Origin: Desulfofundulus salinus
GTDB lineage: Bacteria; Bacillota; Desulfotomaculia; Desulfotomaculales; Desulfovirgulaceae
Assembly (NCBI RefSeq): GCF_003627965.1
Contig: NZ_RBWE01000001.1
Span: 2,623,330 to 2,687,329 of the forward strand
Reading direction: 5' to 3'
DNA: 64,000 nt
A model generated the notes under the pieces. That model made no database searches and was not told the origin of the DNA. It was given only the letters and a program-made list of their open reading frames with translations. The translations under genes and the position numbers were made by a program. Shown here piece by piece: positions 1-64,000 of the stretch (positions are counted from its first letter, which is position 1; every line of letters begins with the position of its first letter).

Positions 1-38
1 CCCCTGTGTGCAGGGTTAATAAATAAGCCAGATTATGT

Positions 39-70
39 CCCCACCTGATTGCAAGGTGGGGTTTATTTTA
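39..70 (+). terminator. Intrinsic terminator of a gene left of the window
   Basis: A perfect 8-bp stem (39-46 with 54-61, CCCCACCT/AGGTGGGG) with a 7-nt loop is followed directly by a T-rich run. It reads on the plus strand, so it probably ends a transcription unit entering from the left edge. Confidence 0.7.
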
Positions 71-349
71 CGCTTACAAACAATTTCAGAAAGCCGCAGC
101 CGGTTCGTGCTCACTCCAGCACACCGCCCTGGCAACGTGTTTCATGCCAACCCCAATTCCTGCAACTGTCGAGTACAGGGCCGGCTGTTCCGGTCCCAAC
201 CACGCAAGGCATAGTATTCCTGCAACATACTGTGAGATTGACCTTCAGGTATTATTTTATCAGAAGTGGAAGCCGAAGTCATGGGTTCCCGGAAAATTCG
301 CAACGGCAGGGTAAAAATTTGATGGCTTCGTGGCCCTGCAGGTCTTTTG
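71..349. other. Intergenic stretch with no recognisable gene
   Basis: I see no reading frame with protein-family features, no tRNA-like structure and no strong repeat here. It separates the left-edge terminator from the end of the glutamate dehydrogenase gene. Confidence 0.5.
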
Positions 350-1645
350 TCAGGCCAGCGCAGCCTCCACCCGTGGTGCAGTCATGCGGGCCGCCCTGCC
401 CAGCCAACCGCGCACTTCCATAGCCTCGGCCACCCTCTTGACCGCCACCATGTAGGCAGCCAGGCGCATATCCACATCCCTGCCCAGCTTGCGCATGGCC
501 ACCACTTCATGAAAACCGCGCACCATAATTTCCTCAAGACGGCGGTTTACCTCTTCCTCAGTCCAGTAATATCCCATGTTGTTTTGCACCCATTCAAAAT
601 AGGAGACCGTAACCCCTCCCGCACTGGCCAGGATATCAGGTATGACAAAAATTCCCTTTTGATTCAATATCCGGTCGCCTTCCGGTGTGGTGGGGCCGTT
701 GGCCGCCTCGGCCACAATCTTTGCCCTGACCTGCCCGGCCACACTGGCGGTAATCTGGTTTTCCAGCGCCGCCGGCACCAGAATATCGCAGTCCAGGGTG
801 AGCAGTTCGGTGGAGGAAATGGGTTTGCTGCCGGGGAAACCCTTTACAGAACCGGTTTTTGTCTTATGGTCACGCAATTTTACCGGGTCCATGCCGGCGG
901 TATTAAAGGCTCCGCCGGTGGAATCCACAACGGCGACAATGCGGCAGCCCATTTCGTGCAGCAGCCGGGCCACAATACTGCCGGCGTTTCCGAAACCCTG
1001 TACGGCCACTGTAGCCCCGGCCAGGGGTATCCCCAGCATCTTGGCCGCCTCCCGCACTACAATGGCACACCCCCGGGCGGTGGCTTCGTTGCGGCCCGCC
1101 GATCCGCCCACGATCAGCGGCTTGCCGGTAATAACACCAAACTCGTTGTACCCTTTATAGCGGCTGAATTCATCCATCATCCAGGCCATGATCCGGGGAT
1201 TGGTATACACATCCGGCGCCGGGATATCTTTCTCAGGACCTAAAATCTCTGCAACAGCCCGCACGTAGCCCCGGCTCAACCTCTCCAGTTCGCCGGGCGA
1301 GAGTTCTTTGGGATTGCATACCACCCCGCCCTTACCCCCTCCGTAAGGCAGGCCCACCACCGCACATTTGAAGGTCATCCACATGGCCAGCGCCCTTACT
1401 TCTTCCAGGGTGACGTCAGGATGAAAACGTATGCCGCCCTTTGCCGGTCCCAGGGCGCTGTTATGCTGAACCCGGTAACCGGTAAAAACGCGAACGGTCC
1501 CGTCGTCCATTTCCACCGGAATGACCACGGTGAGCTCCCTTAAAGGCTGCTTTAAAATTTCATATACCGCCGGGTGCAGGCCCAAACGACTCACCGCCCG
1601 CTTGATCTCCTGCTGCGCGCTGGCAAAGGGATTTACCCCGGTCAT
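350..1645 (-). CDS. gdhA: Glu/Leu/Phe/Val dehydrogenase, probably NAD(P)-glutamate dehydrogenase
   Basis: Predicted hexameric cytosolic glutamate dehydrogenase (431 aa) interconverting glutamate with 2-oxoglutarate and ammonium. The N-terminal catalytic domain carries the substrate motif around PYGGGKGGV with its lysine, and the GPEKDIPAPDVYTNPRIMAW segment with the catalytic aspartate. The Rossmann domain has GFGNAG. I chose the ATG at 1645 because a GGGGGTG ribosome site lies just upstream; the frame stays open further 5' but that part does not look like protein. The gene stands alone. Within the ELFV family, glutamate is the likeliest substrate from length and motifs, but leucine dehydrogenase activity cannot be excluded by reading. 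Confidence 0.93.
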   Translation of the reverse strand: MTGVNPFASAQQEIKRAVSRLGLHPAVYEILKQPLRELTVVIPVEMDDGTVRVFTGYRVQHNSALGPAKGGIRFHPDVTLEEVRALAMWMTFKCAVVGLPYGGGKGGVVCNPKELSPGELERLSRGYVRAVAEILGPEKDIPAPDVYTNPRIMAWMMDEFSRYKGYNEFGVITGKPLIVGGSAGRNEATARGCAIVVREAAKMLGIPLAGATVAVQGFGNAGSIVARLLHEMGCRIVAVVDSTGGAFNTAGMDPVKLRDHKTKTGSVKGFPGSKPISSTELLTLDCDILVPAALENQITASVAGQVRAKIVAEAANGPTTPEGDRILNQKGIFVIPDILASAGGVTVSYFEWVQNNMGYYWTEEEVNRRLEEIMVRGFHEVVAMRKLGRDVDMRLAAYMVAVKRVAEAMEVRGWLGRAARMTAPRVEAALA

Positions 1646-1680
1646 TTTCCTACACCCCCATTTTGCTACATGAATGCTAA

Positions 1681-1693
1681 GTATACTGTATAC
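1681..1693. promoter_or_regulatory. Perfect palindrome upstream of glutamate dehydrogenase
   Basis: GTATACTGTATAC is a perfect inverted repeat around one central base, 36 bp upstream of the chosen dehydrogenase start and inside an AT-rich promoter-like stretch. It is a plausible operator; the regulator is unknown. Confidence 0.4.
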
Positions 1694-1849
1694 ATTTATA
1701 ATTTGTGACAAGCAACAACTGTGCCAATACCAATTTGTTTTCACTATATCGCATCTGGAATTCAGCCGAGTAAGAGAATTAGAGCCGGCGACAATTTGCG
1801 GTCATCTGTAACAAAATGAGATCTCAATCTGGGATTTAGACATACGGGG

Positions 1850-2035
1850 GTGATGGGTATGCTTTCACCGCTGCGGGAGCGCCGGGAAGACATTGAAATA
1901 CTCATGGAGCATTCTTTAGCCAAATACTGCACTTTACTGGATAAAATTTTATTCTTGTCGGCTTTTGCGTGGTTGACTTCCAAAAAAATTTTTACATTGC
2001 GGGAACCTTTTTTCATTGTTCACCGTCATAATTAA
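1850..2035 (+). pseudogene. Remnant of a sigma-54-dependent transcriptional activator
   Basis: A 61-codon open stretch contains PLRERREDI followed by a helix ending HSLAKY. This matches the well-known PPLRERREDIPLLAEHFL segment of the AAA+ domain of NtrC-type sigma-54 activators. Nothing before or after it looks like the rest of that domain: Walker motifs, the GAFTGA loop and the Fis-type HTH are all missing. I read it as a decayed fragment rather than a working small protein. A GGGGGTG sequence overlaps its start and could be fortuitous. Confidence 0.5.
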
Positions 2036-2094
2036 TAAGTCAAGCGTTGAAATATTAAAAACATTAAATAGTTTAAATGAAAGAGGGAAGACGG

Positions 2095-3162
2095 ATGATG
2101 TTGTCTAGATCTAAGCCCGGGTTTAAGTTATTTATCTTCTTACTGCTGGCGATAACCGCAATAATTTTCCTGGTCGCGGGAACGGCCTTTGCCAAAAAGG
2201 CCGTCAGGCTCGTGGTAGACGGTAAGGAAATCAGCCCGGACGTCCCGCCCCAGCTAATTGACGGGCGTGCCGTGGCGCCGGTCAGGGAGGTTGCCGAAGC
2301 CCTGGGGGCGAAGGTAGCCTGGGATGCCGGAAGCCGGACCGTAAAAGTGGTTACCGGCGATTGGCTTGGGCAGTTGGCCGGGTCCCTTGCCCGGGCCGGA
2401 GACGAGTTCAAGCCCGCGCCGGACGTGAAAGGAGAAGTGAAAAAGCTCTGGCGGGTGGGCGAGCACCGTTTTTTACTGGAGCACGTCTGGAATATGGATT
2501 ACAGTTACTTCCTTTGCGACGCAGAGACGGGCGAAAAAGATTTGATCGTTGGTTTTCTGGAAAGCGCGCGACTCAAAGAGGTCGGGGATGACGAACTTGT
2601 CTTCGTCGCCAAAGGAGGCGGTGATTGCGGCGATTACAGCTTCCCCTACCTTTTGCGCTACGATGTGGAAAACAAAAAATTGTCCCGGGAAGAGTTATAC
2701 CTTACGCGCTCCGTCGCTTTCGGGGCGAGCGGAGCCTGGGAGCACGTTTTTAAAGGCGTAAGCTTAAAAGACGGAGCGGTTGCCTTGGAGCTGGCCGTTG
2801 CCCCGGAGCAGGTGCTGGCCGGAGGGCATAAAAGGCCTTTTACTGTCGTTGACCGCCGGCACGACGGTTTAACCGTCCGCATCTACGGCGTGCGTTGTCC
2901 AAAAAGCAGCGAGGGCGAGCTCAAACCTGATCACCCGCTAATTGAAAGGATTTCCTGGCGGGCGCTGCCGGCTCAAGAACCGGTCGCAAATGAGGACCTT
3001 TTGAAGGAAGATTTTCCCTACGGGGCCGCCCTGAAAAGCGCTGCCGCCATCCAGGGACCCTCCCTATTGGTTGAGATAGATACAAGAGGTGAGCCGGCCT
3101 ACAACATTGTTACCAGCAGCACCCGGGACCTCAAGCTGATCTATACCGTAAAATTTAAATAG
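2095..3162 (+). CDS. Secreted protein with copper-amine-oxidase-like N-terminal (stalk) domain
   Basis: 355-aa protein with an N-terminal signal or anchor helix (about residues 8-30). A copper amine oxidase N-terminal-like domain follows at about residues 32-80, recognisable by VRLVVDGKEI, the VAPVREVAEALGA helix and the WD...RTVKV strand. Such domains are common in exported proteins of Clostridia and are usually structural, not enzymatic. The remaining ~270 residues are soluble, with several beta-rich segments I cannot assign. I chose the ATG at 2095 because GAGGGAAG precedes it; the in-frame ATG at 2077 has no ribosome site. It is followed by a small membrane protein and a lipoprotein on the same strand, perhaps one envelope-related unit. 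Confidence 0.75.
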   Translation: MMLSRSKPGFKLFIFLLLAITAIIFLVAGTAFAKKAVRLVVDGKEISPDVPPQLIDGRAVAPVREVAEALGAKVAWDAGSRTVKVVTGDWLGQLAGSLARAGDEFKPAPDVKGEVKKLWRVGEHRFLLEHVWNMDYSYFLCDAETGEKDLIVGFLESARLKEVGDDELVFVAKGGGDCGDYSFPYLLRYDVENKKLSREELYLTRSVAFGASGAWEHVFKGVSLKDGAVALELAVAPEQVLAGGHKRPFTVVDRRHDGLTVRIYGVRCPKSSEGELKPDHPLIERISWRALPAQEPVANEDLLKEDFPYGAALKSAAAIQGPSLLVEIDTRGEPAYNIVTSSTRDLKLIYTVKFK

Positions 3163-3195
3163 CAGTCCGGTGACGGGAGCGTTCTTAAGCCAGTT

Positions 3196-3534
3196 GTGCC
3201 CGAGCTTAGCCCTGGCTCCGGCGCAGATTGGGATTGGTCGGCCGGATTGTTCACCGGCTGGCACACTGTAATTGCCTCCTTCGTGTTCGCGGTGATTGGT
3301 ATGCTTAAAAGGCAAGCGCTGTGGATAATTGCCGCCGCTTTTCTCTATACTCCTTTTGCCTGGTATCTCGGGATGACCCCCAGGTTTAGATATTACGCCT
3401 GGTTGCTGCCCCTGTTGCCGGTTGGTGCGACGGTTGCCGTCAGGCTGGGGGTAGTTAAACTGGCGTGGATTTTTCTTTACGTGTTATTTGCTTTTACTTT
3501 CTGGCTTGCTCTGGTCATTTTTTTTGGGACGTAA
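3196..3534 (+). CDS. Small membrane protein of unknown function
   Basis: 112-aa protein from a GTG start with about three hydrophobic segments (residues ~22-38, ~42-60 and ~68-110). I do not recognise the family. It begins 33 bp after the stalk-domain gene and ends 64 bp before the lipoprotein start, so the three may be co-transcribed. The start is uncertain: the purine-rich GACGGGAG stretch upstream is rather far away. Confidence 0.55.
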   Translation: MPELSPGSGADWDWSAGLFTGWHTVIASFVFAVIGMLKRQALWIIAAAFLYTPFAWYLGMTPRFRYYAWLLPLLPVGATVAVRLGVVKLAWIFLYVLFAFTFWLALVIFFGT

Positions 3535-3598
3535 ACTGAGCGCGCCTTTGGTGCTTTGGTATACAATTTTTTCATTACTTGTGAGGATGGGCGATTTC

Positions 3599-4528
3599 AT
3601 GAGGAGAAGGCAAAACTCGTTAAACCAGTGGCTGCTGGCGGCGATCCTTTGCCTGGCGTTCTTGAGCGGGTGCCGGGCCGGCAGCGGGCAGCAGGATGCA
3701 GGCGCACCCGGTCCTAAGGAAGTCAGTCCGAAAGGCATTTACCTCGTTGCTTCGCCCCTGGTGGTCAAGCCGGGTGACGAGGTTTCCGTCGCTTTGAAAA
3801 GCGACCGTCTGCACGAAATCAAGGCGGAACTGGCGCTGGGTTTGTCCTGCCCGGGGATCGGCCTGGTGAAAAACTACGGCCGGCTGAAAGATAATCACGC
3901 CCAGGTAAAAATTCCCCCTGATCTGCCGGCGGGAAACTATTATTTTCTCGCCGCCGACCCGAAATTTCGCGTCAACAGCGGGGTGGGTACTTACGCCTAC
4001 ATTCAAGTGGTGAACCCGGACGTTCTCCCTGCTGATCCCGGGAAAGCGCCCCGGCGGCTGGTTGCCATGGCTGCTCCGTTGTACAGCCGGCCCGAAGCTG
4101 CTGCGCCCCCGTACCATACTTTATCTCCGGGGGCGGTGGTGAGGGTGCTGGCGGTAAAAGAGGCGGCCGGGGAACAGTGGTACTGGGCGCAGGTTAACGT
4201 TTACGAAACCGGGCGGGAAAGAGTCGGCTGGCTAAAGGCCGCCGCCACCGTGCCGGTTACCCCGGAAAACTACCGCACCGCGCGGGAGGTAAGGCTGCGC
4301 CCGGGTGCAAAGTACTACGAGCACGAACGTTTTCGCCGGGGAGACCTGGGTGCTCCCGGAGAGTGGCACCTGGCGGACGAAGTGCTGTGGATAGTGGAGA
4401 GGCGGGAGAAGATGGTGCGCCTGCGGCCCTCCGAGGACATTGTGCTGGCCGTGGACGGAGACATCTGGGCCGCGGAAGCGGATCTGGTCTACTTCCGGGG
4501 CGATCTTCGCGAAGAGGAGGAGCACTGA
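3599..4528 (+). CDS. Lipoprotein with SH3-like domain
   Basis: 309-aa lipoprotein. The N-terminus is MRRRQNSL, a hydrophobic stretch, then the lipobox LSGC with the cysteine near residue 24. A beta-rich region with a VKPGDEVSVAL-type strand follows, and a C-terminal part (from about residue 150) resembles a bacterial SH3 repeat (LYSRP...LSPGAVVRVLAV...WYWAQV...GWL). Such proteins sit on the outer face of the membrane and often bind wall material; the specific role is unknown. I used the ATG at 3599, just before the positively charged signal peptide; an in-frame ATG at 3587 is possible. A hairpin terminator follows the stop. Confidence 0.7.
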   Translation: MRRRQNSLNQWLLAAILCLAFLSGCRAGSGQQDAGAPGPKEVSPKGIYLVASPLVVKPGDEVSVALKSDRLHEIKAELALGLSCPGIGLVKNYGRLKDNHAQVKIPPDLPAGNYYFLAADPKFRVNSGVGTYAYIQVVNPDVLPADPGKAPRRLVAMAAPLYSRPEAAAPPYHTLSPGAVVRVLAVKEAAGEQWYWAQVNVYETGRERVGWLKAAATVPVTPENYRTAREVRLRPGAKYYEHERFRRGDLGAPGEWHLADEVLWIVERREKMVRLRPSEDIVLAVDGDIWAAEADLVYFRGDLREEEEH

Positions 4529-4532
4529 TGGG

Positions 4533-4576
4533 AAAGCCCGTCCTCCTCACTGGCCAAAGGAGAACGGGCTTTCTTG
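4533..4576 (+). terminator. Intrinsic terminator after the lipoprotein gene
   Basis: Two 15-nt arms (4533-4547 and 4558-4572, AAAGCCCGT pairing with ACGGGCTTT plus a CTCCT/AGGAG extension with one mismatch) form a strong hairpin 4 bp after the stop. The T run is short. Confidence 0.6.
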
Positions 4577-4816
4577 CTGCGCATTTTCATTGTTACGTAC
4601 AATAGCAGCCGTATTTGGGTATAATTATCGCCCTATGGGGCGATGCCCCGCTCGAACCACAACACAGGGCTACAGGTTTTCAGGGGCGGTTTTCCACAAG
4701 TTCAGTTTTACCACCGTGGTCAGGGCGGGGTAAATTACTTCTGTTTACCACCAGTTCTTCCTGCTCAAGGTAGCCGGGGAACATTTTCTTCAACGGCAAG
4801 GGTGCTGCTTTTTGAT
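4577..4816. other. Intergenic region with a small hairpin
   Basis: No gene seen. ATCGCCC (4627-4633) and GGGCGAT (4638-4644) form a compact hairpin that, read on the minus strand, is followed by an AT-rich run and could help end lysS transcription. A 15-bp word at 4722-4736 (AGGGCGGGGTAAATT) recurs near 26939. Confidence 0.4.
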
Positions 4817-6807
<1,991 letters not shown>

Positions 6808-6950
6808 GTTCCCTCGTCTCCTTTGCATTTCTCTGCCCAGCAGAACCTACTCCCCCAACGACACTGAAAGCACTGCAATGACAAAAACCATTGCAGTGCT
6901 CGCGGTACCATTAACCTTTCAACCCATTATAAGGAGGGTTTTTCCCTTTG

Positions 6951-8060
6951 TCAAGGGGCTACCCCCACCAGTTGCTGCTCCCCCAGCGCGTTAAGGCGGC
7001 TTTCGGCCCGGGCACGGATGCGCTCGATTTCCCGGGGATCAATGGCCCGCTCAAAGCTGCGCAAACCGGCCAGCTTGAAGCCGTGTTTTTTGGCCAGGGC
7101 ACTGATTTCCTCCACCTGTTCAATGGTTATGTCCCGACCCAGGGAAAAATTCTCATACCTTTTTTCCAGGGCTAAAATCATGGTTTCGGACATGCAGGCG
7201 TAAGCCGTGCCGGGCGGAAAACCAAAGTTGAAGTTAAAATTAACTTCACCAGGCACCTCCACCACGCCGCCTTCGATCACCAGCACGTCATCCCTCTGTT
7301 CGGCCACCTGGCGGCTCACATTGCGGGGGCGGGAAACGTCGCAAACCACGGCCCCCGGCAAAAGGTCTTCGGGCCCGATCAGGGTATCCACCGCGCTGGT
7401 GACGGCAATTACCACCTGGGCCGTCCGCAGGGCCTTCTTCACGTCAGAGGTGATGGTCACCGCCAGACCCGTTTCGTAAAGTATTTTTGACGCCACCTGT
7501 TCCAGCCTGGATTTATCCCTGGCCACCAGGGTCATCCTGGTGGCCTCCCGGGCCAGCATGAGGGCACAAACCCTGCCGATGGAACCGGTGGCTCCCAGCA
7601 CCACAATGTGTGCCCGGCGCAAATCGTGCCCCATCAGGCGTGCCGCTTCCTTTGTCCCCTCAATGGCCGTGGCCACTGTATAGCTATTACCAGTGGTCAC
7701 GGCTATATTCAGGTTTTTGGCCACGGTAATGCCCGCATCCCCCACCACGGAGGTAAAAGCACCCAGGCCGACAATGCCGGCTCCCAGCCTCTCGGCCACC
7801 CGCCCCGCCTGAATAATCCGTTCCAGCACAAAATCCTCCGGCAATTCCACCATCTGCCGGGCAGTAAGGGGGCAGGCCACAAACCAGCCTTCCGCTTCCC
7901 CGTAAGGGGTTTTCACACCGGTAATATGGGACACCCTCATGGGAGGCACCAACCGGAAGGCGCTTTCCACCCAGCGCTCGGGAAGGTAGCGGGTGAAGGG
8001 AAACTTCCTGGCCACATCCCGGACATCAAGGGGGTGGATGATAAAAGCAAATTTTTCCAC
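6951..8060 (-). CDS. Acyl-ACP-reductase-like (AAR family) NAD(P)-dependent dehydrogenase
   Basis: 369-aa protein usually labelled shikimate dehydrogenase-like or amino acid dehydrogenase. Its layout matches cyanobacterial long-chain acyl-ACP reductase (AAR): a GLGAFTSVVGD segment, TTGNSYTVA, a Rossmann GATGSIG at residues ~156-162, VARDKSRLEQV, GGVVEVPG, then YACMSETMILALE followed by ENFSLGRDITIEQVEEI. In AAR the cysteine in the matching FACFAEAML segment is the acyl-thioester nucleophile. Here a cysteine is conserved at about residue 289, which supports reduction of an acyl thioester to an aldehyde. The substrate is unknown. The GTG at 8060 has GAGGTG before it. It follows an HTH regulator by 31 bp and is likely controlled by it. 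Confidence 0.72.
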   Translation of the reverse strand: MEKFAFIIHPLDVRDVARKFPFTRYLPERWVESAFRLVPPMRVSHITGVKTPYGEAEGWFVACPLTARQMVELPEDFVLERIIQAGRVAERLGAGIVGLGAFTSVVGDAGITVAKNLNIAVTTGNSYTVATAIEGTKEAARLMGHDLRRAHIVVLGATGSIGRVCALMLAREATRMTLVARDKSRLEQVASKILYETGLAVTITSDVKKALRTAQVVIAVTSAVDTLIGPEDLLPGAVVCDVSRPRNVSRQVAEQRDDVLVIEGGVVEVPGEVNFNFNFGFPPGTAYACMSETMILALEKRYENFSLGRDITIEQVEEISALAKKHGFKLAGLRSFERAIDPREIERIRARAESRLNALGEQQLVGVAP

Positions 8061-8091
8061 AGGACTCACCTCTAACCGTTTTACGGCAGAC

Positions 8092-8616
8092 TTAAAGCCT
8101 AACTGCCCGGATTAGTTCCACAATTTCGTCGGGATTGACATATTTGTCTTCCTGTATGGGCGATTCACCAATTTCGTACCCCAGAACGGGCTTATCCAGC
8201 ACCGCTTCAATAATTTTAATTCTTTTGCTGGACCCGATGACCACTACCTGGTCAAAGGCATGCACCCCGGCTATTAAATCCATCATGGTATTAACCAGCT
8301 CAAGACCGTTTTTGCTCCGCACAAAGTCCCACCGTTCAGCTTCGGTCATGAGGAGCACGAAATCCACCCCTTCTTTAACCAGGGCGGACTGGAGCTCTTC
8401 TTTGTTCTTGACGGGAAAACCAACCACGGCAATCCGCTTGCCTTTGCGGACCTCGCCCAGGCTCTCCAGGCGGCTCACCAGTGTGCGATCCACGCCCAAA
8501 CGGCCGGCCACTTCCGCCTGGGATAAGCCTTTAGCCCGCAGCTCAAGCATCCTGGAAACGTACTGGTCGATGCGGCGCCGGCTGATGATCTTTTCGCCAA
8601 TGCGGATGAGATCCAA
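8092..8616 (-). CDS. HTH transcriptional regulator with unassigned C-terminal domain
   Basis: 174-aa protein. Residues ~25-55 contain a helix-turn-helix (LSQAEVAGRLGVDRTLVSRLESLG). The rest (IAVVGFPVKNKEEL..., VVVIGSSKRIKIIEAVL) looks like a Rossmann-type ligand-binding or regulatory domain that I cannot name. The likely start is TTG at 8616, with a GGATGG stretch upstream; no better ATG exists before the HTH. It precedes the AAR-like dehydrogenase on the same strand, and a good palindrome sits 43 bp upstream, so autoregulation of a two-gene unit is likely. Confidence 0.75.
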   Translation of the reverse strand: MDLIRIGEKIISRRRIDQYVSRMLELRAKGLSQAEVAGRLGVDRTLVSRLESLGEVRKGKRIAVVGFPVKNKEELQSALVKEGVDFVLLMTEAERWDFVRSKNGLELVNTMMDLIAGVHAFDQVVVIGSSKRIKIIEAVLDKPVLGYEIGESPIQEDKYVNPDEIVELIRAVRL

Positions 8617-8658
8617 GGAAAATTACACCATCCATTATATCCCGAAAGGGGATGAAAA

Positions 8659-8680
8659 ATGTGCACACTTTTGTGTACAT
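8659..8680. promoter_or_regulatory. Inverted-repeat operator upstream of the HTH regulator
   Basis: Two 9-nt arms, ATGTGCACA and TGTGTACAT, separated by 4 nt, match as an inverted repeat with one mismatch. It lies 43 bp before the regulator start. This is where an autoregulatory HTH dimer would bind, but binding is inferred. Confidence 0.5.
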
Positions 8681-8785
8681 TATTGTAGCAGGGCTTACCA
8701 GAAAAGGCAAGGCATAAAACATTTACACACAAAAAACGGCCGGTGCACCGGTACCAGCACACCGCCTGCCGCAAGCGATTATAAT

Positions 8786-9763
8786 TTATAATGCATCCAT
8801 GAGGATTCCCGTTAAAATATCCTTCATTTCCTGGACCGAACCGGCCTGATTTATTTTCTCCCGCAGCCGGGCGGCGCCCCGCAGCCCCTTCAGGTACCAG
8901 GCCGCGTGCTTGCGCATTTCCAGCACCCCGATGTGCTCTCCCTTTAGCGCTACCAGGAGATCGAGGTGCCGCAGGGCGGTGCGGATCTTTTCCTCCCAGG
9001 TGGGTTCGAGCAGGAGCTCACCGGTGGCCAGGTAATGCACCGTGCGGGAAAAAATCCAGGGGTTGCCCATGGAGGCCCGCCCGATCATTACGCCGTCGCA
9101 GCCCGTCTCCTCCAGCATCCGCCTGGCATCCAGGGGCGTGCGCACATCCCCGTTGCCAATCACCGGGATGCCCACCGCCTCCTTTACCCGGCGAATAATG
9201 TCCCAGTCGGCCTGCCCGCTGTAGAACTGGGCCCGGGTACGCCCGTGAACGGTTACCGCCGCAGCCCCGGCCGCTTCCACCAGGCGGGCCAGCTCAACGG
9301 CGTTAACGTGATCATCATCCCAACCCTTGCGCATTTTGACCGTGACCGGCACCTTTACCCGGGCCGCCACCCGGGACACAATCTCGGCGGCCAGTTCCGG
9401 GTTCTTCATCAGGGCCGCCCCTTCGCCGTTTTTAACGATTTTCGGCGTGGGGCAGCCCATGTTGATGTCTATGATATCGGCGCCCTCGCCGGCCACAATT
9501 TCCGCCGCCCGGGCCATGTAGTCGGGGTTGGAACCGAAGACCTGCACGGCCAGGGGGCCTTTCTCGCCCCCGTGCTCGAGAATGATCCGGGTGCGGGGAT
9601 TGCCGTAGATTAAAGCCTGGTCGCTGATCATCTCCGTGAAGACCAGGCCGCAGCCGGCCTCCCGGGCCAGGATGCGGTAGGCCCGGTCGGTAACCCCGGC
9701 CATGGGGGCGGCAATTACCGGATTGGCCAGTTCGACGTTACCGATCAATAACTTCATGGTCAT
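8786..9763 (-). CDS. dusB: tRNA-dihydrouridine synthase B
   Basis: 325-aa FMN-dependent enzyme reducing uridines in the tRNA D-loop. The TIM barrel shows the family start [17 protein letters not shown], the catalytic-loop [22 protein letters not shown] with its cysteine, [21 protein letters not shown], and GNGDV for FMN phosphate binding. The C-terminal helical domain binds tRNA. The ATG overlaps the coaX stop in an ATGA, so the two are translationally coupled. The coaX-dusB-greA-lysS proximity is conserved in Firmicutes. Confidence 0.95.
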
Positions 9764-10536
9764 CTCACCGCCGGCAAATTGCGTTCATAAATCAAGCGCA
9801 GGCCCTTCAGGGTTAACAGGGGATCTACCCGGTCGATGGTGCGGGACTCCCGGGCAATAAGTTCGGCCAGGCCGCCGGTGGCCAGCACGGTGGGGTTTCC
9901 CCCCAGCTCATCCTTCATCCGGCGCACAATTTCATCCACCTGACCCACAAAGCCAAAGACGATCCCCGCCTGCATGCTGCTGACGGTGTTCTTGCCAATC
10001 ACTGCCGGCGGCCTGACCAGCTCAACCCGGGGCAGCTTGGCGGCCCGGGCGAAGAGGGCCTCGGTGGAAATGCCGATACCAGGGGCAATGGCACCGCCCA
10101 GGTATTCTCCCCTGGCCGATATGGCATCAAAGGTGGTGGCCGTACCAAAATCAACAATGATCAACGGGCCGCCGTAAAGCTCGTACCCCGCCACCGCATT
10201 GACAATGCGGTCGGCACCCACCTCCCGGGGGTTATCATATTTAATGGCCAGGCCCGTCTTGATCCCGGGCCCCACCACCAGGGGTTTGACGCCAAAATAT
10301 TTCTCGCTCATCTGTTCCAGGGCCAGCATTAAGGGCGGTACCACTGAAGAGATTACCAGGGCCTTGATGTCCCGGCGGGAAATGCCCGCATAATCGAAGA
10401 GATCCCGGAGTAACATACCGTATTCATCGGCGGTACGGTGGGGGTTTGTGGACAGCCGCCAGTGCTCCAGCAATTCCTGGCCTTTATATACCCCCAGAAC
10501 AATATTTGTATTCCCCACGTCAAATACCAGGATCAT
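9760..10536 (-). CDS. coaX: Type III pantothenate kinase
   Basis: 258-aa CoaX, the first step of CoA synthesis (pantothenate to 4'-phosphopantothenate). It has the ASKHA-fold phosphate 1 motif [10 protein letters not shown] at the N-terminus, [24 protein letters not shown] and [11 protein letters not shown]. The ATG at 10536 has AAGGAG eight bases upstream; the GTG 9 bp before it overlaps that site and is less likely. It matches the pan genes further along the window, giving the cell pantothenate synthesis plus its kinase. Confidence 0.95.
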
Positions 10537-10630
10537 CGTATCCACTCCTTTTCAGAGTAATTCTATCAAAGGGGTACAGGCGGTGCAACAAAATGTACAT
10601 TGTATAAGAGGTCCTGGAACCGATCCGGCC

Positions 10631-10672
10631 TTCACTGGCACTGGAGCAAAAATTATGATATTATCAGATAAT
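10631..10672 (+). promoter_or_regulatory. Possible promoter/operator of the ArsR gene
   Basis: TTCACT (10631) and TATGAT (10654) are spaced 17 bp apart. A small AT-rich palindrome, ATTAT-CAG-ATAAT (10660-10672), overlaps the downstream side and could be the operator of the ArsR-type regulator. Weak but well placed. Confidence 0.35.
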
Positions 10673-10702
10673 AATTAAGCAAGATTTCCGGAGGTAGAGG
10701 CA

Positions 10703-11041
10703 ATGAATGAACGCATTCCCCGCATGAAGGCGGATATATTAAAAGCCCTGGCCCACCCCACCCGGGTGAGCATTCTGGAATGCCTGCGGCAGGGAGAACG
10801 GTGCGTCTGTGAAATCATCGAAGAGCTGGATATGGAGCAGTCCAACGTATCCCAGCACCTGGCGGTACTGAAAAAGCTGGACATTGTTGATTCCCGCAAA
10901 GAAGGGCTGCGGGTGAATTACCGGGTAAAGTACCCGGAAGTATTTCAAATTCTTGACCTTTTGGACGGCGTGCTGGTCTCACAGGTGGAGGATACCATGT
11001 CCACCTTAAAGAGCCTGCGCAAAAAAGAGCTGAAAAAATAG
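10703..11041 (+). CDS. ArsR/SmtB-family transcriptional regulator
   Basis: 112-aa winged-helix regulator. It has the ALAHPTRVSILECL helix, the recognition region ERCVCEIIEELDMEQSNVSQHLAVLKKLDIV, and a wing followed by a C-terminal helix. The CVC pair in the helix before the recognition helix is the metal (alpha3) site of ArsR-type arsenite or metal sensors, so metal or metalloid sensing is plausible. No resistance gene is adjacent: birA follows from its own promoter and coaX is divergent. Ribosome site GGAGGTAGAGG. The effector is unknown. Confidence 0.85.
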   Translation: MNERIPRMKADILKALAHPTRVSILECLRQGERCVCEIIEELDMEQSNVSQHLAVLKKLDIVDSRKEGLRVNYRVKYPEVFQILDLLDGVLVSQVEDTMSTLKSLRKKELKK

Positions 11042-11056
11042 CCGTCAACCAGTGTT

Positions 11057-11095
11057 GTTGACAAAGTTGACAAAAGTCGTTAATAGCCTTAAAAT
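11057..11095 (+). promoter_or_regulatory. Sigma-A promoter of birA with tandem repeat
   Basis: TTGACA (11067-11072), a 17-bp spacer and TAAAAT (11090-11095) form a near-consensus housekeeping promoter ending 36 bp before the birA start. A 9-bp word GTTGACAAA is repeated in tandem (11057-11065 and 11066-11074) over the -35 region and may bind a regulator. Confidence 0.65.
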
Positions 11096-11131
11096 TTAAG
11101 GAAAGTAACGGTTTTTGTCCTGAGGTGTCTT

Positions 11132-12109
11132 TTGTTGAAGGAACAGGTCCTGGAAATGCTGGTAAAAGGATACCCTGATTTCGTCTCCGGGGAGGCTATC
11201 TGCCAGAGCCTGGGGGTTTCCCGCACGGCGGTATGGAAGCACATCCAGGCTTTGCGGGGGGCGGGTTATGACATTGAGGCCGTGCCCCACGCCGGCTACC
11301 GCCTGGTAAACATTCCGGACCGCCTTTATCCCGCGGAAATCACCCGGGGGCTGCAAACTGCCTTTCTGGGACGCAACGTTTATCATTACGACCAGGTGGA
11401 GTCCACCAACAGCACGGCCCGGGAACTGGCCGCCCGCGGGGTCCCCAACGGCACCCTGGTGGTGGCCGAGGAACAAACCGGGGGCCGGGGACGTATGGGC
11501 CGGGGCTGGTTCTCCCCCCACGGCCGGGGAATCTGGTGTTCCGTGATCTTGCACCCCGCGGTGAACCCCATGGACGCCCCTCCCCTGACCATGCTGGCAG
11601 CCGTGGCCGTGGCCCGGGCACTGCGCCGGGCCGCGGGAGTTGAGGCGGGAATCAAGTGGCCCAACGACCTGCTGGTGGGGGAGAAAAAAATATGCGGCAT
11701 TTTAACCGAACTCTCCGCCGAAATGGAGCGGATCAATTATTTAATCATCGGCATGGGCATCAACGTCAATATTGACCGCCATGAGTTCCCCCCGGAGCTG
11801 CGGGAAATCGCCACCTCGGTGCAGATAGAAAGGGGGCGGCGGGTTTCCCGGGTGCCTTTGCTGCAAAACCTGCTGGCCGAGCTGGAATACTGGTACAGGC
11901 TCTGGGAAAAAGAGGGGTTTGCCCCGGTGCTGGCCTGCTGGAAGGAGCTAAACGTTACCCTGCACCGGCCGGTCAGGGTGTTCACCCAGAGGGAAACCTG
12001 GGAAGGGTGGGCCGAGGATGTGGATGCCGACGGCTCGCTGGTACTGCGCCTGCCCGGCGGCGAATACAAAAGGGTGGTCAGCGGGGAGGTGAGCCTGCGG
12101 GCCAGGTAG
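11132..12109 (+). CDS. birA: Biotin-protein ligase / biotin operon repressor
   Basis: 325-aa bifunctional BirA. An N-terminal winged HTH (residues ~1-60, VSGEAICQSLGVSRTAVWKHIQALR) precedes the ligase domain with ESTNSTAREL, the nucleotide loop GGRGRMGRGW, KWPNDLLVGEKKICGILTE and GMGINVN, and a C-terminal SH3-like domain. It activates biotin to biotinyl-AMP, biotinylates carboxylase subunits and, when holo, represses biotin genes. The TTG start has GAGGTG upstream. The next gene, bioY, has a BirA-type operator, so regulation is local. Confidence 0.95.
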   Translation: MLKEQVLEMLVKGYPDFVSGEAICQSLGVSRTAVWKHIQALRGAGYDIEAVPHAGYRLVNIPDRLYPAEITRGLQTAFLGRNVYHYDQVESTNSTARELAARGVPNGTLVVAEEQTGGRGRMGRGWFSPHGRGIWCSVILHPAVNPMDAPPLTMLAAVAVARALRRAAGVEAGIKWPNDLLVGEKKICGILTELSAEMERINYLIIGMGINVNIDRHEFPPELREIATSVQIERGRRVSRVPLLQNLLAELEYWYRLWEKEGFAPVLACWKELNVTLHRPVRVFTQRETWEGWAEDVDADGSLVLRLPGGEYKRVVSGEVSLRAR

Positions 12110-12173
12110 AACAAATGAGGCTGTCATCGTCGTCATGAAAGACGCTCCATTTGATGCTCCTTCAGGGGAAGTA

Positions 12174-12214
12174 TTGTGACTTTTTGGTTAACCAGTAAAT
12201 ATCCTGAAGTTAAC
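12174..12214 (+). promoter_or_regulatory. BirA operator overlapping the bioY promoter
   Basis: GTTAAC at 12187-12192 and again at 12209-12214 (GTTAAC is self-complementary), with a 16-bp gap, fit the known Firmicute BirA operator (GTTAAC, 14-16 bp, GTTAAC). A promoter-like TTGTGA (12174) and TAAATA (12196) with a 16-bp spacer overlaps it, so bound BirA would block transcription of bioY. Confidence 0.75.
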
Positions 12215-12324
12215 TATTTCGCTCCGGGCATCCCTGCCCCGCCTCCGGTCTCGTTAAGTTTGCCCAGCACTCAACAGTTTTGCAAGTGATTGTACAAAAT
12301 TGTAATGTAAGGAGGCATCATTCC

Positions 12325-12909
12325 ATGAAACTATCACCCCGGGATATGATTCTGGCCGCCCTCTTTGCCGCCCTGGCGGCCGTGGCAGCTATGTTGTCCC
12401 GCTTCTTCATTACACCTTATGTACCCTTTAGCCTGGTGCCCTTTGTGGTTATGCTGGCCGGCGGGCTTCTGGGTGCCCGGGTGGGGGCTTTGAGCATGCT
12501 GATCTACGTGCTGCTGGGCCTTGTCGGCCTGCCGGTTTTTGAGACGGCCCCCTTTGGCGGCCCGGCCTATGTGCTGAAGCCTACCTTCGGCTTCCTTCTG
12601 GGCTTTATCGGGGGCGCCTGGGTTACGGGAGCCCTGGCCCCCAAACAAAAGGACCCGGGCGTGGTACCCCTGTTTTTGGCCATGGTCGCCGGCCTGGCGG
12701 TAATCTACCTCCTGGGCCTGCCCTACCTCTACGTAATACTGAATTTCTACATGGGCAAAACCTTTTCCGCCCTGCAGGTGATTAAGATAGGATTCCTGCC
12801 CTTCATTGGCTTCGACCTGCTCAAGGCCGCACTGGCTGCTGTGCTGGCCCGGCTGGTTTACCGGCGGCTGCACGGCCTGGCCGGTGAAAGCACCGGCCGC
12901 GTGAGGTAA
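12325..12909 (+). CDS. bioY: Biotin transporter S component BioY
   Basis: 194-aa integral membrane protein with about six helices, the substrate-binding subunit of an ECF biotin transporter. Recognisable features are the N-terminal MILAALFAALAAVAA helix, PFSLVPFVVMLAG, the LGLVGLPVF segment and the GGPAYVLKPTFGFLLGF loop. TAAGGAGG lies nine bases before the ATG. No energy-coupling genes (ecfA/T) are nearby, so it must share a module from elsewhere or act alone. A BirA operator precedes it. Confidence 0.93.
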   Translation: MKLSPRDMILAALFAALAAVAAMLSRFFITPYVPFSLVPFVVMLAGGLLGARVGALSMLIYVLLGLVGLPVFETAPFGGPAYVLKPTFGFLLGFIGGAWVTGALAPKQKDPGVVPLFLAMVAGLAVIYLLGLPYLYVILNFYMGKTFSALQVIKIGFLPFIGFDLLKAALAAVLARLVYRRLHGLAGESTGRVR

Positions 12910-12983
12910 AACGTCCCGCTGGGCCTCCGTAGCTTTCAAGCAAAAACAGCAAAACAAGAAAAACAAAGGTTATGGCCGGCCCT

Positions 12984-15773
12984 TCATGCATCTGAAAACA
13001 GGGAAACAAAGACATCAACAAGCTGCGGGTCGAAATGGCTCCCCGCACACCTTTTAAGCTCTGCTATCGCCTCTTCTTTGCTCCTGGGCTTTAGGTACGG
13101 CCGCCCGCCGGTCATGGCGTCAAAGGCATCGGCAATGGACAGGATGCGGCATTCCACCGGTATCTCTTCTCCTCTCAGCCCCAGGGGGTATCCCTTCCCG
13201 TCCCACCTTTCGTGGTGCTTGAGAATCAAGTCCGCCACCCCGGCGAGGTCGGGGGAGGACAGGGCGATGCGGTAGCCCTTTTCGGGGTGCTGGCGCATGA
13301 CCTCCCATTCTTCCTCTGTAAGCGGGCCTTTCTTGAATAAGATTTCGTCCGGCACGGCAACCTTGCCCAGGTCATGGACCTGGGCTAAAAGGGCCAGGTC
13401 TGCCATCTGCCGGGGAGAAAGCCCCAGTTTCTCGCCCATTTTAAGACACATTTCTTTCAGCCTTTCGGCGTGCCCCGCGGTGAGGTAATCCTTCTCTTTG
13501 AGGGCTGCCAGCAGCGCGCCCACGATCTGGTTTCGCGCGCCGGCCCTGTGCACAAGCTTATGGCGGTACATGAGGTCGTCGGCCTTCTTGAAGGTGTCTT
13601 CGAGGGATTCGTCCCCGCTCCGGCACGTGGCAAAGCCTGTAGATACGTGCAGGGGCAGCTCGGGGTGTTCTTTGTTGTAGTCACCGATCCGGGAGCGTAT
13701 CCGGTACACAATATCTTCCCCGGTTTTTTCATCTGTTCCCGGCAGAAGGGCGGCGAACTCATCGCCCCCTATGCGGGCCAGAATATCGGAACGGCGCAGG
13801 GAATTTCTCAAAACATCTGCGCAGGCCTTCAACATTTCATCACCCCTGGCGTGACCCAGGGTATCGTTGACCAGTTTCAGGCCGTCCAGATCGGCCACCA
13901 GGATGGTTATCGGGTATTCCCGGCTGACAGATAAGCGCCTGAGCTCTTCCTGGAAAAAGGCCCGGTTGTAAAGGCCTGTCAATGGGTCGTGCAGGCTCAA
14001 ATATTTCAACTGTTCTTCGTAGCGCCTGCGCTCGGTGATATCCAGGGCTGCTTCCACGGCCCCTATAACGTTTCCCTTTTCGTCCTTAACGGGGGAGGCA
14101 GTAATACTCCACAGGCGGCCGTCCGGCGAAGCCACCTCCCCTGCGCATACCTGACCGGTCTCCACAGCCTGCACCACCGGGCAGCCCTGGCAGGGAACGC
14201 TCCTGCCGTGCCATATTTCGTGGCATTTCGCTCCAAAAAGGTCTCCGGGGCTCCTGCCGACGGATTGGCCGGCCGCGCGGTTGGCCCAGATGATCTGCAT
14301 GTCCCGGTCTATAAATACAACCAGCTCCGTAAGGCTGTCGAGAATCAGGGACTTTTCTGCCATCAACCTCTGCAGCTCTTCTTCCAGAATCCTGCGCGGG
14401 GTGATGTCGGTCAAAAAATGCAGGGTGGCGGGCTGCCCCTCCCACTCGACCACTACGGAGTTTGTTTCCGCCCACTTGATACTCCCGTCCCTGGCTATTA
14501 CCCTGAACGGAAATGCGTATAAGATGCCTTTATTCTCCAGCAATTCCCTGTAATGTTCCCATACTGCCTCCCTGTCTTCCGGGTGAATGAAGTCAAGGAA
14601 ATGCCTCAAGACGATCTCTTCCGTTGTGTAGCCTGTATGGACCGCAGCCGCCCGGTTGGCAAATTTGACCACGCCCTCCTGGACCACCACGACGGCTTCG
14701 GCGGCGTTTTCCACCACCGCCCTGTATTTCTTTTCCTTATCGCTTATCTCTCGCCGGTACTCTTCCAGCCTGTCCAGCATTTTGCCGATTTCAGCGGAAA
14801 GAAGGGAAAGCTCATCCCTTCCCCCCAGAACCGGGAACCCGGAGGAAAGGGGAAACTGGTAGCCCGTGCTGGTTACGGCAGCGGTAAGCTTTGCCAGCCG
14901 GGATACGACGGCACGGTTCAGCCAGAACAGGGCCAGGCCGCAGCACAGGACCGCCGCCAGCGCCAGGTAAAGGCTGAAGGCCTTTTCGGCGGACTGGAAC
15001 ACCCTGGCAGCGCGCCTGTCCGAATTAACCTGAAGGATTAAGGCGGTTTTCCCCTGCAGGTCTTTAATGACGGTAAAGCCGGCGCTTTCCTCAGGGGAAA
15101 TTATCCTGGCGTAGCATGCCTCCCCGTTCTCTAAAGAGCCCGCCGGCTGCAGGACGCGGAAGTCCACGGCCCCCGGCGGGTGAAGGGTGAGGGGCAGGCG
15201 GGTAATCTTCGAGAGCTCTTTTAAATGATTATCATTTAAGATACGGCCGAAGATCAGGATCCCACGGGCTGGTCCAGTTCCATCGCTTTTGAGAACGGGC
15301 CTGGCGGCCACCAGCACCGCCCCTTCCGGCGTCACCACCAGCCCTTTAAGACCGCCTGCTTTTTGGCGGGCCGGAAGGACAATTTCCCGGGGTAAGGGGA
15401 CATCTTCTCCCTCTTCCGGATCGTATCCCCTGGCATATACCATCTCTCCCCTTGTATTTATAATTACTGCATAGTTGATTCTCAAAATTTTAAACACGTT
15501 ATCGACCAGGTTTTTTTCTATATATTCCCGGTTTCTGTCCTTCACGAAGGTGTACGTGTCGTCCCAGGTAGCCCAGTCTTGGGCAGATTTATCCAGCTCC
15601 GCCATTTCCCTTTCCAGGGCCTGCAGGGCCCGCTCAATATTCTGCTTAAGATCATCTCTTTCCAGCTCAGCTACAATGTTATTTGCGATCACATGAAAAA
15701 CCGCAAAAAAAACAAGGGCAAGAATGGCGAAGGCGGCGCATAGGGTGAGGACTATCCTGGTTTTTAAAGACAT
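12984..15773 (-). CDS. CHASE4-PAS-PAS-GGDEF-HD-GYP c-di-GMP signalling protein
   Basis: 929-aa membrane sensor. TM1 is at residues ~8-30, then an extracellular CHASE4 domain (DWATWDDTYTFV motif), TM2 near 260-285 and a HAMP-like linker. PAS1 (~350-465) and PAS2 (~480-590) follow; PAS2 carries a KC...CQGCP cysteine cluster. The GGDEF domain (~600-755) has an intact active site RIGGDEF and an inhibitory RxxD site five residues before it. The HD-GYP domain has HDLGK, HHERWDGKGYP and the C-terminal IADAFDAM. It could both make and degrade c-di-GMP. GGGGGAG precedes the ATG. No partner gene is adjacent. Confidence 0.9.
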   Translation of the reverse strand: MSLKTRIVLTLCAAFAILALVFFAVFHVIANNIVAELERDDLKQNIERALQALEREMAELDKSAQDWATWDDTYTFVKDRNREYIEKNLVDNVFKILRINYAVIINTRGEMVYARGYDPEEGEDVPLPREIVLPARQKAGGLKGLVVTPEGAVLVAARPVLKSDGTGPARGILIFGRILNDNHLKELSKITRLPLTLHPPGAVDFRVLQPAGSLENGEACYARIISPEESAGFTVIKDLQGKTALILQVNSDRRAARVFQSAEKAFSLYLALAAVLCCGLALFWLNRAVVSRLAKLTAAVTSTGYQFPLSSGFPVLGGRDELSLLSAEIGKMLDRLEEYRREISDKEKKYRAVVENAAEAVVVVQEGVVKFANRAAAVHTGYTTEEIVLRHFLDFIHPEDREAVWEHYRELLENKGILYAFPFRVIARDGSIKWAETNSVVVEWEGQPATLHFLTDITPRRILEEELQRLMAEKSLILDSLTELVVFIDRDMQIIWANRAAGQSVGRSPGDLFGAKCHEIWHGRSVPCQGCPVVQAVETGQVCAGEVASPDGRLWSITASPVKDEKGNVIGAVEAALDITERRRYEEQLKYLSLHDPLTGLYNRAFFQEELRRLSVSREYPITILVADLDGLKLVNDTLGHARGDEMLKACADVLRNSLRRSDILARIGGDEFAALLPGTDEKTGEDIVYRIRSRIGDYNKEHPELPLHVSTGFATCRSGDESLEDTFKKADDLMYRHKLVHRAGARNQIVGALLAALKEKDYLTAGHAERLKEMCLKMGEKLGLSPRQMADLALLAQVHDLGKVAVPDEILFKKGPLTEEEWEVMRQHPEKGYRIALSSPDLAGVADLILKHHERWDGKGYPLGLRGEEIPVECRILSIADAFDAMTGGRPYLKPRSKEEAIAELKRCAGSHFDPQLVDVFVSLFSDA

Positions 15774-16090
15774 CCCGGTATCTCCCCCAGGTCCTGGCCG
15801 GCAGCCGGGTTCCCGTCACCGCATAAGGGTAAAGCGGCAAGCTTTCAGTGCAGCGGGGGTTATATTCCCCGGCGTGTTTGGTTTATTACTTTACCAAATT
15901 AAATGCCGTTACCAATAAAGCTTCAATATCTGGGGAAATTCGACACCTTAGCTCAATTACCTACCAGCCGGGGAAATTTTTTGCGAATACCGGGTGTAGC
16001 AGGCGCATCGCGCTCCCCGGGCAGGCGTTCAAAAATTACTGGCTCCGCTTTTACAGCAACCGCAGGCGGGATAAGGTTTCAGTTTGCGGC

Positions 16091-16190
16091 TCATTTCCCC
16101 ACCTCCCGCAGGAGTTCGTCCGGGTTCCAGACGCGGCTCTGCATGCACTGCCCCATGCCCATGGTGGTCTTCTGCCCCAGGTTACCGTGC
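16091..16190 (-). pseudogene. C-terminal remnant of an unidentified oxidoreductase-like protein
   Basis: Just downstream of the broken ferredoxin's terminator, about 33 codons read GQKTTMGMGQCMQSRVWNPD and then a short helix to a TGA at 16091. The TTMGMGQC part loosely resembles the cysteine-rich tail of BFD-like or redox proteins, but I cannot assign it. It lacks a convincing start and is probably what remains of a longer gene. Confidence 0.25.
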
Positions 16191-16196
16191 GCTGTG

Positions 16197-16234
16197 AAAA
16201 AAGGCACCCGCCTTGAACCGGAGGGTGCTCTTTT
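16197..16234 (-). terminator. Intrinsic terminator after the CooF-like pseudogene
   Basis: On the minus strand AGCACCC and GGGTGCC pair around a 13-16 nt loop and are followed by a run of six T. It ends the ferredoxin unit. Confidence 0.6.
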
Positions 16235-16261
16235 AATCCAAAAAAGGTACTTGCTGCGGCT

Positions 16262-16778
16262 TCAAAAGTTGCCACTCACCTGCTGCAATGCGCGTGCCTG
16301 CACATCCACACGCCGCCGGCCGCTGTATTCGTCCACCCCGGCGTAAACCAGCGCCCCTGTGGGGCAAGCACGCACGCAGGCCGGCACCCCTGCTTCATCC
16401 CGGCATTCCCGGTCGCACTTCAGGGCCATGGTGCCGGCGGCGTCGCTGCGGATCACACCGTAAGGACAGACCATCACGCACATCCAGCAGGCGGTGCACT
16501 ACTGCTCGCCGCCCACATTGGTTACCGTGCCGTCCTCCTGCTGGTGCATGGCCCCGGCAATGCAGGCGTCAATACACGGGGCGTCCTCACAGTGACGGCA
16601 GTTCAGAGGTGCCTTTTGCCCGCCCACCTGGTGCACGAAAAATGCGGGTGCGCGGTTTTTCGCCGTTTAACACGGCGCCCAAAAGATTGCCCGCAGTGGA
16701 GTGAGCCACGGCACAGGCCAGCTGGCAGGAACGGCAGCCCAGGCACCGGTCGAAGTTAATTAATACTTCTTTTTGCAT
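16262..16778 (-). pseudogene. CooF/HycB-like four-cluster ferredoxin, frameshift plus in-frame stop
   Basis: Read across three pieces this is a ~170-residue electron-transfer ferredoxin with [4Fe-4S] motifs: CLGCRSCQLAC at the start, then NCRHCEDAPCIDAC, then CTACWMCVMVCPYG, and CDRECR...CVRACPTGALVY at the end. The first frame is lost at a TTTTT run near 16644-16648; a one-base shift restores VHQVGGQKAPLNCRHCED. An in-frame TAG (16499-16501) sits directly before CTAC, where a lysine codon is usual. The ATG at 16778 lies two bases after the stop of the truncated GGDEF gene and lacks a good ribosome site. It has no CO dehydrogenase or hydrogenase partner here. Confidence 0.75.
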
Positions 16779-16780
16779 TT

Positions 16781-17773
16781 CTATAAAATCTCTGCCTTTT
16801 CCGGAACGGTTATGATGATAAAGTCATCACCCCCGATGTGGCCGATGAAATCATTTTTGGCGCCGAACTTTTTTACGACACTGCTCAGGAGAGCGGCGGT
16901 AAACAAAATCACCTGGTCACCGCTTTCAAAGCCGTACCTATCGTTATAAGACTTGAAATGGTCCAGGTCCAGGTAGATCACCGCGCAGTCCTCATCTTCC
17001 CTGGCCCGCCTGGACAGTTCCTGCTCGATGGCTATATTTCCCGGCAATCCGGTCAGCGGATTGGCGCCCCTGGCCATTTCCAGCCGGATTCTGGTCATGG
17101 TATCAAGTAAAGTCTGAACCGATACAACCCCCTTGAACATCTGATTTCTTGTAACAACGATATAGTCGTAGAGCTTGAGCCTGTCCCGGTTCATGGCAAC
17201 CCGGGAAACTATTTCAATGGGAGTGTCTTCCTCCACCACCAGGGGAGAAGTGTCCATTAGCGATGTTATCGGGCGATCGAAATACAGGGGTACCCCGTAC
17301 TGCATCCCCAGGTAGCGGTCCAGGCGGTAGCGCATCACCAACCCCACGGGTTTTCCCTCTTCTACCACCACCACTCCATCAAGCAGGTCATTATCTTCCA
17401 GTATTTTTTTTACTTCGCGAACCAGGCAGTCTTTGCGGACACTTACGGCGTTTTCCGCGATTTCTCCTACCGGGAAGGCATGCTTCCAGGCCCTGTTGCG
17501 CCCGCTGGAGGCCAGCCGGAGCACCTTAACCTCTACAGTCTCATCCAGGTAGGCTTTCGGGAATACCGACCTGCCCAGGAAGTAGCCCTGGCCGTAGTGG
17601 GCGCCGATATTGGCAAGGGTGATCAATTCCTCCCCGGTTTCAATGCCCTCGGCAATAATGGCGCAGCCGATTTTTTCGGCAAAGGTTATAAATGTTTCCA
17701 GCAGGGCCCTCTTGATAGGGTTAAGGTTGATGTCCCTGACCAGGGACATGTCTATTTTAATGAAGTCGGGCAT
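16781..17773 (-). pseudogene. EAL-CBS-GGDEF protein truncated at both ends
   Basis: 330 codons begin inside an EAL domain at PDFIKIDMSLVR and continue through IAEGIETGEEL and GYFLGR. The first ~120-150 residues, including the EAL signature, are missing. Two CBS motifs follow (~120-235), then a GGDEF domain whose active site reads GGDDF and which stops about nine residues later, where a full domain needs ~60 more. Loss of both catalytic halves argues against function in c-di-GMP turnover. The 3' break abuts the CooF-like pseudogene, suggesting a deletion joined them. Confidence 0.75.
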
Positions 17774-17951
17774 TATTACTTTTCCCCAATAAAATGCAAA
17801 TTTCCGGTTAAATTTTCTTTAATCTCCCGGCCTGCCGGCCGTCCACAACCCCTTTACCCCCATCCCTGCCATCCCGTTAAACCTGTTTCGGTAAACAATC
17901 CTTTCCATTTTCCCGCTGATATGTTACAATGTAGTCACGGAGGTGACCATA

Positions 17952-18254
17952 ATGGAGTTTGCAAGCGTAAGGGAGTTTAAAACCCACGCCAGCGAATTTA
18001 TCCGCAGGAAGGAAGCGGTGATGGTTTTTCGGAACGGCAAACCCGCAGGCATATTTATTCCCTGGGAGGATATAAACGTTGATGACGAAGTGCGCCGGGC
18101 GGCCCTGAAGGCCCTGGTGGCAAAAGTCGCCAAAGAAAGACAGGAAAAAGGGATAACAGAGGAAGAGGTGCTGGAGGACTTTGCAACTTTCCGGAAAGAT
18201 CGCCGTGGACGCGAACATCGTGCTTTCGACGCTGATCGGCGGGAAAGCGAGTAA
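17952..18254 (+). CDS. Phd/YefM-type antitoxin
   Basis: 100-aa antitoxin. The N-terminal half (SVREFKTHASEFIRRKEAVMVFRNGKPAGIFIPW) is the Phd/YefM DNA-binding fold, which usually represses its own promoter. The C-terminal half is charged and would wrap the toxin. GGAGGTG lies six bases before the ATG at 17952. It overlaps the PIN-type toxin reading frame by 74 bp, a usual antitoxin-first order. The toxin is frameshifted, so the pair may be inactive. The last ~18 residues lie in the overlap and may be an extension. Confidence 0.8.
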   Translation: MEFASVREFKTHASEFIRRKEAVMVFRNGKPAGIFIPWEDINVDDEVRRAALKALVAKVAKERQEKGITEEEVLEDFATFRKDRRGREHRAFDADRRESE

Positions 18255-18613
18255 GGTGTTTGTTGAAGCGAAAACTTTAAAGTTTGTTACAACTGCCAGC
18301 GTGGTCAATGAGGTCAAGGAGTACATTCCGGTTTTGGCCCCAAAAAAGGGTTTGAGCCGGGAGGTCATGGAAGCGGCCTTTTCCCTGCTGGAGCTGGAAG
18401 TTATAAAGAAAGAAACGTATTCTGGACAGAATCCCGGTCGCTACGGACTTAATCGGAAAGAGAGACCCGGAGGACGTAGAACTCGTAGCGTTGGCGCTGG
18501 CGTTGAAGTGCCCGGTCTGGTCGAATGACAACGACCTGGTGGAATTAAAACAAATAAAGACTTATACAACCGCTGAAATGTTGTGTATATTGGAAGGTTT
18601 CCTGGGTTTTTAA
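18181..18613 (+). pseudogene. PIN-domain toxin, frameshifted
   Basis: The first part reads KIAVDANIVLSTLIGGKASKVF, the N-terminal strand of a PIN ribonuclease with its first metal-binding aspartate. Near 18405-18420 (AAGAAAGAAACG) the frame changes; one base later the sequence reads RILDRIPVATDL, then RDPEDVELVALALALKCPVW and SNDNDL, the classic acidic centre and end of a PIN domain, to a TAA at 18611. Both halves are well preserved, so the lesion is recent or a sequencing slip. Start is TTG at 18181 or GTG at 18205. Confidence 0.75.
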
Positions 18614-18722
18614 AAACAAGAAATAGACCGGGGGTAAATCCGTTATTTCCGGGACGCTGGGTCGCTTCTTTCCTTTGCGGAGAGAACCAGTTTTAAGCTT
18701 TTCATTTTCATGCACCACTGTT

Positions 18723-18812
18723 TTATTCGTTGGCCGCGTTTTTCATACATCCCGACGCCAGGACCACTGCCGTAAGTATAATAACTAAAACTAACGGACA
18801 TCTGGCCCTCAA
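18723..18812 (-). CDS. 29-aa lipoprotein signal-peptide ORF
   Basis: From a TTG at 18812 the minus strand encodes a basic start, a hydrophobic helix and the lipobox LASGC, then only eight more residues before TAA. It is a complete lipoprotein signal with almost no mature protein. It could be the stub of a larger lipoprotein or a real lipopeptide. It lies 70 bp downstream of the truncated gene ending at 18883. The ribosome site is weak. Confidence 0.3.
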   Translation of the reverse strand: MRARCPLVLVIILTAVVLASGCMKNAANE

Positions 18813-18882
18813 ACACCACTTACCCACTGGCTGACTACTGATTTTCCGGTACCGGTTTTGGGTTAGCCAAGAGTACTTGTCT

Positions 18883-19394
18883 TCACCACTCCGTCGGGTA
18901 AAGAAGCCGTGCTACTCGCGAAGGAAGTTGGTGACGTTTTGTTGCGCCGTCCGCATAAGTCGTTGCTTCTCCGGCCTCCAGCCTTACAGCCGTTTTCCCC
19001 AGCAGCCGCCCTTCTTTGAAAACGAGCAGCCATCCGGTCTCGTCCCCCCGGCCCTGCGCCCCGCCGGCCAGGGTGCTGACCAGCAAAAGACTGCGGTAGG
19101 TGCCGAAACCGGGACGGACCTGCCCTTCTGCCGGCACATTTTCCGCCTTAATTGCCCCCAGCTCCCGCGTGAGGCCCTCTTCGCTTACCAGCCGCGGCTT
19201 TTCCTCATCCAGGGATAAGCTCTGAATCTCCTCCCCGCAATGCACTTCCAGCGGCCTACCACCTGCCAGGTGGCCCAAAATCTCCGTCCTGATCACCCTG
19301 CCGTTTAAGTCAAGGAAGGCACCACTGCATTTTGCATTTAGGCCGTGTAAAATTTCAGTAGGCACCAGAAGAGGATCAGCCCCCTGAAAAAGAA
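18883..19394 (-). pseudogene. Unknown gene, 5' end cut off by the ISLre2 remnant
   Basis: About 170 codons of well-behaved coding sequence with phrases such as SGAFLDLNGRVIRTEILGHL and TYRSLLLVSTLAGGAQGRGD, unlike any family I know. The frame stays open into the terminal repeat of the adjacent insertion element, whose bases supply the first ~12 codons. The original start has therefore probably been lost. Possible internal GTG starts exist near residue 22. Function unknown. Confidence 0.5.
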
Positions 19395-19917
19395 ATGAGA
19401 CCTCACGCGCCCAAAAAACACCAAAAATCAAGCTAAAGGAGTGTGAGGTCTCATGCTAAATATTCGCCAAATAGTGGGTGCAGTCCTTCTTTTCGTTAAG
19501 GGTCTGATTGAATTACTTGGTGGGTGTAAGGACTTCTATGAACTTGAAAAAGGTATCCATGAGCTTTGTCAGAAAGTCTGCAACCAAATACCTGGGCACT
19601 GGAACAGCTCGATACCCGCCTGATGAATGAACGTGACCGGAGCACCTGGAGGGTGGTCGGGTTTCGGGATAAAACAGCCATCAGCACCTTTGGGGAATTT
19701 CCCTACAAAAGGCGCCTGTACAACAACAAGAAAACCGGGGAAACCAGCTTCTTTTTGGATGAGCTGTTGGGCTGGCCGGAGCGGGCCACGATTACCCCTC
19801 GCCTGAAAGAACCCTGTTCCCCGGAGCCGCCCCGTCGGTGGGTTTGTCTGACCACCTGCGGGGTGGATGTCAAGGCCGCTGCCTTGAAGCTAGTGTTTTT
19901 GAGCGGTGAGGTCTCAT
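19395..19917 (+). mobile_element. ISLre2-family insertion sequence remnant
   Basis: An ATG at 19453 opens MLNIRQIVGAVLLFVKGLIE and FYELEKGIHELCQKVC, the start of UPF0236/ISLre2 transposases. A frameshift near 19590-19600 leads to LDTRLMNERDRSTWRVVGFRDK, KRRLYNNKKTGETSFFLDELLG, and a large internal deletion leaves only a short tail. The 12-bp end ATGAGACCTCAC (19395-19406) is matched inverted at 19906-19917. A third, inverted copy sits at 19443-19454 overlapping the transposase start. About 1 kb of a normal element is missing, so it cannot move by itself. Confidence 0.75.
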
Positions 19918-20118
19918 AACGGGAAAAATTTTTGTGGAGATACCTACTAGATCTTGACACGGACCCGGTACTCTATGGACGAACTCAATAGGGTCTTAAA
20001 ATCCGGCCAATTGACTGACGGTGGCGCCAATAGTAGAATTTGAACCTCATCTGCCTCACTGGGACACTCTCACTGTCAGCTTAGTTAAGTCTGGTGGATT
20101 AAATGTAGTGAAGGGAGG
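19918..20118. other. Intergenic region right of the IS remnant
   Basis: No gene or repeat recognised. It carries the AGGGAGG ribosome site of the next gene at its right end. Confidence 0.4.
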
Positions 20119-20559
20119 GTGGTTGCCATTTCTAAGAAACGCCTGTTTGCTGGGATAGCAGTTTTGGTCCTGGTATTACTAGGTGGTCTTACTTGGCAAG
20201 CCCTGTTCACAAGTCGAGATGTATCCCTGACTTACCACAAGCCATACTCTGAGCTAAAAGACGAATTACTGTATGCCCGCATTATCGATATGACCAGTAA
20301 CGCACACGAGACAGTTGGGCTCATAAGGGACAAAGAGAAGCTCGTTGAAATAGTCAGGGGTTTTGATAAACTCAAAGCAGCCACCAGTAGCGAGGACTCT
20401 CCCTCATATAACGGCAAAACCTACGTTATTACTATATGGCGAGAAGGGAATTCCGTAAGTTATGTAGTTAAGGAGGCGAATTCGCAATATTACTACGTTA
20501 GCCCCGATTTGAAGCACTGGGAAATGCCTGCAGAATTAGTTAAGTTATTGGAACTTTAG
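20119..20559 (+). CDS. Membrane-anchored hypothetical protein
   Basis: About 146 aa: a basic start, one transmembrane helix (~residues 8-28), then a ~115-residue extracytoplasmic domain with alternating beta and helix that I do not recognise. Lower GC than its neighbours suggests acquired DNA. The GTG at 20119 overlaps the AAGGGAGG ribosome site, which is too close; an ATT eight bases past that site (20128) is a possible unusual start. It lies alone between the IS remnant and sdpI. Confidence 0.55.
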   Translation: MVAISKKRLFAGIAVLVLVLLGGLTWQALFTSRDVSLTYHKPYSELKDELLYARIIDMTSNAHETVGLIRDKEKLVEIVRGFDKLKAATSSEDSPSYNGKTYVITIWREGNSVSYVVKEANSQYYYVSPDLKHWEMPAELVKLLEL

Positions 20560-20623
20560 ACCAGCAATCCACCACCGCCCGCCCTATTCGCCGCCGGTCA
20601 CTCATCCCTCCCGGCAAGAGAGA

Positions 20624-21307
20624 CTAGTTCCTCAGCCGCCTGAAAATAGCGTACGAGTAGATCACCGGCGCCAGCCCCATCACACCCACGCACGCGAAAA
20701 ACACGTACGCGCCTGCGGGCGAACGCACCGGTGCCAGAACGAGACAGATCAGACCGCCCAGCACCCACACTTTGGCCGCGAGGCGGTGGGTGCGCCGCCA
20801 GACCTCCGTGCTGGCCATGGTCCAGGGTGTCCGGATGCCGACAAAGAAATTGGGTTGTACCTGTCCCATAACATTGCCAACGGCGACAAAGAGGAGAGCA
20901 ACGCCGCTTTTAACCAGCAGGCCTATATCCAAGCCGTACCCGAGGGCTGCCGCCGTAGCCGCAGCGTAGATGCCGGCCATAAAGAGCACCAGGCTCCAGC
21001 GCAGCAACCGGTAAACACCACCAAAACGGGCGTAATTCTCGCGCCACGGGTCGACCAAGGGCATCACCAGCATCAGCGCGTAAAGGCCACAAGTTAAAAG
21101 CGGTGCGAAGAAGGCCCCATAGGCCCGCGAGCCGTAGCGGTCCACCTCGCCCCGGATGTTCCAGTGAACGGGCACCTGCTCCGGAAGCATAGGGTAAAAA
21201 AGAAATCCCGCAATAATGAGCCCGGCCAGGATCACCCACAGCGGCCAGTCCGGCTTTAAGGTCTCCCAGGTGAGGGAATAACCTTCCCTCTTATTTTCCT
21301 CCCGCAC
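20624..21307 (-). CDS. sdpI: SdpI-family immunity protein (DUF1648-SdpI)
   Basis: 227-aa membrane protein with about six helices. The N-terminal DUF1648 part has LPEQVPVHWNIRGEVDRYGSR. The C-terminal SdpI part has the PNFFVGIRTPWTMASTEVWRRTHRLAAKVW signature split over two helices. In Bacillus subtilis SdpI protects against the SdpC killing peptide and sequesters the repressor SdpR at the membrane. The gene overlaps the upstream sdpR-like gene by 52 bp and starts with GTG after a GGAAGGTGG sequence. No sdpABC toxin genes are in the window. Confidence 0.87.
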   Translation of the reverse strand: MREENKREGYSLTWETLKPDWPLWVILAGLIIAGFLFYPMLPEQVPVHWNIRGEVDRYGSRAYGAFFAPLLTCGLYALMLVMPLVDPWRENYARFGGVYRLLRWSLVLFMAGIYAAATAAALGYGLDIGLLVKSGVALLFVAVGNVMGQVQPNFFVGIRTPWTMASTEVWRRTHRLAAKVWVLGGLICLVLAPVRSPAGAYVFFACVGVMGLAPVIYSYAIFRRLRN

Positions 21308-21642
21308 GATTTACCACCTTCCCGTTCATCCCCACCGGCTTTCCGCTTCCTGACCGCCTTACCCGCTTCCTTTCGCCCCTTCCCCTCCATAACCGCCAGA
21401 AACCAGGCCGCCGTCTCCTGGAAAACGGTCGTGTTCAGGGAGTAGTAAACGTGCTGGCCCTTCCGGTAGTCCTGCACCAGGTTGGCCTGCTTGAGCACGC
21501 CCAGGTGGTGGGAGATGGTCGGCTTGGTCAGGTCGAACCGTCCGGCGATTTCCCCCGCCGTGCGGTCGCCTTCCCGCAGGAGCCGCAGGATTTCCCGCCG
21601 CGTTTCGTCCGCCAGCGCTTTAAAAACCAAACTTAACATCAT
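21256..21642 (-). CDS. sdpR: SdpR-like ArsR-family repressor
   Basis: 128-aa winged-helix protein: FKALADETRREILRLLREGDRTAGEIAGRF, the recognition helix LTKPTISHHLGVLKQANLV, and the wing RKGQHVYYSLN. There are no metal-binding cysteines, as in SdpR. The last ~40 residues are basic and lie mostly in the overlap with sdpI, so they may be an extension. In the known system SdpR represses its own operon until SdpI binds it. An AT-rich repeated region upstream is the likely operator. Confidence 0.87.
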   Translation of the reverse strand: MMLSLVFKALADETRREILRLLREGDRTAGEIAGRFDLTKPTISHHLGVLKQANLVQDYRKGQHVYYSLNTTVFQETAAWFLAVMEGKGRKEAGKAVRKRKAGGDEREGGKSCGRKIRGKVIPSPGRP

Positions 21643-21670
21643 TGTCCACCTGCCAGCCGCGCAAACGGCT

Positions 21671-21712
21671 ATTTATATTTAGATATTTAGAAAAACATCT
21701 AACTATCCACCA
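21671..21712 (-). promoter_or_regulatory. AT-rich repeated promoter/operator of sdpR-sdpI
   Basis: On the minus strand TTAGATG, TCTAAATA and TCTAAATA again occur within 40 bp directly upstream of sdpR, in DNA much richer in AT than its surroundings. This fits a promoter with repeated binding sites for the ArsR-type repressor. Confidence 0.4.
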
Positions 21713-22445
21713 GCACCAATCTACCATACCGCAGAGACAATTGCAATACTAAGCCTGCCCCGCAGGAGTAGCATTCCGAATTCGGCGGTTCGCGGTTTGT
21801 GGTACTTAGGTAAGCGCGTCGGCCTCTCGACCGGCCGCCCTTCTCAACGCGGACGCTCCGGTTAATTAGCACTTCCACCTTTACAAAACAAAATAAACGC
21901 CCAGGGGCGCTTTAAATCCTTACAAAATTCCTAATCCCGCCCCGCAAACCGGGATTCCACCCACCGGCAACCGGGGCAAACCCAGACTTGGAGCGGTTCC
22001 TCGATGCCGCCCAGGAAGGCCAGAAACCGGGCAGTTCCGCCGGGTCGGATACGCCGACCGCTAAGCCCACCAGGGAAAGGACGCCAAGGGGATGATCAGT
22101 AGTAAGAGAGCAATTCTGGTCTCCGGGTCGGCAGGCGCCAGGGCGAATTTCTCCTCTGCCGCCGGGTGCAGCTTTTCTGATCCGGCCACAAGCATCTCTC
22201 CTGCCTTCACCACGCTCAAGTGCTGCAGGGGCAGAAGCGCGGCAGACCCAACAGGGCAGCCGCGCCGGCTATGGTGGTGCCGTAAAAAATCGCCGGGCAC
22301 CCAGCCAGGCGGCAAACTGCCTGAATTCGTCCCGGCTCATGTTCCTTAACCCGCCGGCCAGTTTCCACAGGACATGAGGCGGGGCCGGGGAGCTCGATAA
22401 GTTAATAAGTTAAGTGCCTGGCACCGTACTTCTGGAATGGATTAC
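21713..22445. other. Degenerate region with scattered coding remnants
   Basis: On the minus strand from about 22345, fragments in shifting frames read MSRDEFRQFAAWLGARRFF, then KAGEMLVAGSEKLHPAAEEK with a hydrophobic stretch, and finally VWVCPGCRWVESRFAG to a TAG near 21934. They could be one decayed gene for a membrane protein with a CxxC zinc ribbon. No family assigned. The left part (21713-21930) shows nothing. A GTGCCtGGCAC-type palindrome is at about 22411-22423. Confidence 0.35.
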
Positions 22446-23192
22446 TTAAATGCGCAGGCCTTTTTCCACCTTGTCCAGGTGGTCAAACATGGCCCGGCGG
22501 GCGTCCTGATCCCGGCCTTCTTTAATGGCCAGGAAAATGGCCTTGTGCTCGTTTAACAAGCGCTGGGGCGTGCCGGGCGTCATATAAAGCTGCATGCGGG
22601 CCGTACGCAGCACTCTCTGCATGGTGCCGGCAATGGTGTTCATCAGTTCCACCAGCAGGGAATTGTGGGTGGCTTCCGCTATGGCATAGTGGAATTTCCA
22701 GTCGGCCTTTTCCCCCAGGTCCCCGGCTTTAATATCGGCCTCCATCTGGGCCAGGGCCTCCTCCATCTGGGCCAGCTCCTCCGGGGTATGCCTCAAAGCG
22801 GCCAGGCCCGCCGACTCTACCTCCAGTATCTTGCGCAATTCCATCAGTTCTTCCGTGGTGTCCCGGTCCATCATTAACACCAGCGAGAGGACGTTGATCA
22901 GAGCCTGGGGTTCCACCCGCCGCACAAAGGTGCCCTCACCCGGCCGTATTTCCAGTATTCCCATGGCTTCCAGGGCACGGAAGGCTTCCCGTACCGCCGA
23001 ACGGCCCACCTGGAGTTTTTCGGCCAGCTCCTTCTCCGAGATCAGTTTATCCCCGGGATTTAATACACCTTCGGCAATTAATTGCTTCACCTGATCAATT
23101 ATTTCCTCGTAAATTTTCCTGGGCTTTATTGGTTTTAAGGCATCGTACACGGCCCCCACCTTCCCGCCTTTATCGTTTTCTGAAAGGGTCAC
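22446..23192 (-). CDS. FadR/GntR-family transcriptional regulator
   Basis: 248-aa regulator. The N-terminal GntR winged HTH (about residues 27-95) has IYEEIIDQVKQLIAEGVLNPGD, the recognition region VGRSAVREAFRALEAMGILEIRPGEGTFV, and the C-terminal FCD helical domain has FHYAIAEATHNSLLVELM with metal-binding histidines. FCD proteins usually sense organic acids. It lies 79 bp after nadC on the same strand and may be in the nad operon, but its targets are unknown. GTG at 23192 lacks a clear ribosome site; a GTG at residue 15 preceded by GGTGGGGG is an alternative. Confidence 0.88.
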   Translation of the reverse strand: MTLSENDKGGKVGAVYDALKPIKPRKIYEEIIDQVKQLIAEGVLNPGDKLISEKELAEKLQVGRSAVREAFRALEAMGILEIRPGEGTFVRRVEPQALINVLSLVLMMDRDTTEELMELRKILEVESAGLAALRHTPEELAQMEEALAQMEADIKAGDLGEKADWKFHYAIAEATHNSLLVELMNTIAGTMQRVLRTARMQLYMTPGTPQRLLNEHKAIFLAIKEGRDQDARRAMFDHLDKVEKGLRI

Positions 23193-23271
23193 TAAACTAT
23201 CCGGGCGGCGGTTGCCCCCTGTCTGCCCGGTGCAACGGGCGGGCTCCGTCCTTATTCATTTTGTAGTTATT

Positions 23272-24117
23272 CTACAGGGGCTTCATTTCTCCTACATCCA
23301 GGCTGATGTCCAGCGACCGGGCGGAATGGGTAAGCGCACCCAGGGAAATGAAGTCCACTCCCGTGCGGGCAACCTCCACAATGTTCTGCTCGTTAATCCT
23401 CCCCGAAGCCTCCAGGTAAGCACGGCCGGCTGCAAGCTCCACCGCCCGGGTCATGGTGGGAATATCCATGTTATCCAGCATGATGATGTCGGCCCCGGCG
23501 GCAAGGGCCTCTTCTACTCCGGTCAAATCTTCAACCTCAACTTCCACCTTCATGGTATGGGGTATGTTGGCCCTGGCCAGCTCTACCGCCCGGGTGATGC
23601 TCCCGGCCACCTTGATGTGGTTATCCTTGATCAAAACGGCGTCGTACAGACCAAAGCGGTGGTTGAGGGCACCCCCCACCCGCACGGCGTACTTTTCCAG
23701 GATGCGCAAACCGGGGGTAGTTTTGCGGGTGTCCACTATTTTGGCCTTGAACTCCCGGATGAGTTCCACCAGCCGGGCGGTATAAGTGGCAATGCCCGAC
23801 ATGCGCTGCAGAAGGTTTAAGGCTACCCGCTCGCCGCTCAAAATGGCCCGGGCCTCCCCCTCCACCCGGGCCAGGAGCTGTCCGGCCTGGACTCTTTCCC
23901 CTTCCCGCACCCGAATTTGAAAGGAAATGTGCGGTGAAAGACGGCGGAAAACGGCCCCGGCCACGGGCAGGCCGGCCACCACTCCCGGTTCTTTGGCATG
24001 AATAAACCCGATGGTGGTGTAATCCGGTGGTACGATGCTGTTGGTGGTTACATCGCCGGTGCCTATATCCTCCTTGAGCACCCGGTCGATCAGATCTTCT
24101 AGAACGATGTTCTGCAT
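23272..24117 (-). CDS. nadC: Nicotinate-nucleotide pyrophosphorylase (quinolinate phosphoribosyltransferase)
   Basis: 281-aa NadC, turning quinolinate and PRPP into nicotinate mononucleotide. Family motifs are LKEDIGTGDVTTNSIV at the N-terminus, the core SGERVALNLLQRMSGIAT, DTRKTTPGLRILEKYAVRVGGALNHRFGL, VLIKDNH and VEVEVEDL. Length is normal. It follows nadB and nadA on the same strand, completing de novo synthesis from aspartate. Confidence 0.97.
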   Translation of the reverse strand: MQNIVLEDLIDRVLKEDIGTGDVTTNSIVPPDYTTIGFIHAKEPGVVAGLPVAGAVFRRLSPHISFQIRVREGERVQAGQLLARVEGEARAILSGERVALNLLQRMSGIATYTARLVELIREFKAKIVDTRKTTPGLRILEKYAVRVGGALNHRFGLYDAVLIKDNHIKVAGSITRAVELARANIPHTMKVEVEVEDLTGVEEALAAGADIIMLDNMDIPTMTRAVELAAGRAYLEASGRINEQNIVEVARTGVDFISLGALTHSARSLDISLDVGEMKPL

Positions 24118-24215
24118 GCCTCATCCCCCTTTGAATGAACCGCACCCTGCTTTGGCCGGGCAGTTGAGTTGCAGTCCCTTATTACATCCTTAAAATTATA
24201 TATGAGCCAAACCTC

Positions 24216-25796
24216 TTAGCGGCGCAGGATAACATGCTTCAGCCACAAGTCCCGGGGTTGGGGGTAATCCAAACGGTAATGGCCTCCCCGGCTTTCCGTA
24301 CGGATCAGCGCTGCCTGGGCAACCAGCTGCCCAACCGCAAGCATATTCCACACTTCCATTTCCTCTATGCTCCGGGCCCGGTATCCGGCCAGGTACGACC
24401 AATCCTCAAAGAAGGCCAGGGCCTTTTCCAGGCCTTCCGCCGTACGGACGGGCCCCACATATTTCCCCATCACACTTTGTATTTCCTGACGCAAACGAGC
24501 TGCATCCACTTCAGGGGAACCGGCCAGTTCATGGCAGGAAAATTCCGGATGTCCATGGCGTCGCGGGGGCAGGCTGTTCACCCGCTCCACAATGCGACCT
24601 CCGAAAACCAGGCCGTCCAGCAGGGAATTGCTGGCCAGGCGGTTGGCGCCGTGTACTCCCTGGCAGGCCACCTCGCCGCAGGCGTAGAGCCCCTCAATAC
24701 TGGTTTCCCCATAAAGGTTGGTTTTTACTCCTCCCATCATGTAGTGGGCCGCCGGAGCCACGGGAATGGGGTCTTTGGTGACATCCAGCCCGTAAGAGGA
24801 GCAGGTGCGGCTGATGGTGGGGAAACGCTGCTGGACCATGGCCGGGTCCAGGTGGGAAAGGTCGAGGAAAACCCTGTCTGATGCGGTACTGCCCATCTCC
24901 TTGAGCATGGCCCGCACCACCACGTCCCGGGGAGCCAGTTCCGCCAGTTCGTGATAACGGGGCATAAACCGTTCTCCGTAACGGTTCCGCAGGTAAGCAC
25001 CCTCGCCCCGCACGGCTTCGGAAATAAGAAAGGGAGGTGCTCCCGGCAGGCTCAAGACGGTGGGGTGGAATTGAATGAATTCCATATCCATAACTTCCGC
25101 GCCAGCCCGCCAGGCCATGGCAATACCGTCCCCTGTGGCCACCAAGGGATTGGTGCTGTGTTCAAAAAGCTGGCCCAGCCCGCCGGTGGCCAGAACCACC
25201 GCCCTGCCCCAGAAGACCTTGAGCTCCCCCGAGGAGCCGTCCAGGGCGAGCACGCCGTAACAGGTGTTATCCTGTACCAGAAGGTCCACCGCAAAATGGT
25301 TTTCCCGCACCTCAATATTTGGAGCCAGGCGTGCCTGCCCGGAAAGCACCCGCTGGATTTCCGCCCCCGTGGCATCCCCGGCAGCATGGAGAATGCGCCT
25401 CCGGCTGTGGGCCCCTTCCCGGGTAAGGGCCAGTTGACCGTTTTCCCGGTCAAACTGCGCCCCCATCTCGATCAACTCCCGCACCCTGCCGGGGCCCTCA
25501 TTGACCAGCACACTCACCGCCTCGGGATCACAAAGCCCCGCCCCAGCGGCCAGGGTATCCTTTAGATGCAGGGCCGGAGAATCGGAATGACCCAGGGCGG
25601 CGGCAATACCTCCCTGGGCCTTATCGGTGTTGCTATCCTCCATGGTGTACTTGGTCAGCACTACCACCCGCCGGTTGAGACGGCTGGCTGCGTACGCAGT
25701 ATACAACCCGGCTATACCACTGCCCAGGATTACATAGTCCCAATTTTCCTGGGGCAGCTGCCGGGTATCGAAGTTGACCAGATATCTGCCGGTCAA
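24216..25796 (-). CDS. nadB: L-aspartate oxidase
   Basis: 526-aa flavoprotein oxidising aspartate to iminoaspartate. The FAD motif is GSGIAGLYTAYAASRL near the N-terminus. SNTDKAQGGIAAAL, HRRILHAAGDATG-like and the succinate-dehydrogenase-type EFIQFHPT follow, with YACGEVACQGVHGANRLASNSLLDGLVFG near residue 380. Helical C-terminal domain present. The TTG start is supported by AGGAGGG eight bases upstream. It lies 21 bp after nadA. Confidence 0.96.
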   Translation of the reverse strand: MTGRYLVNFDTRQLPQENWDYVILGSGIAGLYTAYAASRLNRRVVVLTKYTMEDSNTDKAQGGIAAALGHSDSPALHLKDTLAAGAGLCDPEAVSVLVNEGPGRVRELIEMGAQFDRENGQLALTREGAHSRRRILHAAGDATGAEIQRVLSGQARLAPNIEVRENHFAVDLLVQDNTCYGVLALDGSSGELKVFWGRAVVLATGGLGQLFEHSTNPLVATGDGIAMAWRAGAEVMDMEFIQFHPTVLSLPGAPPFLISEAVRGEGAYLRNRYGERFMPRYHELAELAPRDVVVRAMLKEMGSTASDRVFLDLSHLDPAMVQQRFPTISRTCSSYGLDVTKDPIPVAPAAHYMMGGVKTNLYGETSIEGLYACGEVACQGVHGANRLASNSLLDGLVFGGRIVERVNSLPPRRHGHPEFSCHELAGSPEVDAARLRQEIQSVMGKYVGPVRTAEGLEKALAFFEDWSYLAGYRARSIEEMEVWNMLAVGQLVAQAALIRTESRGGHYRLDYPQPRDLWLKHVILRR

Positions 25797-25817
25797 TTTT
25801 TGATCCCTCCTGTGGAA

Positions 25818-26741
25818 TCAGGTCACCGCCAGCATCCGTTCCAGGGAACGCAGTGCTTTTTCCCGGATCTCCGGCGGTACCGTCACCCGCGGCTCCAGGG
25901 TAACCAGTGCCCGGTGCACCTTTTCCAGGGTGGTGGCCTTCATGTTCGGACAAATTAACTTATCGGAAGCCAGGTAAAACTCCTTATCCGGGCATTGCTT
26001 GCGGAACTGGTGTAAAATACCTGTTTCCGTACAGACAATAAATTCCCTGGCGTCACTTTCCCGGGCAAAGCGGATCATACCCGTGGTGCTGGCCACGGCA
26101 TCAGCCAGGTCAATCACTTCCGGGCGGCATTCCGGGTGGACCAGCACCAAAGCGTTGGGATGGGCTTCCCTGGCGGCCAGCACATCTTCAGCAAACAGTT
26201 TGTCGTGGGTGTTGCAATAACCCTCCCAGAGGTGAATTTTCCGCCCCGTCTGCCTGGCCACGTATTGCCCCAGGTTCTCATCGGGGATGAAAAGTACCGG
26301 CCGGTCCTCCGGCAGCGAGGAAACAATCTTCACCGCATTGGCACTGGTGCAGCACACGTCGCTTTCGGCCTTAACGGCGGCCGAGGTATTCACATAGCAG
26401 ACTACTATGACCCCGGGGATTTCCTTTTTCCTCTCCCGCAGGGCTTCCACGGTCACCATATCGGCCATGGGACAGCCGGCTTTGATCTCGGGCAGGAGCA
26501 CAATTTTGTCGGGAGACAAAATGGCCGCACTTTCGGCCATGAAGTGGACGCCGCAAAAAACAATGACTTCCGCGTCGGTTTTGGCGGCCTGCTGGGACAG
26601 TCCCAGAGAATCCCCCACAAAGTCGGCAATTTCCTGTACCTCCGGGCGCTGATAGACGTGGCTTAAAATTACAGCCCGTCGTTCTTTTTTCAATCGTTTA
26701 ATTTCTTCAGATAAGTAACGAATTTTATCTTCATTAGACAT
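25818..26741 (-). CDS. nadA: Quinolinate synthase A
   Basis: 307-aa [4Fe-4S] enzyme condensing iminoaspartate with dihydroxyacetone phosphate to quinolinate. Motifs: [74 protein letters not shown] and HPECRPEV. Cluster cysteines appear in FCGVHFM, HPECRPE and [15 protein letters not shown] precedes the ATG. First gene of nadA-nadB-nadC. Confidence 0.97.
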
Positions 26742-26994
26742 AGTTTCACTCCTTAACCGTTTAAACCATGACTATTCAGAGCAAAAACCACATCCTACCA
26801 TGGCGCCCACGGAAAAATAACCGCAAAAAGCAACCGAAAATGTCTACAATCATGAGATAATTCTAACCACAGGCGTTGAGAATTGTCAAGTGCCAGGTCG
26901 TTGCGGAAAATTTGACCCAAAACCGCCCTATACGGCGTTAGGGCGGGGTAAATTTGCTTTGTGCCGGGTCTTAACAACAAAAGGGGTGTCCGCT
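26742..26994. other. Intergenic region before nadA with a hairpin
   Basis: No gene. It carries the nadA promoter region on the minus strand, and a hairpin CGCCCTA/TAGGGCG (26926-26947) followed by GGGTAAATTT. The preceding TCAAGTGCCAGG word resembles the GTGCCTGGCAC palindrome near 22411. These may be small REP-like elements. Confidence 0.4.
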
Positions 26995-27378
26995 TTAGCC
27001 CACCTCTCCCGGTGCCTCCTCCCGCCGGATCTCCACCACCCGGTTCTGCCCGTCCACCATGACCACCGTGGGCGAAAAACCGGCCGCTTCCTCCGGGGTC
27101 ATCATGGCATAGGAAATGATAATGATCGTGTCCCCGGGCTGCACCAGCCGGGCGGCGGCACCGTTAAGACAGATGACGCCGGAATCCCGGGGCCCGCTGA
27201 TGACGTAGGTTTCAAACCGGGCCCCGTTGTTGTTGTTGACAACCTGCACCTTTTCGTGGGGTAAAATGCCGGCCGCTTCCAGCAGCGCCCGGTCAATGGT
27301 GATGCTGCCCATGTAGTTCAGGTTGGCGCCGGTTACAGTAGCCCGGTGAATTTTAGATTTGAAGAGCGTAATAAACAT
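26995..27378 (-). CDS. panD: Aspartate 1-decarboxylase
   Basis: 127-aa PanD precursor, making beta-alanine from aspartate. The self-cleavage site is the G-S in NYMGSITID at residues ~24-25, which leaves a pyruvoyl-bearing alpha chain. [23 protein letters not shown], the NG...RFETYVI segment and [20 protein letters not shown] are typical. It is the last gene of the pan operon, 87 bp after panC across a strong hairpin. Confidence 0.96.
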
Positions 27379-27412
27379 GCCAGCGTACCCCCTTCCCTTG
27401 AGGCGTTCGGCT

Positions 27413-27451
27413 TCCGGCCCGGCGGCCTTCTTCAGGTGGCGCCGGGCCGGA
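27413..27451 (-). repeat. Perfect 12-bp hairpin between panC and panD
   Basis: TCCGGCCCGGCG (27413-27424) and its exact complement (27440-27451) enclose a 15-nt loop. There is no T run, so it is more likely an RNA-stability or partial-termination element that lowers panD expression than a full terminator. Confidence 0.55.
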
Positions 27452-27465
27452 CAGAAACTTTAGAT

Positions 27466-28326
27466 CTACAGCACCCCATCCGGGCTGCCGAGCACAAGGT
27501 TATCAATTAACCGGGTAGAGCCAAAGCGTACGGCCAGGGCCAAAAGGACAGGCCCGTCAAGCCTGGACACCGGCTTCAAATCGGGAACTGACCGGATTTC
27601 CACGTAGTCGATCCGGGCCCGGGGCTCGGCGGCAATCATGCCGCGCACCAGTTCCACCAGCCGGCCTGCGTCCCGTTCCCCGGACTCGTAGGCCCGGCGG
27701 GCGGCATCCAAACTCCTGGGGAGCACGGCTGCTGCCCGCCTTTCCTCCGGGCTCAGGTAAACGTTGCGGGAACTCATGGCCAGGCCGTCTTCCTCCCGCA
27801 CCGTGGGCACCGTAACAATTTCCAGATCCATGTTCAGGTCTTCAACCATACGCCGGATTACCAGGGCCTGCTGGGCGTCTTTCTGACCGAAAAAGGCCCT
27901 GTCCGGGCGCACAATGTTGAACAGCTTGGTCACCACCGTGGCCACCCCCCGGAAGTGACCGGGCCGGGAAAGCCCGCAGAGGCATTCGGTGAGACCTTCG
28001 ACATCGACATGGGTGGCAAACCCGGATGGGTACATCTCCTCCACGGAAGGATGAAAGACCGCATCCACGCCCACTTCCCGCGCCAGGGACACATCCCGGT
28101 CCAGGTCCCGGGGGTAGCGGTCGTAATCCTCCCGCGGGCCGAACTGCAGCGGGTTGACGAAAATGCTGACCACCACCACATCACAGGCCTCTTTTGCCCG
28201 GCGCATGAGGGTGAGGTGACCCTCGTGGAAATAGCCCATGGTGGGGACAAATCCCACGGTCAGGCCCCGGGAACGAGCCTGGCGTACAAAATCCCGGATT
28301 TCTTTTATCGTGCGGCAGATGAGCAA
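27466..28326 (-). CDS. panC: Pantothenate synthetase (pantoate-beta-alanine ligase)
   Basis: 286-aa ligase joining pantoate and beta-alanine with ATP. The HIGH-type motif appears as FVPTMGYFHEGHL; then VVVSIFVNPLQFGPREDYDRYPRD, PGHFRGVATVVTKLFNIV, FFGQKDAQQ and EEDGLAMSSRNVYLSPEER with the KMSKS-like loop. TTG start with GGGGGAG upstream. It follows panB by 20 bp. Confidence 0.97.
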   Translation of the reverse strand: MLICRTIKEIRDFVRQARSRGLTVGFVPTMGYFHEGHLTLMRRAKEACDVVVVSIFVNPLQFGPREDYDRYPRDLDRDVSLAREVGVDAVFHPSVEEMYPSGFATHVDVEGLTECLCGLSRPGHFRGVATVVTKLFNIVRPDRAFFGQKDAQQALVIRRMVEDLNMDLEIVTVPTVREEDGLAMSSRNVYLSPEERRAAAVLPRSLDAARRAYESGERDAGRLVELVRGMIAAEPRARIDYVEIRSVPDLKPVSRLDGPVLLALAVRFGSTRLIDNLVLGSPDGVL

Positions 28327-28346
28327 GGGAACACTCCCCCTCTGGC

Positions 28347-29183
28347 TTAATACAATTTGCTCAGCACTTCCTCCGGCATGTCAAAACCATGCTCCGGGCC
28401 GGGGAAGGCGCCGCTCTGCACTTCCTCCCGGTAGGCCTTGAGCGCCCGGGCAATCTCTTCGTGGAGGCTGGCATAACGCTTGGCAAATTTGGGCGACTTC
28501 CCCAGGAACATCCCCAGCAGATCGTGGGTCACCAGAACCTGCCCGTTGCAGTGGGGTCCCGCGCCTATGCCGATGGTGCATACCTCCAGGGTTTCGGTAA
28601 GCAGTTTGGCCAGGGGGACGGGTACACACTCCAGGACGATGGCAAAGACTCCTGCTTCCTGAATGGCCCGGGCGTCTTCAAGAAGTTTTTTTGCCTGGGC
28701 CTCGTCCTTGCCCTGCACCTTGTAACCGCCCATCTGGTGAATGGATTGGGGCGTCAAGCCCAGGTGGCCCATCACAGGAATGCCGCAGGACACCATAGCC
28801 CGGATGGTATCGGCCACCTCCTGGCCGCCCTCCAGCTTAACCGCCTGGGCGCCTCCTTCCTGCAGGATGCGGCCGGCGTTGCGCAGGGCCTCTTCCCGGG
28901 AAATGTGGTAGGACATAAAAGGCATGTCGCCGATCACCATAGCCCGCTTGACCCCCCGGGTGACGGCTTTAATGTGGTGAACCATATCGTCCATGGTCAC
29001 GGGAATGGTGGACTCATAGCCCAGGACGGCATTACCCAGGGAATCTCCCACTAAAATGGCATCAATCCCCGCTTCATCCACCATCCTGGCCATGGGATAA
29101 TCGTAGGCCGTGAGCATGGTAATTTTCCGGCCGGTATTTTTTGCTTCCCGGAAATACGCAGTGGTGACCCGCTGGTTACTCAT
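28347..29183 (-). CDS. panB: 3-methyl-2-oxobutanoate hydroxymethyltransferase
   Basis: 278-aa TIM-barrel enzyme using methylene-tetrahydrofolate to make ketopantoate. Motifs: KITMLTAYDYPMARMVDEAGID, LVGDSLGNAVLGYESTIPVTMDDM, VIGDMPFMSY, VKLEGG, MGHLGLTPQSIHQMGGYKVQGK, and LECVPVPLA. The ATG overlaps the stop of the DUF2520 gene (ATGA) with AAGGAGG upstream, so these two proteins are coupled, which matters for the role of DUF2520. Confidence 0.97.
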   Translation of the reverse strand: MSNQRVTTAYFREAKNTGRKITMLTAYDYPMARMVDEAGIDAILVGDSLGNAVLGYESTIPVTMDDMVHHIKAVTRGVKRAMVIGDMPFMSYHISREEALRNAGRILQEGGAQAVKLEGGQEVADTIRAMVSCGIPVMGHLGLTPQSIHQMGGYKVQGKDEAQAKKLLEDARAIQEAGVFAIVLECVPVPLAKLLTETLEVCTIGIGAGPHCNGQVLVTHDLLGMFLGKSPKFAKRYASLHEEIARALKAYREEVQSGAFPGPEHGFDMPEEVLSKLY

Positions 29184-30097
29184 GAGGATACCTCCTTGGA
29201 TTTGGATACATCTTCACCATTGACCGAAGCCATAAATACCTCTTCCAGTTGCCGGGCCTGCACGGCATCAATGCTGCCCTTTTCCCTGGCCACCCGGATG
29301 GTGTATAACCCCAGCAGGCGGTAGAGCCGGGACTCCCGGCTCCCCACCCGGTCCAGGGCCGGCAGGTGCCCGGCAATGGTGGGCACATCTCCCCGGGCCA
29401 CCGGGCCCGTAAGGGCGTCCACCGGCCCCACCCGCCGGACATTGTTTATTGTGCCCCGCACCAGGGGATACAACGCCTCAAAAGCTTCCCTCCGGGAGAT
29501 GCCAAACTGGCCGTAAACGCTGGTCGCCAGGTGCATCAAAGACACCAGGTAGTTAGAAGCAATGCAGGCCGCCGCATGGTAAAGGGGCTTATCTTCAGCC
29601 TTGATGATAAAGGCATGGCCTTGTAAGTCGTCAACCACCTGCCGGGCCACGGGAAGGGCCGCCTCATCCCCCTCCAGGGCGAAGTAGGACCCGGGGAGGT
29701 TTTCCCTGGCCCCCGCAACATCGGCAAAGGACTGTAACGGGTGGATGGATACGGCCAGGGCCCCGGCTTCCCGGACACCGCGCAGTTCACTGGATGCGTG
29801 GGCGCCGCTGGTGTGGGCCACCACCTGGCCGGAACGAAATCCCCCTTCCCGGGCAATAAGTTCCGACACCGGGGCAATCTCCCGGTCGGGCGTGGTAATA
29901 AAAACCAGATCGGCCTTTAGCGTTGCCTCACAAGGCCGGTCATAAGCACTGCAACCCAGGGACCGGGCCAGTTTTTGGGCCGACTCCGGACTCCTGCTGG
30001 CTACGGCCACCACGGGGTAACCCCGCTCCTTTAAAAGCAGGGCCAGGGCGCTGCCCACTTTACCGCAGCCCACTACTGCCACTGAAGGTTTATTCAT
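29180..30097 (-). CDS. Rossmann/DUF2520 reductase in the pantothenate operon (candidate ketopantoate reductase)
   Basis: 305-aa protein. N-terminal NAD(P)-binding fold with VAVVGCGKVGSALALLLKERGYPV and FITTPDREI (residues ~5-90), AHTSGAHASSEL, SIHPLQSFAD, and a helical C-terminal DUF2520 domain (~130-290) with HAAACIASNYLVSL. The fold is that of 6-phosphogluconate or ketopantoate reductase-like enzymes. It overlaps panB by 4 bp and heads the operon panB-panC-panD, which otherwise lacks ketopantoate reductase (PanE), so it may fill that step. ATG at 30097 follows GGGGTGGGA; the frame is open further upstream only through the leader. Activity is inferred. Confidence 0.82.
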   Translation of the reverse strand: MNKPSVAVVGCGKVGSALALLLKERGYPVVAVASRSPESAQKLARSLGCSAYDRPCEATLKADLVFITTPDREIAPVSELIAREGGFRSGQVVAHTSGAHASSELRGVREAGALAVSIHPLQSFADVAGARENLPGSYFALEGDEAALPVARQVVDDLQGHAFIIKAEDKPLYHAAACIASNYLVSLMHLATSVYGQFGISRREAFEALYPLVRGTINNVRRVGPVDALTGPVARGDVPTIAGHLPALDRVGSRESRLYRLLGLYTIRVAREKGSIDAVQARQLEEVFMASVNGEDVSKSKEVSS

Positions 30098-30155
30098 CAG
30101 TCCCACCCCAAATCCTAAATCCTGGTTCTGGCAAATAGATGCCCCGCACATTTTC

Positions 30156-30186
30156 AATAAAAAAGCCTTCCGGGCACCCGAAAGGC
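30156..30186 (-). terminator. Leader terminator upstream of the pan operon
   Basis: On the minus strand GCCTTTCGGG and CCCGGAAGGC pair around 2 nt with one wobble, then six T. It lies 68-95 bp before the first pan-operon gene and after a structured leader, so it is an attenuator candidate rather than the end of a gene. Confidence 0.65.
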
Positions 30187-30310
30187 AGTCAATGTTCCTC
30201 TCACCTCCGTCTCGGTCCTTCCCGGCTCCAAGCGGCAAAACGTATTTAGTTTTAGAGGTACTCTTAATAAGAGGTATGGTTCCCGCGGGGATACCATCCC
30301 ATGGATAAAT
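30187..30310 (-). ncRNA. Structured 5' leader of the pan operon, candidate cis-regulatory RNA
   Basis: Downstream of a promoter-like TTGTCT-18-TAAAAT (near 30310-30340), the minus-strand transcript begins with a hairpin with bulged adenines at 30276-30297 (ATGG..TCCC/GGGA..CCAT). A second small hairpin CTCTT/AAGAG and a G-rich section follow, before the terminator hairpin. The layout of aptamer-like structure plus terminator fits a riboswitch. The Pan RNA motif known from pantothenate genes of Firmicutes is the natural candidate, but I cannot confirm its consensus by eye; a T-box is less likely. Confidence 0.45.
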
Positions 30311-30370
30311 TTTAACATACGCTCTAGCAAAGAGACAACAAATTTTTGAAAAAGGTGGCTGAAACAAATA

Positions 30371-30398
30371 ACACGCCTGAGTGAGTTTCAGGCGTGTA
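30371..30398 (-). terminator. Terminator after the small membrane protein gene
   Basis: ACACGCCTGA and TCAGGCGTGT form a perfect 10-bp stem with an 8-nt loop, followed on the minus strand by TATTTGTTT. It ends the short gene at 30443-30631. Confidence 0.65.
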
Positions 30399-30442
30399 CA
30401 TAACCGTGCCGGTTATCCTCTAGTTAAAGCATACGGCTTACT

Positions 30443-30631
30443 TTAGGCGATAATAATGGCGATACCCAGGATGAAGGCTAGAACAGCCAGGATAAACAAT
30501 ACGGGGCAAGCTACGATGCAATTGAAGATGGCCATAATACCGATGAGGATCAATGCGAGAGCTGCGATAAGGGCTCCTACAACTACGCCAGTAATTCTAC
30601 AGGGTAAAGCGCCAGGACAGAAGATAGCCAT
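30443..30631 (-). CDS. Small cysteine-containing membrane protein
   Basis: 62-aa protein, nearly all hydrophobic: two helices (~residues 13-34 and ~38-60) with cysteines at CPGALPCR and CIVACPV. A strong GAGGAGG ribosome site sits eight bases before the ATG and a clear terminator follows, so it is a real monocistronic gene despite its size. I do not recognise the family. Confidence 0.6.
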   Translation of the reverse strand: MAIFCPGALPCRITGVVVGALIAALALILIGIMAIFNCIVACPVLFILAVLAFILGIAIIIA

Positions 30632-30866
30632 ACCGAATTCCTCCTCGTATGAATTCATGGGCATGCACCCGGGCACAGATTCCAATTACATAATATGAAC
30701 CGCCAGGAAGTGATGTTACAACAATGTAAATATTATCCTTTCGAACTAAAATAACCTCATCCCCACCGACATTAAAAAAGTGCTTTTAACCCGTTGCCAG
30801 GCAGGGGTTTGGAGCTGAAAGAAGAATTATTTGACCAGTAAATCCTGGCAGGTGGCAACGGACAAA

Positions 30867-32174
30867 ATGCGCGATATCAGAGAGCAAATACATATCCCTA
30901 TAGGACAGCTGGCTTTAATTCAATTGCTGGTACTGTTGCCGGCCTATTGTTTGCCGGCCGTCCTGCCCCTGGTGGAAAAACAGTGGGGGATCAGCCACGG
31001 GGAGGCCGGGATAATGGTGGCCGCCTTTCAGGCCGGGTACATTGCGGCAGCCCTGGTGGCCCTCCCCCTCACCGACCGCATTGACGCCCGCTATGTGATG
31101 GCCGGAGGAGCCATTTTATCGACTTTCACCCATACCCTCTTTCCCCTGCTGGCCCGGGATGCCTTATCGGGCACCCTGCTGCGGACGCTGGCCGGAGCGG
31201 GCCTGGGAGGCATCTACATGCCCGGGATCAAAGTCATTTCCCTGACCCCCAGATCCCGTGGCCGGGCAGTGGGTTTTTACGTTTCCTCCTACCTGGTGGG
31301 CACTTCCCTCTCCTTTGCCCTCACCGGGGCACTTACCGCTTTTTTTACATGGCAGGAGGCCTACCTGGCTCTGGCCGGGGTCAGCTTTGCGGCCATCGCC
31401 CTTTCTTTCTGGCTGTGGCGCCAACCGGGAACCGCCTTTTTACCCGGCACCCGGAAAGTAAAAATCCCGGCAAACAGTTCCGGGAGAGATGAAACACCCG
31501 GTCTTGCTTCGCAGACCGGGCCACCGGAACCGGCGCAGGGAATCCAGCAGGTTGAAACCAGCCAGCGTAACCTGGCCATGGTTCTGGTCATCCTGGCCTA
31601 TGCGGCCCACATGTGGGAGATGTACGGGTTGCGTTCGTGGTTGACGCCCTTTCTTACCGTCGTTTTCGAAGACCGCTACGCCCAGGCCACTTCCCTGGCG
31701 GCCACCTTCACGGCCCTGTCGGTAATGCTGGGGGCTCCATCCACCCTGGCCGCCGGTTGGCTCTCAGATCGCCTGGGACGCACGGGCACGGCCCTGGCGA
31801 TCATGCTCACCAGCGCCGCCTGTTCATTCACCATGGGCTGGCTGCTACCGGCACCGCTGTGGCTGTTGCTGCCGGTGGGCCTGGTTTACAGCTTGACTGT
31901 TACGGCGGACTCACCGATATTTTCCACCGGACTGGCGGAAATCGCCCCCCGGGAAAAACTGGGCCGTATCATGGCCTGGCAGACCTTTGTGGGTTATATT
32001 GCCGCCACCGTGTCTCCCGCAGTTTTTGGGCTGATTCTTGACATTTATTCCGGTCCGGCCGGCTGGATCCTGGCTTTTTCCAGCCTTGGTGCCGGGGTGC
32101 TGGTTGGAGCGGCGCTAATGTTTTATCTTTCCTTCTTGCCGGCAAGCCGGGCCATGGGCGAAAGGCCGCGGTAG
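30867..32174 (+). CDS. Major facilitator superfamily transporter
   Basis: About 435 aa with 12 predicted helices. It has the MFS loop 2-3 signature in the form PLTDRIDARYVM, GLGGIYMPGIKVI, and in the second half GWLSDRLGRTG at the 8-9 loop. The middle loop (~residues 190-230) is long and polar. Substrate unknown. ATG at 30867 has AGGTGG upstream; a TTG at 30831 is possible. The next gene is an amidohydrolase 95 bp downstream, perhaps handling the imported compound. Confidence 0.85.
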   Translation: MRDIREQIHIPIGQLALIQLLVLLPAYCLPAVLPLVEKQWGISHGEAGIMVAAFQAGYIAAALVALPLTDRIDARYVMAGGAILSTFTHTLFPLLARDALSGTLLRTLAGAGLGGIYMPGIKVISLTPRSRGRAVGFYVSSYLVGTSLSFALTGALTAFFTWQEAYLALAGVSFAAIALSFWLWRQPGTAFLPGTRKVKIPANSSGRDETPGLASQTGPPEPAQGIQQVETSQRNLAMVLVILAYAAHMWEMYGLRSWLTPFLTVVFEDRYAQATSLAATFTALSVMLGAPSTLAAGWLSDRLGRTGTALAIMLTSAACSFTMGWLLPAPLWLLLPVGLVYSLTVTADSPIFSTGLAEIAPREKLGRIMAWQTFVGYIAATVSPAVFGLILDIYSGPAGWILAFSSLGAGVLVGAALMFYLSFLPASRAMGERPR

Positions 32175-32269
32175 GACACGTCCTGCTGTTACAGGCACCA
32201 CTCACTCAGTTCATGCTATTATTGAGTCCCTGATCAATGCGTGCCTTAAAAAAGAAGTGAGGTTGCAAC

Positions 32270-33568
32270 ATGTCCGTAATTACCCTTGAACCCGGACAAA
32301 CACTGATAATCAAAGCCTCCCGCGTCTGGCGGGGCACTCCGGCACCGCCCCAGGAAGCGCTTGTTTATTTACAAGATGGCAAAGTAGCGGCCGTTTCAAC
32401 CAGCGACCAAACGGGCAGATACAAGCGCAAAGGCCTTATTAAGGAGTCGTTAAACGTCCTTGAGCTTCCCGGTTGCACTATGGTCCCCGGCTTCATCGAC
32501 TGCCACGTCCATCTGGCTCTGGACGGCAGGGATTTTTCGAGGGCGCAGCAGCAATGGACCGCCCGGGGGGAATTACTTGAGCGGGTGAAGGCGGACTTAA
32601 CAAATACCCTGGAACGGGGCATTGTAGCCGTACGGGATGGGGGAGACCGGGCGGGTATCGGCCTTGAGGTAAAACGACTGGTTGCAACCGGCAGGTTGGC
32701 CGGGCCTCTGGTACTGGCCTGCGGGCATGCGCTGCACCGGCAGGGAAGGTACGGATCTTTCCTGGGACCGGGTTTAACCCCGGGGGAGCTGGAAAAGGCG
32801 GTGGATTCCCTGGCCCGGCAGGGAGTGGACCACCTCAAGATCCTGGTATCGGGAATAGTAAGCTTCTCCGAGTACGGGCGGGTGGGCGGCCCCCAGTTCA
32901 CGCGGGACGAACTGCAACGAATAGTCTACCGCGCCCGCAGCCGGGGGCTAAGGGTTATGGCCCACGCCAGCGGGGACGGTGCTGTTCGCCTGGCCGTAGA
33001 AGCCGGAGTAGATTCCATAGAGCACGGTTATTTCATCAGCGAAGAATCCCTGTACCGCATGGCCGCTCAGGGTATTGCCTGGGTGCCCACGGTAATCCCG
33101 GTGGCCGGCCAGGTAAGGGGAAAATTGCGGGCACAATATACGGCCCGGGAAATTGAGGTCATCACCCGCACCTGGCTGCGCCAGGTGGAAATGATCAAAA
33201 AAGCCCTGGAAATGGGCGTTATCCTGGGAGTGGGCACTGATGCCGGGGCCACCGGCGTATGCCACGGCCGGGGCTTCCTGGAGGAACTGCTACTTTACCG
33301 GGAAGCCGGCCTTTCCCCGGCGGACATCCTTCTGGCCGCCACCCGCAACGGCGCAGCCATCCTGGGGCTGGAGCACCTGCTGGGCCGTATTGAACCGGGG
33401 CGACCCGCCTTCCTGGTAGCCGTGGAAGGCAACCCCTGGGAGGATATCAGTGCCCTGGCCAGGATAAAATATGTATTCCGGTCCGTTGATTTCCCCGGAA
33501 AAAGAGGATATACTTTCCATAAAGATATGACAAACACTGTACCGGTAATGGAGGAAAACACGCAATGA
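32270..33568 (+). CDS. Metal-dependent amidohydrolase family protein
   Basis: 432-aa TIM-barrel hydrolase. Metal-site features: PGFIDCHVHLALDG (HxH), DHLKILVSG (lysine), RVMAHASG and SIEHGYF (two histidines), and GVGTDAGATG (aspartate). Likely substrates are cyclic amides or dipeptide-like (imidazolonepropionase/prolidase-like group), not determinable by reading. GAGG before ATG. Its stop overlaps, in an ATGA, the ATG that would begin the HepT-like gene. Confidence 0.85.
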   Translation: MSVITLEPGQTLIIKASRVWRGTPAPPQEALVYLQDGKVAAVSTSDQTGRYKRKGLIKESLNVLELPGCTMVPGFIDCHVHLALDGRDFSRAQQQWTARGELLERVKADLTNTLERGIVAVRDGGDRAGIGLEVKRLVATGRLAGPLVLACGHALHRQGRYGSFLGPGLTPGELEKAVDSLARQGVDHLKILVSGIVSFSEYGRVGGPQFTRDELQRIVYRARSRGLRVMAHASGDGAVRLAVEAGVDSIEHGYFISEESLYRMAAQGIAWVPTVIPVAGQVRGKLRAQYTAREIEVITRTWLRQVEMIKKALEMGVILGVGTDAGATGVCHGRGFLEELLLYREAGLSPADILLAATRNGAAILGLEHLLGRIEPGRPAFLVAVEGNPWEDISALARIKYVFRSVDFPGKRGYTFHKDMTNTVPVMEENTQ

Positions 33569-33622
33569 AATTACCTAAATACAAATAAACTGCGCCAAAA
33601 GGCGGCGGACATCCGTCAGGCC

Positions 33623-34093
33623 TTGAGCAGGCTTACGCCGGTGACGGAGCTCACCATGGAGGAGTTTTTAGCTGACGAGCAAAGGGTTGCCGCAAGCAAG
33701 TATTACCTGATTGTGGCCACCGAAGCAGCCATTGATATCTGTAACCATCTGGTTGCCCGGCTCACCGGCAGAGCTCCCAACTCCTATGCCGAATGTTTCA
33801 ACATTTTATCGGGGGAGCATTTTTTAAGTCCTCCGCTGGCTGAACGCCTGATCCAGATGGCAAAGTTCCGCAACCTGTTAATCCACCGTTACGTCGACAT
33901 TGATGATAGCAAGGTCTACCATATCATTTGCAACAACCTGGATGATCTGGAACTATACCTGGCTGAAATTGCAGCCATGGTTAAAATGCGAGCTCTGACC
34001 ATCCGAAAGGAATGGTTTTATGCACAGTCGATTTTCCCTGCCGGAAAAGGAACGCCCACCGGTTTGCCGGCTGGCCGCCCGCCTGCTGGCTAA
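33623..34093 (+). CDS. hepT: HepT-like HEPN ribonuclease toxin (frame shifted near its start)
   Basis: HEPN/DUF86 helical protein with the catalytic RNLLIHRY motif (Rx4-6HxY) near residue 95, preceded by ATEAAIDICNHLVAR. HepT is an RNase that MntA inactivates by AMPylating the tyrosine of RX4HXY. The natural start is probably the ATG at 33565 (GGAGG upstream, ATGA overlap with the amidohydrolase stop), but that frame meets TAA after seven codons. One base later the sequence reads NKLRQKAADIRQALSRL straight into this protein. As it stands, translation would need the TTG at 33623, which has a poor ribosome site. The C-terminal ~25 residues overlap mntA. Confidence 0.75.
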   Translation: MSRLTPVTELTMEEFLADEQRVAASKYYLIVATEAAIDICNHLVARLTGRAPNSYAECFNILSGEHFLSPPLAERLIQMAKFRNLLIHRYVDIDDSKVYHIICNNLDDLELYLAEIAAMVKMRALTIRKEWFYAQSIFPAGKGTPTGLPAGRPPAG

Positions 34094-34457
34094 AAGAAAA
34101 GAAATCATCTTCGCCTATGCCTTTGGTTCTTTTTTGGAAGAAGCCACCTTCCGGGATATTGACATAGGAGTGTATTTGCAGCAAGAAACCATCCCCCGGG
34201 AAAAGGCTCTCGAATACGAACTTTCCCTGGGTACGGAACTGGAGCGGGAAATACATTACCCGGTGGATATAAAGGTGTTAAATTATGCTCCAGTAACCCT
34301 GTGCCATTCGGTTACCCGCGGGAAGGTGCTTTTCAGCCGTAACGACGAGGTGCGGTATGAATGGGTGGAAAAGACCTGGGATGTGTACCTCGACATGCAA
34401 TATTTTTTACGCAATTCCCTGCGGGATTTGTTATCACCGAACAACCAGCCCGGATAA
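34020..34457 (+). CDS. mntA: MntA-like minimal nucleotidyltransferase antitoxin
   Basis: 145-aa protein with the nucleotidyltransferase signature GSFLEEATFRDIDIGVYL (GSx10DxD; residues ~37-55) and a third acidic residue in YPVDIKVLNY. In the HepT/MntA system it transfers AMP to the toxin. AAAGGA precedes the ATG at 34020. It overlaps hepT by 74 bp. The antitoxin looks intact. Confidence 0.85.
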   Translation: MHSRFSLPEKERPPVCRLAARLLAKRKEIIFAYAFGSFLEEATFRDIDIGVYLQQETIPREKALEYELSLGTELEREIHYPVDIKVLNYAPVTLCHSVTRGKVLFSRNDEVRYEWVEKTWDVYLDMQYFLRNSLRDLLSPNNQPG

Positions 34458-34492
34458 GGGAAAACTGAAAAGAAAGCCCTGGCCAATTAAAA

Positions 34493-34515
34493 GCCCGGCT
34501 GCTCCAGGCCAGCCG
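34493..34515. terminator. Hairpin between convergent mntA and folK
   Basis: CCGGCTG and CAGCCGG pair around an 8-nt loop. On the minus strand it is followed by GCTTTTAATT, so it can end folK transcription, and it may serve both directions. Confidence 0.5.
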
Positions 34516-34523
34516 GACTGTTG

Positions 34524-35066
34524 TTACGTTAAAAGCAATTGACCTTCACTTTTCTCCAGTTGCTCCACCCCCTGCCGGTCAACGCCGGCCAGCAGCTCCC
34601 TCACCCCGCCCCGGCCCGGTATGACCAGATCCGGTGCCAGGTCGGCCAGGGGCACCAGGACAAAGGCGCGCTCATGCATGCGCGGGTGGGGAACCACGAG
34701 ATCAGGTTCATCAATGACCTGCCCGTTATAGAGGAGCAGGTCCAGGTCAATCACCCGGGGGCCCCAGCGCACACCCCGCACCCTTCCCAGGCGGTTCTCC
34801 ACTTCCAGGCAGGCAGCCAGCAATTCCCGGGGAGAGAGTGTGGTTTTCACTTCCGCAACGGTATTGACAAACCATTCCTGATCCGTATAACCCACCGGGT
34901 CGGTGCGGTAAAAGGGAGCCACCCGCAGGAGTGTAATTCCCGGGATCTTTTGCAGCATCTCCAGGGCCGCCCGCAGGTATGCCTTTTTATCCCCCATGTT
35001 GGACCCCAGGCCGATATAGGCCTTTGCGGGCGTGAGAATAGACTCGCACCGGGTACACTCACTCAT
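34524..35066 (-). CDS. folK: HPPK, 6-hydroxymethyl-7,8-dihydropterin pyrophosphokinase
   Basis: 180-aa folate enzyme activating hydroxymethyl-dihydropterin. Motifs: AYIGLGSNMGDKKAYLRAALEML, FYRTDPVGYTDQEWFVN, and RWGPRVIDLDLLLYNG...VPHPRMHERAFVLVPLADLAPD. The ATG at 35066 overlaps the folB stop by 8 bp with GGTGGGG upstream; the longer frame is inside folB. An N-terminal SECTRCES stretch with two cysteines is unusual. Confidence 0.95.
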   Translation of the reverse strand: MSECTRCESILTPAKAYIGLGSNMGDKKAYLRAALEMLQKIPGITLLRVAPFYRTDPVGYTDQEWFVNTVAEVKTTLSPRELLAACLEVENRLGRVRGVRWGPRVIDLDLLLYNGQVIDEPDLVVPHPRMHERAFVLVPLADLAPDLVIPGRGGVRELLAGVDRQGVEQLEKSEGQLLLT

Positions 35067-35442
35067 GTGCCCCACCACTTTTGCTGTCCTTCCTGCGCCG
35101 GATCTCCACGCCCATGTATTCAAAATGACCGGCCACCGGGGCGCCGGGTTTCTTTACCCGAACCAGCACCTCGCTTACCGGAAAATGTTCCAGGATGGCA
35201 CCGGCCACCTTTTCCGCCACCGCCTCAATCAGACGGCAGGGGGCACCGGTAACCACTTCCTCCACCAGCCGGAAAACCCGGGCATAGTTCACCGTCTGTT
35301 CCGGATCGTCGGTCCTGCCGGCGGGAGCCAGGTCCAGGAACAATTCCACATCGACAATAAACCGCTGGCCCAGGTGCTGTTCCTGGGGTAAAACGCCGTG
35401 AAAGGCGTAAAACTCCATACCCTTTAAAATCAATCGGTCCAC
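35059..35442 (-). CDS. folB: Dihydroneopterin aldolase
   Basis: 127-aa FolB converting dihydroneopterin to hydroxymethyl-dihydropterin. DRLILKGMEFYAFHGVLPQEQHLGQRFIVDVEL carries the family start and the active-site histidine region; TVNYARVFRLVEEVV and LIEAVAEKVAGAIL follow. I use GTG at 35442 because GGGGTG lies eight bases upstream. It sits between folP and folK. Confidence 0.93.
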   Translation of the reverse strand: MDRLILKGMEFYAFHGVLPQEQHLGQRFIVDVELFLDLAPAGRTDDPEQTVNYARVFRLVEEVVTGAPCRLIEAVAEKVAGAILEHFPVSEVLVRVKKPGAPVAGHFEYMGVEIRRRKDSKSGGAHE

Positions 35443-35518
35443 TGGCTTTACACCCCAAACCCGTAAAATCCAAACCTTAAAAAGAATTAAAGGCGGCAAT
35501 CACTAACAGCCGCCAGTC

Positions 35519-36733
35519 TTACCCTTCCCCACAGGCACAGCGCGCGGGCTTTCGCCGCACCATGGCGTCGGTCATGCGGGCCACCCGCACCATTTCCCTT
35601 ACATCGTGCACCCGGACGATGTCCACCCCGGCGGCAATGCCAATGGCCACCGTAGCCGCCGTACCCTCCACCCGTTGATCCACGGGCAGGTCCAAAGTCT
35701 TGCCAATCATTGACTTCCTGGATGTCCCCAGCAATACCGGCAGCCCCAGGCAGTCCAGCTCCGAAAGCCGGCTCATGACCTCCAGGTTTTGCTCCACGGT
35801 TTTACCAAAACCAATCCCCGGGTCGATAATGATTTTGTCCCGGCAAATGCCCGCCTCCAGGGCCAGGGCGATGCTTTCCCGGAAGAAGCGGATGATATCC
35901 CCCATCAGGTCCTTATACTCCGTGCCCTCCTGGTTGTGCATGAGGATCACGGGGGCATCGTAGCGGGCCACCACCGCCGCCATTTCAGGATCGGCCCGCA
36001 GGGCCCACTGGTCGTTGATGATGTGGGCGCCAATTTCCAGGGCCTCCCGGGCCACCGCGGCCTTGGTGGTATCAACGGATATGGGCACGGGAATCTCCTG
36101 CACCAGCTTTTCCAGAACCGGGATTACCCGGCGCATTTCTTCCTCCACCGTTACCGGCGTGTACCCCGGCCGGGTGGATTCCCCGCCCAGATCGATAATA
36201 TCAGCCCCGTCCTCCACCAACCGGTGGGCATGCTCCAGTGCCCGCGATGGATCGCTGAACCTGCCGCCGTCGGAAAAGGAATCGGGGGTTACGTTGAGAA
36301 TGCCCATCACCAGGGTCCTTTCCCCCAGCACCAGTTCCTTTCCCCGGCAGCTCAACCTTCTGGCGGTCCGTCCCTCCAGGTGCTGCAGGACACGGCGGAT
36401 CTCCTCCGCCAGGGCGGACAAGCCGAAGGGCTGGAGCTTGAGCTTGGCCAGCAGGGCGTTAAACTGCTTCAGGGTGCCCATGAGCAGCACATCGGTTTTA
36501 TCCACCGCATGGTCGACTACACCCCGGGCCACGGCCGCCTCCCCGCCTTTAGCCAGCATTTCCTGCTTGAGAATATTGGCCTGGACGGGGGTCAGGCCGC
36601 TGATTTTTAAAACCCGGTGGACCGCCTTAAGGGCCATTAACCGGCAGCCGGCCTGGTCCGCCCCCACGGCAGCTATTTCCTCCAGGGCCTGGGCCCGGTT
36701 TTTTATTTCAATACTCCGTACCTGTACGGGCAA
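35519..36733 (-). CDS. folP: Dihydropteroate synthase with N-terminal extension
   Basis: 404 aa, longer than the usual ~270-280. Residues ~140-400 are the DHPS barrel: LVMGILNVTPDSFSDGGRF, DIIDLGGESTRPGY, PISVDTTKAAVAREALEIGAHIINDQ, ILMHNQ, DPGIGFGKTVEQNL, and GTSRKSMIG. The first ~135 residues (with LTPVQANILKQEMLAKGGEAAVARG) form an extra helical region seen in some Clostridia and archaea-like DHPS; its role is not known to me. TTG start after GGGAG. Sulfonamide target enzyme, condensing pABA with the pterin. Confidence 0.95.
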   Translation of the reverse strand: MPVQVRSIEIKNRAQALEEIAAVGADQAGCRLMALKAVHRVLKISGLTPVQANILKQEMLAKGGEAAVARGVVDHAVDKTDVLLMGTLKQFNALLAKLKLQPFGLSALAEEIRRVLQHLEGRTARRLSCRGKELVLGERTLVMGILNVTPDSFSDGGRFSDPSRALEHAHRLVEDGADIIDLGGESTRPGYTPVTVEEEMRRVIPVLEKLVQEIPVPISVDTTKAAVAREALEIGAHIINDQWALRADPEMAAVVARYDAPVILMHNQEGTEYKDLMGDIIRFFRESIALALEAGICRDKIIIDPGIGFGKTVEQNLEVMSRLSELDCLGLPVLLGTSRKSMIGKTLDLPVDQRVEGTAATVAIGIAAGVDIVRVHDVREMVRVARMTDAMVRRKPARCACGEG

Positions 36734-36766
36734 AATAAATCACTCCCGGGCATCTCTTATATACTT

Positions 36767-37309
36767 TCAATAAACCAGCGTCTCCCGCAGGGCGTCCATA
36801 CTATCAGCCTTGTAGCATTGACCACGGGCAGCACAAAGGGCACAGGGGCGGGCCAGGTCATCGGCCCGGCATAAGAGGCGCCCCAGCAACCCTCCCCGGG
36901 GCTCTCCCCGGCGGTGGGCGGCAATAGCCCGGGTAATCACCTCAATTTCGTGGGGCAGAAATCCTGCCCGCTCCAGCACCGGCCGGGCCAGACGGGCCCC
37001 CGCCAGGGCATGGTCTTCCCCAGTGTCATACTGCTGCCAGCGGGCGATGTCGTGTAACAAGCCGGCAGCATAAACTACCTCTTTGGCCGCCTGGTGGTTA
37101 CCCAGACGATTTTGGCAAATAAATTCAGAAAGCTGGTTGCCTTCCACCATTAAAATATAGCTGATCCGGGCCACATCCAGCATGTGCTGAAAATCGTGGC
37201 GACAAAAGGGCCTGTCAACTTCCCGGGCCGCGTTCTGCTCAAGGCAGTACCGGTAAAAACTATCTTCAATAATCCGTCCCACCCGCTGCAACGGACCCAC
37301 CCCGCCCAA
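36767..37309 (-). CDS. HD-domain phosphohydrolase of unknown substrate
   Basis: About 180 aa with the HD pattern CRHDFQHMLDVARI, GLLHDIARW and EDHALAGARLA, and an HRRGEP segment. A short cysteine cluster CALCAARGQC near the C-terminus may bind metal. It sits just upstream of folP, 33 bp away, and downstream of the DUF134 gene, so it may be co-expressed with the folate genes; a role in dephosphorylating a pterin or nucleotide is only a guess. Start uncertain (TTG 37309 or a later GTG/TTG). Confidence 0.7.
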   Translation of the reverse strand: MGGVGPLQRVGRIIEDSFYRYCLEQNAAREVDRPFCRHDFQHMLDVARISYILMVEGNQLSEFICQNRLGNHQAAKEVVYAAGLLHDIARWQQYDTGEDHALAGARLARPVLERAGFLPHEIEVITRAIAAHRRGEPRGGLLGRLLCRADDLARPCALCAARGQCYKADSMDALRETLVY

Positions 37310-37333
37310 ATCACAAGGAGATATAACGAAAAC

Positions 37334-37819
37334 TTACCCGTTTTCCGCCAGCCCGTCCTGTTTGCTGCACTTTTCCCAGCGCTGGCAGCGGAAGGGCCTG
37401 CCGTCCTGGTCGATACGGTAGAACTCGGTGCTCCCACAATTAGGACAAACCATTTCCGACCCCCGGGGGCCCTGGCCGCAGGGCAACTCCCACTCGTGGC
37501 CGCAATTCTCGCAGTGAAAACGGCGCATTACCAGCTGGAAGTTGCCGCCCTCCACCCGGATGGCCTTGCCGTTGACCAGCGCCTCGGCCACCTTGGCCCG
37601 GGCGGCGCTTAAAATGCGGTGATAGGTGGGACGGGAAACACCCATCCTCTCGGCGCAGGCCTCCTGCTCCAAACCCAGCAGGTCCTTTAAGCGTATGGCT
37701 TCCAGTTCCTCAACCGTCAGGCCTACCTCTTCCAGGTCCCGCAGGGGAACCCCCGCCGGCTTGAAGAAGGTAAGCCGGGGTAAAAACTCCACCCGTCGAC
37801 ACTTTGGCGGTCTGGACAT
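37334..37819 (-). CDS. DUF134/UPF0251 HTH protein with zinc-ribbon
   Basis: 161 aa. It opens [26 protein letters not shown], continues [53 protein letters not shown] (a sigma-factor-like HTH), and ends with [16 protein letters not shown] and [12 protein letters not shown], a zinc ribbon. Thought to be a DNA-binding regulator; targets unknown. GGGAG before ATG. It leads the group HD-folP-folB-folK on the same strand. Confidence 0.85.
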
Positions 37820-37991
37820 TGAGTCAACACTCCCAACTTAACTACATTTTTTAGAAAATTCCTTACTCCGGCCCTGCCAGGCACCATTGCCTGATAAGAT
37901 AGTTACCATATGATATCATTATAATGACAGCCTGAACGAATGTCAATTTAATAACCAGATAGTTCTCATTTCTTCGATTTTCATTATGAAC

Positions 37992-38018
37992 GAAAATCAC
38001 CCCGGGGGACCCGGGGTG
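37992..38018 (-). terminator. Terminator after fhs
   Basis: CACCCCGGG (37998-38006) and CCCGGGGTG (38010-38018) form a perfect 9-bp stem with a 3-nt loop; on the minus strand ATTTTCG follows. It lies 20 bp past the fhs stop. Confidence 0.7.
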
Positions 38019-38038
38019 CATTCTGAAGTCTTCTTCTT

Positions 38039-39799
38039 TTAGAAGAGGCCGATGACCTTTCCGGTATTCACATCTACATCGATTCTCCGGAAAGCGGGGT
38101 CGGAACTGGTTCCGGGCATCAGGCTGATGGTACCGGTCATCGGGCAGAGGAACTTGGCACCAGCAAAGATTAAGACGTCACGCACCGGCAGCACCCAACC
38201 CTTGGGTACGCCCTTGGCATCCGGATTATGGCTCAAGCTCAAGTGCGTCTTCACCATCATGGTGGCAAAGTCGCGGTATGCAGGGTTTTCTTCGATCGCC
38301 TTAGCCTTGGCTTCAGCTTCCGGCGTCCAAACTACACCGTCGGCCCCGTAAACTTCCTTAGCGATAACTTCGACCCGCTGCCGCAGCGGCATTTCCAGCG
38401 GGTAGAGGAACTTGAAGTCCACCGGGTCATTGCAGGCATCGATGACAGCATCGGCCAGTTCCAGAGCACCTTCGCCACCCTTGAGCCAGTGCTCGGACAC
38501 CGCGCAGCGGGCGCCGGCCTGCTCTACCAAACGGCGTACCAGCTTGATTTCCTCGGGTGTGTCGGTGTAGAAGGAGTTGATGCAGACCACCGGGTTGATG
38601 CCGGCCTTCTTGACAATGCCGATGTGATGCACCAGGTTCTCGATGCCTTTCTCCAGCAACGGCAGGTTTTCCCTGGTGTACTCTTCGGGGATTGGCCGGC
38701 CCGGCACGACTTTCGGCCCGCCGCCATGCATCTTCAGAGCGCGAATGGTTGCCACTATTACAGAAACGTTGGGCACCAAACCGCTCATGCGGCACTTGAC
38801 GTTCCAGAATTTCTCGAAACCGATGTCGGCGGCAAAACCGCTCTCGGTAACGTGGTAGTCAAACATCTTCAGCCCGATCCGGTCGGCAATAATCGACGAC
38901 TGGCCAATAGCAATGTTGGCAAACGGACCGGCATGGACCAATACCGGCTGGTACTCCACAGTTGAGATTAGAGTTGGGTTGATGGTGTTGCGCATGAAGG
39001 CGGTCATGGCACCGGCCACTTCCAGGTCACTGGTGGTAACCGGGTTGCCCTTCATATCGTAGGCCACGATGATCTTGCCTATGCGTTCGCGCAAGTCTTT
39101 TAGATCGTTCGCCACCGCCAGGATGGCCATAAGCTCGGAGCTGACGGCAATCTGGAACTTGGACTGCATCATGTAGCCGTCCATCCGGCCGCCGATACCG
39201 ATGATGATGTTGCGCAGCGCCTGAGCACAGAAGTCGATGGTCCAGCCCATTTCCACCCGGGTGGGGTCGATATTCAGGCGGCGCAGGTTCCGCTTGGCCA
39301 GCTCGGCATCATCGTAGTTCCGCTCGTGTTGCATGCGGGCGGTAAGGGCTACCATGGCCAGGTTGTGGGCGTTCATAATGTCGTTCAGATCGCCCGTCAA
39401 GCCTAAGGAAAACTCGGTCATAGGAATGGCCAGAGCGTTGCCGCCGCCGGCCGCCGTACCCTTAATGTTAAAAGTAGGACCGCCCGATGGCTGACGGATG
39501 GCACAGCCCACATTCTTGCCCCGCTTACCCAGACCTTCAACCAGGCCGATCGTGGTGGTTGTCTTACCCTCTCCCAGGGGGGTGGGAGTAATGGCTGTGA
39601 CATTGATATATTTGCCGTTCGGCCTGTCTTTCAGGCGCTCGATGATCTTCATGAAATCGAGCTTGCAGATCCTGCCGTAGGGAATGACCTCATCCTTCTC
39701 CAGGCCCAGCCTTTCCCGCCATTCATCGGGAGTAGGCATATTCTTTTCCGCTTCCTCGGCGATTTGCCAGTCCGCCATCTTGGTGGCATCGTAAGGCAT
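38039..39799 (-). CDS. fhs: Formate-tetrahydrofolate ligase
   Basis: 586-aa enzyme making 10-formyl-THF from formate and ATP. Walker [46 protein letters not shown], and the C-terminal [23 protein letters not shown]. It feeds one-carbon units to purine and panB-type reactions and is the entry of the methyl branch of the Wood-Ljungdahl pathway in acetogenic or sulfate-reducing Clostridia. Slightly longer than the usual ~555-560 aa, with about 25 extra N-terminal residues. GGGAGG before ATG; codon choice suggests high expression. Confidence 0.97.
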
Positions 39800-39945
39800 T
39801 AATCGTCCTCCCCTTTCTTTCTAAAAAAACTTTAATTTAGGTCACGGCCGTGGCTAATAAATCCTTCCCCTTCCCCCCTTGCTTAATGGAAATAATTTGA
39901 TTAATTTACGGTATCCCGGCAGGTGCCGGAATATCCATACTGCAC

Positions 39946-40350
39946 TTAAGAGGTGGTTTTAAGCTTTGCCGCCGTCCGGGAAAGAAAACGCTCCTGGTTT
40001 ACAATAAAACGCTCATGGGTACCGCGGCCGATCAACTCACGTTCGTCGTGGGCTTCCACCCGGAACACCAGCCGTTTGCCGTCAATTTCCACCAGTTCGG
40101 AGCGGGCAACAACCTCCATCCCGACGGGCGTGGCGGCCAGGTGCTCCACAGCCACCCGGATGCCCACGGTAATCTGTCCGGGCTCCAGAAGGGGGTCCAC
40201 GGAAGACAGTGCCGCCTTCTCCATGAGGCCAATCATCGCGGGGGTGGCAAAAACCTTTGCCCCGCCGCTGCCGTAAGCCAGGGCGGTATTCTCCTCCGTC
40301 ACCCGGGTAACAGCCTCACCGCGCAAACCAATCTTTAGTTCTCCAGCCAT
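39946..40350 (-). CDS. Hotdog-fold thioesterase, FlK-like
   Basis: 134-aa protein of the fluoroacetyl-CoA-thioesterase-like group. Recognisable are YGSGGAKVFATPAMIGLMEKAA, TVGIRVAVEHLAATPVGMEV and the terminal RGTHERFIVN. It probably hydrolyses a small acyl-CoA; the substrate is unknown. An AGGGGTG sequence precedes the ATG. Stands alone between ndk and fhs, same strand. Confidence 0.85.
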   Translation of the reverse strand: MAGELKIGLRGEAVTRVTEENTALAYGSGGAKVFATPAMIGLMEKAALSSVDPLLEPGQITVGIRVAVEHLAATPVGMEVVARSELVEIDGKRLVFRVEAHDERELIGRGTHERFIVNQERFLSRTAAKLKTTS

Positions 40351-40453
40351 CTCCTTTCACCCCTGTTTATTAGTTTTTAGTTCGTCACTTTATCAGAGAA
40401 TTCCTGCTTAAAAAAATCTTTTTATTATGTTCACAAAAAAATCTGCCGCACCC

Positions 40454-40487
40454 AGAAGAAAAGGAGTGGCCCCTGCCGCCACTCCTT
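40454..40487 (-). terminator. Terminator after ndk
   Basis: AAGGAGTGG (40461-40469) and CCACTCCTT (40479-40487) form a 9-bp stem; on the minus strand TTTTCTTC follows. The hairpin overlaps the ndk stop codon by two bases. Confidence 0.7.
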
Positions 40488-40935
40488 ATTCATAAATCCA
40501 GCGGTCCACATCTCGCTGGTAATCCACCAGTTCTTCCGGGGAAAAGAAAAGGTTGATTTCCCGCCCGGCACTGGCCGGGGAATCGGAGCCATGGACCACA
40601 TTGCGGCCAATGTCCATGCCGTAAGTGGCCCGGATCGTCCCGGGAGCCGCCTTCAAGGGATTGGTAGCCCCCATCATTTCCCGTACGGTAGAGACCGCAT
40701 CCTTCCCTTCCAGCACCATGGCCACCACCGGCCCCGAGGTAATGTAATCGACCAGGGGGCCAAAGAAGGGTTTGTCCTTATGCTCTCCGTAATGTTTTTC
40801 CGCCAGATCCCGCGGAATGCGCATCATTTTCAGGCCGACAATCTTTAGCCCTTTCTTCTCAAAACAGGCAATAATATTCCCTACCAGGTTTCGCTGTACA
40901 CCATCGGGTTTAATCATTACAAAGGTCCGTTCCAT
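40486..40935 (-). CDS. ndk: Nucleoside diphosphate kinase
   Basis: 149-aa NDK equalising nucleoside triphosphate pools. [22 protein letters not shown] at the start, active-site histidine in [20 protein letters not shown], and [22 protein letters not shown]. Normal length. AGGAGGAG before ATG. Confidence 0.98.
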
Positions 40936-40973
40936 ATACGACTCCTCCTGTATGTAATTACCGGAGCAGTGAA

Positions 40974-41084
40974 ACGTAAATATTTAATGACCCCGGTTGG
41001 ATGCGGCGCTGTCCTCGCTTACTCCAGTGCTTCGCGCCGACAGCACCGCATCCTTGTCATAACGGCTTTCCTGAATATTTACGT
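40974..41084. repeat. Nested inverted repeat between ndk and ftsH
   Basis: An outer perfect pair of 11 bp (40974-40984, ACGTAAATATT, with 41074-41084) encloses an inner 15-bp pair with one mismatch (40999-41013 with 41039-41053, GGATGCGG...GCTGTC). The whole could fold as one long hairpin or cruciform with a 25-nt loop. It is too long and too structured for a simple terminator and has no T run. A miniature element or a structured RNA are both possible. Confidence 0.65.
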
Positions 41085-41101
41085 GAAACAGCCCCCAGCG
41101 T

Positions 41102-42934
41102 TTAATTCCTGGCGCTGTGCTCCTCTTCCCCGGCCTGTTTCATCAGGGCGGCAAATTCCTCTGCCTCCAGGGTTTCTTTCTCAAAGAGGGTTTTGGCCAC
41201 CAGGTGCAGCGTATCCATGTGCTTTTCCAGAAGCTCTTTGGCCCGGTCGTAACAGCTTTCAATCATGCGCCGGACTTCCTTGTCGATGGCCGCGGCCACT
41301 TCCTCGCCGTAGTTCCGGTCCCGGGCCAGGTCCCGCCCTAAAAATACCGTTTCCTGTTTACGTCCCAGGGTCATGGGACCAATCTCTTCGCTCATGCCGT
41401 ACTCCATAACCATGCGGCGCACAATTTCGGTTGCCCGCTCCAGGTCGTTCTGGGCGCCGGTGCTTATTTCTTTCAACACCAGGGCCTCAGCCACCCGACC
41501 GGCCAAAAGCATGGTCACCTGGTCTAAGAGCATGGAGCGGGTCATGTAATAGCGGTCTTCCTTGGGCAAAAGCAGGGTGTATCCCCCGGCCCTGCCCCGG
41601 GGAATGATGGAAACCTTGTGCACCGGATCCGTATTGGGCAGGAGATAGCCCACCACCGCATGGCCGGCTTCGTGATAGGACACCAGTTTCTTTTCCTGTT
41701 CACTGATGACCTTGGATTTTTTCTCCGGGCCGGCAATCACCCGTTCAATGGAGTCCTCCAGTTCCCGCATGGTAATCTGGTTTTTATTGTTGCGGGCGGC
41801 CAGAAGGGCGGCCTCGTTCACCAGGTTTGCCAGGTCGGCACCGGTAAAACCGGGAGTACGCCGGGCCAGCACATCCAGGTCCACGTCCGGGGCCAGGGGT
41901 TTACCCCGCACGTGCACCTTGAGAATCTCCTTGCGTCCCACCACGTCGGGGATGTCCACCACCACCTGCCGGTCAAAGCGGCCCGGTCTTAACAGGGCGG
42001 GGTCCAGGATATCCGGCCGGTTGGTGGCGGCAATGATGATGATCCCTTCGTTGGGGCTGAAGCCGTCCATTTCCACCAGGAGCTGGTTCAGGGTTTGCTC
42101 CCGCTCGTCGTGGCCGCCACCCAGGCCTGCCCCCCGCTGCCGGCCCACGGCATCAATTTCGTCTATGAAAACAATGCAGGGGGCATTCTTCTTGGCCTGG
42201 TCAAAGAGGTCCCGCACCCGGGAAGCGCCAACACCCACAAACATCTCCACGAAATCCGAACCGCTGATGCTAAAAAAGGGCACTCCGGCCTCCCCGGCCA
42301 CGGCCCTGGCCAGAAGGGTCTTGCCCGTCCCGGGCGGCCCGTAGAGGAGCACCCCTTTGGGAATGCGGGCCCCCAGCTCGGCAAACTTCTTGGGGTTTTT
42401 CAGGAACTCCACAATCTCCTGCAGCTCTTCCTTGACCTCATCGGCACCGGCTACATCTGCAAAGGTTACCCGTTTTTTATCGTCGGTATGCAGGCGGGCC
42501 CGGCTTTTGCCGAAGGACATCACCCGGTTGCCACCGCCCTGGGTTTGCTGCATCATGAAGAAGAAAAGCAACACAAAAATTAAAATGGGCAAAAGGCTGG
42601 TCAGGATGTTAGCCCACCAGCCCGGGGAGGGGGGCTCTTGAATTTTCACCTCAACCCCTTTTTCCAACAAAAAAGCGGCTATCTGGGCATCATTTTTTAA
42701 CCCCGTAACCTGAAACTTAATACCGTTTTTCGTTGTTCCGGTGATCAGGTTTGTATGTTCCCGGGACTGAATGGTCACTTCCTGAACCTGGCCCTGATTT
42801 ACTGCCTGGTAAAACCTGTTGTAAGTCCAGTCTTCCATCCCGGTAGTAGGAGGCTGGGTATATTTAATCAGCATTATAATAACGAGCACGATCAGCAGAT
42901 ATATACTCAAATTTTTCAGGACCTTGCTCAACAA
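41102..42934 (-). CDS. ftsH: ATP-dependent zinc metalloprotease FtsH
   Basis: About 610-aa membrane AAA+ protease. TM1 is near the N-terminus, an extracytoplasmic domain follows, and TM2 ([19 protein letters not shown]) is near residue 120. Walker A GPPGTGKT, Walker [21 protein letters not shown] and the zinc motif HEAGH follow. It degrades membrane and regulatory proteins and in Bacillus is needed for sporulation. I prefer TTG at 42934 because AGAGGAG lies just upstream; a TTG 3 bp later is equally possible. Follows tilS as in many Firmicutes, without the usual hpt between them. Confidence 0.97.
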
Positions 42935-43003
42935 AGCCACTCCTCTCGACAAAGCCAGTCAATTCAACCATAAGCTTTATTATAACATATTTACGGTCCT
43001 GTT

Positions 43004-44425
43004 TCAATTATTTAATGCGCCTTGCACCTCTCCCTCCATGATTTGCAAATAAAGGCATGTTTTTGTTTCAGGGGTAACTTTCCATGGCTCGCCGGGACGC
43101 ACTCCCCCTACCCAGATAATTTCGTCCCCGGCCACAACCAGGGGCAGGCAATCCCGCTCTTCCCGGGGAATCTCCTGCTCAATGAGAAACTTTTTTAACT
43201 TCATAACGGCGGCCATGCCCAGGGGGTGAAACCGATCCCCATCCCGGCGCCGGCGGACGGCCAGCGGCCCGGATATGGCATCATAATCCAAAAGTGCTTC
43301 CCGGGCAGAAAGGGCCCGGGGATCTGGGGCTTCGCTAAGGGAAATAAGCCGGGCCTGGATGGAGGAATTAATCTCTGGAATATAGGTTATGCCCGGGACC
43401 ACCAGGGGATAACAGTAATAGGGCACACCAGGAGCATCACCCCCTATCCGCAAGCGTAAAACCTGACCCTGGCGGGACGCCTGCACCCCCCGGGGAAGCT
43501 CCACCACTTTGCCCCCGGCAGGGTTATACAAAAGGGCCAGCAGGGACTCCACCTGAAGATAGGATAAATCTCCTTCAGCGCCGGTAAGGTGACGCCAGGC
43601 CTGACGCAAAACACGGCGCACCAGGGCCAGGGGAGAGGATAACAGCTCGGGAACAGTAAAAAGCAGGTAGTGCTCCCTTTGAGTTTTTAATGCCCGCCCG
43701 TAAAGGATGGCGGCTTGTTCTTCCAGATAATCGTTTTCTTCCCGGCAAATATGCCCCAGGTGTACAAGGGCATCAACCAGCCGGGGGTTATACTCGGCCT
43801 CCAGACGGGGAATTAATTCCAGACGAATACGGTTGCGAGTGTAAATGTTTTTTTTATTGGAAGCATCCTCCCGCACGGGCAGGGAGTGTTCCCGGCAATA
43901 GCACTCGATTTCGCGCCGGCGGATGTCCAGCAGGGGGCGAATATACTTGCCGCGGACAGGGGGGATGCCCTTTAAACCGGCCGGTCCCGTGCCGCGCAGG
44001 AAATTAAAGAGAATGGTTTCGGCCTGATCATCAGCGTGATGCCCCAGGGCCACCCGGGAGGCGCCAATGCGCCGGGCCACTTCCTCAAAAAAGCGGTAAC
44101 GCACCCGGCGGGCCGCATCCTGGGCCGAAAGGCCGGTACGTTCCCGGTAAGCGGGCACGTCAAATTCCTCCACATGCACCGGTAGTCCCAGGCTTTTCGC
44201 CAGTTCTTCCACCAGGCGAGCGTCGGCCCGGGCTTCTTCGCCGCGAAACATATGGTTTAAATGGGCCACGGCCAGGGAAATGTGCAGCTCCTCTTTCATG
44301 CGCCAGAGCAAATGCAAAAGGGCCACCGAATCGGGGCCTCCGGATACCCCGACCAGCACCTTATCTCCGGGAGAGATCATGCTGAATTTATCGATGAACA
44401 AGCGCACATCCTGTTCTAAACCCAT
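43004..44425 (-). CDS. tilS: tRNA(Ile)-lysidine synthetase
   Basis: 473-aa TilS, changing C34 of the AUA-reading tRNA-Ile to lysidine. PP-loop SGGPDSVALLHLL near residue 30, VAHLNHMFRGEEAR, GHHADDQAETILFNFLRGTGPAGLKGIPP, and a C-terminal domain with FHPLGMAAVMKLKKFLIEQEIPREERD. ATG at 44425 with GGGAG upstream; the frame extends 15 codons further but without a ribosome site. Lies between spoIIE and ftsH. Confidence 0.95.
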   Translation of the reverse strand: MGLEQDVRLFIDKFSMISPGDKVLVGVSGGPDSVALLHLLWRMKEELHISLAVAHLNHMFRGEEARADARLVEELAKSLGLPVHVEEFDVPAYRERTGLSAQDAARRVRYRFFEEVARRIGASRVALGHHADDQAETILFNFLRGTGPAGLKGIPPVRGKYIRPLLDIRRREIECYCREHSLPVREDASNKKNIYTRNRIRLELIPRLEAEYNPRLVDALVHLGHICREENDYLEEQAAILYGRALKTQREHYLLFTVPELLSSPLALVRRVLRQAWRHLTGAEGDLSYLQVESLLALLYNPAGGKVVELPRGVQASRQGQVLRLRIGGDAPGVPYYCYPLVVPGITYIPEINSSIQARLISLSEAPDPRALSAREALLDYDAISGPLAVRRRRDGDRFHPLGMAAVMKLKKFLIEQEIPREERDCLPLVVAGDEIIWVGGVRPGEPWKVTPETKTCLYLQIMEGEVQGALNN

Positions 44426-44527
44426 CCGGTGGCACTCCCAATACGCTTCCGAAATACTACAATTCCACAAATAATATCTTTTTCCTTCCCGGTGGCAGAA
44501 AATGTGTTATCCATCGCACAAGAAAAA

Positions 44528-44550
44528 AAACCCCGCAGGGCCTTGTAGTC
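44528..44550 (-). terminator. Weak terminator after spoIIE
   Basis: On the minus strand a short CCC/GGG stem-loop (CCCTGCGGGG) is followed by eight T. The stem is short, so confidence is limited. Confidence 0.35.
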
Positions 44551-44577
44551 TAACAGCTATTATTATTTTTAAGTATT

Positions 44578-47022
44578 TTAAACCTTCTCTACCCGGGCTA
44601 CCAGCACGGTCATATCATCGGCATTTTGCTTTTCCCCGCCCGCCCCGGTCTGGGCCAGCTTGAGCAGCAGATCGGCCATTTCCTGGGGGCTGAAGTCGCT
44701 TATTTCCTGAAGTACGCCAATGATCCAGTCCTCTTTGTCCCCCGAACCGCGGTAAGAGTCGATAATGCCGTCACTGACCATGACCAGCACGTCCCCTTCC
44801 AGAAGGGTCCTGGCCACGGAAGCCACGTCAATATCTTTGATAATGCCCACCGGCAGGGAACTGGCGCGGATCATGCTGACCCGCCTGTTTCTAATTAGAA
44901 AGGTAGGTGGGGCGCCAATCTTGACAAAATCGGCCTGGCCTTCGTAAAGATCCAGCATGGCCATGTCCAGGGTGGCAAAGGTCTCCCCGGGGGAACGGAG
45001 GATCATGATGGAATTAACGGTTTTTACGGCCAGGTTGCGGTCCAGCCCCGTTTCCAAAAGCCTGCCCAAAAGGGACACGGCCGTACTGCTTTCCAGGGCC
45101 GCCTCCGCACCGCTGCCCATGCCGTCGCTTAAGACCAGGGCAAACTTACCCTCTCTTAAGGGCAGGAAGGCGTAACTATCCCCGGAAACGGAGCTACCAT
45201 TTTTACCTATCCCGGCCACCCCCACATTAAGGGCAAACTTCAACCCGCTATACAGGCGGAAGGTACACCACTGCTCAGGCCTAAAAACGGGACACTGACT
45301 GAAGGGCAGGGCGAAGGACTCCCCCATCAACCGGGATACCAGCGCCGCCAGTTCCTTGCATTCATGCTGCCGCCCGCAGGCGCTGCGGGTGATCATGACC
45401 TCCGTTTTGCCATCCCCCTGGCGCTGGACCCGCACCTCAGCCACGGGGACTCCCGCCTGCTTGAGCTTTTGTTTCAACAGTTGTTCGTCGCCCGTAAGGG
45501 CCTGCACCTCAAATTCCAGTTCCGACGAAAGATTCTCAATAATTTGGGCCACGCCCTTTAATTGTTCGGAAACTATCTCCCTGCTCTCGGCCAGTCTTTT
45601 CAACCAGTAGCGGTTAAGCTTATAGGTTTCATACAGGCAGGTGACGGTAATGGCCAGTTCCTTCGGCCGGGAACAGCGCCTTTTGAGCGTGTCCGGCAGG
45701 TCCGCCCCGCCAACCTGCCCGTATATTTCCACCAGAGCAAAAAGATCCAGCAGGCTCTGGTAGGTGCGAAAAAATTCCCACTCCCAGCAGGTACGGTAAA
45801 GACCGCACCCCTGGCACACCCTGGCGGCAATCTGGTTAAACAAAGATTGCAGGGACGGTTCTTCCTGCTCTATAGGCGCCGTGGCACAACTTTGATTAAA
45901 ACTGCGGGAAAGCTCGTCGAAAACCAGGGACCAGCTGCGCATGCGGCCAGCAACCACCGCTTGCACCCGATCCACGGCGGGTGATGTCCCCTGCACTCTC
46001 AAAACCACGGAGAACAGGGACTTACTCAAAGAGCCTATGTAGCGGCCCGGGATGAGCAGGAAAAGCAACACGGCCAGGGCAGTTTCCCCCATCACCGCAG
46101 TCAGATCCCCGAAATTGGCCAGGTAAACCGATAGAATGACATTGCTCAGAAGAAAACCCAAAGCAACCCCGGGCCTGCCAAAACCCCGGCATAGCCCGGC
46201 CAGCAATCCCGCAAAGGAGTAGCCGCCAATCATGGCCGGAACTGCGGTATAAACCAGCCCCGGAAGGATGCCCACCACCGCCCCCACGGCGGCACCCAGT
46301 CCCACGCCTCCTAAAAGAGCGGCCAGCAAAATGATTAACCGGCTCAGGAGCCCCTTTAAAGTAAACATGGCTACCTGCAAGTCGCCTGTGCCGGCCACCA
46401 CCGCCGCCAGCAGCACCAGCATGGAAAACAACTCTTCTCCCGTTAAGGAGGCCAGGCCGGTAAGCTTGTCCAGGGTAGGAAGGCCCGCAAGAAAAACCAG
46501 GGTTAAAAGGGCAGCAAACCCGCCTTCAAAAAAGATGGTAATATACTGGTACGGAGAAGGCCCGGTAAAGGCCAGCACGCCTGCTTTGATGACTACAGTC
46601 AGGGAAAAAACGGCAGCCGCTGCCACCAGCTGCGGCCTTTTAATGCCGCAGGGCATGGCCTGCACCAGGAGCCAGGTAAACGCCACGGTACCCAGTGCCC
46701 CGGCCAGGGAGAGACCGGAGCTGACGGTGGCCAGGCCGGCACCCACCCCCAAAAGGGCGGCCGGTCCGGCCGCAGGAAAGGTACGGGTCGCGGCGGCCAC
46801 AAAGGCAGCCGCGCAGGGAACAATTTCACCCAGCAAGACGGCCCGGCCCAAAAAAAAGCCGGCAATAAACAAAAGAAGTCCCTCGCGGGTCAGGAACGTT
46901 GCCCCCGCCGGCCTGCGAAAAAACTGCCAGCGTTTTCGATTTTTCGGCAAACGCTTTTTTTCTCTACCCTGTCCTGCCCGCTGGTAGGGATAGACGTTAA
47001 TTTCCTCCGACACAAATGCCAC
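44578..47022 (-). CDS. spoIIE: Stage II sporulation protein E, PP2C phosphatase
   Basis: 814-aa protein. A basic N-terminus is followed by about ten membrane helices (~residues 45-330), a central regulatory region with a cysteine motif CQGCGLYRTCWE, and a C-terminal PP2C domain (~590-810) with DGMGSGAEAALESS, ATLDMAMLDLYEG and LVMVSDGIIDS. It dephosphorylates SpoIIAA, releasing sigma-F in the forespore, and acts at the polar septum. Start GTG 47022 or GTG 47013, both with purine-rich sequences. Its presence marks an endospore former. Confidence 0.96.
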   Translation of the reverse strand: MAFVSEEINVYPYQRAGQGREKKRLPKNRKRWQFFRRPAGATFLTREGLLLFIAGFFLGRAVLLGEIVPCAAAFVAAATRTFPAAGPAALLGVGAGLATVSSGLSLAGALGTVAFTWLLVQAMPCGIKRPQLVAAAAVFSLTVVIKAGVLAFTGPSPYQYITIFFEGGFAALLTLVFLAGLPTLDKLTGLASLTGEELFSMLVLLAAVVAGTGDLQVAMFTLKGLLSRLIILLAALLGGVGLGAAVGAVVGILPGLVYTAVPAMIGGYSFAGLLAGLCRGFGRPGVALGFLLSNVILSVYLANFGDLTAVMGETALAVLLFLLIPGRYIGSLSKSLFSVVLRVQGTSPAVDRVQAVVAGRMRSWSLVFDELSRSFNQSCATAPIEQEEPSLQSLFNQIAARVCQGCGLYRTCWEWEFFRTYQSLLDLFALVEIYGQVGGADLPDTLKRRCSRPKELAITVTCLYETYKLNRYWLKRLAESREIVSEQLKGVAQIIENLSSELEFEVQALTGDEQLLKQKLKQAGVPVAEVRVQRQGDGKTEVMITRSACGRQHECKELAALVSRLMGESFALPFSQCPVFRPEQWCTFRLYSGLKFALNVGVAGIGKNGSSVSGDSYAFLPLREGKFALVLSDGMGSGAEAALESSTAVSLLGRLLETGLDRNLAVKTVNSIMILRSPGETFATLDMAMLDLYEGQADFVKIGAPPTFLIRNRRVSMIRASSLPVGIIKDIDVASVARTLLEGDVLVMVSDGIIDSYRGSGDKEDWIIGVLQEISDFSPQEMADLLLKLAQTGAGGEKQNADDMTVLVARVEKV

Positions 47023-47079
47023 CCCTTATTTCTCCCTCAATTGAAAATTATAGTACAGGGGGGTGGGCAATCTTTGTCA

Positions 47080-47985
47080 TCATTGGTAAATTACAACACT
47101 TTTTCTTTCGACACCGGACGCGGCCTGGATGGCCAGACCGTGCATAATGTCGGCTTCGCTCACCTGCAGGGAAGGTATGTCCAGTTCCAGCATCACCAAT
47201 CGCACGATGCGCACTCCTGCGGTGATAATGTCGGCCCTCTCCGGTTGCAACCCGGGCAGGCGGCGCCGTTCTTCCAGGGTGCACCGGGAAAGGATGTCCA
47301 CTATATTTTCCACATCCGCGCGGGAAAGCACGAAACCGTGCACCCGGGCCGGGTCATAAACCGCCAGTTTTTGCACCATGGCCGCGCACGTGGTGACTGT
47401 ACCGCCCACCCCCACCAGGTGCCGGGGAGAGCTGAGCCGGACCCGGGCCAGCGTAGGTGTGAGGAGACGGCTGATAGCGGCATCGTCATGCCCTCCCTCG
47501 GTCATGCGTACCGCACCCACATTGACACTGCGGCAAAAAAGGGACCCCTCCTGTTGCCAGATAAATTCGGTGCTCCCGCCACCAACATCCATAACCACCA
47601 GCCCCGCCGCATCCACCTCAAGCCCGCCCTGGACCCCCAGATAACTGAGATAGGCCTCCTCTTCCCCGGAAAGAACCGTTACTTCCAGGCCGACCCGGCG
47701 GGTTGCCTCCAGAAACTCTTCCCGGTTGCGGGCATCCCGCACGGCACTGGTAGCCGCAGCCACCACACACTCCACCTGCAGGGGGTGTATGCGTTCCAGA
47801 TAATGCTTCAGGGTCTCACAGGTGCGGGTAATGGCGTCTTTCTGCAAGTACCCGGAGCCAATTCCTTCCCCCAGCCTGGTGGTCACCAGGTCAAAATAAA
47901 CCACCCGTTCCACTTTCTCCCGGTGGACCTCGGCGACCAGCAAACGGGTGGAATTGGTACCAATATCAATGACCGCCACGCGCAT
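47080..47985 (-). CDS. Ppx/GppA-family phosphatase
   Basis: 301-aa actin-fold phosphatase: MRVAVIDIGTNSTRLLVAEV, TSAVRDARNREEFL, GEEEAYLSYLGV, VVMDVGGGSTEFIW and VGVGGTVTTCAAM. Substrate polyphosphate or pppGpp. The ATG at 47985 has AAGGGG seven bases before it. The short form, lacking the C-terminal HD domain, is common in Clostridia at this locus next to spoIIE. Confidence 0.92.
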   Translation of the reverse strand: MRVAVIDIGTNSTRLLVAEVHREKVERVVYFDLVTTRLGEGIGSGYLQKDAITRTCETLKHYLERIHPLQVECVVAAATSAVRDARNREEFLEATRRVGLEVTVLSGEEEAYLSYLGVQGGLEVDAAGLVVMDVGGGSTEFIWQQEGSLFCRSVNVGAVRMTEGGHDDAAISRLLTPTLARVRLSSPRHLVGVGGTVTTCAAMVQKLAVYDPARVHGFVLSRADVENIVDILSRCTLEERRRLPGLQPERADIITAGVRIVRLVMLELDIPSLQVSEADIMHGLAIQAASGVERKSVVIYQ

Positions 47986-48011
47986 AACCAAACCCCTTTC
48001 CCTGGCAAAAA

Positions 48012-48041
48012 CTAAAAAAGCATTCCCTTTGTCGGAATGCT
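48012..48041 (-). terminator. Terminator after the S1-domain gene
   Basis: AGCATTCC (48019-48026) and GGAATGCT (48034-48041) pair perfectly around 7 nt; on the minus strand TTTTTAG follows. Confidence 0.75.
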
Positions 48042-48077
48042 GTTATAACCAGTTTTGCGCCGGCTTATTTACTAACG

Positions 48078-48467
48078 CTAAACAAACCGCCGCCCGGAGC
48101 CCCGGCCGCCCCGCTTGGCATCAAGGCTCCTGCGCAGGGACTGTTGCAGCTCTTCGCTTTCTTTAAGGAAACGGCTCAGCTTTTCCTCAAAGGAAGGCTC
48201 AAACCGCCTGCGCCGGGATGACCTCTCCCCGGAATCTCTGGCCTGCCTGATGGAAAGCCCGATTTTCCCGCGGGAATCAACAGAAATAACTTTTACCGTT
48301 ACCCGGTCATTAACCTTTAAAAAGTGGTTGATGTCTTTAACGTATTCGTTGGCCACTTCGGAAATATGCACCAGACCGGTTTCACCACCGGGAAGCTGGA
48401 CAAAGGCCCCAAAGTTAGCAATACCGGTCACCACGCCTTCTAAAACGCTTCCCACTTCTACCGGCAT
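48078..48467 (-). CDS. yabR: S1 RNA-binding domain protein, YabR-like
   Basis: 129 aa. One S1 domain (residues ~3-75: GSVLEGVVTGIANFGAFVQLPGGETGLVHISEVANEYVKDI...KVNDRVTVKVISVD) with a basic helical tail. This is the general-stress-type YabR found between divIC and spoIIE in Bacillus, the same arrangement as here. Probably binds RNA or the ribosome. Confidence 0.92.
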   Translation of the reverse strand: MPVEVGSVLEGVVTGIANFGAFVQLPGGETGLVHISEVANEYVKDINHFLKVNDRVTVKVISVDSRGKIGLSIRQARDSGERSSRRRRFEPSFEEKLSRFLKESEELQQSLRRSLDAKRGGRGSGRRFV

Positions 48468-48542
48468 AATTTGCGGTTTTGCCTCCCTTAATGCTAAAAA
48501 CCTTGGTTAATTATATGCCTGCCAAAGCAAAAGTGTCAAGAA

Positions 48543-48893
48543 CTAATTCCCCGGCTTCACCGGTACAATGCGTGCTTCTCCCGGCTTCACCAGGCCCAGG
48601 CGCTCCCTGGCCACCTGCTCTATATACTCATCCGACTGCACCAGTTTAAGCTGCTGTTTTAACTCCGCATTTTTCTTCTGCAGTTCCGTTAGCTGAGCCT
48701 GGAGTTGCTGAAGGTCCTGCTGCATAGCATCCAGGCGGTGGAACTGGGAAAAAAACGAGAGCAAAAGGTAACAAAGGAGAACCAACACCAGCAAGCCGGG
48801 CAGCCGGTTTTTGTTGAAACGCAGGCGCCGGCGCCCGCTACCCGGACGCAAACCTGACGTTAAGGATTCGCCTTTCTGAAAGTAAAAGACCAT
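48543..48893 (-). CDS. divIC: Septum formation initiator DivIC/FtsB-like
   Basis: About 116 aa: basic cytoplasmic start, one transmembrane helix (LLVLVLLCYLLLSFF), an extracellular coiled coil rich in Q and L, and the end motif YIEQVARERLGLVKPGE. Works with FtsL/DivIB in the divisome. ATG at 48893 or GTG at 48914. In Bacillus yabP and yabQ precede it; here a two-component gene pair lies there instead. Confidence 0.87.
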   Translation of the reverse strand: MVFYFQKGESLTSGLRPGSGRRRLRFNKNRLPGLLVLVLLCYLLLSFFSQFHRLDAMQQDLQQLQAQLTELQKKNAELKQQLKLVQSDEYIEQVARERLGLVKPGEARIVPVKPGN

Positions 48894-49062
48894 TTTCCGG
48901 TACTTCCCCTTCACCGAAACCGGCCGGTTGCCACCCGGAGCGAGTAGCCAGGTTCAAGATTGGCTCCTTGAATCGTTATTTTCTACGTTGAATAAGAAAT
49001 TCCTTTCAGGCAGGATAAAAAAGATTATATCCGCCTTTTATATGCCGCCTTCATTCAGACAT

Positions 49063-50706
49063 TCAAACCTGCTGGCTGCACCGCGCCGTAATCTGCCGGA
49101 AGCGGCTGGGAGGCATCCCCATAGCGCGGCTGAAAACGCGACTGAAATAGTTGGGGTCGGGGTACCCCACCTGCCGACCGACTTCTCCCACGGGCAGGTC
49201 CGTCTCGGCCAGCAACTTTTTAGCCTTTTCAATGCGCAGGCGCAACACATATTCCGAAAAAGTACAGCCCACCTGTTCTTTAAAAGCCTTGCTGAAATAA
49301 TCGGGACTCAGGAAAATTATCCGGGAAAGATCGGTAAGAGAAATTTCCCTTTGATAATTTTCTTGAATATAATTCAAGGCCTTTTTAACCGCACTGTTCA
49401 CCATGGCACCGGCCTGACCGGCAGCCGGGTTGTTACCCGATAGCGCCAGTTCTGCCATCCACTCTTCCAGCTCTTCAACTGAGAGACACAGGGAAAGCCG
49501 GCGGGCAAATTTGTTATAAGCGTGTACCATTTCCTCCGCATGTTCCCCGTAGCTTCCCATACTACGCGAGAAAGCCACCAGCACGCCCATCAGCCGGGCC
49601 TTAATCAAGTGGAGATCAGTACCCCGACCTTCAAATACGGAAATCAAAAATTCCCGAAACATCCGGCGGGCTTCTTCCGCGTCACCGCTGCGTAAGACTT
49701 CTAATAATTCCCTTTCACGGGCCGCATAAACTCCTCCATCCTTATCAACCTTACGCTCCAGCTCGTCCACGTGTACCACTTGCTCGGGCCCCAGATAAAA
49801 CATACCGAGGTGAGCCGCGGTCTGAGCCTCCCAGGCCGCACGGGGCAGCTGGCTGATATCCTCACAGAAACGAGCCAACCCAACAGTCACCCCAAGGGAA
49901 AGCCTGTCCGCAGCAGTTTCGATGATATCGTTTGCCAGCTGGCGCAAACGCTGTCCCTGTTCCTGTTCCGACCCCCGGTTCCCCCACAGGCCTATCAACA
50001 TACGGTCACTTATCGGCAGGCATAACCCCCAGGGGTGCCGGGTCAAAGCATCTTCCACCAGCCGCTGCAATTGATAGCGGAGCAACTCGAACCTGGCCAG
50101 GGAGGCAGGACTACCCTCAAGCCGGTTTTCCATGTACACACCGAAAGCGACGCGGGGTAAGACTTCCAGGCGCACCAGCCGGGCCTGTTGTTCCACGGCA
50201 GCCCGTTCTTCCCACAAGCCCCAGATAAGGCCCAAACCAAGGTTGAGCCGCAGCCAGGGGAGAGCCTCCGCCAGTTGTTCCTGCAACTTTTTGTGTTCAC
50301 TCTGCTCTTCGCGCTCCCGCAGAAGCTGGACCCGCGTATTTTTCAACACGTCGACCAGTTCCTGGGAGCGAATGGGTTTGAGCAGGAAATCCACCACACC
50401 GATGCGCAGGGCCTCCTGGACATAATCAAACTCGTTATAAGCAGTAAGGAAAATAATGGCACTCGCAGGTATAATTTTTCTTATTTCCCTTGCAGCGGTC
50501 AACCCGTCCATACCGGGCATCTTAATGTCCAGCAAGATGATGTCCGGCCGCAGCTCCTCAGCCAGCTGCACGGCCTGGCGGCCGTTCCGCGCTTCACCCA
50601 CCACTTTGATTGGTTCTTCCGCCCTTTCAAGAATCAGGCGGATGGCCTGCCTTTCCAGATGCTCATCGTCTACAACCAGAAGTCTCATTTCATTCACATT
50701 GTTCAT
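49063..50706 (-). CDS. YesN/AraC-type response regulator of the microcompartment locus
   Basis: 547 aa. Receiver domain at the N-terminus with VVDDEHLERQ, phospho-acceptor in LLDIKMPGMDG and KPIRSQELV (residues ~7-125). A long middle region follows, and a C-terminal AraC double HTH with LSPDYFSKAFKEQVG and VGYPDPNYFSRVFSRAMGMPPSRFR. It lies 21 bp after the PocR-domain kinase, clearly its partner. Likely activates the Pdu genes when diol is present; inferred from context. GGAAGGGG precedes ATG. Confidence 0.9.
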   Translation of the reverse strand: MNNVNEMRLLVVDDEHLERQAIRLILERAEEPIKVVGEARNGRQAVQLAEELRPDIILLDIKMPGMDGLTAAREIRKIIPASAIIFLTAYNEFDYVQEALRIGVVDFLLKPIRSQELVDVLKNTRVQLLREREEQSEHKKLQEQLAEALPWLRLNLGLGLIWGLWEERAAVEQQARLVRLEVLPRVAFGVYMENRLEGSPASLARFELLRYQLQRLVEDALTRHPWGLCLPISDRMLIGLWGNRGSEQEQGQRLRQLANDIIETAADRLSLGVTVGLARFCEDISQLPRAAWEAQTAAHLGMFYLGPEQVVHVDELERKVDKDGGVYAARERELLEVLRSGDAEEARRMFREFLISVFEGRGTDLHLIKARLMGVLVAFSRSMGSYGEHAEEMVHAYNKFARRLSLCLSVEELEEWMAELALSGNNPAAGQAGAMVNSAVKKALNYIQENYQREISLTDLSRIIFLSPDYFSKAFKEQVGCTFSEYVLRLRIEKAKKLLAETDLPVGEVGRQVGYPDPNYFSRVFSRAMGMPPSRFRQITARCSQQV

Positions 50707-50727
50707 GAGAATCCCCTTCCGGAACCA

Positions 50728-51963
50728 TTAACTCTTTTGACTCTTTAATGGGATCCAAACTTTCACTGTCGTTCCTTCTCCCGGCGAACTGAAGATTTCC
50801 AGGCCGTATTTCTCGCCGAAGCAGTGCCGCAACCTCTGGTGCACGTTGGTCAAACCGAGGCCGGTGGTATGTCCTCGCCCGGACCGGTTACCTTCCAGGA
50901 CCTGGCTTGCGACCCCCGGTTCCATCCCCAGCCCCGTATCGCGAACTTCTATGCATACCCTTTCTCCAAAACACCGGGCGTCAATATAAATGGTCCCCCC
51001 GTCCTCTTTGAGCTCCAGACCGTGCACGATGGCGTTCTCGACCAGCGGCTGCAGCGTCATCAGGGGAATCATGGCGTTCAACGCTTCGGGTTCGGCGTGA
51101 ATTTCAACTTTAATATGATTCCCGTACCTTGTTTTCTGGATGAACAAATAGTTAGTAATATGTTCCAGCTCCTCACGGAGGGAAACCATCTGGTCTATCT
51201 TGCGCAGGGTGTAGCGGAGCAGCCCGGACAGCGCATGGATCAATTCTTCGGTCTGGGAGGCCCCTTCAATCATGGCCAGGCGGCAGGCAGCATTCAACGT
51301 GTTAAAGAGGAAATGCGGGTTGACCTGTGATTGCAGGGCACGCAGTTCCAGCTGGTGCATCACCCGTTCCATATCGGCCTTTTCTTTAAGCTGCCGGGTG
51401 AGACGCTGGCTGGTAATGCGTGATACGCTCATCTCGACGATATAATTGGCCACGATCTGCAATAGTTCTCCGGCAGCCCGGATTTTTTCCTCCGTAACCA
51501 CCTCTATTTTGTACAGCGCGGCACACATTTTTTCTTCATCCAGCCCGTACTGGCGGGCCACCTGCCGGACCTGCTTAATCTGCTCCTCCTGGGGCCTCTC
51601 CAGCAATACCTGCCCGCAAAGGACCGCTCCCCAGTAAACGCCGTCCACTATTAGCGGCGCCGCCATATCGATCAAAGTACAGTGGCACTGGTGCAGGCTG
51701 AGGCTTTTCCACTTGGCCGCCGCCTCGCCGACGCGCCGGTCCGATTCATAACACCCTTTCTCACCAACCGGCGAGGAACGCACCAGCCGGCAGAACTCGG
51801 TGAAATTACTGGGCCTGGTGATGGGTGTCCCATCCACGTCCACCACGATGGCCGCCACACCCGTGGCCCTGGCAAATTTATCCACAACCTCCTGCAGCAG
51901 AGGCACTGCGACCAATTCCCTCAGGTAACCGTGCACCGGCAGGCCATAAACGTATTCAGCCAT
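50728..51963 (-). CDS. PocR-domain histidine kinase (LytS/YesM type)
   Basis: 411 aa, no membrane helices, so cytosolic. Residues ~15-170 form a PocR domain, with cysteines in KGCYESDRR and LHQCHCTLIDMAAPLIVDG. In Salmonella PocR senses 1,2-propanediol. The kinase part has the His box QSQVNPHFLFNTLNAA, the N box LVENAIVHGLE, RDTGLGMEPG and GLGLTNVHQRL. It thus splits the usual single-protein PocR (sensor plus AraC) over a two-component pair. Transcribed from a promoter region with repeated operator-like words. Confidence 0.9.
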   Translation of the reverse strand: MAEYVYGLPVHGYLRELVAVPLLQEVVDKFARATGVAAIVVDVDGTPITRPSNFTEFCRLVRSSPVGEKGCYESDRRVGEAAAKWKSLSLHQCHCTLIDMAAPLIVDGVYWGAVLCGQVLLERPQEEQIKQVRQVARQYGLDEEKMCAALYKIEVVTEEKIRAAGELLQIVANYIVEMSVSRITSQRLTRQLKEKADMERVMHQLELRALQSQVNPHFLFNTLNAACRLAMIEGASQTEELIHALSGLLRYTLRKIDQMVSLREELEHITNYLFIQKTRYGNHIKVEIHAEPEALNAMIPLMTLQPLVENAIVHGLELKEDGGTIYIDARCFGERVCIEVRDTGLGMEPGVASQVLEGNRSGRGHTTGLGLTNVHQRLRHCFGEKYGLEIFSSPGEGTTVKVWIPLKSQKS

Positions 51964-51993
51964 CCGGAATCCCTTCTTTTTATTGCGATTTAG

Positions 51994-52048
51994 AATGTTT
52001 ACTTAATAATGTTTACTTATATTGATAACAATTAAATTATTAAACATT
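51994..52048 (-). promoter_or_regulatory. Repeated operator-like words upstream of the kinase gene
   Basis: AATGTTTACTTA occurs at 51994-52005 and exactly again at 52008-52019 (14-bp period). An inverted copy of its core, TAAACATT, is at 52041-52048. Direct repeats with this period suit a two-HTH AraC-type regulator, so autoregulation by the response regulator is plausible. Confidence 0.5.
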
Positions 52049-52087
52049 GTTACGTCATAGTCAACGGAAAGACTGTCAGTAAAATAT

Positions 52088-52124
52088 GTAAAAAGCCTTC
52101 AGCGGATCATTTCCAGCTGAAGGC
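52088..52124 (-). terminator. Terminator after the alcohol dehydrogenase gene
   Basis: GCCTTCAGC (52095-52103) and GCTGAAGGC (52116-52124) form a perfect 9-bp stem; on the minus strand TTTTTACATATTTT follows. It closes the Pdu unit before the regulatory pair. A T run also exists on the plus side. Confidence 0.75.
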
Positions 52125-52240
52125 AAAGATTTTTTGAGGTCACAAAAATTTGATAATTAAAATTATCCTAATAAGCTGCGGAATCCTTTTTACCCTGTTT
52201 AGTAAATAAATGCTTTTCTTTTAGTGATTTTACAGGTTAA

Positions 52241-53344
52241 TTATCGTTTTGCGAGATAAGCTTTTCCAATGGCATCTGCACCATAGATTGCGTTGTAGAC
52301 CATTTGTGGTGTTACAGGGAAAGGCATGTTATGCACCATCATACCAGGTTCACATACCTTTTCAGCCACGCGCATAATCTTTTCAGGGGTAGGATCTGTA
52401 ACCCCTATCTGCGCCAGAGTTACAGGAAGCCCGACCCTCGTGCAAAAATCCAGGACCTCATTAATTTCTGCCCATGGACGGTCTTCCAGGACCAGGTGGG
52501 CCAGGGTACCGAAGGCAACTTTTTCCCCATGATAGCTATGGTGGGTTTCTTCCAGCACTGTTAATCCATCATGAATAGCATGAGCTGCTGCAAGACCAGA
52601 GCTTTCAAAACCAATACCGCTGAGCAGCGTGTTGGCTTCTATTATCTTTTCAACTGCTGGTGTGGCCACTCCTCTTTCCACGGCAAGCTTAGCAGCCTCT
52701 CCATATTCTAGCAGGATATCATAACAGAGCCGTGCCAGGTTTAAGGCAGTAACGGTAGTATAGCCACCCGGAATATTCTTTGCTGCAGATTTAGCACAAG
52801 AATCAGCTTCAAACCAGGTTGCAAGAGCATCTCCCATACCAGAAACCAGGAAGCGTACCGGAGCTTTAGCAATAATGGCAGTATCGACAACCAGCAGATT
52901 GGGGTTTTGGGGTAGGATAAAGTAACGTTCAAAGACGCCTTCTTCTGTGTAAATAACCGCGAGGGCACTACATGGGGCATCCGTAGCAGCAATAGTAGGA
53001 ACGATAACAACAGGCTTATTCATTAAGCATGCAACCGCTTTGCCTGCATCGATAACTTTACCGCCACCTACAGCAACTATGAAATCTGCCCCCGCTGCTG
53101 TAGCTGCAGCTTTAAGTCTCTCTATTTCACTATCGCAACACTCTCCCCGAAATACTTCAAATACAGAATTTACATTGTGTTCTTTTAAACTTTTTTCAAT
53201 ATCTGCACGGGTCTCTTTTAGGGCAGTTTTTCCTCCAGTTATGAAAGCTTTTTGCCCGAAATTTTTCGCCTGCTCACCCAGGGAGTGAATCGCCCCAGGG
53301 CCCTGCACATAGCGACTTGGAGAAATTAGTATCTTAATGCTCAT
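52241..53344 (-). CDS. gldA: Glycerol-dehydrogenase-family iron/zinc alcohol dehydrogenase
   Basis: 367 aa. NAD site VAVGGGKVIDAGKAVA, PTIAATDAPCSALAVIY, and metal ligands in SGMGDALATWFEA, AAHAIHDGL and HSYHGEKVAFG. The family oxidises glycerol or reduces dihydroxyacetone and related carbonyls. At the end of a Pdu locus it may regenerate NAD by reducing propionaldehyde or hydroxyacetone, in place of PduQ. Noticeably more AT-rich than its neighbours and set off by a 136-bp gap, so it may have been acquired separately. AAGGAGG before ATG. Confidence 0.9.
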   Translation of the reverse strand: MSIKILISPSRYVQGPGAIHSLGEQAKNFGQKAFITGGKTALKETRADIEKSLKEHNVNSVFEVFRGECCDSEIERLKAAATAAGADFIVAVGGGKVIDAGKAVACLMNKPVVIVPTIAATDAPCSALAVIYTEEGVFERYFILPQNPNLLVVDTAIIAKAPVRFLVSGMGDALATWFEADSCAKSAAKNIPGGYTTVTALNLARLCYDILLEYGEAAKLAVERGVATPAVEKIIEANTLLSGIGFESSGLAAAHAIHDGLTVLEETHHSYHGEKVAFGTLAHLVLEDRPWAEINEVLDFCTRVGLPVTLAQIGVTDPTPEKIMRVAEKVCEPGMMVHNMPFPVTPQMVYNAIYGADAIGKAYLAKR

Positions 53345-53480
53345 TTTTCTTCCTCCTTAAAATAAAATTACTCGTTAAACAGCTGGTAAGGCACAATGAG
53401 CGATTCTGTAAATACTCTAAAGAGTTTAATCTCAGTTTTTAAATCCCTCCTTGAAATTTTATTGTGTCATGTACGCATAC

Positions 53481-54611
53481 TTAGTCGCCTGACGATTTAT
53501 CTTTTTCGCCTCTTCCCACCCCCTCTTCTTGATAAGACCGGGGTGCTTCTTCACCCCTCAGGACTCTCAGCACACCCTCGGCCAGGGCAGCCATCTCGTC
53601 CTCGCCGGGGTAAACAAGCACCGGGGCGATAAACTCCACTCGCTTTCTTATTTCTTCCACCGCGCGCCGGCTGTACGCCAGTCCGCCGGTCAGTACAACC
53701 GCATCGACCTGGCCGGAAAGAACTGCCGCACAGGCACCAATCTCCCGCGCCACCTGGTAGCATAGTGCTGCAAACAGGAGATCTGCTTCTGTGTCTCCTG
53801 CAGCGGCCCGTTCCTCCACCTCCCGGGCGTTGTTGGTTCCCAGGTAAGCGACAAACCCTCCCCGCCCGTTGATCAGGCGGAGCAGTTCCTCCCGGGTGTA
53901 GCGATCACTAAAAGCCAGCTGCACCACCTCCGCCGCCGGGAGGGAACCGCTGCGCTCAGGGGTGAGCGGGCCTTCCCCATCCACCCCGTTGCTTACATCC
54001 ACTACCCGGCCCCGTCGGTGTGCACCGACGGTTATACCACCGCCCAGGTGTGCTACAATTAGATTCACTTCCTCGTATTTCTTGCCCAGTTCTGCTGCCG
54101 CACGCCTGGCCTGGCGCTTCTGGTTCAATGCGTGAAACACGCTCCGCCGCTGGATCTGGGGCAAACCGGAAATCCGGGCCACCGGTTCCAGTTCATCCAC
54201 ACAGATGGGGTCAACGATATATGAAGGAACGTTGTGTGGAGAACCCAGCTCATAGGCCAGAAGGGCACCCAGGTTGGAGGCATGCCTGCCGTAACGTTCT
54301 TCACGCAGCTCCTCAAGCATGGCCCGGTCGACTGCATAAACACCACCGGGGATGGGCTTCAACAAGCCGCCCCTTGCTGCAATGGCGGTTAACTCTTCCA
54401 CGCGCAGCCCTTTTTTCTGCAATTCCCGGCGTAATGCCTCGAGCCGGTAGTCAAGCTGGTCAACCACGCGTGGGAAAACCGCCAGCTCATCCGCAGGATG
54501 AGCGATATTCTCAATCCACCGCTTGTCCTCACCTATGAAAAAAGCTATTTTGGTCGAGGTGGAACCGGGATTGATAACGAGAATCTTTTCTTCGGTGTTC
54601 TGCTCCGTCAT
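53481..54611 (-). CDS. buk: Butyrate-kinase-family acyl kinase
   Basis: 376 aa of the acetate/butyrate kinase fold: VINPGSTSTKIAFF, AARGGLLKPIPGGVYAVD, NLIVAHLGGGITVGAHRRG, GGFVAYLGTNNAREVEE and VLTGGLAYS. It would convert acyl-phosphate from PduL to acid plus ATP. In classic Pdu operons PduW (propionate kinase, acetate-kinase type) does this, so here a Buk homologue probably acts on propionyl-phosphate. Last ~15 residues are charged and may be an extension. AGGAG-type ribosome site. Confidence 0.92.
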   Translation of the reverse strand: MTEQNTEEKILVINPGSTSTKIAFFIGEDKRWIENIAHPADELAVFPRVVDQLDYRLEALRRELQKKGLRVEELTAIAARGGLLKPIPGGVYAVDRAMLEELREERYGRHASNLGALLAYELGSPHNVPSYIVDPICVDELEPVARISGLPQIQRRSVFHALNQKRQARRAAAELGKKYEEVNLIVAHLGGGITVGAHRRGRVVDVSNGVDGEGPLTPERSGSLPAAEVVQLAFSDRYTREELLRLINGRGGFVAYLGTNNAREVEERAAAGDTEADLLFAALCYQVAREIGACAAVLSGQVDAVVLTGGLAYSRRAVEEIRKRVEFIAPVLVYPGEDEMAALAEGVLRVLRGEEAPRSYQEEGVGRGEKDKSSGD

Positions 54612-54636
54612 AAAACTTCTTCCTTTCTCCTGCCTG

Positions 54637-55182
54637 TTAAAACAGCTTTTCCCATAGTGACCTGTGGAGGCTGGAAATTACCTCCACGCCCACGATCAGG
54701 CCGTTCTCCACAGCAGCGACAGCGCGTCCCACCGCCGCCTGCACTGCTGCGACCTCACCCTGGAGGAGAACCAGGGATTTACCGCCCAGGCCCCGCGCCA
54801 GGCGGATCTCCAGCAATTGTACCTGCCCGCCTTTAACGGCAGCATCCCCTGCTTTGATGGCAGCCGCACAGGCAAAGGTCTCTATAACACCAAGCGACCC
54901 CCTTGCGGCAGGAACTGCTGACGTACCGGTCAGGGCCGGAAACACCGATGGATGCACGGTACCCAGCACAAGCGAATCTACAACATTTTCGGAGTCAAAA
55001 TCCACTGCCGCACGTACGGCATTGCGCACGGCCCCAACTTCCCCGCTGATCATGGCTACAAACTTACCCGGACAAACGGGAGTGGCCAGCACCAGTTCGA
55101 CCGGTGAAGATTTAAGCAACGCATCTGTGGCTGCTATACCGCGAGCAATGCCCCGCCACTCCACCATGCCTAAGGCATTCAT
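54637..55182 (-). CDS. pduT: BMC-T shell protein PduT
   Basis: 181 aa with two BMC domains (residues ~3-85 and ~95-175). It closely follows PduT: EWRGIARGIAATDALLKSSPVEL, the pore-lining cysteine in VCPGKFVAMISGEVGAV, VDSLVLGTVHPSVFPALTG, and GSLGVIETFACAAAIKAGDAAVK. In Salmonella this cysteine from three subunits holds a [4Fe-4S] cluster at the trimer pore. ATG overlaps the pduS stop. Expected partner of PduS in electron transfer across the shell. Confidence 0.95.
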   Translation of the reverse strand: MNALGMVEWRGIARGIAATDALLKSSPVELVLATPVCPGKFVAMISGEVGAVRNAVRAAVDFDSENVVDSLVLGTVHPSVFPALTGTSAVPAARGSLGVIETFACAAAIKAGDAAVKGGQVQLLEIRLARGLGGKSLVLLQGEVAAVQAAVGRAVAAVENGLIVGVEVISSLHRSLWEKLF

Positions 55183-56537
55183 CAACCACCATCACCCACC
55201 CTTTCTGACTCGATGACCACCGCATCTGCGGACACCTGCGTAACGCGGCCCTCAATGCTGGCATGAATCGGCACACCCAGAGCGTTGTCCGGTACCTCAG
55301 CCACCACCTGACCGGCTGCCACTCGTTCCCCGGCTTCAACAACCGGTACTGCCGGCACTCCTATATGCTGTCTGAGCATTAACCGCACCTTTTGCGGACG
55401 CACGCTTTCCTCCTGAAGGGGTGCCGGGAGATCATAGCGCAAGAGTCCCAGCCGTGCTACCAGACGCGCCGTAGGTACGCGGCGATATGGCCTCTGGGGA
55501 TGGACACCTCGCAGTTCACCACCGGGCGGCTTGAAACCGCTGCGGGACATTTGACGCTTCAACCACGCATTTACCCGCCTGGGACTGAGACCCATGGGAC
55601 AGGCGAAAACCTCACACAGGCCGCATTCCGAACAAAGCCATGGGGCTCCCCCGGCAACCAGTTCACCGGTCGCATATGCCAGGCCGGCCATATTGCGGTC
55701 CGGCCGCAGGCCGTGGCCCAGCAGATAACGGGGACAGAGTTCTGTACAGTAACCGCAGTGGCAGCACATTCCCCGCGTCAGCCGCAGGTCCACACCAATA
55801 TCCAACTTTTTGCTTAAAACCAGGGGGTGATCGGCTGGCAGGACGATAATCCCGCCGGTGGTTCTCGTAACTACAGCATCCAGGTCCACCAGGCGGCCCA
55901 TCATCGGGCCCCCTTCTATAATTGTAAATGTCTTTATTTGCGGCCCCCCGGCCATGTAGAGCAGGTCTTTAACAGGCGTCCCCACCGGTACCTGAAGGGT
56001 CACCGGCCTTTGTACAGCACCGGTCACAGTAACTATTTTTTCAATTACAGGCCGGCCTTCCATAGCGCGGTTCACATTGAACAGCGTCTCAACGTTATTG
56101 ACCACCACACCAACCTGGATGGGAATTCCTCCCGGAGGGATAACGCGCCCGGTAACTTCATACACCAGTACATGCTCGTCGCCAGCCGGGTAAAAATCAT
56201 CCAGAAAGTGCAATTCCACCGCTGTTTCCGGTTCGTCGGCCAGCGCTTCCCGCAGGGCTGCTGCAGCGGCCCTGTACTTGGCTTTAATCCCTACAGTGGC
56301 CCTGGCGGCACCCGTTGCGCGCATCATGATCTTCAGCCCGCCAATCACTTCGCGAGCAGCACAACGGAGCAATTCCTGGTTGCCGCGTAAGAGAGGCTCA
56401 CACTCAGCGGCGTTGGCAATTACCCACTCCGCACGGCTCGAAGCCTTCATATAGGCGGGAAATCCCGCACCTCCGGCCCCTACTACACCGGACTGCCGCA
56501 ACCGGCTTATGATTTCCTCTCTGCTCCACGCAATCAC
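55182..56537 (-). CDS. pduS: PduS-like RnfC-type flavin/iron-sulfur reductase
   Basis: 451 aa. N-terminal RnfC fold with GVVGAGGAGFPAYMK and NAAECEPLLRGNQELL (NADH/FMN region), a SLBB-like part, two ferredoxin motifs CCHCGYCTELCPRYLLG and CSECGLCEVFACPMGLSP, and a C-terminal biotinyl-like hammerhead. PduS reduces cobalamin for adenosylation by PduO and can pass electrons to PduT. GTG start. Overlaps pduT. Confidence 0.94.
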   Translation of the reverse strand: MIAWSREEIISRLRQSGVVGAGGAGFPAYMKASSRAEWVIANAAECEPLLRGNQELLRCAAREVIGGLKIMMRATGAARATVGIKAKYRAAAAALREALADEPETAVELHFLDDFYPAGDEHVLVYEVTGRVIPPGGIPIQVGVVVNNVETLFNVNRAMEGRPVIEKIVTVTGAVQRPVTLQVPVGTPVKDLLYMAGGPQIKTFTIIEGGPMMGRLVDLDAVVTRTTGGIIVLPADHPLVLSKKLDIGVDLRLTRGMCCHCGYCTELCPRYLLGHGLRPDRNMAGLAYATGELVAGGAPWLCSECGLCEVFACPMGLSPRRVNAWLKRQMSRSGFKPPGGELRGVHPQRPYRRVPTARLVARLGLLRYDLPAPLQEESVRPQKVRLMLRQHIGVPAVPVVEAGERVAAGQVVAEVPDNALGVPIHASIEGRVTQVSADAVVIESERVGDGG

Positions 56538-56556
56538 TGCTCAACCCACCCGCTCT

Positions 56557-57951
56557 TTAAATAATCCGGAAACCATCCACCAGCACGCAGCGGCGTTGGC
56601 GGGTAAAGCTCCTGGCCGAAGTCAGGCCTTCGCCCGTGGGGCCGGCAATGGTAAAAGTACAGTAACCTTCGCCACCGGCACCGATGCCGGCATAACACGG
56701 TGCATTTTTCACAAAAATGGTGGTTTTGACAGCCCGGGCAAATTCTGTCATGTAATCGACATGCTTGGAATGCATGATGGCTGTATGCCGGTTGTTACCT
56801 TCCACCCGCACAGCCAGCTGGATCCCCTCTTCGACGTCACGTACCCGCACGACCGGCAGGACAGGCATCATCTGCTCATGGGTTACAAACGGATGATCCG
56901 GGTCCGTCTCCATGATGACCAGGCGGGTATCGTGACCTATATTAATACCGATTTGTTTCAAGATGTAAGAAGCATCTTTACCCACCAGGTCCGGGTTAAG
57001 CACTGTATGACCGTCCCTTTCCTCGTGGAAAGCCAGCCTGGTCAGAGCATCCACTCCACTTCCCTTTACCAGAATGGCTCCTTCTCGCTGCATCCGGCGG
57101 ATCAGGTCATCAGCCACTTCATCAACCACGATCAGGACTTTCTCGCAGACACAGGGCATGTTGTTATCAAAACTGGCCCCCATAACAATGTCCCGGGCGG
57201 CCCTTTCTATATCGGCTGTGTGGTCTACCAGCACCGGCGGGTTGCCCGCACCGGCCCCGATAGCCTTTTTACCGGAACTCAGGGCTGCCTTTACGACGCC
57301 AGAACCGCCAGTCACGACAAGCATGTTGATTCCCGGATGGTGCATCAACTGCCCCGCTTTTTCCACGGAAGGTTCGCTGAGGCCTACAACCAGACCGGAA
57401 GGACCGCCGGCACGTATGATGGCCTCGTGAAGAATCTCGATGGTCTTCAATGAAGTCTTCTCGGCTGAAGGGTGGGGGGAGAAAACCACTGCATTACCGG
57501 CAGCAATCATCCCGATACTGTTATTGATGATGGTAGCCGCCGGGTTGGTCACCGGGGTAATGGCACCGATTACACCCACCGGAGCCATTTCGACAAGGGT
57601 CAGCCCGTAATCACCGGTATAAGCCGTGGGCTTTAAATCTTCAGTGCCGGGTGTTTTCTGTGCCGCCAGGGTGTTCTTCATAATTTTGTCCTCTACGCGT
57701 CCCCTTCCGGTCTCCTGAACGGCCATTTCAGCCAGGAGCCGGACATTGGCCAGGGCCGCCTCCCGCATGGCCCGCACCAGCTCCTCCCGCCGGGCCAGGT
57801 CCATAAGAGCCAGTTTTTCCTGAGCCCGCCTGGCAGCCTCCACTGCCTCATCCAAACTGGAGAAGGCGCCCTGCACACCTTCTTCTTGCTGGTTCAACTT
57901 CTCTAAAATCTTTTCTACAATAGCGTATATCTCAGCCTGTGCTACCTGCAT
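56557..57951 (-). CDS. pduP: CoA-acylating propionaldehyde dehydrogenase PduP
   Basis: 464 aa. First ~18 residues (AEIYAIVEKILEKL) form the amphipathic helix that targets enzymes into microcompartments. ALDH features: PVGVIGAITPVTNPAATIINNSIGMIAAGNAVVFSPHP, the GAGNPPVLVD region, and the catalytic cysteine in MPCVCEK. Makes propionyl-CoA and NADH from propionaldehyde. AGGGAGG before ATG. Confidence 0.95.
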   Translation of the reverse strand: MQVAQAEIYAIVEKILEKLNQQEEGVQGAFSSLDEAVEAARRAQEKLALMDLARREELVRAMREAALANVRLLAEMAVQETGRGRVEDKIMKNTLAAQKTPGTEDLKPTAYTGDYGLTLVEMAPVGVIGAITPVTNPAATIINNSIGMIAAGNAVVFSPHPSAEKTSLKTIEILHEAIIRAGGPSGLVVGLSEPSVEKAGQLMHHPGINMLVVTGGSGVVKAALSSGKKAIGAGAGNPPVLVDHTADIERAARDIVMGASFDNNMPCVCEKVLIVVDEVADDLIRRMQREGAILVKGSGVDALTRLAFHEERDGHTVLNPDLVGKDASYILKQIGINIGHDTRLVIMETDPDHPFVTHEQMMPVLPVVRVRDVEEGIQLAVRVEGNNRHTAIMHSKHVDYMTEFARAVKTTIFVKNAPCYAGIGAGGEGYCTFTIAGPTGEGLTSARSFTRQRRCVLVDGFRII

Positions 57952-58002
57952 ATTAAAACCTCCCTGTCATGTCTTCCCCAGCTGGCCGGAACCCGTTAAA
58001 CC

Positions 58003-59004
58003 TTACTGGCCTTGGAGCTGATTCCACTTCTCGACCCCGGCCCGGGCCACTTCTATGTCCTGCTCAACGCTCCCGCCACTGATGCCGATAGCCCCCACAA
58101 TGTTGGTTTCCTGGTAAAGCGGGATGCCCCCACCAAAAGGAACAATCCTGCCTCCGTTGGTGGTATTGATGCCGTACAGCGGCCCGCCGGGGGCAGCCAG
58201 CACAGAAAGCTTTTCCGTTTCCATCTTCAAGGCCACTGCCGTATATGCTTTACCTGCAGCAATATCCAGACTGGCCAGCAGGGCGCCGTGCATGCGCTCC
58301 AGCAGCACAGGGTTGCCTGCACCATCAGCCACCACGATCACCATGGGAACCCCAATCTGGTGAGCTTTTTCTTCTGCTGCAGCAGCAATCTGGCGGGCTA
58401 TGTCAAGAGTAATCGTTTCTTTCACATTACCACCCCCTCTTGTTTTTTCCAGGACTCTGGTCATAACCACCTTGACCAGGTGCTCGTGTGCCTCCACTCT
58501 CGCCAGGACAAACAACAGATCTGAAAGGCGATTTAAATACCTGATTACCTCTTCCCTCACGACCTCCCGCCTGGAAAGCCGCACTACCAGCCGTTCTGCC
58601 CGGCGGGTAATAGTCCGGGCCAGGTCAAATGCCGCTTCGGCAGGGACATGTCCGGAAACCGCAAACCCGCGCAAAGCGGGAATACGATCAAGCCCTTCGT
58701 TTATGTCCTCCTCCAGGCGGCTGATCATCTCATCTTCCACGCGGGCCCCCACCGCGGGCACTTCCGGGCGGGCCAGCTCCGAACAAACCACAAAGAGCTC
58801 TTTTTGTACCCTAACGGCAACCTCCTGAACCCACGCACAGCAGGCCAGCGAACGTCCCAGAGCCAGCGCCGCCCCTGCTTCATCCACCGTACCATAAGCG
58901 CTGACCCTCAGGCTGTCCTTGCCCACCCGTATTCCTCCCAGAAGGGATGTTTCTCCCCTGTCGCCGGTCCGGGTATATACCCCGGGTGTACGATTTTTCT
59001 TCAC
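58003..59004 (-). CDS. pduO: PduO-like cob(I)alamin adenosyltransferase fused to GlcG/HbpS domain
   Basis: About 333 aa. Residues ~1-190 are a PduO-type adenosyltransferase: YTRTGDRGETSLLGG, SAYGTVDEAGAALALG, RRAERLVVRL and RYLNRLSDLLFVLAR. Residues ~200-330 are a GlcG/HbpS (DUF336) domain: ITLDIARQIAAAAEEKAHQIGVPMVIVVADGAGNPVLLERM, AYTAVALKM, GGIPL and VGAIGISGG. The enzyme renews adenosylcobalamin for diol dehydratase; the tail domain is reported to bind heme in homologues. GTG start with GGTGG; a GTG 15 bp earlier is possible. Confidence 0.94.
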   Translation of the reverse strand: MKKNRTPGVYTRTGDRGETSLLGGIRVGKDSLRVSAYGTVDEAGAALALGRSLACCAWVQEVAVRVQKELFVVCSELARPEVPAVGARVEDEMISRLEEDINEGLDRIPALRGFAVSGHVPAEAAFDLARTITRRAERLVVRLSRREVVREEVIRYLNRLSDLLFVLARVEAHEHLVKVVMTRVLEKTRGGGNVKETITLDIARQIAAAAEEKAHQIGVPMVIVVADGAGNPVLLERMHGALLASLDIAAGKAYTAVALKMETEKLSVLAAPGGPLYGINTTNGGRIVPFGGGIPLYQETNIVGAIGISGGSVEQDIEVARAGVEKWNQLQGQ

Positions 59005-59032
59005 TGTCCGACCACCCACTTATACCATTTCT

Positions 59033-59311
59033 TCACCGGCTGGTCATTTCCACGGTATCAACAATACCAATAATGGCAGCATCCACCGGTACCAGCGTGT
59101 CAGCACCGTTCACTGTTCGCGAGGCAGGTGATCCCATGACTACCAGGACCGTTTCCCCAACTCCAGCGCCAACGGTATCCACAGCTACAAATTCCTCTAC
59201 CTCTGTTTTTTTACCGGGCTGCAGCGTTTCGACCACCAGAAGCTTGAAGCCGGTCAACCGTTCGTCCTTCCGCGTGGAAACCACCGTACCAATCACCCGT
59301 CCCAAAATCAT
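59033..59311 (-). CDS. pduN: BMC vertex pentamer protein (EutN/CcmL family, PduN)
   Basis: 92 aa: MILGRVIGTVVSTRKDERLTGFKLLVV, FVAVDTVGAGVGETVLVVMGSPASR, and DAAIIGIVDTVEM. Pentamers of this family cap the vertices of the polyhedral shell. Good AGGTGAGCAAGGG ribosome region. Between pduO and the flavoprotein. Confidence 0.95.
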   Translation of the reverse strand: MILGRVIGTVVSTRKDERLTGFKLLVVETLQPGKKTEVEEFVAVDTVGAGVGETVLVVMGSPASRTVNGADTLVPVDAAIIGIVDTVEMTSR

Positions 59312-59363
59312 CCCTTGCTCACCTGCCTCTCTTTAAATCCAGCCCCGGGGTCATGGAACAGGA

Positions 59364-60245
59364 TCACACTTCTTCCACCCGCCAGCCCGCATCCCGGATT
59401 GTATCCCAGGCCAGTGGCGTAACCAGTGCCCCCCTGGGAATCCTGACCACCCCGTTATTGTTTACCAGGGCACCCAGCTCCGTGCGTGTGATAACCATGC
59501 GCTGGCCGGAACGCTGCTCGACTGCCGGCACACTCGATAAAACGGCAGGCAACTGGTAGGGGCTTTCGGGCACGTTTTTACTCCTTAATAGCGGCTGAGG
59601 AGCAATTCCGGAATCAGCCCGCCTTCCAATCATTTCTGCCACCACACTGCCCAATTCCCGGGCCGATACCAGAGTCACCCCGTAACCTGCAATTTTTTCC
59701 AGATTATCTTTCATCGTCTGAACCAGTGCCGGACGACCACGGTTCATTCCCAAACGTGCAAAACCTTCACTGGTGGGGTCTGCCGCATCACTGGCCGCTA
59801 TCACCGGCAGCCCGCGCATTAAGGCATCCACCAGCACCTCCGCTGCCGCCGAGTCCAGCAACATCGAAGCCAGACGGGCTGCAGTGGTCCGTGTGAGTAC
59901 GGGTACCACCACCAGGTCACAAAGCTCGAGAAGCTCTGTATGCCTGCCACGACTGCTTTCGCCCTCAACCAAAACGTCAACAGCCTGCAGTTCTTGCCTC
60001 CACTTCTCGGGATCATGAATAGCCGCCGCCGACCGGGAGAAAAGGATGAAGTACTCCAGCCCCACCCCTCGCTCCCTCTTCAGGCGCGCAAGTTCCTCCA
60101 GAGCAGCCCGCGCACCGATGGTCCCGCCCGTAACCACAACCAGTATCCTGCGATGCCCGGGCAGAGGTGAAACAGGAACCTGTCCCCTGTTCAGGCGGCG
60201 TAACACCTCTTCCACTACGCGATTCACCAGCTCTTCACCGGTCAC
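59364..60245 (-). CDS. Microcompartment-associated flavoprotein-family protein
   Basis: 293 aa. N-terminal amphipathic helix GEELVNRVVEEVLRRLNRG resembles an encapsulation peptide. The core (~residues 30-220) is a Rossmann-like flavoprotein (PF02441-type) fold with ILVVVTGGTIGARAALEELARL, LELCDLVVVPVLTRTTAARLASMLLDSAAAEVLVDALMRGLPVIAASDA. The end includes TRTELGALVNNNGVVRIPRGALVTPLAWD. Known from several BMC loci without a settled function; flavin metabolism for PduS is possible. GTG start with GGGAGG. Confidence 0.75.
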   Translation of the reverse strand: MTGEELVNRVVEEVLRRLNRGQVPVSPLPGHRRILVVVTGGTIGARAALEELARLKRERGVGLEYFILFSRSAAAIHDPEKWRQELQAVDVLVEGESSRGRHTELLELCDLVVVPVLTRTTAARLASMLLDSAAAEVLVDALMRGLPVIAASDAADPTSEGFARLGMNRGRPALVQTMKDNLEKIAGYGVTLVSARELGSVVAEMIGRRADSGIAPQPLLRSKNVPESPYQLPAVLSSVPAVEQRSGQRMVITRTELGALVNNNGVVRIPRGALVTPLAWDTIRDAGWRVEEV

Positions 60246-60260
60246 CTGTTCTCGCCTCCC

Positions 60261-61091
60261 TTAGCCAGCCGGGCAACAAAGGGCAATCCCCAGCGGGGTC
60301 ACCAGCAGAGGTTCCACCGGGCACAGCACGGGGACATCCAGCTGGCGCTGCATCACGTCAACAAATCCATGGAACGAAAAGGCACCGCCGACCAGGTAGA
60401 CAGTGGGTACATCCCACCCCTCGAGGTGGCGCCGTACAATAGCTGCCACCTTCTCCATCACCGGGCGGACCAGCGGGAGGAGCTCCGGCTGCCTGCCGGG
60501 ATCCAGCTTCATAGCTTCAGCTTCACTGAAAGGCAGCCCATAATGCCCGCTGAGCACCAGGGTAAAGTGGGTGCCGCCGGTCGGCTCATCGGCGGTATAT
60601 ACCACTTCACCTTCCTTAAGGATGGAAATGCCCGTCGTACCGCCGCCCACATCCACCACCGCTCCATCCCGTACCCCCAGCACCGCGGATGCTGCAGTAG
60701 GTTCATCGACTACATTCACAACCTGAAGTTCCGCACTTTCAACCACGTACCGGGTAGCTCTCGAGTCCCTGTCTCCGGTTCCTGGTGGTACAGCAGTGGC
60801 CGCTGTCAATAATTCCGCTCCCAGCGTCACGCGCAAGTTCTCCACGAGACGCCGCACAATATTTACGGCACCTGCATAATCCACCACCAGGCCATCCCGC
60901 ACCACCTGTGCCGGTTTCAGTGCCCCGGCCACCGGCTGGCCGGTTTCGTCCACCACCGCCACCACAACATTGGCAGTGCCGAGGTCGACACCCACACGCA
61001 GGCGCCCCTGCCAGGCTTTGAGCGGTTCATCCATACGGGACCTGAAGGTAGCGATTAATTCATTCGCCCGCTCAAACTGTCCCTTAATCAT
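60261..61091 (-). CDS. eutJ: EutJ-like Hsp70-fold protein
   Basis: 276 aa, actin/Hsp70 ATPase fold: VGVDLGTANVVVAVVDETGQPV, VVNVVDEPTAASAVLGV, VVDVGGGTTGISIL and VYLVGGAFSFHGFVDVM. It lacks the peptide-binding domain of DnaK. EutJ is part of ethanolamine microcompartment operons, presumed a chaperone or reactivation factor; here it is in a diol locus. ATG overlaps the pduL stop by 8 bp. Confidence 0.9.
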   Translation of the reverse strand: MIKGQFERANELIATFRSRMDEPLKAWQGRLRVGVDLGTANVVVAVVDETGQPVAGALKPAQVVRDGLVVDYAGAVNIVRRLVENLRVTLGAELLTAATAVPPGTGDRDSRATRYVVESAELQVVNVVDEPTAASAVLGVRDGAVVDVGGGTTGISILKEGEVVYTADEPTGGTHFTLVLSGHYGLPFSEAEAMKLDPGRQPELLPLVRPVMEKVAAIVRRHLEGWDVPTVYLVGGAFSFHGFVDVMQRQLDVPVLCPVEPLLVTPLGIALCCPAG

Positions 61092-61773
61092 CGATGATCA
61101 CCTGTACGTAATCCCCGTTTTTAAGACCGGCCGCGTTGGCTTCATCGGTATCGATATGGATTTCAAGGCGGTATGCGGGTGATACACGTACCAGTACCCG
61201 GTCGAAAACTACCCTTCGCAACCCTTCCGTGCGCACCCGTACCAGTTCCCTGTCTTTGAGCCCCCAACGTTCAGCTACATCGGCAGGCATGTGTATGTGA
61301 CGCCAGGCCAGTATTACACCCTCCTCCAGGTTGATGGCCCCCCTGGGACCAACCAGAACCGCCCCGGGTGTTCCGGAGAGGTCGCCCGAATCCCGGACCG
61401 GAGGGTCAATCCCCAGAAGGTAAGAATCGGTACGGGAGATTTCCACCTGTGTTTGTCCCCTCGGTGGACCCAGGACACGGACGTTCTGAAGCACGCCCCG
61501 CGGCCCGACAACTGTTACACATTCCTTCGCAGCGTACTGGCCGGGTTGCAGTTCCCTGATGGGAGTCAGGCTATACCCGGGGCCGAAAAGTGCCTCGACA
61601 TGCTCCGGTGCCAGATGGACGTGACGCGCTGATACTCCCACCGGCACCCGCAGGATTTCGCGTTCCGCCGCCTGCCGGCGCTGGACCTGCGCCACTACCG
61701 CCCGCACCAGGGCGTGAATTACATCCCCGGGAATTTCCTGCGGCAGCACCGCCGTTGATTGTTTCAGTTCCAA
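61084..61773 (-). CDS. pduL: Phosphate propanoyltransferase PduL
   Basis: 229 aa. A helix near the N-terminus (VIHALVRAVVAQVQRR) may be an encapsulation peptide. Two PduL domains follow: VPVGVSARHVHLAPEHVEALFG with zinc-binding histidines, QTQVEISRTDSYLLGIDPPVRDSGDLSGTPG, and ILAWRHIHMPADVAERWGL. Converts propionyl-CoA plus phosphate to propionyl-phosphate, recycling CoA inside the shell. TTG start with AGGTG upstream. Confidence 0.95.
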   Translation of the reverse strand: MELKQSTAVLPQEIPGDVIHALVRAVVAQVQRRQAAEREILRVPVGVSARHVHLAPEHVEALFGPGYSLTPIRELQPGQYAAKECVTVVGPRGVLQNVRVLGPPRGQTQVEISRTDSYLLGIDPPVRDSGDLSGTPGAVLVGPRGAINLEEGVILAWRHIHMPADVAERWGLKDRELVRVRTEGLRRVVFDRVLVRVSPAYRLEIHIDTDEANAAGLKNGDYVQVIIDD

Positions 61774-61929
61774 GCTGCTTCACCTACCTGTATTTTTTCC
61801 TGTTCCGGGAGTACCGGCGACCCTTGACCAGTTTTATATCGGTTTTTTCCGGTACCGTAATGCAGGCGGAAGAGGTGGGCTTTCCACCTGGACAGGGAGC
61901 AAGGCGCAGCACCGAAAGGGTTTCATGTT
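61774..61929 (-). other. Structured gap between the shell protein gene and pduL
   Basis: 156 bp without a gene. It contains a 6-bp hairpin AGGTGG/CCACCT (61873-61889) and a longer GGTACCGG...CCGGTAC pairing nearer pduL. No T run follows, so these are more likely RNA-processing or stability elements that set shell-protein output. Confidence 0.4.
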
Positions 61930-62424
61930 TCAGTGCCTGCGGCGCCGTTCGCGTCCGCCCCGGCTTTCCCTGTTTCCAGAACCGGGGTTGTTCGTTTTTT
62001 TTTCTTCAGGCTCCGGATTTTCAGTAACGGGCTCTAATTCTGCCGCCTCCGGTGCCCCTTCTTCCCCTCCCGCGGTGTCTGGAGCACCGGCGCCCGACCC
62101 TTCCCCGGAAGCCGGCCCGGGTCCGACGCGGCCAGCACCTCTGGTTGCAGGACTGTTGATCACAGGTTCCACTTCTTGATGGGGACGTGGAATGACATGG
62201 GAAGACACAACCTTACCCACCCGCGAAGCAGCAGCTACACCAGCACTGACAGCAGCCTTTACCGCTCCCACGTCCCCACGAATCTTAACCACCACCATTC
62301 CGCCGCCCTGTGTCAGTTCGTAACCGACCATCTCCACATTAGCGGCTTTAGCCATGGCATCGGCAGCCTCCACAGCCGCTACCAGTCCTACCGTTTCAAT
62401 AAGGCCTAAAGCCTGGGTGGCCAA
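61930..62424 (-). CDS. BMC-H shell protein with long charged C-terminal tail
   Basis: 164 aa. Residues 1-90 are a canonical BMC domain: [59 protein letters not shown] and SSHVIPRPH. This is of the PduA/PduJ hexamer type. About 70 more residues follow, rich in G, P, E, A and R and ending in RRRRH, predicted disordered. PduK also has an extension but a cysteine-rich one; this tail has no cysteine. It might bind cargo or control assembly. Confidence 0.9.
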
Positions 62425-62458
62425 TTTCCGGTCACCTCCTCCTGATTAAAACAATGGC

Positions 62459-62824
62459 TTACATGGTTTTGAAGGGCACCACTTTTACCAGCCGCGCTGC
62501 ATTTGTGCCCACTATCCGTGCTGCTTCCGGCCTTAAATTGAGATGGACGGTGAACACGGGCTGGTGGCGGCGGAGCTTGCGGTGGTGAATTACGGCCTTA
62601 CCCTGGCTGTCCAGACCAATACCTACTTCGAGCGGGGAAATACGAGCTGCCTGGTGGCCCAGTTCTTCAGCATCCCCGTTTCCCTCCTGCACCACCACCG
62701 GCACACCTTCTTCCTCCAGCCCCAGCAATATCTCCCGCTTCAGGGCCTCGGAAACGTTCCGGCCGGGACACATCAAGACCACCGCCGGGCGTTCACCCGT
62801 CCACCTGGCGTAAACAGAACTCAT
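62459..62824 (-). CDS. pduH: Diol dehydratase reactivase small subunit
   Basis: 121 aa. Phrases PAVVLMCPGRNVSEALKREILLGLEEEGVPVVVQ, ARISPLEVGIGLDSQGKAVIHHRKL and PVFTVHLNLRPEAARIVGTNAARLVKVVPF match PduH/DdrB. It pairs with the large subunit to exchange damaged B12 from diol dehydratase. Overlaps pduG by 4 bp. Confidence 0.9.
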   Translation of the reverse strand: MSSVYARWTGERPAVVLMCPGRNVSEALKREILLGLEEEGVPVVVQEGNGDAEELGHQAARISPLEVGIGLDSQGKAVIHHRKLRRHQPVFTVHLNLRPEAARIVGTNAARLVKVVPFKTM

Positions 62825-64000
62825 CTGCGTGTACCCCCAACCCGACCATCAACTGCAGACAGAACCAGGCCCGTGGCCACCGCGTTACGAGGCCCTTCGG
62901 TACCCCGGATGTTGGCCCGCCCCGTAACCACACCATAATGGGCCAGCGCATCAGATATGAGGTGCGGTACTTCAAAGTCCAGGGCAGACCCGCCCACAAG
63001 AACCACAAAATCAATAAGCCTGATGTTTTGTCCCGGGGCCACCTGGCTCAGAGCTCTAAAAGCATTGGTTACAAAAACTTTCTCCTTGGCCGACCGGCGC
63101 ACCGCACGGATCTTCTCGACTGATTCACTCACAGGGACGGGAACCAGCTCGCTCCCTTCTTTAACCACCACGACCCGGCCGAAAACACCGGGGTCCAGAG
63201 CCTGGTCATAGAAAACCACAGTTCCATCTTCCATACGGATGTGGAACAGGCTTTCCACTTTCGCCAGCGGGTAGCGCTTGATTTCCTCTGCCAGGTGGCG
63301 GTCTTCCAACCCCAACTCGGAAGCAATGAGCATGGTTACCAGTTCACCGGCTCCTGCCAGGTGAACAAAACTCAATTTGCCTTCCTGATTGATAAAGGCT
63401 GCGTCAGTGGAACCACCACCCAGGTCCAGAATGGCTACCGGGCGGTCGACCCCCGGAGTAGTCAAGGCACCCAGGATGGCCATCTGGGCCTCCACTCCGC
63501 CAACCTCAACCCGGAAGCCCAGCTCAGCTTCCAGCCGGCGGGCAATCTCTTCCATGGGAAACCGGCTGGTCCTGACCATTGCCGCCAGGGCCACTGCATT
63601 TTCATTGGAAAACTCCCCGGCCAGCCCGCCAACCACCCTCTGGGGAACAAGCGTGTCGACAGCGAGAATATCCCTGATCCGAACTTCATCCCTGGACTGG
63701 CCGCTTAAATCAGCCATCACCTGCCGGACTTTTTCCAACATGCCACCCACGTTGGTACCCGGAGTACCGCTGGCATCCATGAGTGGAGCCATCCGGTCCA
63801 GAGCGGCCATGATCTGCCCGGCCCCCTCCTCCAGGTCCACCTCCGCCCGGCCCTTCTCACCCTCCAGGATCACACGGCCGGCCGGAATGCGGCGTTCCTT
63901 TACATCCCCGGCAGGTGTTTTAATTACCACTGCAGAGCGATTGCCGGTGAGTGCCCGGGCTACGGGCACCACATTCCGGGTTTCTTCGGGCGTAAGCTCG
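62821..64000 (-). CDS. pduG: Diol dehydratase reactivase large subunit, partial at the window edge
   Basis: About 393 codons, the C-terminal two-thirds of a ~610-aa PduG/DdrA. The frame is open to the right edge (reading TPEETRNVVPVARALTG), so the true start lies outside; the GTG at 63972 is internal. Seen: actin-fold DLGGGSTDAAFINQEGKLSFVHLAGAGELVTMLI, YPLAKVESLFHIRMEDG, and DFVVLVGGSALDFEVPHLISDAL. ATP-dependent removal of inactivated cobalamin from diol dehydratase. The dehydratase genes (pduC, D, E) should follow beyond the edge. Confidence 0.93.
   Translation of the reverse strand, partial: ELTPEETRNVVPVARALTGNRSAVVIKTPAGDVKERRIPAGRVILEGEKGRAEVDLEEGAGQIMAALDRMAPLMDASGTPGTNVGGMLEKVRQVMADLSGQSRDEVRIRDILAVDTLVPQRVVGGLAGEFSNENAVALAAMVRTSRFPMEEIARRLEAELGFRVEVGGVEAQMAILGALTTPGVDRPVAILDLGGGSTDAAFINQEGKLSFVHLAGAGELVTMLIASELGLEDRHLAEEIKRYPLAKVESLFHIRMEDGTVVFYDQALDPGVFGRVVVVKEGSELVPVPVSESVEKIRAVRRSAKEKVFVTNAFRALSQVAPGQNIRLIDFVVLVGGSALDFEVPHLISDALAHYGVVTGRANIRGTEGPRNAVATGLVLSAVDGRVGGTRR

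What the first reader, a model, noticed from the sequence alone, without database searches (positions are those of the whole stretch)
40974..41084. 110-bp nested inverted repeat between ndk and ftsH
An outer 11-bp and inner 15-bp pair could form one long hairpin. It is not a standard terminator and may be a miniature transposable element or a structured RNA.
Basis: seen in the sequence. Interest (0 to 1): 0.5.

Follow-up and report, generated by a model that had tools for sequence, protein, structure and literature searches.

The report
IS66-type miniature mobile element
The hairpin between ndk and ftsH is one shortened copy of a miniature mobile DNA element found at dozens of places in this bacterium and in its relatives; it carries the end sequences of a known transposon family (IS66) that probably moves it, so it is a new family of an ordinary kind, with an unusually clear record of insertion, shrinkage and nesting.

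Summary
The element is 40976-41082 (107 bp): ends GTAAATATT.../...AATATTTAC, an inner 20-bp arm pair, and a flanking direct repeat GTGAAAC. It is not single-copy: at least 49 places in its own genome; 26 of 60 genomes searched (home genome included) match, all 6 Desulfofundulus among them. Of 29 own-genome copies with both ends, 16 have an 8-bp target-site duplication (at most 1 mismatch), with a peak at exactly 8. One insertion is absent from two congeners, which keep a single copy of the target. The ends match, over 18-22 bp, those of IS66-family transposons from other families of the order (transposase plus DruA-domain ORF); four such elements have exact 8-bp duplications. This is a MITE mobilised, or once mobilised, by an IS66-type (ISBst12-like) transposase. 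In one congener the orthologous ndk-ftsH copy is 309 bp long, so the window copy is best read as an in-place deletion derivative broken at an 11-bp direct repeat. 'Miniature transposable element' is right; 'structured RNA' has no positive support. New member of a known kind. Unusual: nested palindromes, an order-wide core under differing ends, and a different hairpin in the same gap in sister species.

The parts
40976..41082 (.). 107-bp MITE copy (short form)
   Evidence: ends, repeats and own-genome copies:
40976..40988 (+). left terminal repeat GTAAATATTTAAT (2 mismatches to GTAAATATTCAGT)
41070..41082 (-). right terminal repeat, read inwards GTAAATATTCAGG (1 mismatch)
40969..40975 (+). flanking direct repeat GTGAAAC, left copy (probable remnant of the 8-bp target duplication)
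   Evidence: in strict 8-bp register the flanks match only 2 of 8
41083..41089 (+). flanking direct repeat GTGAAAC, right copy
40999..41018 (+). inner arm, left
41034..41053 (+). inner arm, right
41039..41049 (+). GACAGCACCGC, deletion junction: the 309-bp orthologue in G001 has two such repeats (GACAGC[A/G]CCGC) 201 bp apart
40486..40935 (-). ndk (neighbour; starts 40 bp from the element)
41102..42952 (-). ftsH (neighbour; its stop lies 19 bp from the element; start codon not checked)

Best explanation
A non-autonomous miniature inverted-repeat transposable element. Its terminal repeats (GTAAATATTCAGT[G/A]AACC..., 13-22 bp) are the recognition ends of an IS66-family, ISBst12-like transposase, which inserts it with an 8-bp target duplication. 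The full family member is about 305-317 bp, a stack of palindromes between those ends. The window copy is a 107-bp derivative that lost about 200 bp in place by deletion between the 11-bp repeats GACAGCACCGC and GACAGCGCCGC, probably by hairpin-promoted replication slippage. Shown here: copies, ends, target duplications, unoccupied sites, a long orthologue at this very site. Inferred: that an IS66-type transposase is what moves it, and the slippage mechanism. It most likely has no dedicated job at ndk-ftsH; at most the transcribed hairpin alters mRNA between the two genes.
For: At least 49 own-genome places. End motif 150 hits against 22 for the reversed control. 8-bp duplication with at most 1 mismatch in 16 of 29 copies and exact in 10 of 29; other lengths 0-4 of 29; re-paired flanks mean 0.045, maximum 1 in 200 shuffles. 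Copy at C1:28981 absent in G001 and G004, whose flank matches overlap by exactly 8 bp and keep one target copy. Long ends match IS66/DruA elements L266, L267, L268, L269, L273 over 18-22 bp at 91-95%; exact 8-bp duplications at L266, L268, L269, L272; PF03050 and DruA domains. Orthologous long copy (309 bp) in G001. Published ISBst12-group ends GTAACTGCTCAGCA with an 8-bp repeat (PMC12898284, passages).
Against: The window copy has a 7-bp repeat out of strict 8-bp register (2 of 8 in register). 13 of 29 copies lack a duplication of at least 7 of 8. No IS66 with these ends was found in the home genome or genus: genus IS66 ends are GTAAGCG...; only weak relics resemble the partner. L265, L273 and L274 have the ends but no duplication. 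Beyond the ends the MITE shows no real similarity to the IS elements, only 13-18 bp matches. No element-free ndk-ftsH gap that would show the original target was identified. Other transposase families were not searched.
Confidence: 0.9

Rival explanations
1. The hairpin is a functional structured RNA or processing signal in the ftsH-ndk transcript, kept by selection; its mobile origin is incidental (exaptation).
For: All 6 genus genomes searched carry some hairpin in this gap: this MITE (short or long) in 3 and a different 70-bp-gap hairpin CCCAGCACTCAAC... in 3. Folding z-scores -5.0 and -4.6.
Against: The same structure sits at dozens of other sites. The two hairpins are unrelated in sequence and D. 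thermobenzoicus L085 shows neither. No Rfam match. 1 of 38 pairs with a double change in 7 copies (weak test).
Confidence: 0.07
2. The palindromic core, not the GTAA ends, is the real mobile unit (REP-like or hairpin element), and the ends are acquired.
For: Core pieces recur across the order with other ends or none; one palindrome is nested in another.
Against: The 8-bp duplication peak is flush with the GTAA ends; the C1:28981 insertion as read in congeners begins and ends at the GTAA ends. No RAYT-type transposase was looked for.
Confidence: 0.05
3. An intrinsic terminator between ftsH and ndk.
For: G+C-rich inner stem.
Against: No T run after the stem on either strand (read; terminator scan not run); dispersed copies and target duplications are left unexplained.
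Confidence: 0.02

Closest known systems
IS66 family, ISBst12 group (ISDge4, PMC12898284; here L266, L268, L269, L272)
   Same: GTAA-type ends followed by a TCAG motif (ISDge4: GTGACTACTCAGCA / GTAACTGCTCAGCA), 8-bp duplication (passages)
   Different: Those are full transposons of 2.6-3.3 kb with a transposase (and here a DruA-domain ORF; ISDge4 a single ORF); the MITE has no gene and shares only the ends
Genus-own IS66 elements (L031, L032, L226, L227)
   Same: GTAA start; 8-bp duplications AGATCGAA and GAAAAAGC at L226 and L227
   Different: Ends continue GTAAGCGTCAAAC / GTAAGCGTAAAAT, unlike GTAAATATTCAGT
MITEPsy1 of Pseudomonas syringae (PMC3189936, passages)
   Same: About 100 nt, no gene, ends like those of a full IS (ISPsy2), target duplication; shown there to transpose
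   Different: IS5-like ends and 4-nt duplication; no sequence comparison made here

Membership tests
MITE (non-autonomous DNA transposon) | short, terminal inverted repeats, no transposase gene | tested here: met
   107 bp, 9-bp perfect end pair; the one overlapping ORF (40969-41409 +) only runs antisense into ftsH; Rfam/ORF inspection shows no gene inside
MITE (non-autonomous DNA transposon) | dispersed multicopy | tested here: met
   at least 49 places in the own genome
MITE (non-autonomous DNA transposon) | constant-length target duplication and unoccupied sites | tested here: met
   for the family: 16 of 29 at 8 bp, C1:28981 unoccupied in G001 and G004. For the window copy itself: 7-bp repeat out of register, no empty allele
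IS66-derived (ISBst12-like) element | ends matching an IS66 transposon | tested here: met
   18-22 bp at 91-95% to L266-L269 and L273
IS66-derived (ISBst12-like) element | 8-bp target duplication | tested here: met
   L266, L268, L269, L272
IS66-derived (ISBst12-like) element | mobilised in trans by an IS66 transposase | not testable with these tools
   needs a transposition assay; no partner with these ends found in the genus
REP/REPIN elements | short extragenic palindromes without target duplication, tied to a RAYT transposase | tested here: not met
   8-bp duplications are present; RAYT itself not searched
Known structured RNA (Rfam) | match at gathering score | tested here: not met
   no match at this place; long form only chance-level
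Intrinsic terminator | GC stem followed by a T run | tested here: not met
   read; scan tool not run

The most novel reading that the evidence does not exclude
A modular, 'Russian-doll' family of mobile palindromes: an order-wide conserved palindromic core (short pieces up to 97% identical between families) travels under different ends, is repeatedly filled by a second hairpin element (CCCAGCACTCAC...GTGAGTGCTGGG) that replaces core sequence rather than duplicating a target, and is repeatedly emptied by deletion at the same short repeats. The core would then have a role of its own, for example as a transposition or replication-fork signal, rather than being filler.
Probability: 0.2. Interest if true: 0.55.

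Novelty: new member of a known kind. Interest (0 to 1): 0.3.

Why it matters
It turns an unexplained hairpin into an annotated mobile-element family of Desulfofundulus and its order, with a transposase class that can be tested. One insertion site seen in several states across the genus (unoccupied, 107 bp, about 217 bp, about 661 bp) is a clear natural record of how bacterial MITEs insert, shrink and collect nested hairpins. IS66-derived MITEs did not appear in the searches run, nor any paper with both 'miniature inverted-repeat' and 'Desulfotomaculum'; the library holds open-licence PMC papers only.

Tried and rejected
Rejected: Rfam families. The genus's own IS66 as the source of the ends, because its ends are GTAAGCG.... 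Presence on sequenced plasmids or phages: no blastn match of the long form at 1e-5 in either collection. A full-length autonomous copy among 20 own-genome stretches, most of them around end motifs listed: no element-sized end pair was seen.

Incomplete: transposase searches covered PF03050 and one IS66 protein only; IS256, ISL3, IS1595 and others were not searched. Occupancy in congeners was examined for two copies besides the window's. At the second, C1:2445433, G001 and G005 lack the element but keep 34 bp between the flank matches; G003 holds an unrelated tandem of CCCAGCACTCACC-type hairpins, and G004 a core-plus-hairpin composite without GTAA ends, so this site shows hairpin turnover, not a clean empty allele. 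In comparing 29 own copies with 36 fetched G001 loci, 7 of 29 matched on both flanks and 1 on one flank; the other 21 are unmatched, not shown empty. Position relative to genes was not measured across copies. Terminator scan, structure prediction and fold search were not used.

Rows dropped before counts: 2 of 31 end pairs (overlapping alternatives at 2442532 and 2539431). The fold test used 7 short copies of my choosing, one orientation each.

Full report
WHAT IS THERE. The window lies in a Desulfofundulus genome (G000, 2.89 Mb; genus inferred from the nearest named ndk loci: D. thermosubterraneus 98%, D. australicus 95%, a Tomsk MAG 95%, D. thermobenzoicus 92%). Between ftsH and ndk, both on the - strand, sits a 107-bp unit, 40976-41082. 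It begins GTAAATATT and ends AATATTTAC, encloses a second inverted repeat (40999-41018 / 41034-41053), and is flanked on both sides by GTGAAAC. Folding energies are well below dinucleotide shuffles on both strands.

IT IS REPEATED. Blastn of the unit and of a long relative (L009) against the own genome gave 79 and 66 matches at permissive E-values. The stronger rows merge into 49 places, a lower bound because only 40 candidates were scored per search. The end motif GTAAATATTCAGT with up to 2 mismatches occurs 150 times, against 22 for the reversed-pattern control. Two main sizes exist, about 102-108 bp and 305-317 bp, with other lengths from 57 to 289 bp.

IT DUPLICATES 8 BP. In the own-genome stretches held (181,289 bases), 29 elements have both ends. 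At duplication length 8, 16 of 29 flank pairs match with at most one mismatch and 10 of 29 exactly. At lengths 4, 5, 6, 7, 9, 10, 11 and 12 the counts are 4, 0, 1, 2, 1, 0, 0 and 0 of 29. Flanks re-paired between elements give a mean of 0.045 and a maximum of 1. The window copy is one of the imperfect ones: 2 of 8 in strict register, 7 of 7 for GTGAAAC, as a 1-bp loss beside the left end would leave it (inference).

OCCUPIED AND UNOCCUPIED SITES. At C1:28981 (duplication GAATAATG) the element is absent from G001 and G004: their two flank matches overlap by exactly 8 bp and they keep one copy, GAGTAATG and GAATAATG. G002 also lacks it, at 78-80% flank identity with 11 bp between the flank matches. 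G005 has a unit of about 217 bp there with one nested CCCAGCACTCAC hairpin; G003 has one of about 661 bp with three. The second copy tested, C1:2445433, is less clean. G001 and G005 lack the element but have 34 bp between the flank matches. G003 holds an unrelated tandem of CCCAGCACTCACC-type hairpins, and G004 a core-plus-hairpin composite without GTAA ends.

THE WINDOW COPY IS A SHORTENED ONE. At the orthologous ndk-ftsH gap G001 carries a 309-bp form: 339 bp between anchors against 137 in the window, with flanks 95-96% identical over 400 bp each. The long form holds GACAGC[A/G]CCGC twice, 201 bp apart; the window form holds one, GACAGCACCGC. G002, identical over 204 of 204 bases here to D. 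australicus L083, also has a short form, but with GACAGCGCCGC and a duplicated left end. G002 is the more distant genome (87% against 94-96%), so two separate deletions at the same repeats are the simpler reading (inference); a later base change or gene conversion is not excluded. At C1:28981 the own copy is again short where G003 and G005 hold longer forms.

WHO MOVES IT. IS66-family transposases (PF03050) were found in 58 of 113 order genomes. Among 40 loci (those) one element, L265, had MITE-like ends on both sides. I then fetched 20 further places picked by hand from the rest, mostly weaker-scoring ones. Of these, L266, L267, L268, L269, L272, L273 and L274 have paired ends of this type. 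Exact 8-bp duplications flank L266, L268, L269 and L272, but not L273, L274 or L265; L267 fills its whole contig. L278 has a related end type, GTAACTGCTCAGG / GTAACTACTCAGC, with an exact 8-bp duplication. The long MITE's ends match L266, L267, L268, L269 and L273 over 18-22 bp at 91-95%, and L265 over 14 bp; apart from ends only 13-18 bp matches to L272 and L274 were seen. A DruA (PF14236) ORF was found in all six elements tested: L265, L266, L268, L269, L272, L273. Published ISDge4, of the ISBst12 group of IS66, has ends GTGACTACTCAGCA / GTAACTGCTCAGCA and an 8-bp repeat (PMC12898284, passages only). In the own family (9 genomes) only relics resemble L265's transposase closely: 31 aa at 61-65% in three congeners, and 122 aa at 53% with two stops plus 36 aa at 58% in G008. 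The partner seems lost, or is missing from the genomes held.

LAYERS. Inside the GTAA ends lies a palindromic core (GGATGCGG... or GGCACGG...) with further inverted repeats. Core pieces recur in other families of the order, up to 97% identical over short stretches, with variable middles: 26 of 60 genomes match, home genome included. In the own genome some cores match without the ends. A second hairpin element of about 96 bp (CCCAGCACTCAC...GTGAGTGCTGGG) has 11 matches in the own genome, several inside this family. In the cases read by eye it replaces core sequence instead of duplicating it. A hairpin with similar ends (CCCAGCACTCAAC...) fills the ndk-ftsH gap in G003, G004, G005, L082 and L084.

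RIVALS. A regulatory RNA is the main alternative: all 6 genus genomes searched have some hairpin in the gap. But D. thermobenzoicus L085 shows neither element, covariation is nearly absent (1 of 38 pairs, 7 sequences; 241 of 266 cells paired), and the same fold sits at dozens of other sites. REP-type and terminator readings are contradicted by the duplications and the lack of a T run.

LITERATURE. No paper in the library held both 'miniature inverted-repeat' and 'Desulfotomaculum'. Searches for IS66 with MITE terms listed no paper that, in its title, abstract start or the passages I read, describes an IS66-derived MITE; most listed papers I saw only as listings. The library lacks most subscription journals, so this is weak evidence of novelty. 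MITEPsy1 shows that a 100-nt bacterial MITE with the ends of a full IS can move (PMC3189936, passages).

VERDICT. It is a new family of a known kind, with an unusually legible history.

Noticed in passing
L265, L266, L268, L269, L272, L273 (unnamed order relatives): The IS66-type elements with these ends carry a DruA-domain (PF14236, named after the Druantia defence system) ORF next to the transposase, 6 of 6 tested. No paper held both IS66 and DUF4338 or DruA. It may be a transposition accessory protein.
   Followed up: partly
L174:995-1090; 11 places in the own genome: A second hairpin element, CCCAGCACTCAC...GTGAGTGCTGGG, about 96 bp, often nested in the MITE and seeming to replace rather than duplicate sequence; how it moves is unknown.
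   Followed up: partly
ndk-ftsH gap, window 40961-41097, and L165, L166, L167, L082, L084: Sister species carry a different hairpin (CCCAGCACTCAAC...) in exactly this gap: a hotspot for hairpin elements, or a need for some hairpin there.
   Followed up: partly
window 30203-30300 (-): Rfam pan motif (RF01749), 55.5 bits against a gathering score of 36.2.
   Followed up: no
L031:843-942 and L032:2919-3018 (own genome): Both own IS66 transposase copies abut a run of 100 N, so one end of each is unreadable.
   Followed up: no
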